Shown here: in pieces, positions 1 through 33,009 of the stretch | How the letters are laid out: each line of letters opens with the position of its first letter | Numbering within the stretch: the first letter of the stretch is position 1 | Made by a program: the position numbers and the translations under genes | The notes under the pieces: generated by a model | Told to the model about the DNA's origin: nothing | Database searches by the model: none | What the model saw: only the letters and a program-made list of their open reading frames with translations | IMG/VR virus record: IMGVR_UViG_3300046010_002437 | Span: 1 to 33,009 of that record | Length of the DNA: 33,009 nt | Reading direction: 5' to 3' (one strand) | DNA from: a virus

Positions 1-1113
1 TGCTGCCACTGGTGCAACTTCAGCTATTCCAATTGGTTTAACATCTCTCAACTTAACAACACCAACATCTCCTGAGAGTCTGACCATTTCATTCAATATC
101 CACTCAAGTCTCTTCTGTCTTGTATCAACATAAGTTGTCTTGAATATCTCGAATAAATCAGCACTCTCAGCTGCATTGAATGATCCTTCTGGAGCAACTC
201 CAAATAATGATGGAGCAACAACTGCATGAGCCACAAGAATGTTCTGTTGAACGCTTGACTCAAGAGCATCATATCTCTTATCCAAGTCATTGCCTGTTAA
301 ATTCTCAACTCTTGGAGCTTGATCTGAGGATGGTGCAAATGTGATGATGATATCTCCTGAATTCTCAATATTGGATGCTGGTCCTTTGATTTGATTCTTG
401 AATGACTCTGCCTCCTCTTGAGTTTCTGGAAAGCCATCCATGAAAGTGATCATAGTTCCAGACTTGAATCCATTTTGTAATTCATACATGTGGAATTTAC
501 TTATATCAACATCAGTCTGGATTGCTGTGATTCCTCCTTGATATGGTGGTTTTGGATATACTCCATGTTCTTTGCGGCCCTTCTTGGCTGGATCCTTGTA
601 ATACAATACAAATGATCCTGTCTTATTGGTCTCATCAAGAGCTGGCAATGTTCTTAGATTTGTTTTCTCAGCTGATTGCTGTTGCATTGTCCAGTCATCA
701 GAAAGATAATACATTCTTTCATCAGATGAGATTCTGATTGCATCAATGGCAAGATACTCCCACACAGCAACCCTTGTCCCTTCTCTGTTCCAGGTACCCT
801 TAACAGCGAATGCTCCGAATAATTCATAATCAAAAGCCAATTGCTCAACAATCTCATTCATGTTGAAATCAGAATAAGGATTGGCAATGAATCTTGCAAG
901 CTCACCAGATACAACCTCAAGACCTCCACCAGCAATGTAGTGAGTCTTATTCTTGATGATACCTTGGTGCCAGGCTGATCCATTGTAAAGATCAACTAAA
1001 AAATAAGGATAGTCATTCTTTTTTCCCCATTTAATAAAGCCAAGCATTCTATCTTGCTCCTCAATTGGTAAAACAAAGTCCTTTCTGAATGACATTGATT
1101 CTAACTTATTCAT
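1..1113 (-). CDS. Portal protein, second variant copy (partial, cut by left edge)
   Basis: These 371 codons run open from an ATG at 1113 to the window edge and encode the N-terminal portion of a portal protein, starting MNKLESMSFRKDF. It is colinear with the complete portal at 30593-32554. The two proteins are nearly identical through the core (for example the FMDGFPETQEEAESFKNQ and SLFGVAPEGSFNAAES segments) and then diverge at the start of the Ala/Pro/Thr-rich linker near residue 360. The start overlaps the stop of the upstream 122-aa gene by 8 nt. The portal forms the dodecameric ring at the capsid vertex through which DNA passes. The 3' part of this copy is absent. If the genome is circular, this is the same gene as the right-hand copy, taken from another strain. 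Confidence 0.85.
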   Translation of the reverse strand, partial: MNKLESMSFRKDFVLPIEEQDRMLGFIKWGKKNDYPYFLVDLYNGSAWHQGIIKNKTHYIAGGGLEVVSGELARFIANPYSDFNMNEIVEQLAFDYELFGAFAVKGTWNREGTRVAVWEYLAIDAIRISSDERMYYLSDDWTMQQQSAEKTNLRTLPALDETNKTGSFVLYYKDPAKKGRKEHGVYPKPPYQGGITAIQTDVDISKFHMYELQNGFKSGTMITFMDGFPETQEEAESFKNQIKGPASNIENSGDIIITFAPSSDQAPRVENLTGNDLDKRYDALESSVQQNILVAHAVVAPSLFGVAPEGSFNAAESADLFEIFKTTYVDTRQKRLEWILNEMVRLSGDVGVVKLRDVKPIGIAEVAPVAA

Positions 1114-1474
1114 ATATATTGAATGTTATGTTTGTTGAAAATTCAATTGATGGTGAGTCAATGGTAAACACATGAGCTCTACCTTCCTCAACCAATCCAT
1201 CTGATAACTCTGGATCAAGATTTGTTGTTGATGTTTGTTGATAGATTCTATATGTGTAGTATCCATCATAATCAAAGTCAAGATCAACACCATCCACAAG
1301 CAAGAATTCATCATATCTGGATGTTGCTGTGCTGATATTAGTCAGGATACAATAGTATTTTAAAAATGATTGCTCATGCTCAAATTCAAAGAGATAGTAA
1401 ACTGGACTAACTGTTGTCAGTTCCGTTACTGTTACTATAAGATTTGAAGATGTATCCTTCTGTATTCTCAACAT
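1106..1474 (-). CDS. Small head/connector-region protein, 122 aa (left variant)
   Basis: The product begins MLRIQKDTSSNLIVTVTEL and is rich in beta strand, aromatic and acidic residues, with no signal peptide or membrane segment. Similar short proteins sit next to portal genes in phages of Bacteroidota, but I know of no assigned function; a virion or connector role is inferred from position only. The stop overlaps the portal start by 8 nt, which suggests translational coupling. A second variant lies at 32547-32915. The two are identical over most of their length but differ in a patch: LTNISTATS against LPNLSTSIS, and LLVDGVDLDF against LLEDGVDVTF. That both copies keep the frame open supports a real gene. 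Confidence 0.8.
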   Translation of the reverse strand: MLRIQKDTSSNLIVTVTELTTVSPVYYLFEFEHEQSFLKYYCILTNISTATSRYDEFLLVDGVDLDFDYDGYYTYRIYQQTSTTNLDPELSDGLVEEGRAHVFTIDSPSIEFSTNITFNIYE

Positions 1475-1622
1475 TTTTAATTAGTTTAGGTTTTTTTCTC
1501 TCGAATATATGGATCAATCCAATTGATTGGTAAAAGTCCTCTTTGCCTCTTTCAATAGTTAACCATTTCTTGAGGAAATTTGACCACTGCATTGTGCCAA
1601 TGTATTTCTTTAATATTTCCAT
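1407..1622 (-). CDS. Hypothetical protein, 71 aa, overlapping the next gene
   Basis: The product starts MEILKKYIGTMQWSNFLKKW and is basic and Lys-rich in its second half (IFERKKPKLIKNV). I do not recognise it. Its last 22 codons overlap the start of the 122-aa gene in another frame, so either both are read or only the first part matters. The ATG at 1622 lies just downstream of a TATATTTG promoter-like element and an intrinsic terminator, so it could be first in a new transcript. The partial right-hand copy (32848-33009) keeps the same frame open over the 54 codons present, with only two substitutions, which mildly supports coding. Confidence 0.5.
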   Translation of the reverse strand: MEILKKYIGTMQWSNFLKKWLTIERGKEDFYQSIGLIHIFERKKPKLIKNVENTEGYIFKSYSNSNGTDNS

Positions 1623-1626
1623 AATT

Positions 1627-1634
1627 CAAATATA
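1627..1634 (-). promoter_or_regulatory. Candidate -7 element TATATTTG
   Basis: On the minus strand TATATTTG fits the Bacteroidota -7 consensus TAnnTTTG. It stands between the terminator at 1636-1660 and the ATG at 1622, five bases upstream of that ATG, so a transcript would be leaderless or nearly so. No TTG is present 19 bases upstream, which weakens the call. If used, it would restart transcription of the 71-aa, 122-aa and portal genes after the terminator. Confidence 0.35.
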
Positions 1635-1635
1635 C

Positions 1636-1660
1636 AAAAAAAGGAGGGACACTGCCCTCC
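1636..1660 (-). terminator. Intrinsic terminator after the capsid/176-aa genes
   Basis: Read on the minus strand, a perfect 6-bp GGAGGG/CCCTCC stem with a 6-base loop (CAGTGT) is followed at once by seven T. It lies 26 bases downstream of the 176-aa gene stop and would end transcripts carrying the major capsid gene. Confidence 0.85.
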
Positions 1661-1685
1661 CTTCTATTAAGAGTTTAATCAATTA

Positions 1686-2216
1686 TTAAATTGATGGAGA
1701 TTGCTGTGTAAGTAGAGATGCGTAAACAGCTGGATCAACATCTGGAACTGCATCATTTTCTAATCCACCCATGATGATATCATGACCTAATCTGTCAGAC
1801 TTAATAACACCAGAGCCATAAGCTGAAGCTTCAGCAATCTGAAGGCCTTCACCAAATCCTAATGCAACATAAGTCCCATCAGCTTTCTCAACTATTGCAA
1901 CCACTTCGTTCTGACCTAATAAGTGAATCTCTGAACGCAATTCCTTTGTGTCTGATGCCAAGATCATTGTCAAAGTTTGCTCATACCAAAGAGTTCCGTT
2001 ACCTTTGTTCACTCTGATTGGTGCAGTGTAGCTTGATAAGTTAGATTTCAACTTATATAAAAATACTTCACCAGTAACAGTTAACGCAGTAACCTCATTG
2101 TCAGCAATTGTGGATGCAGATACATTACCTAATGGAAATAATAACACTGACTTGATACCACCTTTTCCATTGGTACAAGCTCTGTCATTATATCCGCTTG
2201 TCATATTACATGCCAT
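1686..2216 (-). CDS. Structural protein encoded next to the major capsid protein, 176 aa
   Basis: The product starts MACNMTSGYNDRACTNGKGG and contains a Cys/Gly-rich N-terminus (Cys3, Cys14), followed by alternating beta-type segments. There are no membrane helices. Proteins of this form commonly follow the capsid gene in phages of Bacteroidota. By position and composition it is a virion component, and a tail-tube or head-completion role is possible, but the sequence does not decide. It is separated from the capsid gene by 62 bp with a weak hairpin and is followed by a strong terminator, so it may share the abundant capsid transcript; high expression would fit a tube or decoration protein. 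Confidence 0.7.
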   Translation of the reverse strand: MACNMTSGYNDRACTNGKGGIKSVLLFPLGNVSASTIADNEVTALTVTGEVFLYKLKSNLSSYTAPIRVNKGNGTLWYEQTLTMILASDTKELRSEIHLLGQNEVVAIVEKADGTYVALGFGEGLQIAEASAYGSGVIKSDRLGHDIIMGGLENDAVPDVDPAVYASLLTQQSPSI

Positions 2217-2247
2217 AAAGCTATATTTTTTTAATGTTTATAAAATA

Positions 2248-2267
2248 GGGAGCAGTTACCCACTCCC
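2248..2267 (-). terminator. Weak hairpin between capsid and 176-aa genes
   Basis: The minus strand reads GGGAG, ten bases, CTCCC, then TATTTT. The stem has only 5 bp and the T run is interrupted, so this is at best a partial terminator or an mRNA-stabilising 3' hairpin that sets the ratio of capsid to downstream product. Confidence 0.4.
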
Positions 2268-2278
2268 GTTATTAGTTA

Positions 2279-3250
2279 TTAATTAGGAGATCCAGTTCCG
2301 TTCCAAACTCCGATTTGATTTAAGAATGGTACCTGAACACCAGCTCTAAATTTAGAACGTAGGTATATCACATCATCATCTTGAGAATACCACAAATCAA
2401 AGTTTTCAAAGTCTGAACTTAAGTCAGTTCCGAATACAAATTGAGATGCTCTACCAGTGTAGATGTTATCAAGACCATTCAATCCGTTAACTTTAACAAT
2501 TCTCATGTTTGTTCCTGGAAGGATCAACTCATTCAAGTCACCAATGTTAGCTGGATTGTAGTGGAATAAGTTATCATCAACCAAGTTCTTAGTCAAGAAA
2601 TTAAAGTTCTCACGACCAGTGAAACAGATAAAGTCATTAGCCTCAGCAACATTTGCTGGTGTGTTAACGAAACACTCATAGAATACATCAAATGCATTAG
2701 TTGCAGAGATTGATGCAGTTGATGATGTATTCAAGTTAACACAACCATTTGCAGTTGTTAAGAATTGACGGAATCCATTCATGAAAGCCAAGTTACCTGT
2801 ACCAGTAGCTTTGTTTCCTTTCCAGATTAACTTATCCAATTCAAATGAATGTAACTGCAATAAGTAGTTGATGATTTGTTGCTCAAATGGTAAAGTCTTA
2901 TCTTCAGCCATTGCACCTGGGCGAAGGCCTAATTGTGTCCAGAATCCATCAAGATCTTTTTGACAGAAAGACTTCATATATCCAAGAGTCTCAACTGCAA
3001 TAGCTCTGTCAGTGAATACTGTGTCTCCAGATGGAGTCATAGTACAATCACCAGCTTGATATACAACTGAATCATCCATTAATTTCAACTCTTGAGATCC
3101 TTTGATCCCTTGTTGAATTGTTACATATTGTAATGTACGAGCTTCAGTAACTGACTTAACAATCAAGTCCTCTCTTTGCTCATCAACATAAGCTGCAAGA
3201 CCAGATACATCCCAGTCAAATTTTGTGCGTAGATATTTTTTTAACGACAT
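2279..3250 (-). CDS. Major capsid protein
   Basis: The 323-aa protein starts MSLKKYLRTKFDWDVSG. It builds the icosahedral shell. The call rests on length, an N-terminal helical stretch followed by alternating beta segments (VYQAGDCTMTPSGDTVFTDRAI, about residues 64-85), internal segments resembling HK97-type capsid proteins of Bacteroidota phages (FMNGFRQFLTTANGC; NDFICFTGRENFNFLTK), and position directly after a scaffold-like coiled-coil gene and a protease gene. It starts 5 nt after the scaffold stop. The C-terminal region (FRAGVQVPFLNQIGVW) is typical of the family. I am confident of the role but cannot name a specific family model without a search. Confidence 0.85.
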   Translation of the reverse strand: MSLKKYLRTKFDWDVSGLAAYVDEQREDLIVKSVTEARTLQYVTIQQGIKGSQELKLMDDSVVYQAGDCTMTPSGDTVFTDRAIAVETLGYMKSFCQKDLDGFWTQLGLRPGAMAEDKTLPFEQQIINYLLQLHSFELDKLIWKGNKATGTGNLAFMNGFRQFLTTANGCVNLNTSSTASISATNAFDVFYECFVNTPANVAEANDFICFTGRENFNFLTKNLVDDNLFHYNPANIGDLNELILPGTNMRIVKVNGLNGLDNIYTGRASQFVFGTDLSSDFENFDLWYSQDDDVIYLRSKFRAGVQVPFLNQIGVWNGTGSPN

Positions 3251-3255
3251 TTTTA

Positions 3256-3834
3256 TTATACTTTAGAATTTTTCAAAAACATTTGTCTGGCTGTCAAGTT
3301 GCCAACTTTGCTGAACTTCTCAGCTTCTTTGGTTTCAATTGATGGTTGAGCCTTGAAAGTCTCGAAATCACTTTTCAAAGTGGTCAACTCATTAACCAAG
3401 TTTCTGTTTGTCTCTGCAATAGTCTTAGTCATTTCAGCCAATCCTTCGACAGCTTTGCTGAATGCCTCAAGCTTTGCATTTACTATTGATTCAACTTTCT
3501 CTGCACTCATTGCCTCAGCTGATGTCTCTTCGACAGCAACCTCACCAGCATCTTCATTCATTCTCTCATCAATAATCTCAGTGATGATACCTTCAGCATC
3601 AACCACAATAGATACACCAGCAAGCTCACCACTCAATGCGTGAGTTCCTTCTGGAGCTTTTATTCTTTCACCATCAACAACAACAAATACTGGCATCTTA
3701 ACCTCAAGAGCATCATACTCTATCACTGTTACACCATCTGTTAATGTTGCTTGTTCAAATTTTTCCACTGACTTTGAGAATTGTGCTTTCATTTCAGCGA
3801 TCAATTCCTTAATGGTATTTAATTCTTTGTTCAT
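3256..3834 (-). CDS. Scaffold-like protein upstream of the capsid gene
   Basis: The 192-aa product has three parts: an N-terminal helix (1-30), a beta-rich middle (about 32-90, with IEYDALEVKMPVFVVVDGERIK), and a long acidic Ala/Glu-rich region leading into a coiled coil (about 105-168). The C-terminal tail is LTARQMFLKNSKV. Coiled-coil proteins encoded between protease and capsid usually act as the internal scaffold around which capsid subunits assemble and which the protease then removes. Function is inferred from architecture and neighbours. It lies 12 nt downstream of the protease gene and 5 nt upstream of the capsid gene. Confidence 0.7.
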   Translation of the reverse strand: MNKELNTIKELIAEMKAQFSKSVEKFEQATLTDGVTVIEYDALEVKMPVFVVVDGERIKAPEGTHALSGELAGVSIVVDAEGIITEIIDERMNEDAGEVAVEETSAEAMSAEKVESIVNAKLEAFSKAVEGLAEMTKTIAETNRNLVNELTTLKSDFETFKAQPSIETKEAEKFSKVGNLTARQMFLKNSKV

Positions 3835-3846
3835 ACTTATTATAAT

Positions 3847-4749
3847 TTATTGTTCGAAAATCCCTAATTCTTTAAGCTTAGCCTCTGACCATCTCTTTGC
3901 AGCAAGTCCACCCCATAACAGATATGAGATAGTACCACAAGCAGAATCATCATCTGGATTATAATACTCCTCAGCTCTTGACAAATAAGAATACATCCTT
4001 TTTATCACAGCAACAGATACTGTCTGTCGATTAGCTAATGTTGTTGCTCTTAAGCGGCCAACTCTTGTTGCACATTTATTACCGTACTTTTGATTCAGCT
4101 CAATCCCTTTCTTTGCGTTATTGGTAACAGCTTCAGGATAGTCATTGTAAAATGTGATATATTCCTGGACCTTCTTAAGCTCTTGATATATGGTTGAGAA
4201 TTCATGCTCCCATCCTTTGCCAGTCTCAAGCAATTGGAATACTCCCTCAATTGAGAATCCAGTGAACATTCCAGCCTTGGCTGCATCATAGACATCCTTA
4301 TTTGTGACCTTATAACTGACAATCCAAGATCCATCATTCTCATCCTTGAATCTTTCTGGAGCTGTGAATCCTTTTGAGTTATCAATGATGTAGCTCATGA
4401 TCATATAGATGCCATCAACCACTCTCTTGCTATCATGCTCAAGATTGACATTGTTAAAATTCTCTCTCCTGGCATAATCAAAAACAATATCCTTGATTGA
4501 TGATGGTGAAAAGTTTACATAATATTCCTCACCAGTCTGAGGATCTCTTCGGAATATGGGAGTATTCGCAGATATAGCAACTCCAGTGATGACTTGCTCC
4601 TCATCATTGAATTGATAAGCAATCTTTTTGGAAAATGTTTCAAATGATTTCTCATGTGCTGGATTAGCCACAAGGCTGTTGAATGATACTGTTGTTTCTG
4701 GATCATCAAGATCAATCACAATATCATATAGTGGTAACTCTCTAAGCAT
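3847..4749 (-). CDS. Prohead protease with C-terminal extra domain
   Basis: I place the start at 4749 (MLRELPLYDIVID), giving 300 aa; the longer in-frame form from 4797 adds 16 residues that run into the divergent gene. Residues 1-175 resemble XkdF-like/S78-type phage serine proteases: candidate catalytic His105 in VNLEHD and Ser166 in GFSIEG, with the usual order and spacing. Residues about 200-300 form a second domain (NNAKKGIELNQKYGNKCATR, then ISYLLWGGLAAKRWSEAKLK) that I recognise as recurring in phages of Bacteroidota but cannot assign. The enzyme would mature the procapsid by cutting scaffold and capsid N-termini. It heads the head-gene group and is divergent from the plus-strand gene at 4774. 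Confidence 0.75.
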   Translation of the reverse strand: MLRELPLYDIVIDLDDPETTVSFNSLVANPAHEKSFETFSKKIAYQFNDEEQVITGVAISANTPIFRRDPQTGEEYYVNFSPSSIKDIVFDYARRENFNNVNLEHDSKRVVDGIYMIMSYIIDNSKGFTAPERFKDENDGSWIVSYKVTNKDVYDAAKAGMFTGFSIEGVFQLLETGKGWEHEFSTIYQELKKVQEYITFYNDYPEAVTNNAKKGIELNQKYGNKCATRVGRLRATTLANRQTVSVAVIKRMYSYLSRAEEYYNPDDDSACGTISYLLWGGLAAKRWSEAKLKELGIFEQ

Positions 4750-4759
4750 AATTATTATG

Positions 4760-4767
4760 TATATTTG
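4760..4767 (+). promoter_or_regulatory. Candidate -7 element TATATTTG of the plus-strand gene
   Basis: TATATTTG on the plus strand matches TAnnTTTG and ends six bases before the ATG at 4774, so the transcript would start at or next to the start codon. The same GTATATTTG word precedes the 71-aa gene at 1622. No clear TTG lies at the usual upstream distance. Confidence 0.4.
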
Positions 4768-4773
4768 TTCGAA

Positions 4774-5421
4774 ATGATTTTTGTTTATCCATACCATTCA
4801 AGAGCTGAATCTGATTTTGAAATCAAGCAATCAATTGCAATGGTCCTCAAACTTTATCCTGGTGTAGAGATATGGACAGTTGGCAAAGCTGTGCCAGGAA
4901 TCAAAAATATTCCATGCACTCAACACAACAATATCAGAGGATGTGATGTGACCAATAGGATACTGACCTTTGCTAAGAAAATTGGAGGAGATTTCATCTA
5001 TATGAACAAAGATTTTTATATCACAAAATCATGGCAATCTCATGTGGCCATAAATATGGGATCCATCATTGTGAATCCAGAGCATGCACCCCATACTCAG
5101 ATTGCTCAACAGAATACTCTTGAATTCCTTAAGCATAACAATTTTACAGCTTATAATTTTGAAACCCACACACCAGTGATGATGAACAGCCAGAAGCTGA
5201 TTGATCTATTTGACAATATCAACTGGCAGAATGACAATCATTTTATCAAGTCAATCTATTGTAATGTGTATCAAGCCCCATCAAAGGAAGGATTCAATTG
5301 TAAGGTATCAAATCCATCCATTGCTAAGGCTCAAGAATTCATTGCAATCCAGGGATGTTTCTCAACTGGTGATAATTTCTGGAACAAGCCTTGTGTTGAA
5401 TGGATTAAAAGCTTGATTTAG
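4774..5421 (+). CDS. Glycosyltransferase-like protein; the only plus-strand gene (moron)
   Basis: The 215-aa product begins at ATG 4774 (MIFVYPYHSRAESDFEI); a TTG three codons earlier is an alternative. An opening beta strand, a GGDFIYMNKDFYI segment (about residues 70-82) and HTPVMMNSQKLIDLF (about 154-168) recall Stealth-type and related glycosyltransferases, where a (N/D)DD-like motif and a conserved His-Pro segment form the active site. Here the acidic motif is weakened to NKD, so activity is uncertain. It is transcribed against the surrounding late operon, its 3' end overlaps the tape-measure stop by 17 bp, and it has its own promoter-like element. That fits a moron acting on host or virion glycans. 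Family assignment is tentative. Confidence 0.6.
   Translation: MIFVYPYHSRAESDFEIKQSIAMVLKLYPGVEIWTVGKAVPGIKNIPCTQHNNIRGCDVTNRILTFAKKIGGDFIYMNKDFYITKSWQSHVAINMGSIIVNPEHAPHTQIAQQNTLEFLKHNNFTAYNFETHTPVMMNSQKLIDLFDNINWQNDNHFIKSIYCNVYQAPSKEGFNCKVSNPSIAKAQEFIAIQGCFSTGDNFWNKPCVEWIKSLI
4902..4931 (-). promoter_or_regulatory. Candidate promoter for the head genes, inside the plus-strand gene
   Basis: On the minus strand TTG (4931-4929), 19 bases, then TATTTTTG (4909-4902) matches the Bacteroidota promoter form. Start of transcription would fall near 4896, about 150 nt before the protease start. It would let the head genes be expressed despite the opposing gene. The motif is short and could be a chance match. 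Confidence 0.35.
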
Positions 5422-8062
5422 CCTCTTGCAGTTGGACCTTGTTTTGAGTCCCAGTAATATCTGATTCCAATACCACTACCTTGGCAGTTGGTACTTGTGC
5501 CTGTTGACCTTGAGTTAATTGTGCCAAGTCAGTTGTTTGAGCATTGGTATTGGCAGTGAATGAACTTGCTCCAGCTCCAGCTGTACCACCGCCACCACCA
5601 GTACCTAATTGTGGAGGAGTTGGTGCAGAGCCAGCTTGATATTTCTGATTCATTACTGCTAATGCTTGAGTAATACCTATCAATGAAGCTGATGCAATCG
5701 CAGCAATACCAGTTGGAGATGGCGGAGGACCAAATTGAGCAATCCCTTTGACAATTGCACTGGCTGTATCAATAGCAATCTGAGCTAATTTAATAGCCTT
5801 ATCTCTATTGAATTGAGCCTTCTTAATTTTCTCCTCTTCATTGTAAGCATTGAGTTGGATCTGATATTTTTGCTCTGCAAATTTCTTCTCAATCTCAGCT
5901 TTCTGATCAGCTGTCAATCCCTCTTGACTTAACTGAGCTTTAAGATTAGCATCAAGATTTGATAAATCAGCTTCTCTATTGGATGCAATCTTATTCAGTC
6001 TTGCTTGATCTATCTCATTGACAAATGCATTAATCTTTTTAAGTTCATCCAATCCTTTCTGAGCTCCCTCAATTGCAGCTGTTACACCCTTAAGTGATTC
6101 CTCTCTTGCTTTAATTTCATTAGCCTTGGCTTGATCAGCATATTTCTTATCAAGATCAGCACGTTTCTTTTTATATTGCTCATCCAATTTTAAACCAGCT
6201 TGATAGAATTCCTCCTCATCAATAGCATCAGCTTTGAATGCTGCCAAGTTAATTGCCTCTTGAGCTTTGTACCATTCATCCAAATCAAGTAATTCATTCT
6301 CTTGCTCAGAGTTTATGAATCTTTGGAACTTATTTCTAAGATCTTTTTTCTTAGCTTCTTGCTCTGCAATCTTATCAAGCTCGATCTGGTTGTACTTATT
6401 GACTATTGCGAGCCTATCTGTCTGCTCTTGTATTCTTAATTGATATTCAAGTTGGGCATTACCATGAGCCATCTCATATCTCTTATCATAAGACATTGAA
6501 AGCTCAAATAATTCCTTCTCTTTACCTTCCTTCATCAAATCAAGACTCAATTGAAATTGATCATCTTCTGCCTTAATTCTATCTTCATTCGCTTTCTTAG
6601 CAAGTTCAGCCAATCTATCAGCCTCTTCCTTAGCAGCCTTAAGCTTATCATCTTTGGCTTTCTTGATTCTATCTATTGCTTTCTTGTGAGATTCATTGGC
6701 TGCATCAGATCGTCTCTTCTCTTCCTCAATTTCCAAGATGGTTAAATCTTGAGCATTCTTTTTATTGTTTTTATATTGCTCATTGGCATTTTTCTTGGTA
6801 TCCTTTAATGACTTCTCAAGCTTCTTAGCTCTATCACTATCAGCATCACCAGTTGCTTTGAGCAATCTAATCTCATCCTCATAAGCTTTAATTTTTTCTT
6901 TCTGCATTTGAAGAATTGCCCGACCAGATTTTAAAGCTGCTCTAAGTTTTTTCTCCTCCATCTCCTCAGTGTTCTTTCCAGCTGCCTGAGCTTTGCGAAT
7001 TTCAAAGGATAAGTTTTCATCCACAGCTTGAGCTTTCTTTTTTTCAGCTACAATCTTCTTATTCATCTCCTTCTCAGTTGCATCAGTCTTGGCCTTAGCG
7101 TTAGCCTTCATCTTAGCAGTGGTCTGATCATCAATGATACCGAAATATTCAAGAGCTTTAACAACACCATATATAACACCAATTAATGGGAAGATCAGAG
7201 ATATTGCAACTTTAACAACGGGACCTAATTTATTAAATGAATTATAAGCTTTTGATACTGCAGCTGAAACCTTATCAAAATTTGCAATCAATAATCCAAC
7301 AGCAACCACAATGGCACCAATACCAGTTGCAATCAATGCCAATCTGAATAGTTTCATTGCTGTTGTTGCTCCTCCAGTTGATGTTGCCAGAGCTACATTG
7401 GCACCAGTTTGAGCTTGTGTTGTTGCGACATTAGCAATTGCTGGTGCAATAGATCCAGTAAGAATTAAGTTCTTAACTTTCTCAAGACCGTTTCTTATTT
7501 GCAATCCAAGGATAGACTCCTTATTCAAGTTATTAGCAATGACACTCACAGCATTAACCAATCCTTGAGCTGCCTGAAGCTTAATCATTGTCTGAGTTAA
7601 TGCCTCTGACTCAACTCCAGTCAATGCCACAGCTGATTGAATACCTTGGAAGGCCGCTGCTCCAGTCTCAACTCCTTTCAATGCAGTATCAACACCAATA
7701 AAGTCAGATGACAATGCTGTTGTTTGAGCTTTCAGATCACCAATCTCATCCTTAAGACTTGCAGCGTTTCTGATTGCTTGTGCTCCAATAGGAGTCTCAG
7801 TCCCAGCTTGTGCAGCCAAATTCTGATAATCCTTCATGGTCTTGGTCAACTCCCTCATGGTAAGTCCACCAGCCTCAACTCTTGCATTGAGCTCCTGTAG
7901 TTTTTGATCAAAGGTATCTATGCCAGTATTATCTGCTGCTGTTTTTTGTGTTGCCTTGAGATCTTGATTCAAGTCATTCACAGCCGCATCCATAGCTTGG
8001 ATGTCTTGCACACTGTTGCCAGTATTGACCTTAAGTGAGAATACAACTGACTTCTCTGACAT
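5405..8062 (-). CDS. Tail tape measure protein
   Basis: At 885 aa this is the longest gene. It opens with helical segments (1-200), has two hydrophobic stretches at about 240-261 (LIATGIGAIVVAVGLLIANF) and 282-303, then a very long Lys/Glu/Ala-rich coiled coil (about 330-760), and a low-complexity Gly/Ala/Gln tail with GTGGGGGTAGAGAS. Tape measures set the length of the tail tube and are ejected with DNA; the hydrophobic part may help form a channel in the host membrane. By the common rule of about 0.15 nm per residue the tail would be near 130 nm (inference). It overlaps the upstream 80-aa gene by one base. Confidence 0.9.
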   Translation of the reverse strand: MSEKSVVFSLKVNTGNSVQDIQAMDAAVNDLNQDLKATQKTAADNTGIDTFDQKLQELNARVEAGGLTMRELTKTMKDYQNLAAQAGTETPIGAQAIRNAASLKDEIGDLKAQTTALSSDFIGVDTALKGVETGAAAFQGIQSAVALTGVESEALTQTMIKLQAAQGLVNAVSVIANNLNKESILGLQIRNGLEKVKNLILTGSIAPAIANVATTQAQTGANVALATSTGGATTAMKLFRLALIATGIGAIVVAVGLLIANFDKVSAAVSKAYNSFNKLGPVVKVAISLIFPLIGVIYGVVKALEYFGIIDDQTTAKMKANAKAKTDATEKEMNKKIVAEKKKAQAVDENLSFEIRKAQAAGKNTEEMEEKKLRAALKSGRAILQMQKEKIKAYEDEIRLLKATGDADSDRAKKLEKSLKDTKKNANEQYKNNKKNAQDLTILEIEEEKRRSDAANESHKKAIDRIKKAKDDKLKAAKEEADRLAELAKKANEDRIKAEDDQFQLSLDLMKEGKEKELFELSMSYDKRYEMAHGNAQLEYQLRIQEQTDRLAIVNKYNQIELDKIAEQEAKKKDLRNKFQRFINSEQENELLDLDEWYKAQEAINLAAFKADAIDEEEFYQAGLKLDEQYKKKRADLDKKYADQAKANEIKAREESLKGVTAAIEGAQKGLDELKKINAFVNEIDQARLNKIASNREADLSNLDANLKAQLSQEGLTADQKAEIEKKFAEQKYQIQLNAYNEEEKIKKAQFNRDKAIKLAQIAIDTASAIVKGIAQFGPPPSPTGIAAIASASLIGITQALAVMNQKYQAGSAPTPPQLGTGGGGGTAGAGASSFTANTNAQTTDLAQLTQGQQAQVPTAKVVVLESDITGTQNKVQLQEAKSSF

Positions 8063-8304
8063 TATTTAAAAGGTGTTGGTGTTGGTGTTACTTCAAATAT
8101 TGTTGGTTGTCCTAATATTTGTTCAATACTTTCATCGAAAACAATATACCAAAATATCGGTGTGTCTAATTCAGCTTCATTGTAATCAATCCAATTTTGT
8201 GTAACATCATCTGGAGAAATAGGAATACCGTAATAAGCATCACAGGCTTCTCTTGCATTAATAGCTTCTTGTTCTGTATTGTATTTATACCCTGTAACTT
8301 CCAT
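8062..8304 (-). CDS. Small protein encoded after the LamG-like tail protein, 80 aa
   Basis: The product starts MEVTGYKYNTEQEAINAREA and ends in a Thr-Pro repeat (VTPTPTPFK). It is acidic and aromatic-rich with no membrane segment. Proteins with the same opening are often encoded just downstream of tail-tip or fibre genes in phages of Bacteroidota, so a fibre accessory, chaperone or tip role is plausible but not shown. It overlaps both neighbours by one base (TAATG-type junctions), indicating tight coupling between the adhesin-like gene and the tape measure. Confidence 0.7.
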   Translation of the reverse strand: MEVTGYKYNTEQEAINAREACDAYYGIPISPDDVTQNWIDYNEAELDTPIFWYIVFDESIEQILGQPTIFEVTPTPTPFK

Positions 8305-9170
8305 TAGTAAATTGAATAATAAGTGTTAATGTTATTTTGTATTCCTGTTCTATTACTTGATTGTTCCGAAGCCCAATCAATAGCTTCTTGTATTTTACCA
8401 TTATAATAATTTGTAGCACCACCAGCTCCAATTTGAATATTGGATGAGTTACCAACTACACTTGAAACAGTTGATTTTGTTATATTATTTGTAAATGCAC
8501 TTAAAGTTGTTGAATTTGCGTTCATGAAATATAAACGTTGATTATTGTCTGTTGCTTCTGAAAGTATAGTAGTAGCAGTTGCTCCATAACCATAATATGT
8601 ATTAGTAGGTGTAATGTAAGGAGTGTACCATCTTGGGTTTGTATTTAATGAAAAAGGATTTTGATTAGTTGCACTTAAAGCATCAGAAATAACTGTTGCA
8701 ACAGCAGTATTTTTAAAATCAATAGTAGTATAGCTTGTTTTTTGTAATAGCATTGTAGAAGCACTAAGGAACCTCATGGATGTTTTTCCATTTGATGTTT
8801 CTAAAGCACCAGCATTAACTATTCTCGGTTGTCTTGTTGCAGTTGCTTGTGTTATATTGTTTGCATTTCCACTTTGGTCATACCACGTTGTTACAAATCC
8901 ATTACCAGCACCACAAAATGTTAATAATGAAGCAGTATCTAATACATTGTTAACAAAACCAAAGTCTTGTTCTGTATTGTCACTTGAACGTCTTACCCTA
9001 ATACAATTTTCAGAATATGCTGTTCTTAATTTTCTAAATGAATAAGCGACAGCAGCATTTGGGTAAGTGTCAAGTAAGCCTGTGAATGCTGGTGTCGATC
9101 CTGACCTTGCTAATATTCCATGTGTTGCTAAAAACATACTATTACCGTAACCAATCATAATACCAAACAA
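8304..9170 (-). CDS. Concanavalin-like (LamG/arabinofuranosidase-B-like) tail or receptor-binding protein
   Basis: The 288-aa product contains, from about residue 33, the pattern DTYPNAAVAYSFRKLRTAYS, then a NCIRVRRSSDNTEQDFGF stretch and VTTWYDQSGNANNITQ. This is the layout of the jelly-roll fold seen in AbfB-catalytic-like domains of phage and Bacteroidota surface proteins. It probably binds a glycan and could be the host-recognition protein at the tail tip. The remainder is Thr/Asn/Ser-rich beta structure. The N-terminus overlaps the previous gene by 16 nt; a start a few codons later is possible. Hydrolytic activity cannot be claimed. Confidence 0.7.
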   Translation of the reverse strand: MFGIMIGYGNSMFLATHGILARSGSTPAFTGLLDTYPNAAVAYSFRKLRTAYSENCIRVRRSSDNTEQDFGFVNNVLDTASLLTFCGAGNGFVTTWYDQSGNANNITQATATRQPRIVNAGALETSNGKTSMRFLSASTMLLQKTSYTTIDFKNTAVATVISDALSATNQNPFSLNTNPRWYTPYITPTNTYYGYGATATTILSEATDNNQRLYFMNANSTTLSAFTNNITKSTVSSVVGNSSNIQIGAGGATNYYNGKIQEAIDWASEQSSNRTGIQNNINTYYSIY

Positions 9171-9421
9171 ACAGATCCAGATGTCAATGTGACACCACTA
9201 AACTTAGCACCATTAATTGCTCTGATGATTGCTCCAGCTTTTACCGCTGTCCCAGTTGCTGCAATGTAGCTTGACTTAACATCAGATCCAGCCACTTTAA
9301 TTGAGCTGAATACTGTATCCTCAAGTACTACAATTGCATCATGGTTGATTGTTTTTTCCACAGTGTTATTCACTATGAATGTTCCTTGTTGTGCTGTTAG
9401 CACGCTGTTACTTATTGCCAT
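9155..9421 (-). CDS. Small beta-rich tail-associated protein, 88 aa
   Basis: The product starts MAISNSVLTAQQGTFIVNNT and is Val/Ala/Thr/Gly-rich throughout, ending GVTLTSGSVCLVL. It looks like a short beta-structured virion protein of the kind found between fibre genes. I see no catalytic motif. It starts 10 nt after the stop of the fibre-like gene at 9432 and overlaps the adhesin-like gene by 16 nt. A trimeric spike or head-fibre component would fit equally well. Confidence 0.65.
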   Translation of the reverse strand: MAISNSVLTAQQGTFIVNNTVEKTINHDAIVVLEDTVFSSIKVAGSDVKSSYIAATGTAVKAGAIIRAINGAKFSGVTLTSGSVCLVL

Positions 9422-9431
9422 TATTATTTAT

Positions 9432-10169
9432 TTATGTTGTTATATCACCTGATAGATACCACTCATCAGAGGCTCTCTTGATTAAAGTTACCAATGAATA
9501 TTGAGCTGATAATTTTGTCTTACCTCCAGAGCTTCTCAAAGTCACTCCAGTATCTGGCACAACAGTAACTTGACCAGCTCCATATTGAGCAATCAATATC
9601 TGAGATCCAGTTGGAAATGCCTGAGATGCATTGGTTGGAATTGTTAAGTTGACTGCTCCAGCTGTATTCATTTCAATCATCTTGCAGTTATCATCAAGCA
9701 CCAATGAATAAGCAACTGATTTTGTCTCAATTGTAACATTCACAACAACAGCTCCTCTTCCACTTGGAGTGATTTCAATGTTGCCATTGTTACCATCATA
9801 TATTCTGATTACTCCTTGATTAGCCGCTCCTTGATTAGTAGTTAGAATCAAATCTCCTGTGCCATTGGTTGCAATGGTTGCATTTGCATTTGAATCACCA
9901 ATCCTCACAGCATCTGCATTCAATAGAATATCACCAGTGCCATTAGGCTCAATGGTTATATTACCATTCGATGTACTCACAATGCTGTTACCATTCACAT
10001 CCAAGTTACCACCAAGCTGAGGTGAAATATCAAGGCTCAACTCATTAATCTCTGATCCAGTGACTTTCCTTGAGATGTATGTTGCACCACTTACTTGAGC
10101 TATCTCAATTAAATCTGTGCTTGCAATCTTAGCACTCTTGGATGTTATATCTTGTATATATATTCCCAT
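9432..10169 (-). CDS. Tail fibre-like protein with NGTGD repeats
   Basis: The 245-aa protein has an N-terminal attachment-like segment (1-50, MGIYIQDITSKSAKIASTDL), then repeated beta-helical units carrying the N-G-T-G-D signature: ITIEPNGTGDILLN, TIATNGTGDLILTT and ITPSGRGAVVVN. It ends in a beta-rich domain, with KLSAQYSLVTLIKRASDEWYL near the C-terminus. This repeat style is common in fibres and receptor-binding proteins of phages of Bacteroidota. It lies one base downstream of the 793-aa baseplate gene and is likely a fibre on the tail tip. Confidence 0.75.
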   Translation of the reverse strand: MGIYIQDITSKSAKIASTDLIEIAQVSGATYISRKVTGSEINELSLDISPQLGGNLDVNGNSIVSTSNGNITIEPNGTGDILLNADAVRIGDSNANATIATNGTGDLILTTNQGAANQGVIRIYDGNNGNIEITPSGRGAVVVNVTIETKSVAYSLVLDDNCKMIEMNTAGAVNLTIPTNASQAFPTGSQILIAQYGAGQVTVVPDTGVTLRSSGGKTKLSAQYSLVTLIKRASDEWYLSGDITT

Positions 10170-10170
10170 G

Positions 10171-12552
10171 TTATGGATTTACGAATCTTACTTGACCATC
10201 ATCTGTAATTCTTGCATCATCATCAGATGTATATCTTGCAAGTGGATCAGTGAATGGATCATAAGGTGGAGTTACTATTGTTGATTGAATACCCTCTCCT
10301 TCTATTATGCGAATCAGTTCGACAGTTGTTGGTACATTCTTACCACTTTGATAATCATTAATCTTAAGCAATCGATACACAACACCATCAATGTTGATTA
10401 AGTTCCTAAAATCAAGACTATTGATATCAGAAGGCCTCAACATAATTGAGCATGAGACTTGCTTACCGAATCTTGAGATTAATTCCTTAATGAACTTCTC
10501 ATGATACAGATATAAGTTGTTGGTTGTGTATGTTGTTGTATTCCAGAATACATAATCAGGAACGCCAAAATTAAAGTCAAATGTCGGAGAGTCCAAGCTG
10601 TTGAGATGACCAACATAAGGATAGTCAGTCTCTGCATGATCTGTACCAGCCTCATCTCTATGAGTCCATGCTCCAGTTCTTAATCCACCCAACTGCACAA
10701 TAAATGGCTTGCCTTTTTTCTTTTCAATCAAGCTTGTGCCATCTTCATTGAATTTTACTTGGAATGACCTTGGTACAATTAAATCAGTATATGCTCCTGG
10801 TGATGTCTCTGGAATTCTTGCAAGTAACTTCTGAGAAAATGGTAATTTAAAGTTAGTATCATTGAATGCAAATTGACTTTGACTCTGAATCAAGAATGAT
10901 CCATATTGCTCTTGAACATCATCAAGATAGCGAGTATTCCAATAGTCGTCATCTTGCTCAAAATTAAAGTTATAATTCTTTGAACTAAAATTAATGGTTG
11001 GCTCAATCTTAATCTCTGAGCTTCGATCTAATTTATCACTCCAATCAATAGCATCACCACTTGCATTATAGAAATCAGCCAATGGCTCAATTTCAATTAT
11101 TTTTGGATCAGCAATGGATGGCTTTACATACAAATTAAATGCTGTAAGTAATCCCTTGAAAAACTTATCACAAGTCATATCTGGAAGGAATGCATCCAAG
11201 AATACTGTGCCTCCAGATGATAGAGTTTGTGGTTGTTTTAAAATGTCAAGATTTACTGTGTTGCTTTGTATCTGGAATGATGTTGTTGCTGATGTAATAA
11301 AGTTCCTTTGAATTGAAATGCTGTTAATAAATAAACCAATCTTTATTGTAACAGAATCATTCACTAATAAATTTAACTGCCTTTGATAATCAAATGAAAA
11401 TGTTAAGCTTGTTGTTGTTGATGATATTGTACCATTATAAAGAAGATCTTGAGCTATTGGAATATTATTTTTGTATATAAATATTACAACCCTATAATCA
11501 CCTTTTATATTATAAGCTCCAGAACCATTACCACTGATATTGATATTTAAATCATGATCTCCATAATATTTTAAATTAAACAAGCCTTTACTTGCTGATA
11601 CAAATTTCAATGGATCAGTTGTCTGAGCTTGATTCAAATTATCTTGAATAACTGTACAATCATAATTATCAGCAAATGATTTTAATGGAGTATTAATAAA
11701 ACCACTTGGTATATCTGGATCAACAAAAGTTATGTAAGATCCATTAAATATATTCCCTGCAGTATTATTATCTTCAGTTGTGAATAATGAATCAGCATCA
11801 CTCTGAGCCTGTGTAATGGTTGGTAAATCACCACCTGGATATGCAAGCAATAACTTCTTGAATAATTGACTCTCAAGAAAATCAGAATCCCAACTGATGC
11901 CACAATAATTAAAAGCCTTCTCAAGTATCTCATAGCAGAATACTTGTGGTGGAATATGCTCAACTCCAAAGGTGGATGCTGATGGACGCGTGAACCCGTA
12001 ATCAATCAAGCCGTAGTAATAACCTCTACCAGTCCACCCCTGTGAGTCTTGGTTGCTGGATGGACTTCCATTCAATTGGATAGTTCCATTCCATGTATCT
12101 TGTTGGTTGGCATAAGTCAGAGCATGATTATATTCTGAAAAGCCAAGTTCATTTACTTTAATCTTTGCGAGTCTTGATATATAATCAATGGTATCACTTA
12201 CCAAAGTTATCTCAAAGGACCAGATGCCATTCATTAATTTACAGCTCATCAACTGAGCAACACCATTGAACTCAAGCAATCCGTTCTGATAATATTGTGC
12301 CTCTGCCTTGATGCTTGGATCAAAGTCAACAAAATCTGAATCAATTGTACTGATGCTATCTGTCGCACTCAATGTATAAACACTCAGCATTAATGATGTG
12401 TTGTTTCTTGTGCCAGGTAAGGTGATAGTCTTAGAATTATTTCCTTTTCTTGCATTCAAGTCTTTAATATCACTAATATTGAATGTCAATGGAAATGGAG
12501 CATCTTGATCTATGTCAACCAACCTCCCATTTATGAATAACTCTCCAGCCAT
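10171..12552 (-). CDS. Large baseplate/tail-tip protein, 793 aa
   Basis: The product starts MAGELFINGRLVDIDQDAPF. It is beta-rich with no membrane segment and no visible protease or lysozyme motif. Its N-terminal phrase (LTFNISDIKDLNARKGNNSK, then ITLPGTRNN) is one I associate with the large tail-tip proteins of phages of Bacteroidota. The C-terminal half includes TIEPTINFSSKNYNF-like strands and a closing RYTSDDDARITDDGQVRFV. Size and place between the 392-aa tail protein and the fibre suggest the central hub of the tail tip. It overlaps the upstream gene by one base. Confidence 0.7.
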   Translation of the reverse strand: MAGELFINGRLVDIDQDAPFPLTFNISDIKDLNARKGNNSKTITLPGTRNNTSLMLSVYTLSATDSISTIDSDFVDFDPSIKAEAQYYQNGLLEFNGVAQLMSCKLMNGIWSFEITLVSDTIDYISRLAKIKVNELGFSEYNHALTYANQQDTWNGTIQLNGSPSSNQDSQGWTGRGYYYGLIDYGFTRPSASTFGVEHIPPQVFCYEILEKAFNYCGISWDSDFLESQLFKKLLLAYPGGDLPTITQAQSDADSLFTTEDNNTAGNIFNGSYITFVDPDIPSGFINTPLKSFADNYDCTVIQDNLNQAQTTDPLKFVSASKGLFNLKYYGDHDLNINISGNGSGAYNIKGDYRVVIFIYKNNIPIAQDLLYNGTISSTTTSLTFSFDYQRQLNLLVNDSVTIKIGLFINSISIQRNFITSATTSFQIQSNTVNLDILKQPQTLSSGGTVFLDAFLPDMTCDKFFKGLLTAFNLYVKPSIADPKIIEIEPLADFYNASGDAIDWSDKLDRSSEIKIEPTINFSSKNYNFNFEQDDDYWNTRYLDDVQEQYGSFLIQSQSQFAFNDTNFKLPFSQKLLARIPETSPGAYTDLIVPRSFQVKFNEDGTSLIEKKKGKPFIVQLGGLRTGAWTHRDEAGTDHAETDYPYVGHLNSLDSPTFDFNFGVPDYVFWNTTTYTTNNLYLYHEKFIKELISRFGKQVSCSIMLRPSDINSLDFRNLINIDGVVYRLLKINDYQSGKNVPTTVELIRIIEGEGIQSTIVTPPYDPFTDPLARYTSDDDARITDDGQVRFVNP

Positions 12553-13730
12553 TAGTTAAGTTGTGATCTATAAGTGAATGTTCTTTCAATGCTTACTGTC
12601 TCTTGAATCAAGCCATCTCTTCTCCTATTCTTAAGAGTATATGATGAGTTTGTTACCTTTACTGGCTCAAATGCTGTGCCATTGTCCCTCTCAAGATAAA
12701 CAAGTGGTGAATCATATAATGAGTTAACCAACCATTGCTGAACGTCTTGATTAATCCAGTCCGAATTCAAAACCAATTGCTCTGACTTAGTCTTGGCAAA
12801 GTCTATCTTCTGACCAGCATAAAGTGGATATGTGTAACTTGTACCATCCCAGACTCCTGGATCACGTTGATATCCGAATGATTGAACAGTTGCTGATTCA
12901 GTTGATACCAATCCAAAAGTGAATGAATCAAAGGAGCCAAGCTTATTCAACCAATGCAATCTATAAGTGTCATATCTCTTGCAATCACTATCAAGATATA
13001 TCTTAAATGATTCTGTTGCTTGATCAGTCAATTCAACTTGGACAATGTAATAATAGCAGTCATCAAAATCAGCCGCAACTAATGATGTATTATCAATTAA
13101 TACTTGAGGACCAACATTAATGATATTGAATTCTGTTGATGTTAAAGTTAAGCTTGCATAAGTAGTGTTATTGTTGTTGATATCGAATATGTTAACAAGT
13201 AATGTGGCAACCTCAAGACCAGTCTGCTCAAAATATCCAAGAAAGAAATTTTCATCCAATCCACACAATGCTCTTTTATTCCTTGGAAAGTAAGTCAGAA
13301 ACAATGAGGATCCTGTCAGTTGTGGATCATAATCAGAATAATCCCATGAAACAAAATCAGAGTATTCAATTGATCCATTAAATGCTTTAACTGTTGAGCT
13401 GGTATCACTATCTTGAATGGTTGGTGTTGCTCCATATTTCTCATATACAATGATGTAATATTCAACCATAGAATCAGTGGCATCATACTCAAGATCAGTT
13501 GTGATTCTGATGTTGCTCAATGTACTTTGAACAGCTTCAGATACATCAATGCGACCAAGTGTATTGAATTGCCTGAATACCTCTTGAGTTATTCTCAATA
13601 AGCCATCAATGTAAATCTCAACCATAAAAGAGAAATTCACTTGAGCAGTCTGATCACTGCTAAACGTAAAAACCAACGGATTTCCAGCTGGTGAAATCAA
13701 TTGAGGCTCATCATATATTGTTACTGCCAT
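12552..13730 (-). CDS. Tail-tip/distal tail-like protein, 392 aa
   Basis: The product starts MAVTIYDEPQLISPAGNPLV and is rich in beta strand and acidic residues. The opening phrase and a C-terminal stretch ending QETVSIERTFTYRSQLN look like the protein that precedes the large hub gene in related phages. A distal-tail or baseplate role is inferred from order: tail completion protein upstream, 793-aa hub protein downstream. It overlaps the gp10-like gene by 20 nt and the hub gene by one base, so all three are probably translationally coupled. Confidence 0.65.
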   Translation of the reverse strand: MAVTIYDEPQLISPAGNPLVFTFSSDQTAQVNFSFMVEIYIDGLLRITQEVFRQFNTLGRIDVSEAVQSTLSNIRITTDLEYDATDSMVEYYIIVYEKYGATPTIQDSDTSSTVKAFNGSIEYSDFVSWDYSDYDPQLTGSSLFLTYFPRNKRALCGLDENFFLGYFEQTGLEVATLLVNIFDINNNNTTYASLTLTSTEFNIINVGPQVLIDNTSLVAADFDDCYYYIVQVELTDQATESFKIYLDSDCKRYDTYRLHWLNKLGSFDSFTFGLVSTESATVQSFGYQRDPGVWDGTSYTYPLYAGQKIDFAKTKSEQLVLNSDWINQDVQQWLVNSLYDSPLVYLERDNGTAFEPVKVTNSSYTLKNRRRDGLIQETVSIERTFTYRSQLN

Positions 13731-14235
13731 TTCTTGTAAAATTTATTTCAAACATTAATCCAGTCAACTCAGCCAAGTCATTACCAATCTTCTCAAGTAC
13801 CTCATCAGTAACTACATTATCAGTGATCCTCTTTGGTCTCAATCCTCGCTGCTTGATGTTATAACTTACAGCATAAGCATGATCCATATCAAATCCTTTC
13901 CACTCGCTGATTGCCTTAGCCATATTATGACTGACTCCAGGATATCTGAATGAGAATTGACTGCCATAGTTATTGGTGCCAACAGCGTTGACTCCCTCAT
14001 CAACAAATGGATAATAATCTTCTGCCTCTAATCTGAATGATAGTGTACCAGTTGGTACTGGAATAATTGAGGCTGCCAATGCTCCAGTGTTCTGAGCTAC
14101 CTTCTTAGTGTAATCTCTGAATTCAGTTGCAAGTCTTGTTGATAACTCAGTTATAAATTTATCATAAACACTCTGAGGCTTCTCAGCTTCCTGAGTAGTG
14201 ATACCAAAGTCCTCAAGAAAATCAAAGTCTGCCAT
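13711..14235 (-). CDS. HK97 gp10-like tail completion protein
   Basis: The 174-aa product has an N-terminal helical region with AQNTGALAASI (about residues 47-57), then YYPFVDEGVNAVG (about 73-85), the Phe-x-Asp/Glu-Gly-Val pattern characteristic of HK97 gp10-type proteins, followed by FSFRYP. Such proteins close the tail tube and connect it to the head. It starts inside the end of the frame-shifted form of the upstream chaperone gene (14-nt overlap) and overlaps the next gene by 20 nt. Confidence 0.75.
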   Translation of the reverse strand: MADFDFLEDFGITTQEAEKPQSVYDKFITELSTRLATEFRDYTKKVAQNTGALAASIIPVPTGTLSFRLEAEDYYPFVDEGVNAVGTNNYGSQFSFRYPGVSHNMAKAISEWKGFDMDHAYAVSYNIKQRGLRPKRITDNVVTDEVLEKIGNDLAELTGLMFEINFTRNGSNNI

Positions 14236-15012
14236 TACTTAATATGCGTTTATGTTCGTTCTCATCCACTATTCTAAAATAGTTCATCCAGAACAATGTT
14301 GTCACATAAGGCTGTTGTGTAACCTTTGCCACACTGACTCCCATTTCTTTGGATAATCTATGGATGATAGTGGTCCAATTAAACCACTCTGAATCTTTAA
14401 GTCCTGCTCCATCATCATCATTTCCATCCTCTGCCTCGCCATCTGTATCCCTAATATAGCGAGCCTCCGCTTCTCCGATAAGTCTAAAAAAAAACTGAAA
14501 AAGTTCAAAAACTCATCCCCTGGAAAGTGTTCTAAAAACTCCTTATATCTATGATCATTAGGATTTAGCACTCTTCCTCTGTCATCTTCCTGACAGTACT
14601 CCATGCCCTTCTCAACATACATAATTGCCAATGCTTGACATGGATCTTGGCTGATATCTTCAATCAATTTCAAATCAATAATCTGACCAGTTGATACATG
14701 AGCAAAGTTTTTCTCAAGTTGATACATCTTACCATTAACCTCAATCTCTGACTTTGGATCCTGGTACTGATAGCTTACCAATAACTGGAGGAGATGATTG
14801 GCCGCACCTTGAATGCTTTCAATATCAGCTCGCTTGATCTTGTTAATTGACTCACCACTAAATAAACTCAGCAACTGACATTGGAATATTAACAATTGAG
14901 TGATGTCATCTTTCTGCTCCTTCATTGCCTCTGCCATCATTAACCATCTGGTCATCTGTACTGGGGTGCAGTTAGCTAATGTAGTTGGTAATTTTATATC
15001 AAGTTGCTTCAT
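14222..15012 (-). CDS. Tail assembly chaperone, -1 frameshift fusion (GT-like)
   Basis: If ribosomes slip back one base on the T9 run (14486-14494), reading continues for 87 codons from AGA at 14485 to TGA at 14224-14222, giving a protein of about 263 aa. I checked every codon and there is no stop. The added part has a short acidic linker (GEAEDGNDDDGAGLKDSEW), then a compact helical domain (TTIIHRLSKEMGVSVAKVTQ, then PYVTTLFWMNYFRIVDENEH) that looks like a coding domain, not chance sequence. The stop falls 14 nt inside the next gene. A programmed -1 shift in tail chaperones is well known from lambda G/GT; its use here is inferred. Confidence 0.6.
14302..15012 (-). CDS. Tail assembly chaperone, zero-frame product (G-like)
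   Basis: The 236-aa product opens MKQLDIKLPTTLANCTPVQM, matching the short N-terminal Leu-Pro-x-x-(8)-Q pattern of tail chaperones in phages of Bacteroidota. It continues with a Leu-rich helical region, a beta insertion (EIEVNGKMYQLEKNF) and a C-terminal helical part ending FLNFFSFFLDLSEKRR. Tail chaperones bind the tape measure and help the tube polymerise. A run of nine T follows codon 172 and gives a -1 frameshift form described separately. After the slip the zero frame adds 60 residues (MEMMMMEQDLK and onward). The gene overlaps the terminase by 4 nt (ATGA). Unusually, five other genes separate it from the tape measure. Confidence 0.7.
   Translation of the reverse strand: MKQLDIKLPTTLANCTPVQMTRWLMMAEAMKEQKDDITQLLIFQCQLLSLFSGESINKIKRADIESIQGAANHLLQLLVSYQYQDPKSEIEVNGKMYQLEKNFAHVSTGQIIDLKLIEDISQDPCQALAIMYVEKGMEYCQEDDRGRVLNPNDHRYKEFLEHFPGDEFLNFFSFFLDLSEKRRLAILGIQMARQRMEMMMMEQDLKIQSGLIGPLSSIDYPKKWESVWQRLHNSLM
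14485..14497 (-). other. Slippery sequence for -1 frameshifting
   Basis: The minus strand reads C-A-G, nine T, A. In the zero frame this is AGT TTT TTT TTA, so both tRNAs can re-pair after a slip of -1. A homopolymer of this length could also be miscounted: a tenth T would join the two frames outright. No clear downstream stem-loop was identified by eye. Confidence 0.6.
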
Positions 15013-16211
15013 ACTCTTAACGCCATATATCTGCCTCGGTTAGTGAATTCCTTTCTGCTATGCCAAGCCAATGCTGTTGAGATGACACCATCATCATGGA
15101 GTCCAGCTGGAGCAGAGTAACTCACATTCCTTGTGTTTGGATTGTAAATATAGGAAAAATTATCCAACTCATCTATCAACCATTGATCATTAACAATTGA
15201 GATTGATTGCTGCTCAAATGCAACAGCCAAGTCCTCAATTATGATCGGCTTTGTTTTGGATGTTGTTACAAATGGATGGATCAGATTCTTGCATCTAACC
15301 TGGAGCATCTCAAAGAACACATCACCTTGATTGTTCACCTCCACCAATGTGGTTGCATTGTATTGCTTTATCAACTCAGCCACCTTCTCAATGATCTTGC
15401 TCCACTCATCATGACGCCATCTATGAGCAGCGACCATCTGTCCATCCTGGTTGATGATAGTCAGAACAGTGTAGTCATCAGCTCTACCTATGTCAAGACC
15501 AGCATACATCTTTGCAGTCTTGGATCCAGTTCCTATGCATTCAGATACGTTCCTGAATATACCACTGGCATTGTCAATGAACTCAGCCAGATACTCTTGC
15601 CTAAAGACATAATCTGGAAGGGATCGCTTTCTTTCATCCAGCTCCCTTGGATCAATCATAGGATTGTCATAAGATGTGAAATGAAAGTAAGCATAGCGAT
15701 CATCATAGTTTGGTTGCATGCACAGCTTATGGAAATGATTCTTGCCTTTTGGAGTTGATATAAATATGATCTTCTTTCCTTTGACCAGGACAGTTGCACT
15801 CAACACCTCATCCCATAACTCTGGTCTGGTGAATGCCATCTCATCAACAACCATGTAATCAAATGTATTGCCTCGGATGTTGTCTGGTCTCTCACCTGAA
15901 AAGAATTCAATGGTTGATCCAAAGCCAGTGATCATAAGATCTGATCTATTGAACGTGAACAATCCACTTGCTGATGTTGCTCTCTCCATCTCAGAGAATA
16001 CCTTCTTACCTTGCTTATATACTGGAGTTACCCATGCGATTTTACAGCCTTTATCATTGATGGCCCACCATAGGAGTTGGTTGATTCCAAGCATAGTCTT
16101 TCCGAACTGCCTCCCAATATTGAGAGCATAATATTTTTCATGGCCATGGTTGATGGCATCATGAATCTCTCGCTGTTTGTCATGTGGTTTGTAGCCTTTG
16201 ACTGTACTCAT
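15009..16211 (-). CDS. terL: Terminase large subunit
   Basis: The 400-aa packaging motor has an N-terminal ATPase and a C-terminal RNase H-like nuclease. Visible motifs: Walker A GRQFGKT (33-39), Walker B YMVVDE (119-124), coupling motif ISTP (151-154), first nuclease acid in AGLDIG (Asp240) and a late HDDGVISTALA motif (about 376-386). It pumps DNA into the procapsid through the portal and cuts the concatemer. It is slightly short for the family but all motifs are present. It overlaps the small subunit and the chaperone gene by 4 nt each (ATGA junctions). The order terminase, tail, head, portal is unusual. Confidence 0.95.
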   Translation of the reverse strand: MSTVKGYKPHDKQREIHDAINHGHEKYYALNIGRQFGKTMLGINQLLWWAINDKGCKIAWVTPVYKQGKKVFSEMERATSASGLFTFNRSDLMITGFGSTIEFFSGERPDNIRGNTFDYMVVDEMAFTRPELWDEVLSATVLVKGKKIIFISTPKGKNHFHKLCMQPNYDDRYAYFHFTSYDNPMIDPRELDERKRSLPDYVFRQEYLAEFIDNASGIFRNVSECIGTGSKTAKMYAGLDIGRADDYTVLTIINQDGQMVAAHRWRHDEWSKIIEKVAELIKQYNATTLVEVNNQGDVFFEMLQVRCKNLIHPFVTTSKTKPIIIEDLAVAFEQQSISIVNDQWLIDELDNFSYIYNPNTRNVSYSAPAGLHDDGVISTALAWHSRKEFTNRGRYMALRV

Positions 16212-16603
16212 TCAAAATCAAACTTCTCAACATTCTTAGTCTCGAGTTGTTGCCTGTCATGCATGCCGAATTTATTCTTAGCATAGAATATACCCTTGCC
16301 TTCATTGGCTACAATGTTCTTACCAAGAGCTATGAATTCACCATCTATGTTTTTTATAGTGTGACATTTATCAGACTCTTCTCTCAACCATCTATACCAT
16401 GTCCTTCTATCAATTAACTTCATTCCAAGTTTAATAGGAATCCATATCATAAGAAAGTAATCAATAGTTGGAATGTGTCTATCAGAAACAAGTACAATCT
16501 CTCCTTTATTAGAGATCATCTCTTTTTTATTATTGAGACATTCTTGGATATATTCAAAGCCAAGATCCTCAAGTTGATCTATTATCTCTTGATTATATGC
16601 CAT
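16208..16603 (-). CDS. Terminase small subunit (likely)
   Basis: The 131-aa product precedes the large subunit with an ATGA overlap. It has an N-terminal helix, then a segment IDRRTWYRWLREESDKC (about 81-97) resembling the DNA-recognition helix of phage terminase small subunits, and a C-terminal tail FGMHDRQQLETKNVEKFDF like those that contact the large subunit. It would recognise the packaging site on phage DNA. The assignment rests on position, size and the RRTWYRWL/KNKFGMHD phrases. Confidence 0.8.
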   Translation of the reverse strand: MAYNQEIIDQLEDLGFEYIQECLNNKKEMISNKGEIVLVSDRHIPTIDYFLMIWIPIKLGMKLIDRRTWYRWLREESDKCHTIKNIDGEFIALGKNIVANEGKGIFYAKNKFGMHDRQQLETKNVEKFDFE

Positions 16604-16642
16604 TTAGATATAATTATTCTCTTATTATATTATTTTGTTCGA

Positions 16643-17710
16643 TTAATTACAATACTTAACATAGAAAGTATATGGCACCACTTTAAGCTTAGCAAGCAAC
16701 CAGATAAGATGCTTATATTTTTTAAAGTCATATTTATCATATAGGGCACGATCTCCCATTCTCATGTTGACCATTCTAAGAATCTTTTCAGCTCGATCTC
16801 CGAACTTAGTGAAATCAAACTCTGACTTCTTACTGAAGATCTCTCTTGCCTCTTCTTTTGAGAGCTTACCACTTCTCACTTGAGCTGATAGGTAAACAAT
16901 TCGTTTGTCAATGTTGAACTTCTCTGGCAGAAGGAATGAGCCAACAAACTCAGTGTAAACATTCTCACAATGCTTGCCACCATAATCTTGCCAGTTGATT
17001 AACCGCTTCATTTCAGCCTCCATTGAATCCCTATCGAATCCATAATGAAATGGCCTCACATTCTTGATTCCAACCGCAGCATAAAACAGCTGATCTTTGA
17101 AAGTAAATAGAGGATAATTCTGAAGCTTCAATCCAGTGTACTTGTTGTATATTGACTGAATGTATTTTGCATCCATATAGGTCCATCCTTTTGGAGTTGA
17201 GCCTTCAGTTCTGAAATCATGACCATTCAGAATGTACTTTATACCATACTTGTAAGCTGTATCATACATCAACTTAGTCATTGCAATATCATTTGGAATA
17301 TCAGCATCAGGAACTCCAGCCACAAGGAAGGCATCATTCAATCTATCATACTCACCCTTGTTGACAGTATATGTGATTGAGTCAACACCAAGCAACTTGA
17401 CTAACTGACTCATGTTGTGAATAGCCTCTGGAGCATTCCAATGATTATCAAAGTGAATCACCAAAGGTTTAAGATTCCAATATCTCACCGCAGTGAATAA
17501 CAGTGTTGAGGAATCAATCCCTCCAGATATTCCCATGATACAGTCGTAGGTCTTATCCTTACCAGCTTGCTTTATCTTTGCAATTATATGTTTAAGTTCA
17601 TGAGGATTGGCTTGCAACTCAAGCTCATCATGTAAATCACAGTACTCACATTGATGCTCACCTATTGAGGCAATTGACTCATCAAATAAACAACGTGGAC
17701 ATTCTTTCAT
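16643..17710 (-). CDS. N-acetyl sugar amidotransferase-like PP-loop ATPase
   Basis: The 355-aa protein has an N-terminal zinc-type pair CPRC (4-7) and CEYC (21-24), the PP-loop SGGIDSS (62-68), and further family-like segments (IHFDNHWNAPEA; YILNGHDFRTEGSTPKGW). This is the layout of WbpG/PseA-type enzymes, which turn an acetamido sugar into an acetamidino form using ammonia supplied by a HisH/HisF-like pair. No such partner is encoded here, so it would borrow host partners or do something else. It lies 3 nt after the 246-aa glycosyltransferase-like gene and 39 nt before the terminase small subunit, inside the main operon. A role in modifying host surface or virion glycan is inferred. Confidence 0.8.
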   Translation of the reverse strand: MKECPRCLFDESIASIGEHQCEYCDLHDELELQANPHELKHIIAKIKQAGKDKTYDCIMGISGGIDSSTLLFTAVRYWNLKPLVIHFDNHWNAPEAIHNMSQLVKLLGVDSITYTVNKGEYDRLNDAFLVAGVPDADIPNDIAMTKLMYDTAYKYGIKYILNGHDFRTEGSTPKGWTYMDAKYIQSIYNKYTGLKLQNYPLFTFKDQLFYAAVGIKNVRPFHYGFDRDSMEAEMKRLINWQDYGGKHCENVYTEFVGSFLLPEKFNIDKRIVYLSAQVRSGKLSKEEAREIFSKKSEFDFTKFGDRAEKILRMVNMRMGDRALYDKYDFKKYKHLIWLLAKLKVVPYTFYVKYCN

Positions 17711-17713
17711 AGT

Positions 17714-18454
17714 TTAATTTATATAAAGCCATTCAGGCTCAAATTTATAAAATTCATTAACATTAACTAAATTATCATCTAATTGTTTAAACTTAGGATT
17801 GTTAATATGATTTTCAATATCTTGAATACTATTCCAGCTTAAGCAATTATCAAAGTCTTGAGTATTAGTCACACAATACTTGCCTTGCATAGAAAGTTCC
17901 ATAATTGTCTGAGCTCCTCCACAATAATTATTCAAAACTAATCCAATATAGCATTGATTATATATGTCATATTTTGCTCCTTGATGCCATTGCTCTTGAC
18001 TATATTGATTACCAGCAAGGATAATGTCATATTTCAATTGCAGTTCAGATATTATATCCATTCTATGATAATCATTTGATGTAGATGGACAATAAGCAAA
18101 TATCTTATTGCCAGTCTTTTGTTGATAGATATTTTCTGTTATTAACAAAGGATTAGAAAATACTGTATTCACATTAAACTCTTTAAATCTTTGTTGCATT
18201 ATTTTTGAGCCTGTGATATTAATTATATTATCTCTTTTAAAAATATCAAAATCATCCCACATCATTGAATCATAACCACACCATAGAATGAAAGCTTTTG
18301 AATGATGATTTTTAATTACCTCAATATCTTTATCAGAATAAACTCCAATAAATAGACATGGTTTCATTGAATCATAATATGGCTTAACATTTAATCTATT
18401 AAACCAATCAAAGTCATTAACTGATTTACTCACATAAGCCTGATCTATTCTCAT
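17714..18454 (-). CDS. Glycosyltransferase-like protein, GT-B type (probable)
   Basis: The 246-aa product has an N-terminal Rossmann-like half (CLFIGVYSDKDIEVIKNHH, then AFILWCGYDSMMW) and a C-terminal half ending in NYCGGAQTIMELSMQGKYCV (about 173-192). That last pattern, a Gly-rich turn before a short conserved helix with Glu, is the nucleotide-sugar-binding part of GT-B enzymes. It is short for a full GT-B enzyme. It starts in an ATGA overlap with the 232-aa gene and ends 3 nt before the amidotransferase gene. Donor and acceptor cannot be told. Confidence 0.65.
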   Translation of the reverse strand: MRIDQAYVSKSVNDFDWFNRLNVKPYYDSMKPCLFIGVYSDKDIEVIKNHHSKAFILWCGYDSMMWDDFDIFKRDNIINITGSKIMQQRFKEFNVNTVFSNPLLITENIYQQKTGNKIFAYCPSTSNDYHRMDIISELQLKYDIILAGNQYSQEQWHQGAKYDIYNQCYIGLVLNNYCGGAQTIMELSMQGKYCVTNTQDFDNCLSWNSIQDIENHINNPKFKQLDDNLVNVNEFYKFEPEWLYIN

Positions 18455-19149
18455 AACATTTTTTTTAATTCATTAAACTCTTTATCAAGCAATCCAGATG
18501 AACACCTCTCAGATCTCAGTGAGCCATCCCAATGGTCTCTGAATTTATGCTTGTTATTCCATTTATCCGTTGAGATGGATAGCAACTGAACTGATCTATC
18601 ACATTCAAGGATTCCAATATCTTGATTTGTTTTAATAGCCTTCAGCCACATGGACCAATCAAGTCCAGAGTTAAGTCTTGGATCAAATGGAGTCCAGTTA
18701 ATTTTCTCCATGAATTGCCGATTAAGAAAGCGACCAATACCAATTGGCTCATTTTCTCTCACTTGATCCTTATAACCTTTCCAATGGACAAGTCTGATAT
18801 AGTCAGACACATCAGCAAAGTGACAGCCAAGTTGCCCTATCACTCCAAAGTCTTTGCTGTGCTCTTTACATCTTTCAATATAGCCATCACTACACCAGTC
18901 AGATGAACCCATGAAGATCACAGCATCAGGATTGTAATTCTTTGAGGCTTGGAATCCAGCATTCCACTTTGTGCCAAGAGGATCATTACTAATTGAGATA
19001 AACTCACAATCAAATTCCTTTGCTATCTCATTAGCTTCGCTCTCATGACCTAAAACAATCGGAGTGACTCCTTGCCGCTTAAGTCTTGAGATAGTTAGTC
19101 TGACAAGAGGAAAGCGACCAAATACTGGTATTGGTGCGGTTATAATCAT
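18451..19149 (-). CDS. Glycosyltransferase-like protein, GT-A/family 2 type
   Basis: The 232-aa product begins with a GT-A style N-terminus (MIITAPIPVFGRFPLVRLTI), a typical NDPLGTKWNAGFQASK segment (55-70), and DAVIFMGSSDWCSDGY (75-90), which stands where the DXD metal/sugar-binding motif is expected but has only one acid (Asp84). A later GLDWSMWLKA (near 163) may hold the acceptor-side acid. It would transfer a sugar from a nucleotide donor. It is coupled by ATGA overlaps to the 78-aa gene upstream and the 246-aa gene downstream. Confidence 0.7.
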   Translation of the reverse strand: MIITAPIPVFGRFPLVRLTISRLKRQGVTPIVLGHESEANEIAKEFDCEFISISNDPLGTKWNAGFQASKNYNPDAVIFMGSSDWCSDGYIERCKEHSKDFGVIGQLGCHFADVSDYIRLVHWKGYKDQVRENEPIGIGRFLNRQFMEKINWTPFDPRLNSGLDWSMWLKAIKTNQDIGILECDRSVQLLSISTDKWNNKHKFRDHWDGSLRSERCSSGLLDKEFNELKKML

Positions 19150-19382
19150 TGTTTAATTCCAATAAAGTGAATACGAGGCTGGAGATGCTCACCATCATTG
19201 ATTGATTTTAAGAGCTTACCCATTGCATTGCGGATACAAGTTGAGCAACCAGCATTGAGCTTACCAAATCCCATTGCCTTGTACCAATCAGATAACTCTT
19301 TTTTCATGCCAGCATTAAGGCTGAATGACTTTGTCTTGTTGTATCTCTCAACTTGCTCTAATAGTTCATTACTTACTTTCAT
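19146..19382 (-). CDS. Small Cys-containing protein, 78 aa
   Basis: The product carries a LNAGCSTCIRNAMGKLL segment (about 42-58) with a CxxC pair. The opening is helical and charged. I know this short WYKAMG...GCSTCIRNAM pattern as frequent in phages of Bacteroidota, without a function. The CxxC may bind metal. It overlaps the membrane protein upstream by 14 nt and the 232-aa gene downstream by 4 nt. Confidence 0.7.
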   Translation of the reverse strand: MKVSNELLEQVERYNKTKSFSLNAGMKKELSDWYKAMGFGKLNAGCSTCIRNAMGKLLKSINDGEHLQPRIHFIGIKQ

Positions 19383-19581
19383 AGATCAATATTAAGTCAG
19401 ACAATAGATAGGTGATGAATGCCAAGCCAACCAGATGAAAGTCAATAATCGATGATGCAATAACAGCAACCCAAAAAGATAGACAGCTCTGGCATGAGAA
19501 TGGTTTAATCTCTGGAAGATTGAAGCTCTGGAGAGCTCTCGCAAATCCTATTGGCAGTAATATTATAATCAGATAAATCAT
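19369..19581 (-). CDS. Small membrane protein with CxxC motif, 70 aa
   Basis: There are two hydrophobic segments, about 1-18 (MIYLIIILLPIGFARAL) and 35-65 (FWVAVIASSIIDFHLVGLAF and on). Between them lies PFSCQSCLSFW with a CxxC. A small inner-membrane protein is likely; a redox or metal role is possible. The first 77 nt overlap the end of the sigma-like gene in another frame, which is long for this genome. Confidence 0.6.
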   Translation of the reverse strand: MIYLIIILLPIGFARALQSFNLPEIKPFSCQSCLSFWVAVIASSIIDFHLVGLAFITYLLSDLILIYESK

Positions 19582-20011
19582 TTTTAAATTGTTTAATTGC
19601 TAAGTGAATAGTATCAAGACTTATTCCAGTCTCATTTCTTATCTCTCTGTAAGTCATTCCCATCAGATGCATCTTGGTTATCTCCATCGTGAACAGCTTC
19701 TGATCATCTGAAGGAGATTGATGAAGGTAGTCATCTAATAGTCTTTGAGCTTCTGAGACTTCATACTCATCCTCAGATTTAAGGTTGAGTTCTGGAAGCT
19801 CTTCATGTGACTTGAAAAGCTTATTGAATGATGAGTCTCTCCAGTTGTATTGGTTGTATGCGTATCTTGCAAAGACTCTTGGTAAGTCTTCTGACTGGAT
19901 ACTGAGCTCGAATACCAAGAGATACACATGGCTGACCAAGTCCTTTGATATTGGATTCCCTCCAGTGATCTTGTTTGCGATGATATAAGCTTCAGTGTTC
20001 CAGAATTGCAC
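19505..20011 (-). CDS. Sigma-70/ECF-like regulator
   Basis: The 168-aa product uses a GTG start at 20011 (MQFWNTEAYIIANKI). The N-terminal half resembles sigma region 2 (SKDLVSHVYLLVFEL), and the C-terminal half has a region-4-like helix-turn-helix: FTMEITKMHLMGMTYREIRN followed by ETGISLDTIHLAIKQFKNDL (about 106-145). It may redirect host RNA polymerase to late promoters, or act as an anti-sigma-like or DNA-binding regulator. It lies between the recombination genes and the glycan/late genes, a natural place for a late switch. An ATG one frame over at 20013 does not give a better product. Confidence 0.65.
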   Translation of the reverse strand: MQFWNTEAYIIANKITGGNPISKDLVSHVYLLVFELSIQSEDLPRVFARYAYNQYNWRDSSFNKLFKSHEELPELNLKSEDEYEVSEAQRLLDDYLHQSPSDDQKLFTMEITKMHLMGMTYREIRNETGISLDTIHLAIKQFKNDLSDYNITANRICESSPELQSSRD

Positions 20012-20019
20012 ATGTAAAT

Positions 20020-20235
20020 TTATTGATTTTTAAGATACCAATTAAACCATTTGATGTAAAAGTCTTCAGAAACCTTATCACCTTTCATGAATCTCCACAG
20101 CTGAGTTGTATTCACTCCAATATCTTCAGCAATATGGATCTGTTTATATCTGTTGCTAATTCTTGACTTAGTCTCTCTGAGCATAAAGTCTTTGATGCTT
20201 TCATCAATATTTAGAAATATGTTTATTGAATTCAT
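20020..20235 (-). CDS. Small HTH protein, 71 aa
   Basis: The 71-aa product contains RYKQIHIAEDIGVNTTQLWR then FMKGDKVS (about 29-56), a Cro/XRE-like helix-turn-helix with a DNA-reading second helix. It could be a small repressor or activator of this operon. The start is in an ATGA overlap with the newly noted 51-aa membrane protein gene, and the stop is 8 nt before the sigma-like gene. Confidence 0.7.
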   Translation of the reverse strand: MNSINIFLNIDESIKDFMLRETKSRISNRYKQIHIAEDIGVNTTQLWRFMKGDKVSEDFYIKWFNWYLKNQ

Positions 20236-20387
20236 TTTCTTGATATTACGACAATCCAGAATGTGGCTAAAATTATGAATACAAACAATCCTATCATATC
20301 AAAGAAGAGATAAATAGTGTAATAAAATAATCCTATCCCTGATGCAATCAAGGATAGGAATAGAAACCATAAAATATACTTAAGCAT
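20232..20387 (-). CDS. Small two-helix membrane protein, 51 aa
   Basis: An ATG at 20387 opens 51 codons to TGA at 20232. The product is almost wholly hydrophobic, with two segments (MLKYILWFLFLSLIASGIGL and, after FYYTIYLFFD, MIGLFVFIILATFWIVVI) and a basic end (SRK). Stop and next start overlap as ATGA, and the start overlaps the previous stop as TAATG, the same junction style as real genes here. It could be a holin-like or inhibitor peptide; its function is unknown. Confidence 0.65.
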   Translation of the reverse strand: MLKYILWFLFLSLIASGIGLFYYTIYLFFDMIGLFVFIILATFWIVVISRK

Positions 20388-20659
20388 TAGAATAGTTTTG
20401 ATTGAATTTTATAAGCATTCAAGCTATTATAATACTTACCGTTATACTCTCTACCTCTTACATCAAAAGATATCTCAAGCTCTTCACCAATTCCATACTG
20501 ATCAAGCTCTGAAATTCTATCATTCATAATTTGGAATTGCACTGATTGAGGATATTTCTCATCTTGTGTCTCAATTACAAAATCCATTACTCTAAACTTT
20601 TCAGAGATTTGTCTTGGCTCTGACTTCACTATCAGCTTACCTGTTAATTTTAAATCCAT
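20387..20659 (-). CDS. DUF3127-like OB-fold protein (probable single-strand DNA binding)
   Basis: The 90-aa product starts MDLKLTGKLIVKSEPRQISE and has the opening and strand pattern of DUF3127 (VMDFVIETQDEKYPQSVQFQ; ISFDVRGREYNGKYYNSLNA), found in Bacteroidota and their phages. These look like compact OB folds and are thought to bind single-stranded DNA. It follows the exonuclease gene by one base, and together with the ERF and exonuclease genes it forms a recombination set. Confidence 0.8.
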   Translation of the reverse strand: MDLKLTGKLIVKSEPRQISEKFRVMDFVIETQDEKYPQSVQFQIMNDRISELDQYGIGEELEISFDVRGREYNGKYYNSLNAYKIQSKLF

Positions 20660-20660
20660 T

Positions 20661-21281
20661 TTATTTATTATTTAATTGATTAATATAATTATTATAATAC
20701 TCAGTTGCAGCTGTAAGCTTCTCAACCATCATCTCCTCATTGATTGTATTCCTTTGATATTCCAGAACAGTGATTCTCTTTGCTGGATCAATGTGACTAA
20801 CCTTGTGAATGAATCTATTGTCCCAGTCATTGAGCAATGTATCATCTGTGTCAATCATGCAATAGATTAGCTCTGCATGTGACTTATTCAAAAGCCAACA
20901 ATATCCCATCAATTGCCATTCATAATCCTTGTTGATTCCTTCACCTGGTGTTGCTGGCCAAGTCTCAATAGACCAAGGTGTCTTGATGTCTATGATTGAA
21001 TGATCCAGAATGATGTCAGGCTCACCTGTAAGGAATTCATTCTCAAATCTTTCTTTATTCTTGACATAGAATGTGCCTCTAACTTGATTCACAAGAGCAA
21101 TTGATTCCTCTTCCCAGTCAGTCCCCTTAAGCATTGGTTTTGTTTGAAGGTGAGTTGAATATCCAAAGTAATCCTCTTTTGCTTTTGTTTTAATATAGCT
21201 CTTAGCAGTCTCTGATAAAACCTCTGACTTTGCTTTTGGCTGAGTCATGAGCTTTCCTAATGATGAAGGTCTCCATTTCAT
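20661..21281 (-). CDS. YqaJ/lambda-exonuclease-like recombination nuclease
   Basis: The 206-aa product carries the PD-(D/E)XK set: Glu58/Glu59 in DWEEES, Asp89 in GEPDI (86-90), Asp-Ile-Lys at 98-100 and a late Gln in EWQLMGYCW (about 121-129). Enzymes of this type digest one strand from DNA ends to make single-stranded DNA for an annealing protein. It overlaps the ERF gene by 4 nt (ATGA), the classic exonuclease plus annealing pair. A role in concatemer formation and repair is inferred. Confidence 0.85.
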   Translation of the reverse strand: MKWRPSSLGKLMTQPKAKSEVLSETAKSYIKTKAKEDYFGYSTHLQTKPMLKGTDWEEESIALVNQVRGTFYVKNKERFENEFLTGEPDIILDHSIIDIKTPWSIETWPATPGEGINKDYEWQLMGYCWLLNKSHAELIYCMIDTDDTLLNDWDNRFIHKVSHIDPAKRITVLEYQRNTINEEMMVEKLTAATEYYNNYINQLNNK

Positions 21282-21787
21282 AATTGTCCCTCCTGTTCTT
21301 TTGTTAATGAATAATTAGTTTTCAATTGATCAAGAGTATATTTACCACTTGTTATAGCTTCTTTTGCTCTATCAAATTGATCTTGAGATAATGCTGGCTT
21401 CTTATTGACCACAGCTGATGCAGTATTTCCATCATCATCAACAGCTTGCAAACTCAATAATGATTGTAATGTACCTCTTCTGAAATAAGTAATTGCTCCG
21501 AGTAGTTTCTGAGGATCAGTGATGTCTGGCAACTGCATCCAAGACTCAACCATATCACCAGAATCAACATCAATAATCTGAGTAAACACAATATGATCCT
21601 TGACTGGCTGCAATAACACTAATCCATTCTCATGAAGGATAGGCTCAACTGTCTCAAGCAATGCATTGATATCAGCATAAGACTTTTTAAAATGTGGATT
21701 CGTGGCATTCTTAGCCACCTTTCCAATGTTCATCTTGGCCATGTGGAGCTTAGCCCACAATGACCTGTTAAATGGTTTATTTTCCAT
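21278..21787 (-). CDS. erf: ERF-family single-strand annealing protein
   Basis: The 169-aa product has the ERF core: KNATNPHFKKSYADINALLE (about 26-45), then LGAITYFRRGTLQSLLSLQA followed by VDDDGN (about 95-120), the usual YxxR-LxxLLgi-DDDGN signature. Such proteins form rings that anneal complementary strands. It is encoded directly upstream of the exonuclease with a 4-nt overlap. The acidic, Lys-rich C-terminus is shorter than in P22 Erf. Confidence 0.9.
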   Translation of the reverse strand: MENKPFNRSLWAKLHMAKMNIGKVAKNATNPHFKKSYADINALLETVEPILHENGLVLLQPVKDHIVFTQIIDVDSGDMVESWMQLPDITDPQKLLGAITYFRRGTLQSLLSLQAVDDDGNTASAVVNKKPALSQDQFDRAKEAITSGKYTLDQLKTNYSLTKEQEGQL

Positions 21788-21805
21788 ATCTGTTTATTTA
21801 AGATT

Positions 21806-22291
21806 TTACAAATGTAATAAATAATTTTCATACAAACTTACAAAAGAATCAAAATCTCTTGCAATAATATATATACCTCCAGCTTTCTCAATCATTTCTT
21901 GATATTGTTTCTGTACTTCTGACTGAACATCTCTTCCATACTTCACCTCAATCTTGACTGACCTTCCTCTGATAGTTGCTGAGATATCAGCTGTGCCTTT
22001 TGTGCCTTGTCCTGGAGTCCATTTGCCAGCAAGTTGTTTCTGATATTGCACCTCTCCAGTACCAACCTTAATCTTCTTACCTTCTCTATACTGGCCTTGT
22101 GATGAGATCCTTTCAGCTTGTCCACCATTGGCATTGATCCAGAAGATAATTGACTTAGTTAAGCTATTCGCTGAGTTATCCTTCCAATCAGTTAATGGAA
22201 TAAGCTCTGGTCTCATGTTTGGATATTTGGATGTAAGTTGTTCTATCTCCAGAGCTTTCAGTTTGTCTTTGTTAATCTTGTTCATATCCAT
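21806..22291 (-). CDS. VRR-NUC-type nuclease
   Basis: The 161-aa product has the motif order of VRR-NUC nucleases: GTKGTADISATIRGRSVKIE then VKYGRD (98-121), with Asp102, Glu115 and Lys117 as metal-site candidates, then Gln-containing SEVQKQYQEMIEKAGGIYII (124-143). Such phage enzymes cut branched DNA such as Holliday junctions or act as repair nucleases. It sits between primase and annealing genes, so resolving replication and packaging intermediates is likely. It overlaps the 63-aa gene by 20 nt; the start may be the second Met (22285). Confidence 0.85.
   Translation of the reverse strand: MDMNKINKDKLKALEIEQLTSKYPNMRPELIPLTDWKDNSANSLTKSIIFWINANGGQAERISSQGQYREGKKIKVGTGEVQYQKQLAGKWTPGQGTKGTADISATIRGRSVKIEVKYGRDVQSEVQKQYQEMIEKAGGIYIIARDFDSFVSLYENYLLHL
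21809..21836 (-). promoter_or_regulatory. Candidate promoter before the ERF gene
   Basis: On the minus strand TTTG (21836-21833), 16 bases, then TACATTTG (21816-21809) overlaps the last codons of the nuclease gene and would start transcription just upstream of the ERF ATG at 21787. The spacing is shorter than the 19 bases seen at better sites, so this is tentative. Confidence 0.3.
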
Positions 22292-22463
22292 TAAATTGAT
22301 TAAACTCTTCTCTTGATACTCTTCTCACATCAAACTGATTGATATTACTTGTACAATTAACGACAAAACAATGACCTTGCTCTTTTAGCTTATTAGTTAT
22401 ATCAAACACAATTGACTTACAAATATCCTCACCACAGTGAATAATAAAGTATTTTTTCTCCAT
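22272..22463 (-). CDS. Hypothetical protein, 63 aa
   Basis: The product starts MEKKYFIIHCGEDICKSIVF and has an alternating strand-helix pattern with three Cys. No family is recognised. The junction with the upstream gene (TAA, one base, ATG) belongs to the same repeated junction sequence as the neighbouring paralogues, and its stop overlaps the nuclease start by 20 nt. Confidence 0.55.
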   Translation of the reverse strand: MEKKYFIIHCGEDICKSIVFDITNKLKEQGHCFVVNCTSNINQFDVRRVSREEFNQFNGYEQD

Positions 22464-22464
22464 T

Positions 22465-22674
22465 TTATTCTGATTTAAAAGTTTCTACTTTAATATACCC
22501 ATCTCTATACTCTGTAACTATTGTTTCTTCTTTGTGATACATATCTTTCCACTCCTTCCATGTATCAAAGTCTTGTAACTTTTCTAACATCCATTTAGCA
22601 CCTGCAATCCAATTGTCTGTCTTGTCTACATTTGGGTCAGCTAAATTAGCAGCAGCCTCTTCAAGTGTTTTCAT
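22465..22674 (-). CDS. Small TFKSE-tailed protein, paralogue 3, 69 aa
   Basis: I choose the ATG at 22674 (MKTLEEAAANLADPNVDKTD) because it lies one base after the upstream stop; a longer in-frame start would run into that gene. It is acidic and helical with DNWIAGAKWMLEKLQDF and ends VETFKSE. The ending and 5' junction are shared with the two genes upstream. No function is known. The related proteins in other phages of Bacteroidota are equally unassigned. Confidence 0.6.
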   Translation of the reverse strand: MKTLEEAAANLADPNVDKTDNWIAGAKWMLEKLQDFDTWKEWKDMYHKEETIVTEYRDGYIKVETFKSE

Positions 22675-22705
22675 TCTATTCTGATTTAAAGGTTTTGTTG
22701 TAGTA
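22667..22705. repeat. 39-bp direct repeat, copy 1
   Basis: This sequence is identical over 39 bases to 22890-22928. It covers the end of one TFKSE gene and the start of the next (…TTTAAATCAGAATAGAATGA on the minus strand). A shorter, imperfect copy lies at 22461-22480. The repeats are at gene junctions, as expected if gene copies arose by tandem duplication. Confidence 0.9.
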
Positions 22706-22897
22706 TTGTTCGCTTGATGATTCACTATCCCAATTTGTAGTGCCATCAAACCAAGCCTCCATTATCTGCTCTTTCTCCATTTCTAAAAACTTGTGAAAGT
22801 TATTTACAAACTCCCTGCCTTGTTGCGTATAAATGTCAAATAAAGACGGATGCAACCTTTCTAATTCGCTAAATGCTTCTTGTAATGCTGTTTTCAT
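22676..22897 (-). CDS. Small TFKSE-tailed protein, paralogue 2, 73 aa
   Basis: The start is at 22897 (MKTALQEAFSELERLHPSLF), one base after the previous stop. It contains FLEMEKEQIMEAWFDGT and ends EQYYNKTFKSE, the pattern EKxQI-x-A...YYNxTF common in small proteins of Bacteroidota phages. The 39-bp repeat covers its first codons and the 3' end of the gene before it. Function unknown. Confidence 0.65.
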   Translation of the reverse strand: MKTALQEAFSELERLHPSLFDIYTQQGREFVNNFHKFLEMEKEQIMEAWFDGTTNWDSESSSEQYYNKTFKSE

Positions 22898-22928
22898 TCT
22901 ATTCTGATTTAAAGGTTTTGTTGTAGTA
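22890..22928. repeat. 39-bp direct repeat, copy 2
   Basis: This is a perfect match to 22667-22705, 223 bp away, at the junction of paralogues 1 and 2. Homologous recombination between copies would delete or duplicate exactly one gene. Confidence 0.9.
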
Positions 22929-23117
22929 ATTTTCATCTGTTGGATTTAATCCGTCAAAATAATCAGCACCAAAAATATCTCCTTGCATAAAAGCCGACAT
23001 AATTTGTTGCTTTTCAATCTCTTGGGCTTTTTCAATTATTGGTTCATCCATTTGAATTGTTAAACCAGTTAGTTTATTTATTTCTTCAACCAACCATTCT
23101 ACTGCTGTTTGTTTCAT
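22899..23117 (-). CDS. Small TFKSE-tailed protein, paralogue 1, 72 aa
   Basis: The product begins MKQTAVEWLVEEINKLTG and contains AQEIEKQQIMSAFMQGD and ENYYNKTFKSE at the end. The MKQTAVEWL opening and EKQQI...YYNxTF ending define a small protein family widespread in Flavobacterium-type phages and mobile elements. Function unknown. It follows the primase-helicase gene, whose stop is at 23119, by one base. Confidence 0.7.
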   Translation of the reverse strand: MKQTAVEWLVEEINKLTGLTIQMDEPIIEKAQEIEKQQIMSAFMQGDIFGADYFDGLNPTDENYYNKTFKSE

Positions 23118-23118
23118 T

Positions 23119-25464
23119 TTATCTGTTTTTAAATATTACAAATCTTCCTTTATGATTCTTTCCTTTCTCCAGTTCCCATTCTTTGTATTTAGCGTATTCA
23201 GCAATCCATCTTGCAAATCTCTGAGGATTCATATCTTTATATCCATTATATTCATTCTGGAATTGGTTAAATAATTCATTATTATAATATGATAATTCAG
23301 TTGTAAATTGGTTATCTTGTGAGAAATCAAAGAAATCTTGAGATGTTGCCTGAATAAATCTCTTACTATCTGCATTGATACTGATTGACTTGGTTAATCC
23401 ATTTCTCAAAAATAGCTGTAAGTTCTTAATCATGTAATTATCAAATCTCGACCAATCATCTTTGGACCATTGATCAAATAACAACTTACCATATTCTTTT
23501 AATGGTGAGTTATTAGCATTAAAATATTGATAGAATTCTATCTCATGCCTTCTCCTGTCATGTGATCCTCCAGCTCCTGATATCACATAATTGGTGGTGA
23601 TAACAATCTTTGGTGATCTATTGAATGGTATAAAAACCTCATCCTTATTCTTTCTATTTACTGTGATTCCTTCAGATACAATCATGAATAATTGCTCAAA
23701 ATCAAAGTTCTTTTTTACATCATCAAATGCCAGTATCTGAGTATCTAAGTTTACTCTTTGATATAAGAACTCAGACTTACTTGGATTGAATGATTTACCA
23801 TCAATTTTTACTGTCTTTCTAAGATAACCAACAGCTGTAAGCATCAAAGATTTACCACTTCCACCATTAGGATTTTCATCAATCTCTTGATCATTGAATA
23901 TAATTGCTTTTTGATTAGTCTTATCCTTAAAGCTATGCACTAAATAACCAAGAGTTGACTCAAGACTGGCAATTCTATTCTGGTCATTATTACTCACTTT
24001 GTGGACCAGGTCTCTGAAATCATTATCAAAGTCAACAACAAGATTGAAATCTCTATCAATGATCTGATTTTCCCAAATATAACCATCAACATCAATATAA
24101 GATAATAATTCTGTTGAATCTCTCTTTATCTTAACAACTCCATTACGATAAGGAATAAAGCTTGTATCTTCAATATCCTGAAGCATCTTAAGATAGATTG
24201 AATCAATCATATTTAAGTGATTCTCTGAGAATAGATACGTTGACTTTGAGCAGAAATTCCATACATTGATATGACCTTTATCAATTAAATAATTCAATAC
24301 AAAATCTTTAATCTGATCAACTGATGACAGCTTAACCTTATTCTCAATGACTCTGACAAATGTTGGCTTTTCAGCATTCTCTGGATAGAACTTATTGAAT
24401 CCATTTTTTACTAAGAATTGAGAGTATTTTAATGGCTCAATAACAACAACCTCACTATCTTTCTTTTGAATGACTGTCCAGAATATATCATCAGCATTGG
24501 TTGCATTGTCTTTGATATCATTTAGTATCTCATCAGAGATATTATGTTGTTTTTTAATTTCATCTTCATTGACTCCATTCTTAAGCTTAAGTTTTACTCT
24601 ATTAATAGTTGATCTATCTTCAAAGTATTTTGAGTTAAAGCTGCTCTTTCTATATGCTGATTTTATAGTATTAAGCATCTCTTGATGGCTGAATGAACTT
24701 CCAGTAATATAGCTAGAATACAAGTGATGCTCTGCAATATCTTGACTGATTCCATAATCACATAAACAGCAAGCAATCTCAAATATAAATTGATTACGAC
24801 TACCCTCAACAAACTGATTCTTAAAATCAAACTTCTCTATGAGCTCAATTATCTTAGCCTCATCATTAAGAATACAAACTGGAGGCCTCTCAATATATTG
24901 AAATCCTTTATCTTCTGATATTCCTTCAAAGACTTGACAAAATTCATTGTAATAAATATTCGGATCATAAGATTCAAAACATACTCTTGAGACATCTTGA
25001 TTCTTTCTATCAAAATAATCTGACTTAAAATAATCAGCATAAGCTATGAATCTTCTCTTATGTTCAGATGCTGTTGATTTTGGTATTCTTATGACTGCCT
25101 TCCATCCTTTCCCTCCTGGTGACATAAACACAATCATCACATAAGGATCATTAATAAGACGTTGTCTCTCAGCTTCCATGATTTTATCTGTTGGATAACC
25201 ATCAAAATCAAGAATACAAAGTCCAGAATGCTCAACCAATCCATTAGCGTTCCTTTCAGTGAAAGTACCATTGAACATAATTGCATAAAGTTTATTCTTT
25301 GCTTGATCATATTCTGGTTGACCTTTACTCATTGTTCTAATGATCTCAATTTTCTTGATTAAGTCATTAGTTCCTCTCCTAATTCTTTCAACTACTTCTG
25401 GAATTGATAAAGAATATGGAGTCTCTTTTGTGCTAAACAGCGATTTGAATACTGATATTTTCAT
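23119..25464 (-). CDS. Primase-helicase (BT4734-like domain plus SF3 helicase)
   Basis: I place the start at 25464 (MKISVFKSLFSTKE), giving 781 aa; the 30 codons before it in frame lie in the structured leader. Residues about 55-180 match the BT4734/VirE-N-like region with LCILDFDG (82-89) and FMSPGGKGWKAVIRI (113-127), probably a primase-polymerase fold. Residues about 500-680 form a superfamily 3 helicase: Walker A GGSGKS (534-539), Walker B ILAFDDV (577-583), motif C KIVITTNY (619-626) and basic DRRRH (636-640) as arginine finger. It should open the origin and prime replication by the host polymerase. Its promoter and leader are described separately. Confidence 0.9.
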   Translation of the reverse strand: MKISVFKSLFSTKETPYSLSIPEVVERIRRGTNDLIKKIEIIRTMSKGQPEYDQAKNKLYAIMFNGTFTERNANGLVEHSGLCILDFDGYPTDKIMEAERQRLINDPYVMIVFMSPGGKGWKAVIRIPKSTASEHKRRFIAYADYFKSDYFDRKNQDVSRVCFESYDPNIYYNEFCQVFEGISEDKGFQYIERPPVCILNDEAKIIELIEKFDFKNQFVEGSRNQFIFEIACCLCDYGISQDIAEHHLYSSYITGSSFSHQEMLNTIKSAYRKSSFNSKYFEDRSTINRVKLKLKNGVNEDEIKKQHNISDEILNDIKDNATNADDIFWTVIQKKDSEVVVIEPLKYSQFLVKNGFNKFYPENAEKPTFVRVIENKVKLSSVDQIKDFVLNYLIDKGHINVWNFCSKSTYLFSENHLNMIDSIYLKMLQDIEDTSFIPYRNGVVKIKRDSTELLSYIDVDGYIWENQIIDRDFNLVVDFDNDFRDLVHKVSNNDQNRIASLESTLGYLVHSFKDKTNQKAIIFNDQEIDENPNGGSGKSLMLTAVGYLRKTVKIDGKSFNPSKSEFLYQRVNLDTQILAFDDVKKNFDFEQLFMIVSEGITVNRKNKDEVFIPFNRSPKIVITTNYVISGAGGSHDRRRHEIEFYQYFNANNSPLKEYGKLLFDQWSKDDWSRFDNYMIKNLQLFLRNGLTKSISINADSKRFIQATSQDFFDFSQDNQFTTELSYYNNELFNQFQNEYNGYKDMNPQRFARWIAEYAKYKEWELEKGKNHKGRFVIFKNR

Positions 25465-25478
25465 ATTTATGTGTTTTA

Positions 25479-25549
25479 TACTGTGTAAAAAAAAAAAGGA
25501 GGAAAGGACACAGTAACCTTTTACAGGGCAGCTAACCGCAAACCTCCTA
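25479..25549 (-). promoter_or_regulatory. Structured leader RNA with terminator-like end (attenuator candidate)
   Basis: Read on the minus strand, a leader starting near 25547 can fold into three stems: P1 AGGAGG/CCTCCT closing the structure (25543-25548 with 25497-25502), P2 GCGG/CTGC with loop TTAG (25528-25539), and P3 AAAGG/CCTTT (25503-25507 with 25517-25521). Eleven T follow P1, as in an intrinsic terminator. A competing pairing exists: TACTGTGT in the P3 loop (25508-25515) is complementary over 8 bases to ACACAGTA after the T run (25479-25486). That could act as a pseudoknot or an alternative fold freeing the primase start. I recognise no known riboswitch class. Confidence 0.5.
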
Positions 25550-25551
25550 TG

Positions 25552-25582
25552 CAAATTTAAATATAATTTTCAATTCTGCAAA
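25552..25582 (-). promoter_or_regulatory. Promoter of the primase-helicase gene
   Basis: TTTG (25582-25579), 19 bases, TAAATTTG (25559-25552) on the minus strand is the best Bacteroidota-type promoter in the window. Transcription would start near 25547-25545, at the first stem of the leader. A CGTGACA box touches its upstream end. Confidence 0.6.
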
Positions 25583-25584
25583 AA

Positions 25585-25675
25585 CGTGACAAACATTCCA
25601 AGTTTAGGACAGGTTTAAAACCACTTGTCACGCCTATAAACCTTACTGGTATTGACTTTCAGTAAAAACGTGACA
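25585..25675. repeat. Three CGTGACA boxes: iterons or operators
   Basis: CGTGACA occurs at 25585-25591 and 25669-25675 (direct, both within AAAAACGTGACA) and inverted as TGTCACG at 25626-25632. Centres are 41 and 43 bp apart, close to four helical turns. The block lies between the DnaA-IV-like gene and the primase promoter. It may be the replication origin, the operator of the primase, or both. Confidence 0.55.
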
Positions 25676-25703
25676 GGTGGACAAGCATTTTTATTGGGAT
25701 CCC

Positions 25704-26126
25704 CTAAAAAAATAAAAAAATTATAGGAGAGTAGAATAGGAGAGTTGGCATGTTGTCATATCCTCCAGCCATAATCTTATCCTTAATCAGCTTCAATGCA
25801 GTGGTATTATGGCAGTTCATAACATCTTGGAATATAGTATCTTGTGGTATTTCAACTGAAGGATTTAATAACTCATCACATTGATTAATATACCTCATAT
25901 AAACTTTATCTCTTTTGAAATAAGCGTCATGAATTTTCAGAGCATTGATCACTGTTGCATGATTACGATTGAATAACTTACCAATTTTTGTCAGATTCCA
26001 TCCTTGCTCTCTTAGTATTGAATAAAAATAAGCTCTTTGATAAACCTTATCTCTATCTCTTGATTTGGATGCCAGATCATATATCTGAATCATCTCTTTT
26101 ATTTTCTCTATTTTTAACATATTCAT
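25704..26126 (-). CDS. DnaA domain IV-like DNA-binding protein
   Basis: The 140-aa product contains IGKLFNRNHATVINALKIHD (about 48-67), close to the DnaA domain IV signature (GxxFxxRDHTTVxHAxxKI) used to read DnaA boxes. The AAA+ part of DnaA is absent. The protein therefore could bind origin repeats without ATP-driven opening, recruit the SF3 helicase, or compete with host DnaA. The gene lies directly upstream of the CGTGACA block. The C-terminus is hydrophobic (LLFYSPIIFLFF) and lies next to a long A/T tract, so its exact end may be affected by homopolymer length. The start could be the second Met (26120). Confidence 0.65.
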   Translation of the reverse strand: MNMLKIEKIKEMIQIYDLASKSRDRDKVYQRAYFYSILREQGWNLTKIGKLFNRNHATVINALKIHDAYFKRDKVYMRYINQCDELLNPSVEIPQDTIFQDVMNCHNTTALKLIKDKIMAGGYDNMPTLLFYSPIIFLFF

Positions 26127-26214
26127 AGTACTGTTCTATTGTGATTAATAATTCTTGTTGTTCAATCTCTTGGCTATCTTGCCATGCATCTTCTATCCAG
26201 GATAAGTCTTTCAT
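26077..26214 (-). CDS. Small acidic protein, 45 aa
   Basis: From ATG 26214 to TGA 26077 it encodes MKDLSWIEDAWQDSQEIEQQ and onward, acidic and helical. The start overlaps the stop of the HTH gene as ATGA, the usual coupling here. Its last 50 nt overlap the start of the DnaA-IV-like gene in another frame. Function unknown. Confidence 0.5.
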   Translation of the reverse strand: MKDLSWIEDAWQDSQEIEQQELLITIEQYYEYVKNRENKRDDSDI

Positions 26215-26402
26215 TTTGTTAAGTAAAATTTATTAAATTTATCTTTATTGACCTGGTAACCTAATGCCTTGAATAAATCAAAGTAACGGTAAACTGTTCT
26301 ATCTGAGACATCAAGATATCTTGCCATTGTTCGAAGATGCCTTGATTTTTCTTGCATCATCTGCATCAACTTGATACATCTGTACATCTTGAGCTGATTC
26401 AT
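26211..26402 (-). CDS. Small HTH protein, 63 aa
   Basis: The product is nearly all one winged/HTH_11-type domain: MARYLDVSDRTVYRYFDLFK (about 26-45) is the helix-turn-helix with recognition helix SDRTVYRY, similar to the N-terminal domain of WYL-type and DeoR-like regulators but with no sensor domain. It is a candidate transcription regulator of the early region. It is coupled at both ends by 4- to 5-nt overlaps. Confidence 0.7.
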   Translation of the reverse strand: MNQLKMYRCIKLMQMMQEKSRHLRTMARYLDVSDRTVYRYFDLFKALGYQVNKDKFNKFYLTK

Positions 26403-26707
26403 ATTTCCTCAACTTTATATCCATGATCAATGTACCATTCAAGACTATCTGGAGCTTCTTCTGGAAAGTCAAAGTCTTGTAAGCATCCGTTAGAATCAAG
26501 ATAGCAATGCCACCAGGATCCTCCTAATTCCTCAACAGAATCCTCCAGCCAAACCTTGTATTTTGGTAGCTTTGATTTATCTTCAAATATATTTACAATG
26601 ATATCAATAGCAATACCTAACTCTTTTGGACTTGCTTGCTCAATTAACGCCCCTCTCCTCCATTGGTTGTGCGTCTTTAAAATTTGAATTGCTTGTTTTA
26701 AATTCAT
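26399..26707 (-). CDS. Hypothetical phage protein, 102 aa
   Basis: The N-terminal 40 residues (MNLKQAIQILKTHNQWRRGA and on) match a short module I know from many phages of Bacteroidota and Proteobacteria: A-I-x-L-K-x-H-N-x-W-R-R-G. The C-terminal half (SVEELGGSWWHCYLDSNG and on) is acidic and aromatic and looks like a separate domain. Function unknown. The start is in an ATGA overlap with the 52-aa gene. Confidence 0.7.
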   Translation of the reverse strand: MNLKQAIQILKTHNQWRRGALIEQASPKELGIAIDIIVNIFEDKSKLPKYKVWLEDSVEELGGSWWHCYLDSNGCLQDFDFPEEAPDSLEWYIDHGYKVEEI

Positions 26708-26862
26708 GGCTTTTCTGTTTTTTGTTTCTCAACTTTAATTATTAGTTCTGGCCACATATCCATTCTCCTGATTGCATCCTCTGGACTGTTGGCTTGAATT
26801 GTTCTCTCTTGGATTGTCCATTTGACTTCCTTTACTTTGTAAGTTACTTTGAAATTCTGCAT
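26704..26862 (-). CDS. Small protein, 52 aa, nested in the 72-aa gene
   Basis: ATG 26862 to TGA 26704 encodes MQNFKVTYKVKEVKWTIQER then TIQANSPEDAIRRMDMWPEL and a Lys-rich end. The strand-strand-helix look with A-x-S-P-E-D-A-I is typical of small phage proteins, more convincing than the overlapping frame. Its stop overlaps the start of the 102-aa gene as ATGA. It shares 128 nt with the 72-aa gene. Confidence 0.6.
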   Translation of the reverse strand: MQNFKVTYKVKEVKWTIQERTIQANSPEDAIRRMDMWPELIIKVEKQKTEKP

Positions 26863-26953
26863 CTCTTTTTGCTCTTAAAAAATTATCATATAAACTTGTA
26901 TTGAATCTTCCTGACTTTCTCGTCCACCAGTATTCATAATAGGCTGTGCTCAT
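26735..26953 (-). CDS. Hypothetical protein, 72 aa, overlapping the 52-aa gene
   Basis: The product starts MSTAYYEYWWTRKSGRFNTS. The first 31 codons are free of overlap and look coding (aromatic and basic). The last 41 overlap the 52-aa gene and are Asn/Ser/Gln-rich (NNSSQQSRGCNQENG), as expected of an out-of-frame reading. The true gene may matter mainly for its N-terminal part. The ATG overlaps the 34-aa gene stop as ATGA. Confidence 0.45.
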   Translation of the reverse strand: MSTAYYEYWWTRKSGRFNTSLYDNFLRAKRDAEFQSNLQSKGSQMDNPRENNSSQQSRGCNQENGYVARTNN

Positions 26954-27054
26954 AATGTTGCAGCTAAAATGGTTAATAATAACATCACTGGGATCATGAT
27001 AAGGCAGATCAATCCATCTCTTTGCTCTGCATTGGCTGGTAAAAATTTTTTCAT
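26950..27054 (-). CDS. Small membrane peptide, 34 aa
   Basis: ATG 27054 to TGA 26950 encodes a basic start (MKKFLPANAEQRDG) followed by one membrane helix (LICLIMIPVMLLLTILAATL). It is the first gene after the control region, 28 nt downstream of the TAACTTTG element, and its stop overlaps the next start as ATGA. It could be a small inhibitor of a host membrane process; no family is known. Confidence 0.6.
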   Translation of the reverse strand: MKKFLPANAEQRDGLICLIMIPVMLLLTILAATL

Positions 27055-27081
27055 ATCTGTTTTTGTTAATTGATTATAAAA

Positions 27082-27132
27082 CAAAGTTAATATCTTTTTT
27101 CACTTATGAAATGATTTTAACATATTTTAACA
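27082..27132 (-). promoter_or_regulatory. Candidate early promoter with operator-like repeats
   Basis: TAACTTTG (27089-27082 on the minus strand) fits TAnnTTTG and would start transcription near 27077, before the 34-aa gene. The -33 position has TTTC, not TTTG. Just upstream are an inverted repeat TTTCA-4-TGAAA (27098-27111) and a direct repeat ATTTTAACA at 27114-27122 and 27124-27132, exactly 10 bp apart. These could bind a regulator of the replication operon. Confidence 0.4.
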
Positions 27133-27143
27133 AATGAAGAAAT

Positions 27144-27172
27144 AAAAAAAGGGAATGAAATTAATCACTCCC
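27144..27172 (-). terminator. Strong intrinsic terminator at the end of the late operon
   Basis: The minus strand reads GGGAGTGA, a 6-base loop, TCATTCCC, then seven T. The stem is 8 bp with one G-T pair. It separates the late/lysis genes from the early genes. Confidence 0.85.
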
Positions 27173-27211
27173 CTTCTCTGGTTAAACCTTAAACTAAACA
27201 GATATGCATTT

Positions 27212-27241
27212 CAAATATAGTGATTATTTCTTTCTGAGCAA
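27212..27241 (-). promoter_or_regulatory. Candidate promoter directly upstream of the terminator
   Basis: TTG (27241-27239), 19 bases, TATATTTG (27219-27212) on the minus strand has the same spacing as the primase promoter. It overlaps the end of the 91-aa gene. A transcript from near 27206 would meet the terminator at 27172-27144, giving an RNA of about 60 nt unless read through. Confidence 0.45.
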
Positions 27242-27499
27242 CAATTTAATAAATTTTCCTATCAAGCCAGATTGCTCATTTACATCAACCTTAACCTCTC
27301 CATTATTAACTTCCACATCAACCTTCTCAGAATCGATTTTGAGGCTCTTACTGTCCTTATCCTTATGCAATTCTATATCAACCTTTGGAGTATCAACTTT
27401 GACATCTGTAATTCCATCTTTTCGAGTTATCTTAACATCAACATTTTTAGTGTCAATATTAATATTTAAATTCTTTTTTGGTCTACCTGGTTTTTTCAT
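27224..27499 (-). CDS. Charged beta-repeat protein, 91 aa
   Basis: The product opens MKKPGRPKKNLNINIDTKNV, with an AT-hook-like PGRPKK at residues 4-9, and is then a series of short Lys/Asp/Val strands (VDVKITRKDG, VKVDTPKVDIELHK, KVDVEVNNGEVKVDV) ending in a basic helix. The PGRPKK suggests minor-groove DNA contact, but the rest has no known family. It overlaps the endolysin stop by one base. It may be the last gene of the late operon. Confidence 0.65.
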   Translation of the reverse strand: MKKPGRPKKNLNINIDTKNVDVKITRKDGITDVKVDTPKVDIELHKDKDSKSLKIDSEKVDVEVNNGEVKVDVNEQSGLIGKFIKLLLRKK

Positions 27500-28017
27500 T
27501 ATGCTTCATTTGTTGTTACTACTCCCTTTGCTGCAAGATGGACAACTCTCACAGATGCTGGTTGTGCAATCTTCCATGCTGTCCTCCTTGCTTGGCTTAA
27601 TCTATCCTTTGCAATTCGAGATACACTGACTGAATTGTTCTGGTTGCCTCCTAATACATGATAATGTGTATTATCCTCACCAACATAGATCCCCACATGA
27701 CCTCCTCCATTCCTGGTGAAAGTCAACACATCACCAAGCATTGGCACCTGAGCAACATTTCCAAATTTATTCCAGTTTAATGCCCACAATGGATGTTTAA
27801 CAACTTGCAATCCAGATGCATGAGCACAATAGGCAACAAATAAACCACACCAAGGAATCTCATCATTGGTATAAACCTTCTCAAGTCCAAGAACTTTTGC
27901 CCAGGATAGAATGGTTGGATTGTGTTGCTTGCCAACTATCTCCTTAACACCAATGTGCTTGACTGCCTCAACCAATATCTTTGGAGCTGTTTCTTTTTTT
28001 AGCCATGCATAGCTCAT
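27499..28017 (-). CDS. Endolysin, CHAP-like (TIGR02594-type)
   Basis: The 172-aa product has the papain-like layout of this family: AVKHIGVKEIVG near the start, catalytic Cys57 in IPWCGLFVAYC, His107 in GGGHVGIYVG and an Asn/Gln region GGNQNNSVSV (123-132). It would cleave peptidoglycan amide bonds at lysis. There is no signal peptide, so release needs a holin. The two small membrane proteins just upstream, coupled by overlaps, are the candidates. Confidence 0.85.
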   Translation of the reverse strand: MSYAWLKKETAPKILVEAVKHIGVKEIVGKQHNPTILSWAKVLGLEKVYTNDEIPWCGLFVAYCAHASGLQVVKHPLWALNWNKFGNVAQVPMLGDVLTFTRNGGGHVGIYVGEDNTHYHVLGGNQNNSVSVSRIAKDRLSQARRTAWKIAQPASVRVVHLAAKGVVTTNEA

Positions 28018-28259
28018 ATTGAATCTCTTTGGATGTAAATATACTTAATTTTTCTCTTCAATGTCAATAGGCTGTCCACGTCATGCTTAAGTATCTCAAC
28101 CTTGTGATTATTCTCATCCTCAAGATCATGCAGATATTTCTCTGCCTTGATTGTGGTTGCATCTTTTTTATGTGGTTGATACTTATGTTCAGACACTGGA
28201 CTGAATAATGCAAAACAACTGCTTACAATTGCCATAGCTACTAATATCTTACTCTCCAT
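28014..28259 (-). CDS. Small membrane-anchored lysis-region protein, 81 aa
   Basis: A hydrophobic N-terminus (ILVAMAIVSSCFALFSP, about 5-21) is followed by a charged helical region (TIKAEKYLHDLEDENNHKVE and on). This is the look of a spanin-like or holin-associated protein; Cys15 could even be lipidated, but no clean lipobox is seen. It overlaps the endolysin gene by 4 nt (ATGA) and the 82-aa gene by 11 nt. Confidence 0.65.
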   Translation of the reverse strand: MESKILVAMAIVSSCFALFSPVSEHKYQPHKKDATTIKAEKYLHDLEDENNHKVEILKHDVDSLLTLKRKIKYIYIQRDSI

Positions 28260-28497
28260 TTAGCTTCTTATTTAGTTCCTTTTGAAATAAAATATCTTGC
28301 ATTAATTTTTTATCTGCCTTTCTCTCATTATCACAATCATCAATCTTTTGCTTTTGCTGTTTAATTTCTTGATCTTTAGAGTTAATCAGATATCTTCCAA
28401 CAAATATAAGGATAGTCAGTAATATAAAAAAGATATAAGTGAAAGGTGATTTTGCGAATGTCTTAAAGTCTAATTTGAATATCTTCTCTTGTTCCAT
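28249..28497 (-). CDS. Holin-like or spanin-like membrane protein, 82 aa
   Basis: It has a cytoplasmic-type N-terminus (MEQEKIFKLDFKTFAKS), one strong membrane helix (YIFFILLTILIFVGRYLI, about 21-38) and a Lys/Glu/Asp-rich coiled coil to the end. With the next gene it forms a pair of single-span coiled-coil proteins in front of the endolysin, which resembles an i-spanin/o-spanin or holin arrangement. Which is which cannot be told. Confidence 0.6.
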   Translation of the reverse strand: MEQEKIFKLDFKTFAKSPFTYIFFILLTILIFVGRYLINSKDQEIKQQKQKIDDCDNERKADKKLMQDILFQKELNKKLNGE

Positions 28498-28508
28498 ATT
28501 ATAATATG

Positions 28509-29444
28509 CTAATATGTTTTATTTAGCACAAAGATGTCAGAGTAAATTGAATTGTTTGCATTGGTTGAGCTCCATTGGCCTGTAATATTCAATGTATTGC
28601 TGATGGTAGTATCAAAAGTTGTTGAGTTCACAGTATTCCAAGCGAATCCTTGCTGAGTTCCAGATGCCAATTTTAAGATGTGGAATTGTGCTAATGATAC
28701 AACTGATGCAACACCAGCAGCTCCAATGGCTCTGATTGTGAATGTTACACTTAACATGAATACTTGATTTGTGATTGCTGGCATTGTCAATGGTCCTGAA
28801 TCACCTAAATTGACAGAGCCAGACTTCAATCTGATTGTTAATGTGTTGTTGTTCTGAGCACTCATTATTCCTCCCATTTCAACTCTGAATGAATCACCAA
28901 CTTTGAAACCATTCGCTGGCACAGATAAACTACCAACTCCACCATCAATCAAAGTCAATTCACTTGTTGTTGCTGTTATGGTTGTGCTGTTGGCTGTCTG
29001 TGCAAAGAGACCTGTGTTGGTCTGTGGTTGAGCATCATCATAGAACGCAACCCATACAGCAGCTCCATCTGTGTTATCAGTACATTCATATTTGTTCTGA
29101 TTATTCATGTCATGGAATATACTTCCAACAATATACCCCATTGTAATATCATGATTGACACCTGGTGTTGTACCATTGATTGAATTGGCTCTCACAATAT
29201 AACCCCCTTGATTGATAAAGTATTGAATGCCATTCTCCCATTGGTCTTGATAATTGACAGCACATTCTCTTGCTATTCCTCCATCAGCTCCATTGTCAAT
29301 CCATCCTTTTGTAAGCTTAGATCCATTGTCCAAGATAAGTGAACTGTTGTCAAGATTGATATCATTGGTTGTGATGTTGCCTTCATCCGTTACAGATTGT
29401 AAATCTTGCAATTGATTAGTGACATTGATGGTTGTTGTTGCCAT
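28509..29444 (-). CDS. Virion structural protein, 311 aa
   Basis: The product starts MATTTINVTNQLQDLQSVTD and is rich in Thr, Asn, Ser and Gly. An N-terminal repeat region (to about 50) precedes GWIDNGADGGIAREC, and a C-terminal jelly-roll-like half (about 165-311) includes FKVGDSFRVEMGGIMSAQNN and FHILKLASGTQQGFAWNTVN. Proteins of this form occur as appendage or spike components in phages of Bacteroidota. It overlaps the tail completion gene by one base and precedes the lysis genes. Confidence 0.65.
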   Translation of the reverse strand: MATTTINVTNQLQDLQSVTDEGNITTNDINLDNSSLILDNGSKLTKGWIDNGADGGIARECAVNYQDQWENGIQYFINQGGYIVRANSINGTTPGVNHDITMGYIVGSIFHDMNNQNKYECTDNTDGAAVWVAFYDDAQPQTNTGLFAQTANSTTITATTSELTLIDGGVGSLSVPANGFKVGDSFRVEMGGIMSAQNNNTLTIRLKSGSVNLGDSGPLTMPAITNQVFMLSVTFTIRAIGAAGVASVVSLAQFHILKLASGTQQGFAWNTVNSTTFDTTISNTLNITGQWSSTNANNSIYSDIFVLNKTY

Positions 29445-30028
29445 TATAAGTTGATGTTTATTGTGTTGTTGGTTGTTGTGCTTTGCGTAAAGCTGTCCTC
29501 AAGAGTTCCATTGACATATACCTCATAATCAGTTGTCAGATCTCCACAATTGGTTGCTGGAGGATTGCCATTCTCAAAGTCATAATCATCATAAGGAATG
29601 GAACACCAGTCATTGTAATCATAAATTGATAGTGATGCATTCATGGTCCATCCAGCTGTGACATCTGGTCCTCTATTTATGAATGGTTGAGTTGCAATAT
29701 CTCCATTGATATCCATGAACTCCTCAAATCTCCATTGCTTGAATGTGATTCTGATGTCATTACAGATACTCAAGCAATCAGAATGAATCTCATTGACTTG
29801 CCTATATTCCTGAAGATTATATTTATCACAAATAGTTATTATCATATTTACATTAACAGCTTGATCAGTCATAGATCCAGGCTGTAATGTTACAACCATC
29901 AAAGGATATTGTGCAGCATCTCTGGAGATAGCATCAAGAAAATCACCTTGGAAGAATTCGTTTATCTGCCTGTGTTCTGTTGCTATTATTTCCAGCTCTT
30001 TCATTAACTGGTTTAATGTCTTTTCCAT
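29444..30028 (-). CDS. Tail completion/neck-like protein, 194 aa
   Basis: The product starts MEKTLNQLMKELEIIATEHR. It holds FMDINGDIATQPFINRGPDV (about 104-123) and WTMNASLSIYDYNDWCSIPY (about 127-146), phrases common to neck proteins of phages of Bacteroidota. The C-terminus is an acidic, Asn/Thr-rich extension (TDYEVYVNGTLEDSFTQSTT). Position after the head-tail adaptor supports a tail-head joining role. The start shares sequence with the end of a 45-aa gene. Confidence 0.65.
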   Translation of the reverse strand: MEKTLNQLMKELEIIATEHRQINEFFQGDFLDAISRDAAQYPLMVVTLQPGSMTDQAVNVNMIITICDKYNLQEYRQVNEIHSDCLSICNDIRITFKQWRFEEFMDINGDIATQPFINRGPDVTAGWTMNASLSIYDYNDWCSIPYDDYDFENGNPPATNCGDLTTDYEVYVNGTLEDSFTQSTTTNNTININL

Positions 30029-30080
30029 CTTTATTTAGATATGCTTTTAATTTGTCAATCTGTTTCTTTGAGAATTTCAT
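29943..30080 (-). CDS. Small basic protein, 45 aa
   Basis: ATG 30080 to TGA 29943 encodes a Lys-rich product (MKFSKKQIDKLKAYLNKDGK and on). The start overlaps the adaptor stop as ATGA. The last 86 nt overlap the 194-aa gene in another frame. Coding is supported mainly by the junction and by the otherwise empty 50 nt before the 194-aa gene. Confidence 0.4.
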   Translation of the reverse strand: MKFSKKQIDKLKAYLNKDGKDIKPVNERAGNNSNRTQADKRILPR

Positions 30081-30589
30081 TGTATCCAGTTTAGAGGCCT
30101 ATATCCAGTCTTGTCTTTTTTTACATATTCATTGCAATGGTCAGAGCACATATCACAATATTCTGGATATTTCACCGCTTGGTCATCCATAAGGAATCCA
30201 ACTAATCTCTCCTTGTAAAAATATGCATCCTTTCTTAACTGATCTCTAAGCTCGTTAACATCAGCAAGAGAATTAGCTTGAATGTTCTCATCTTGCACTC
30301 TTCCTGTTGTCTTATTAGTTAACTTCTCATTCAATAGTAATGCTGCCCTGTAATCAACGAATGCAACCAAACAAGGAATAACATAATCATTCATCAATAG
30401 CAGATAATCAGCTGTCCATGTATTGGTCTCAACTCTATCAAGCAGAGCTCTGTAAAGTGGAGTCCCAAGAGCTGGCTGAATATGCATGTCTTGACTTCTC
30501 TTGATAGCAACTGCCAAGAGTTTTGTATCTGTATTGCTGTGGATCAATCCTAATTTTTTAAGATTCTCCACTGAAAGTAGGTAGTTCAT
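30077..30589 (-). CDS. Head-tail adaptor-like protein (DUF6712-like), 170 aa
   Basis: The product is mostly helical, starting MNYLLSVENLKKLGLIHSNT, with SQDMHIQPALGTPLYRALLD (about 32-51) typical of DUF6712-type connector proteins in phages of Bacteroidota, and a C-terminal Cys/His-containing stretch (YCDMCSDHCNEYVK) that may bind metal. It probably sits under the portal. It starts 3 nt after the portal stop. Confidence 0.75.
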   Translation of the reverse strand: MNYLLSVENLKKLGLIHSNTDTKLLAVAIKRSQDMHIQPALGTPLYRALLDRVETNTWTADYLLLMNDYVIPCLVAFVDYRAALLLNEKLTNKTTGRVQDENIQANSLADVNELRDQLRKDAYFYKERLVGFLMDDQAVKYPEYCDMCSDHCNEYVKKDKTGYRPLNWIQ

Positions 30590-30592
30590 ATC

Positions 30593-32554
30593 TTATCTTT
30601 TTACAACTAATTGCTGAATCCATTCATGTCTACACCATGGTGTTGATACTTGAGTATCTGGATTGGTATACCATCCTCCTCTGTATTTCCACACATCTCT
30701 ATCAACTCGGCCAGAGATAGTGTTAATTTCATCCTTTGTGTATAATCTATTGAGACCAAGTAATCTCTCACAAAATTGTCTTGAGCCACTCTTTGCCGGT
30801 GGAACATCAAGTCTTGTTCTGTATCCATAACGAACCTCAAATCTTTCAATTGGAATATCAACCTCTCTGACCAATGACTTTCCCAAATCAGTGACCTCAC
30901 CTTTGGTGATTACTTCCCATTTCATGAGCTTAGCCATTGACTTGGCAATATCCTCAATATTTGTATCAAGAGCTTTTGCAATGCCATTTGAATCTTCACC
31001 ATCACCAATCAACTTCAGTACATTTTTATCAAAGTCATTCAGCTCTGCTGATATCTCTCCAATTGTTGCAAATAGTTGATCTTGCTTTGAGAATACATCA
31101 GCTGATGGAGTATCCCAAGCTATTGGAAATGTTGCAATCACATCATAATGATTAGCTGATTCACCATATTGTGCAAAATAACCAATCTCATCATCTGAGA
31201 ATGTATGAACATGCTTGCAAGATGACATCTGTTGTGGAGCTGAATCTAAGCCTACAATTTTGCGAGCCTGTATCTCATCAATAGTTGGAAATGATGCCAA
31301 GACAATGCTCAATGCACTCTCACTGGTCAATAATCCCTCTTTAATCTTAGCAACCACATCAATAAGTGATGCAATCTGAGCTCCATTCAATGCACTCTTA
31401 GCAACATCAACTGGTTGCTCTGCTGTTGGTTGGTCAGTTGTTGGCTGTGCTGGAGTGACTTCAGTCGCACCAATTGGTGTAACGTCTTTTAATTTAACAA
31501 CTCCAGTATCTCCTGACAGCTTAACCATATAATTAAGTATCCATTCAATTCTTTTTTGTCTTGTCTCAACATAAGTCTTTTTAAATATCTCAAAAAGATC
31601 AGCTGATTCAGCCGCATTGAATGATCCTTCTGGAGCAACTCCGAATAATGATGGAGCAACAACTGCATGAGCCACTAAAATGTTTTGCTGAACACTTGAC
31701 TCAAGAGCTTCATATCTCTTATCAAGATCATTTCCAGTTAAGCTCTCAACCTTTGGAGCCTGATCTGCTGATGGTGCAAAGGTGATTATTATATCACCGC
31801 TATTCTCAATATTGGATGCTGGTCCTTTGATTTGATTCTTGAATGATTCTGCCTCTTCTTGAGTTTCTGGAAATCCATCCATGAAAGTGATTAGAGTTCC
31901 TGACTTAAATCCATTTTGTAATTCATACATATGGAATTTAGAGATGTCAACATCAGTCTGAATTGCTGTGATTCCACCTTGATATGGTGGCTTTGGATAT
32001 ACTCCATGCTCTTTGCGAGCTTTCTTAGCTGGATCCTTGTAATATAAAACAAACGATCCTATTTTATTGTTCTCATCAAGAGCTGGAATTGTTCTAAGAT
32101 TTGTCTTCTCAGGTGATTGCTGTTGTACTGTCCAGTCATCTGATAGATAATACATTCTTTCATCTGATGATATTCTGATCGCATCAATGCCAAGATACTC
32201 CCACACAGCAACTCTGGTCCCTTCTCTATTCCAAGTACCTTTTACAGCGAATGCTCCGAATAATTCATAATCAAATGCCAATTGCTCAACTATCTCATTC
32301 ATGTTGAAATCAGAGTAAGGATTAGCAATGAATCTTGCAAGCTCACCAGATACAACCTCAAGACCTCCACCAGCAATGTAGTGAGTTTTATTCTTGATGA
32401 TTCCTTGATGCCAAGCTGATCCATTAAAAAGATCCACTAAAAAATAAGGATAATCATTCTTTTTTCCCCATTTAATAAAGCCAAGCATTCTATCTTGCTC
32501 CTCAATTGGCAGAACAAAGTCCTTTCTGAATGACATTGATTCTAACTTACTCAT
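30593..32554 (-). CDS. Portal protein fused to C-terminal domains, complete copy
   Basis: The 653-aa product has a portal core (about 1-360) with IKWGKKNDYPYFLVDLF, SGTLITFMDGFPETQEEAES and LFGVAPEGSFNAAESADLF. An Ala/Pro/Thr linker (about 365-385) follows, then a helical region (LNGAQIASLIDVVAKIKEGL). The C-terminus (about 570-653) has RYGYRTRLDVPPAKSGSRQF and TPWCRHEWIQQLVVK, a CRHxW domain seen in minor head proteins of Bacteroidota phages. The protein would thus combine portal and minor-capsid/head-morphogenesis roles. It starts in an 8-nt overlap with the 122-aa gene. The left-hand copy at 1-1113 is a variant of the first 371 codons. Confidence 0.9.
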   Translation of the reverse strand: MSKLESMSFRKDFVLPIEEQDRMLGFIKWGKKNDYPYFLVDLFNGSAWHQGIIKNKTHYIAGGGLEVVSGELARFIANPYSDFNMNEIVEQLAFDYELFGAFAVKGTWNREGTRVAVWEYLGIDAIRISSDERMYYLSDDWTVQQQSPEKTNLRTIPALDENNKIGSFVLYYKDPAKKARKEHGVYPKPPYQGGITAIQTDVDISKFHMYELQNGFKSGTLITFMDGFPETQEEAESFKNQIKGPASNIENSGDIIITFAPSADQAPKVESLTGNDLDKRYEALESSVQQNILVAHAVVAPSLFGVAPEGSFNAAESADLFEIFKKTYVETRQKRIEWILNYMVKLSGDTGVVKLKDVTPIGATEVTPAQPTTDQPTAEQPVDVAKSALNGAQIASLIDVVAKIKEGLLTSESALSIVLASFPTIDEIQARKIVGLDSAPQQMSSCKHVHTFSDDEIGYFAQYGESANHYDVIATFPIAWDTPSADVFSKQDQLFATIGEISAELNDFDKNVLKLIGDGEDSNGIAKALDTNIEDIAKSMAKLMKWEVITKGEVTDLGKSLVREVDIPIERFEVRYGYRTRLDVPPAKSGSRQFCERLLGLNRLYTKDEINTISGRVDRDVWKYRGGWYTNPDTQVSTPWCRHEWIQQLVVKR

Positions 32555-32915
32555 ATATGTTGAATGTTATGTTTGTTGAAAATTCTGTTGATGGTGAGTC
32601 AATGGTAAATACATGAGCTCTACCTTCCTCAACCAATCCATCTGATAACTCTGGATCAAGATTTGTTGTTGATGTTTGTTGATAGATTCTGTATGTGTAA
32701 TATCCATCATAATCAAAAGTTACATCCACTCCATCCTCAAGCAAAAACTCATCATATCTTGATATAGATGTACTTAAATTAGGAAGGATGCAATAGTATT
32801 TTAAAAATGATTGCTCATGCTCAAATTCAAAGAGATAGTAAACTGGACTAACTGTTGTCAGTTCCGTTACTGTTACTATCAGATTTGAAGATGTGTCCTT
32901 CTGTATTCTCAACAT
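32547..32915 (-). CDS. Small head/connector-region protein, 122 aa (right variant)
   Basis: This is the second variant of the 122-aa protein at 1106-1474, with identical ends and a changed middle (LPNLSTSISRYDEFLLEDGV followed by DVTF). It overlaps the portal start by 8 nt, as in the left copy. Confidence 0.8.
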   Translation of the reverse strand: MLRIQKDTSSNLIVTVTELTTVSPVYYLFEFEHEQSFLKYYCILPNLSTSISRYDEFLLEDGVDVTFDYDGYYTYRIYQQTSTTNLDPELSDGLVEEGRAHVFTIDSPSTEFSTNITFNIYE

Positions 32916-33009
32916 TTTTAATTAGTTTAGGTTTTTTTCTCTCGAATATATGGATCAATCCAATTGATTGGTAAAAGTCCTCTTTGCCTCTTTCAATAGT
33001 TAACCATTT
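32848..33009 (-). CDS. Hypothetical 71-aa protein, right copy (partial, cut by right edge)
   Basis: These are the last 54 codons of the gene seen whole at 1407-1622; the start lies beyond the edge. The two copies differ at only two bases here, fewer than anywhere else in the duplication, and the frame is kept. Confidence 0.45.
   Translation of the reverse strand, partial: KWLTIERGKEDFYQSIGLIHIFERKKPKLIKNVENTEGHIFKSDSNSNGTDNS

Follow-up and report, generated by a model that had tools for sequence, protein, structure and literature searches.

The window, by which we mean the whole stretch of DNA analysed here, is an IMG/VR virus record of 33,009 bases, and the gene under study, read on its minus strand, carries a run of nine T residues (T9). 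The question raised by this locus is whether such a run allows one gene to specify two proteins and, if so, by which machinery and to what end. We propose that one gene would yield two proteins with a common first ~173 residues, most of the translation keeping the zero frame and ending after a tail of ~60 residues, while a minority would enter the -1 frame at T9 and thereby gain an acidic linker and a three-helix domain. Judging from the sequence, it is probable that programmed slippage makes a tail-assembly-chaperone pair of the G/GT type here, its two products sharing their N part, and the zero-frame product would be the abundant one. The formation of two products through a -1 change at a slippery site is supported by the site, its conservation and selection on both frames, all of which, together with the absence of another route into the -1 frame, were established computationally.

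Two reading frames across the T9 run

The features of the locus are as follows.

14302..15012, minus strand: zero-frame gene for the G-like product, 236 aa, beginning at the end of the gene for the terminase large subunit (TerL)
14486..14494, minus strand: T9 slip site, zero frame AGT TTT TTT TTA, including U_UUU_UUU and U_UUU_UUA
14222..14494, minus strand: -1 frame extension, the GT-like tail, 90 aa, predicted to form a short helix, a disordered acidic linker and a three-helix domain
14416..14484, minus strand: proximal dual-coded segment, 23 codons, zero frame under strong purifying selection
14311..14415, minus strand: distal dual-coded segment, -1 frame dominant, zero frame kept open
14222..14301, minus strand: -1 extension past the zero-frame stop, single-coded except for 14 nt within the next gene
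15009..16211, minus strand: TerL, immediately upstream of the zero-frame gene (phrog_2, E 4e-46)
13711..14235, minus strand: next gene, 174 aa, a conserved downstream neighbour, gp10-like by position

An earlier note on this DNA had placed T9 at 14486-14494, in the reading AGT TTT TTT TTA, and had described a -1 frame open to a stop 14 nt inside the next gene and a zero frame long open after the slip. The window sequence agrees on each point: the run appears as A9 on the plus strand, the -1 frame has 90 open codons up to a TGA at 14222, and the frame scan gave 63 zero-frame codons from the first TTT to a TGA, the +1 frame past T9 meeting a stop after 2 codons. A family search with the downstream neighbour returned no match. 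The acidic linker and helical domain that the note had read in the -1 frame were likewise recovered, with HRLSKEMGVSVAKVTQ and FWMNYFRIVDENEH both encoded in that frame and the domain itself predicted. The -1 tail is predicted to comprise a helix at residues 2-15, the disordered acidic linker, and helices at 29-51, 55-59 and 62-88, the three-helix domain after the linker having a pLDDT of about 80. In the model of the zero-frame product, built from 40 sequences (pLDDT 75), a predicted helix at 165-208 spans the slip and enters the conserved part of the tail.

Four observations concern other parts of the window. Its ends (29-1568 and 31469-33008) form a direct repeat with 90.6% identity over 1.5 kb, each copy holding its own version of the portal end and of a 122-aa gene; the probable source is a genome that is circularly permuted and whose assembly combined two strains. 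Adjacent short open reading frames at 22465-23117 have a common C-terminus, YYNKTFKSE or KSE, and TTKPLNQNRMKT occurs in two of them, which suggests tandem duplication. Between the packaging and replication genes, 16643-19149 encodes a PP-loop ATPase-like protein (SGGIDSS motif, amidotransferase-like) and glycosyltransferase-like proteins; such genes also lie upstream of TerL in a distant relative, and the region is a possible conserved sugar-modification module. Another homopolymer, A11 at 25487-25497, closely precedes MKISVFKS, probably the genuine start of a primase-like gene listed from 25554.

Conservation of the run in two branches

We collected homologues by IMG/VR scans seeded with the window gene, with its -1 tail and, stepwise, with remoter relatives. 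A GTDB search via TerL added one MAG contig with a T9 homologue, while the T9 gene itself found no homologues in GTDB genomes and an INPHARED protein search with the window gene gave no significant matches. The phages that carry the gene form a large, mostly uncultured group. In this first branch, exactly T9 in the same phase was present in 356 of 356 loci, which include many overlapping fetches of the same contigs and correspond to 139 distinct sequences, down to ~45% identity. Since all these loci, from IMG/VR and one MAG, keep the run in one phase, it is not there by chance. The residue preceding T9 is S, G or A with T invariably as third base, and the Leu codon at the end of the run is always TTR; conditional on the encoded residues and on local codon usage, the probability of T9 was 0.005-0.14 in each of 21 representatives. 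TerL ended 0-6 nt upstream of the gene in all 135 loci with enough upstream sequence.

All 356 loci encode both a zero-frame tail (58-75 aa) and a -1 tail (87-95 aa), and in sequences down to 41% identity the -1 tail retains E10, Y13, D34, E36, W37, W40, T41, L47, P62, Y63, W69, N71 and E78. The suggestion that the -1 product is genuine and has homologues was therefore upheld: none of the loci had the zero-frame end alone or lacked the -1 product.

A structure search of viral structures with the zero-product model gave, among its matches, one at E 1.7e-6 to a protein from Nonlabens phage P12024S. In P12024L, which has been cultured (JQ823123.1, 23946-24640), gp40 follows TerL and contains T9 as CTT TTT TTT TAT, and its -1 frame runs into gp41, gp40 and gp41 being annotated as separate hypothetical genes. 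The two look like one frameshifted gene split by annotation, in which case PHROG 32199 and 38404 would be two halves of a single system. The N parts of the two branches are homologous (hhalign 96%, E 2.5e-9) with the Phe-Phe of the slip aligned; their -1 tails align only weakly (20%, E 0.0011).

We collected 63 IMG/VR relatives of gp40, one being P12024L itself, and 62 were analysable at the slip. All had T9 except for a single T10, in which a Phe codon replaces Leu/Val/Ile and the frame is kept. The register of T9 differs between the branches, which have in common an in-frame core, T_TTT_TTT_T, extended on opposite sides. Complete zero-frame tails in this second branch range from 16 to 84 codons counted from the TAY codon, mostly 55-84, and -1 tails from 82 to 94, and TerL was found within 400 nt in 44 of 58 loci. 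Flavobacterium phage 6H, considered as a further relative, was rejected, the match being weak (TM 0.28) and a clear slip not being seen.

Homopolymers are prone to error, and a true run of T10, or a misassembly, would make the locus a plain fusion gene. However, T9 recurred in the 356 loci, which come from many assemblies, and in cultured P12024L, T10 was found in 0 of the 356, and the zero frame beyond the run is under purifying selection, so that this explanation is ruled out for all practical purposes. Nor is it at all likely that the -1 reading frame is an independently initiated gene, which is how gp41 of P12024L is annotated. An ATG does occur 27-28 codons past the slip in that phage and two near relatives, but from the last stop of the -1 frame up to its conserved motif, ATG, GTG and TTG are absent in 138 of 139 first-branch sequences and in 33 of 39 from the second branch, and the codons directly past the slip are conserved. 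Since 138 of the 139 have no start-codon access to the -1 frame, we exclude that this frame is entered by internal initiation, that the gene is a fusion and that the run is a misread T10.

Selection on the two frames

We then asked how selection is distributed over the stretch read twice. Among 61 distinct close relatives, nucleotide diversity upstream of T9 peaked at codon position 3 of the zero frame (0.33), and past the zero-frame stop it peaked at position 3 of the -1 frame (0.27). In the overlap both third positions were intermediate (0.15 and 0.16, respectively), changing gradually along its length.

Substitution rates were estimated from 58 tip pairs without shared sequences, relative to synonymous changes in single-coded sequence and with the transition bias fixed at 3, such independent pairs being used in place of ancestral reconstruction. 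Over the first 23 dual codons, changes altering the zero frame and silent in the -1 frame occurred at 0.147 (0.080-0.222) of the synonymous rate and the converse changes at 0.389, while in the distal overlap the two values were 0.440 and 0.227. The -1 extension past the zero-frame stop had a nonsynonymous rate of 0.074 of the synonymous one. As the proximal 0.147 is close to the 0.164 of the upstream single-coded zero frame and the distal value is 0.440, the zero frame is as constrained just past the slip as upstream of it and is relaxed later. Both frames are thus under purifying selection, the zero frame most strongly in the first ~23 codons, and the zero-frame tail beyond these is loosely constrained yet kept open. 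Substitution patterns in the second branch gave the same selection results.

In order to evaluate this openness, we fixed the -1 protein and drew synonymous codons from local usage for 21 representatives. A zero frame open for 58 codons was expected in a mean of 11% of draws and observed in 21 of 21 representatives, which share ancestry, so that the product of their probabilities is not a P value. A similar excess was found in the second branch. From the -1 protein one would expect a much shorter open zero frame.

These data bear on whether the zero-frame tail has no function and simply results from -1 coding. The loose constraint on its distal part, a length ranging from about 16 to 86 codons across the family, and a stop whose position tracks the -1 codons and is not fixed would all fit such a by-product. 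The low rate of zero-changing, -1-silent substitutions in the first 23 codons and the avoidance of stops over 58 codons nevertheless make this unlikely.

Slippage, function and comparison with known systems

The -1 frame could be entered in two ways. The ribosome would undergo -1 tandem tRNA slippage on U_UUU_UUU or U_UUU_UUA (U_UUU_UUA/G in the first branch); alternatively, RNA polymerase would add a U while slipping on T9, part of the mRNAs would carry U10, and ordinary translation of these would give the -1 frame. From the sequences we regard the two as about even, with the ribosome slightly favoured because an in-frame heptamer of the X_XXY_YYZ type, U_UUU_UUU, is common to both branches, as ribosomal slippage needs. 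Known G/GT cases are described as ribosomal frameshifting, and the neighbouring amino acids account for much of the run length, two further points against the polymerase. Slippage by the polymerase, whose chances we put a little short of even, is favoured by a homopolymer of 9 or more A/T throughout (T9 or T10), a length kept in two remote branches, in differing registers and once as T10. Moreover, no conserved downstream stem or pseudoknot (mean folding z, -0.2 to -0.7) and no conserved upstream Shine-Dalgarno-like element was found at T9; such stimulators are common in -1 ribosomal frameshifting and are not obligatory. According to passages of PMC5009743, bacterial RNA polymerase slips with high efficiency in vivo on runs of 9 A or T, and U-only heptamers such as U_UUU_UUU and U_UUU_UUA shift less than A_AAA_AAG in E. 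coli. The earlier note had proposed a programmed -1 slip; its conserved, in-frame slip site stands, and slippage there could be by RNA polymerase as well as by the ribosome. A more specific proposal, which we hold only tentatively and think rather doubtful, is a chaperone pair produced by polymerase slippage in which the two selected C-termini from the same 55-86 codons are functional alternatives rather than a core and its extension.

Since the same architecture occurs here within a cluster of morphogenesis genes, together with a predicted helical tail that may be T-like, a tail chaperone is our best guess for the gene, held with reasonable confidence. The pair may work like lambda gpG/gpGT, with an abundant chaperone and a scarce extended form bridging tape measure and tail tube. 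The earlier assignment as a tail chaperone gene accordingly holds for the frameshift-pair architecture, but not for homology: searches against lambda G and T revealed no similarity in sequence, and the zero-frame part matched no named chaperone family in Pfam, PHROG or NCBIfam. Homology to the G family may lie beyond sequence detection, as such families diverge that far. Searching with the zero-product model, we found no matching solved structure in the PDB, and all low-E matches among viral structures were uncharacterised or unnamed proteins; a fold search with the -1 domain gave no significant match. PDB sequence matches to clostridial toxin repeats, confined to ~25 residues of a repeat-like stretch with single stretches not passing, were dismissed as chance.

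The gene adjoins TerL and not the tape measure. The candidate for the latter, at 5405-8062 and with a weak match to a PHROG tape measure (E 0.0027), lies ~6.2 kb away, and the earlier note had already called the gene far from the tape measure. A position directly upstream of the tape measure is usual for G/GT and not obligatory. This position beside TerL, and the lack of homology to known chaperones, would also suit a frameshift pair serving another step of morphogenesis, for instance head completion or packaging; we consider that a minority prospect, as a small helical protein with a -1 extension in a morphogenesis cluster is the G/GT pattern.

The putative chaperone gene of these phages is a neighbour of the terminase, a place that annotators would not think to search, and it provides a lead on function for two unknown PHROG families and for the cultured phages P12024L and P12024S. 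Their gp40 and gp41 (PHROG 32199 and 38404, function unnamed) resemble the window gene in following TerL and in a T9 slip that leads the -1 frame into gp41, and differ from it in a zero-frame tail of just 25 codons from TAT, a T9 register shifted by one and the two-gene annotation.

Like lambda gpG/gpGT, the window gene would shift to the -1 frame on a slippery heptamer close to where the unique core of the first product ends, the second product adding a domain. Lambda makes gpG and gpGT at ~30:1 for tail assembly, as stated in a passage of PMC5009743. The lambda G gene has the tail tube gene on one side and the tape measure gene on the other, whereas the window gene follows TerL, and the two have no detectable sequence homology. 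Our search of non-subscription papers found no earlier description of long same-strand dual coding made by frameshifting in tailed phages. Thermus dnaX, where transcriptional slippage on a homopolymer of nine yields several products from one gene, is similar in these respects; a long dual-coded stretch is not described for it in the passages of PMC5009743 drawn on here, while the window gene has conserved tails in both frames. In lambda, where GGGAAAG is the slip site, 6 further codons are read before G ends, against 55-86 codons in most members of the present family, so that the dual coding is unusually long. It persists among deeply diverged sequences, and the selection acting on each of the two frames can be measured.

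Follow-up and report, generated by a model that had tools for sequence, protein, structure and literature searches.

Among translational riboswitches, the preQ1-I and SAM-II classes are H-type pseudoknots, and phages have the c4 antisense RNA, which carries short segments complementary to its own operon. The c4 RNA of phages P1 and P7 is catalogued as Rfam RF01695 (listed in PMC2864571). In satellite phage P4, the CI RNA pairs with seqA and seqC in the transcript of its own replication operon, and in Gifsy-1, the short, terminated RNA IsrK (of the orf45-anrP system) activates the longer mRNA made by read-through from its own promoter (PMC4825925). Here, we describe a leader RNA that precedes the primase-helicase gene of a Bacteroidota-type phage, within a stretch of DNA of 33,009 nucleotides (the window), and we ask how it relates to these systems. 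Its architecture is well supported by comparison of sequences, it probably controls the timing of replication-protein production, and it appears to represent an uncatalogued class of phage RNA dedicated to replication genes. We found no earlier description of such a leader in the literature searched, a collection that includes only a minority of subscription journals.

A first-pass annotation of the window, made from the letters alone, had proposed a fold of three stems closed by AGGAGG/CCTCCT, followed by eleven T between a promoter and the primase ATG, with eight bases of the P3 loop complementary to the bases just past the T run. All three stems (P1, P2, and P3) and the T run were located on the minus strand (Table 1), the first T of the run (25497) doubling as the last base of P1, and the complementarity of TACTGTGT to ACACAGTA (site 1) was confirmed. 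Absent from that annotation was site 2, a second loop-complementary copy near the ATG. The annotation had also called the promoter a good one; a promoter is present, but it is of the Bacteroidota primary-sigma type (TTTG, a spacing of 19 nt, and TAAATTTG; consensus in PMC7366714), and a scan for sigma-70-like promoters, a candidate that we rejected, yielded only chance-level sites. The gene that follows encodes a protein with BT4734-like_N and PriCT_1 domains and a weak match to DUF5906.

Table 1. Features of the leader and its gene in the window.
Feature	Position	Strand	Basis
-33 TTTG, Bacteroidota-type promoter	25579..25582	-	Sequence; consensus from PMC7366714
-7 box TAAATTTG; expected start of transcription close to P1	25552..25559	-	Box before P1 in 48/51 relatives
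P1 5' strand AGGAGG	25543..25548	-	Compensatory changes, 4/6 P1 pairs
P2 hairpin GCGG-TTAG-CTGC; strands 25539-25536/25531-25528	25528..25539	-	Compensatory changes in relatives
Conserved core GTAAAAGGTT: junction, P3 5' strand, and loop start	25515..25524	-	Identical in all instances, in part through the search pattern
P3 loop segment TACTGTGT, partner of site 1 or site 2	25508..25515	-	Complementarity
P3 3' strand CCTTT, partner AAAGG 25521-25517	25503..25507	-	Alignment
P1 3' strand CCTCCT	25497..25502	-	Covariation
U-run (11 U), probable intrinsic terminator	25487..25497	-	Enriched (44/53 relatives), absent in some
Site 1 ACACAGTA, 8 bp complement of P3 loop	25479..25486	-	Complementarity
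Site 2 ACACA, 5 bp, end 5 nt before ATG	25470..25474	-	Loop complementarity
Primase-helicase gene, ATG at 25464; presumed regulated gene	23119..25464	-	Domain matches

What singles such an element out? Folding energy does not: compared with shuffles, the window shows no excess stability (z = +0.15, +0.61, and -1.14 for different cuts), and its minimum-energy fold keeps P1 and loses P2 and P3, the consensus three-way junction lying 0.8 kcal/mol above that minimum with the pseudoknot uncounted. It is the comparison with relatives for which we judge the element to be real. A covariance model, R1, built from 14 sequences with all window-type leaders excluded, matches the window at 25548-25489(-) with 43.7 bits and E=6.5e-10 in 540 kb (E-values of home-made covariance models being rough). 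At gathering score, Rfam 15 gives 0 matches in the window and in 21 loci with relatives or related leaders, and at a permissive E<=5, it gives nothing relevant, in keeping with the first-pass annotation, which had recognised no known riboswitch family.

Primase homologues in IMG/VR provided 80 loci, and the window-type leader is present in those nearest by primase sequence (L001-L006, L008, and L009), the whole group L001-L009 having the primase ATG and an MKISVF N-terminus in common. Pattern scans put the leader in ~60 distinct contexts, and there are at least 53 distinct relatives, every one in phage contigs; these are metagenomic contigs only, with related sequences, and the counts are not of independent events. 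No cultured phage with a window-type leader was found, and in ~800 Bacteroidota genomes and 12 named phage records, the matches that we inspected resembled chance matches to coding sequence or to plain terminators. The promoter of the relatives is TAnnTTTG-like: a TAnnTT.. box precedes P1 in 48 of the 51 examined for it, generally at a distance of 1-4 nt. Each phage contig has one copy of the leader (a second, weak match in one contig was judged to be chance), and the genes directly downstream encode primase-helicases, Lin1244_N-type replication initiation proteins, DnaD-like helicase loaders, and DUF6291 proteins, which are related to replisome organisers; a few of the downstream proteins belong to no named family or are apparently fused to an endonuclease domain.

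In 43 distinct aligned sequences, 92% of the cells pair, and 99 cells are altered on both sides compared with 31 +/- 5 in shuffles; the covariation score of 0.298 exceeds those of shuffles (0.110 +/- 0.010) and of slid structures (no higher than 0.137). Compensatory changes fall in four of the six P1 pairs and all five aligned P2 pairs, and P3 is almost invariant. The P2 of window-type leaders is counted as gaps because it falls in an alignment insert, and its 4 bp were judged by a separate parse. The first-pass annotation had staked its case on conservation and compensatory change in related phages, and both were found. In the window itself, as in the class of leader described here (class A), a P1-P2-P3 junction with the GUAAAAGG core stands before a replication gene.

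A constant core inside a variable scaffold could also belong to a ligand-sensing riboswitch, with the junction and core GUAAAAGGUU binding a small molecule or ion that would stabilise the site-1 pseudoknot or the terminator; a pseudoknot in the expression platform and the occurrence of one element before unrelated replication genes would both fit. However, the search pattern (GTAAAAGGTT..CCTTTCC) itself accounts for part of the near-invariance of P3 and the core, even if loci found by protein alone retain the core (L470-L472 have CCTTA instead of CCTTT), and no Rfam riboswitch matches, no metabolite is suggested by the downstream genes, and the element was not found among the inspected matches in those ~800 Bacteroidota genomes. 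We regard a riboswitch as rather unlikely. The same near-invariant P3 and core could instead be recognised by some common protein, of phage or host, that acts on termination or translation, and phages offer a precedent in T4 gp32 and RegA, which bind their mRNAs. Yet the genes downstream are of unrelated families, so simple autoregulation cannot explain all of them, and protein binding alone would leave the two loop-complementary sites unaccounted for; we think it very improbable.

Those two sites are the center of our argument. Between relatives, the P3 loop turns over completely (ACTGTGT, GACACTG, TCTCGTT, CTTGCGT, TCACGTT, TGCAGGA, TCGTGTTT, and others), and with each new loop comes a matching change in the stretch beyond the linker. 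The pseudoknot-type pairing of the loop, which the annotation had offered as one option, persists in relatives with unrelated loop sequences. Across 43 distinct sequences, the score of the best duplex is 18.7 compared with 10-10.5 in three kinds of control, and the second site scores 13.9 compared with 8.3-8.7, no control reaching either observed score. In a second test, with one sequence for each of nine loop clusters and 2000 swaps, the best duplex scores 19.3 (9.8 +/- 0.6 in swaps), the second site scores 13.7 (7.9 +/- 0.4), and the last 14 nt before the ATG score 13.7 (8.6 +/- 0.5), with 0/2000 swaps reaching the observed value in each case.

The end of site 2 lies 0-5 nt before the ATG in 51/53 relatives, and four of them (L220, L210, L223, and L246) have a weak or misplaced site 2; the window has site 1 together with a site 2 at the ATG. 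Because the two sites overlap in the loop bases that they require in every one of the 53, their pairings are mutually exclusive. Site 1 is the stronger partner in 49/53, with a mean duplex energy of -8.9 kcal/mol compared with -4.6 kcal/mol for site 2. The geometry suggests an H-type pseudoknot in which P3 would be stem 1 and loop:site 1 would be stem 2, set beside P3 after a short loop 1 (UU), with the P1 3' strand and linker as loop 3. A tether test of linker length against P1 length gave no support, the correlation being negative because both share the same span.

Toward the edges of the loop duplexes, replacement by G-U pairs is not significantly more frequent than expected (16 compared with 12.2), so wobble adds nothing to the case for RNA-level pairing, which is made by covariation and position. 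That result would also suit a reading in which the repeats are DNA operator half-sites that resemble loop:target pairing, as would the existence of three related copies, one of them inverted. However, the inverted copy always falls exactly within the P3 loop, P1 and P2 covary as RNA helices, and upstream of the promoter, the motif is not clearly enriched (10 compared with 6.8 +/- 2.5). We give DNA operators hardly any credence as the explanation of the loop and its sites.

The DNA upstream of the leader has features of its own. Directly upstream of the leader and primase is a Bac_DnaA_C helix-turn-helix gene (PF08299; 25704-26126, minus strand), whose product is a candidate origin-binding protein. 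Upstream of the leader promoter, at 25575-25680, the window has TGTCACG/GTGACA motifs (two TCACGTTTTT and one GTGACA), and GTCAC/GTCAT repeats likewise precede the promoter in most relatives. Beside the Bac_DnaA_C gene, these motifs are possible operators or origin repeats.

Is the leader, then, an attenuator, as the first-pass annotation had it? In the window, and in 44 of 53 relatives, a stem and then a U-run stand between promoter and gene, as in an intrinsic-terminator attenuator; 44 linkers contain an unbroken run of at least five T compared with 0.35 expected from neighbouring composition, from which we conclude that termination is probably selected for. However, the U-run is not in all members. 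An instance list that required a T-run was circular and was given up, and dropping the filter revealed eight distinct members (L168, L179, L186, L198, L215, L223, L240, and L246) that have no U-run and keep both sites, so termination cannot be the essential step. As regards a mutually exclusive antiterminator that would dissolve the terminator stem, site 1 pairs with the loop and not with a P1 strand, and it is transcribed only after the U-run. What stands of the attenuator is an enriched U-run and not the core of the element; attenuation is at most one layer. Every member retains the loop together with site 1 and another complementary site at the start codon. We take this to point to control of translation, to which termination is a frequent addition.

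We would therefore picture a two-site leader, a reading from sequence to which we give roughly even credence: the loop's choice of partner would govern translation, and the terminator would add a layer in most members. The RNA would begin at the transcription start of the phage replication genes; its three-way junction, with the core GUAAAAGGUU, is seen by comparison. In the stronger, default state, the loop would pair with site 1 and leave the start codon free; pairing with site 2 instead would block the landing site of the 30S subunit and lead to less replication protein. Site 2 might alternatively be held in trans by the loop of another copy or by a terminated short RNA. P1 and the U-run probably terminate part of the transcripts in most members, the window included, and the predicted product is a ~60-nt RNA that has the loop, lacks both sites, and could pair with its cognate mRNA. 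The assignment of ON and OFF to the two pairings is a guess on our part. In Flavobacterium, ribosomes make no use of Shine-Dalgarno sequences, which the mRNAs lack, and initiation depends partly on RNA structure around the start codon (PMC6847099); site 2 is thus naturally placed for control. Counting against the two-site reading are the enrichment of the U-run, for which translation control alone has no use, the window's site 2 of only 5 bp, the weak or misplaced site 2 of the four relatives named above, and the lack of a significant excess of G-U pairs.

The enriched U-run brings us to a trans-acting short RNA. Suppose that the ~60-nt terminated RNA pairs through its loop with sites 1 and 2 of the read-through mRNA; replication or immunity would then be controlled by dose across copies of the same phage, much as with P4 CI RNA or IsrK, and loop and sites would co-diversify as a specificity. 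An RNA structured from about its first bases and two targets before a replication gene, as in P4 (PMC4825925), would fit, and so would the pair L167 and L190, in which a near-equal scaffold carries a wholly different loop and both sites. So, too, would the exchange of whole leader cassettes between phages. The leader of L203, both sites included, is 100% identical to that of L181, whereas the upstream flank is 51% identical, and the gene after codon 10 is 55% identical; the L203 gene is instead 90% identical to that of L190, whose leader has a different loop and sites. L203 is, in other words, a chimera with an L181-like leader and first codons, an L190-like gene body, and an upstream flank nearer L190, in which the leader and both sites moved as one unit; this points to cassette exchange and counts in favour of the two-site leader as well. 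Against a trans-acting RNA are the genuine members without a U-run that keep both sites and the loops of L165, L187, and L218, which persist while P2 changes, so the loop is not always the fastest-changing part. We hold this explanation to be possible, with less confidence than the two-site leader.

Leaders of another kind precede many of the related primases. In L010-L062, where upstream sequence is available (e.g., L031:1500-1600 and L010:380-470), the primase follows a class B leader with a 5' segment (ATGGCGC, GATGCAG), an A-rich spacer, and a terminator hairpin with a GAGTA/GAAA internal loop, the apical loop being complementary to the RNA's own 5' segment in a pseudoknot. Class B leaders show strong covariation and no Rfam match; a leader peptide was considered and rejected because its reading frame is not conserved (sequences read by eye). 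A scan of viral contigs with the class B core pattern gave only chance matches. Most of L067-L080, which have related primases, have the same kind of promoter near the ATG and no leader.

When the downstream gene families were searched by protein for further leaders, many others were found, with terminator hairpins whose apical loops pair with the RNA 5' end. With a model, R3, built from the primase-linked class B leaders, further leaders of the class are recovered ahead of other primases (E down to 5e-10) and, with weak matches, ahead of DUF6291 genes (E ~4e-4 to 4e-3). In a set of 30 upstream regions that have a terminator of this type, the longest match of the loop to its own 5' region averages 5.1 compared with 3.8 +/- 0.15 for foreign regions, and it is at least 6 in 16 of them. 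Several loci may be mentioned separately. At ~300-391 in L413-L421, class B stands before DUF6291 genes with the pairings GCTGGGA/TCCCAGC and GGTCGGA/TCCGACC, and in the 100 nt before the ATG of L427, L428, L438-L446, L504, and L506 are more terminator hairpins, whose apical loops have a 7-8-nt perfect complement near the leader 5' end and are hypervariable between phages. The window also has, at 27144-27179 (minus strand), a strong terminator-like hairpin, GGGGAGTG..CATTCCCTTTTTTT, which matches the class B model weakly and not significantly (E 0.07).

We might go further and imagine that phages of Bacteroidota have a circuit resembling those of copy number or immunity, in which a short terminated RNA with a hypervariable loop acts on two sites of its own mRNA and class B does the same job; this is a tentative idea, and we think it more probably wrong than right. 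If it were true, a self RNA would throttle the synthesis of replication protein, specificity would diverge either as loop and sites change in concert or as whole cassettes are exchanged, and a topologically different family (loop against own 5' end) would serve the same end in sister phages. There is also a hint that these phages commonly use RNA to control the initiation of replication. Whatever the circuit, one loop with two competing sites, one of them at the start codon, gives a directly testable prediction in a phylum without Shine-Dalgarno initiation, and concrete sequences and a covariance structure are now at hand for Flavobacterium reporters.

How does this leader compare with the systems with which we began? 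It resembles preQ1-I and SAM-II in that a hairpin loop pairs with a downstream segment and the expression platform is at the translation start, but it has a three-way junction, two alternative partners, a hypervariable pairing sequence, and no Rfam match. To c4, it has no covariance match, and structure and gene context differ. It resembles IsrK in having one promoter for a terminated short RNA (predicted here) and a read-through mRNA, the short RNA being able to bind the longer one and to alter its translation; the IsrK pairing is of ~30 nt and activating, whereas here it is 5-11 bp, at two sites, in another gene context, and known from sequence. The P4 CI RNA is processed from its transcript, involves premature termination, and has one target upstream and one downstream, whereas here both sites are downstream, with one of them at the start codon, the RNA folds differently, and the hosts lie outside the enterobacteria. 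Because sequence, fold, and the arrangement of sites differ, we do not claim membership in either the P4 CI or the IsrK family. What the window's leader has in common with P4 CI, in a different arrangement, is two complementary sites in its own transcript before replication genes: each is a leader RNA in a phage replication operon, with a segment complementary to two sites of the same transcript, which controls replication genes in P4 and is predicted to do so here.
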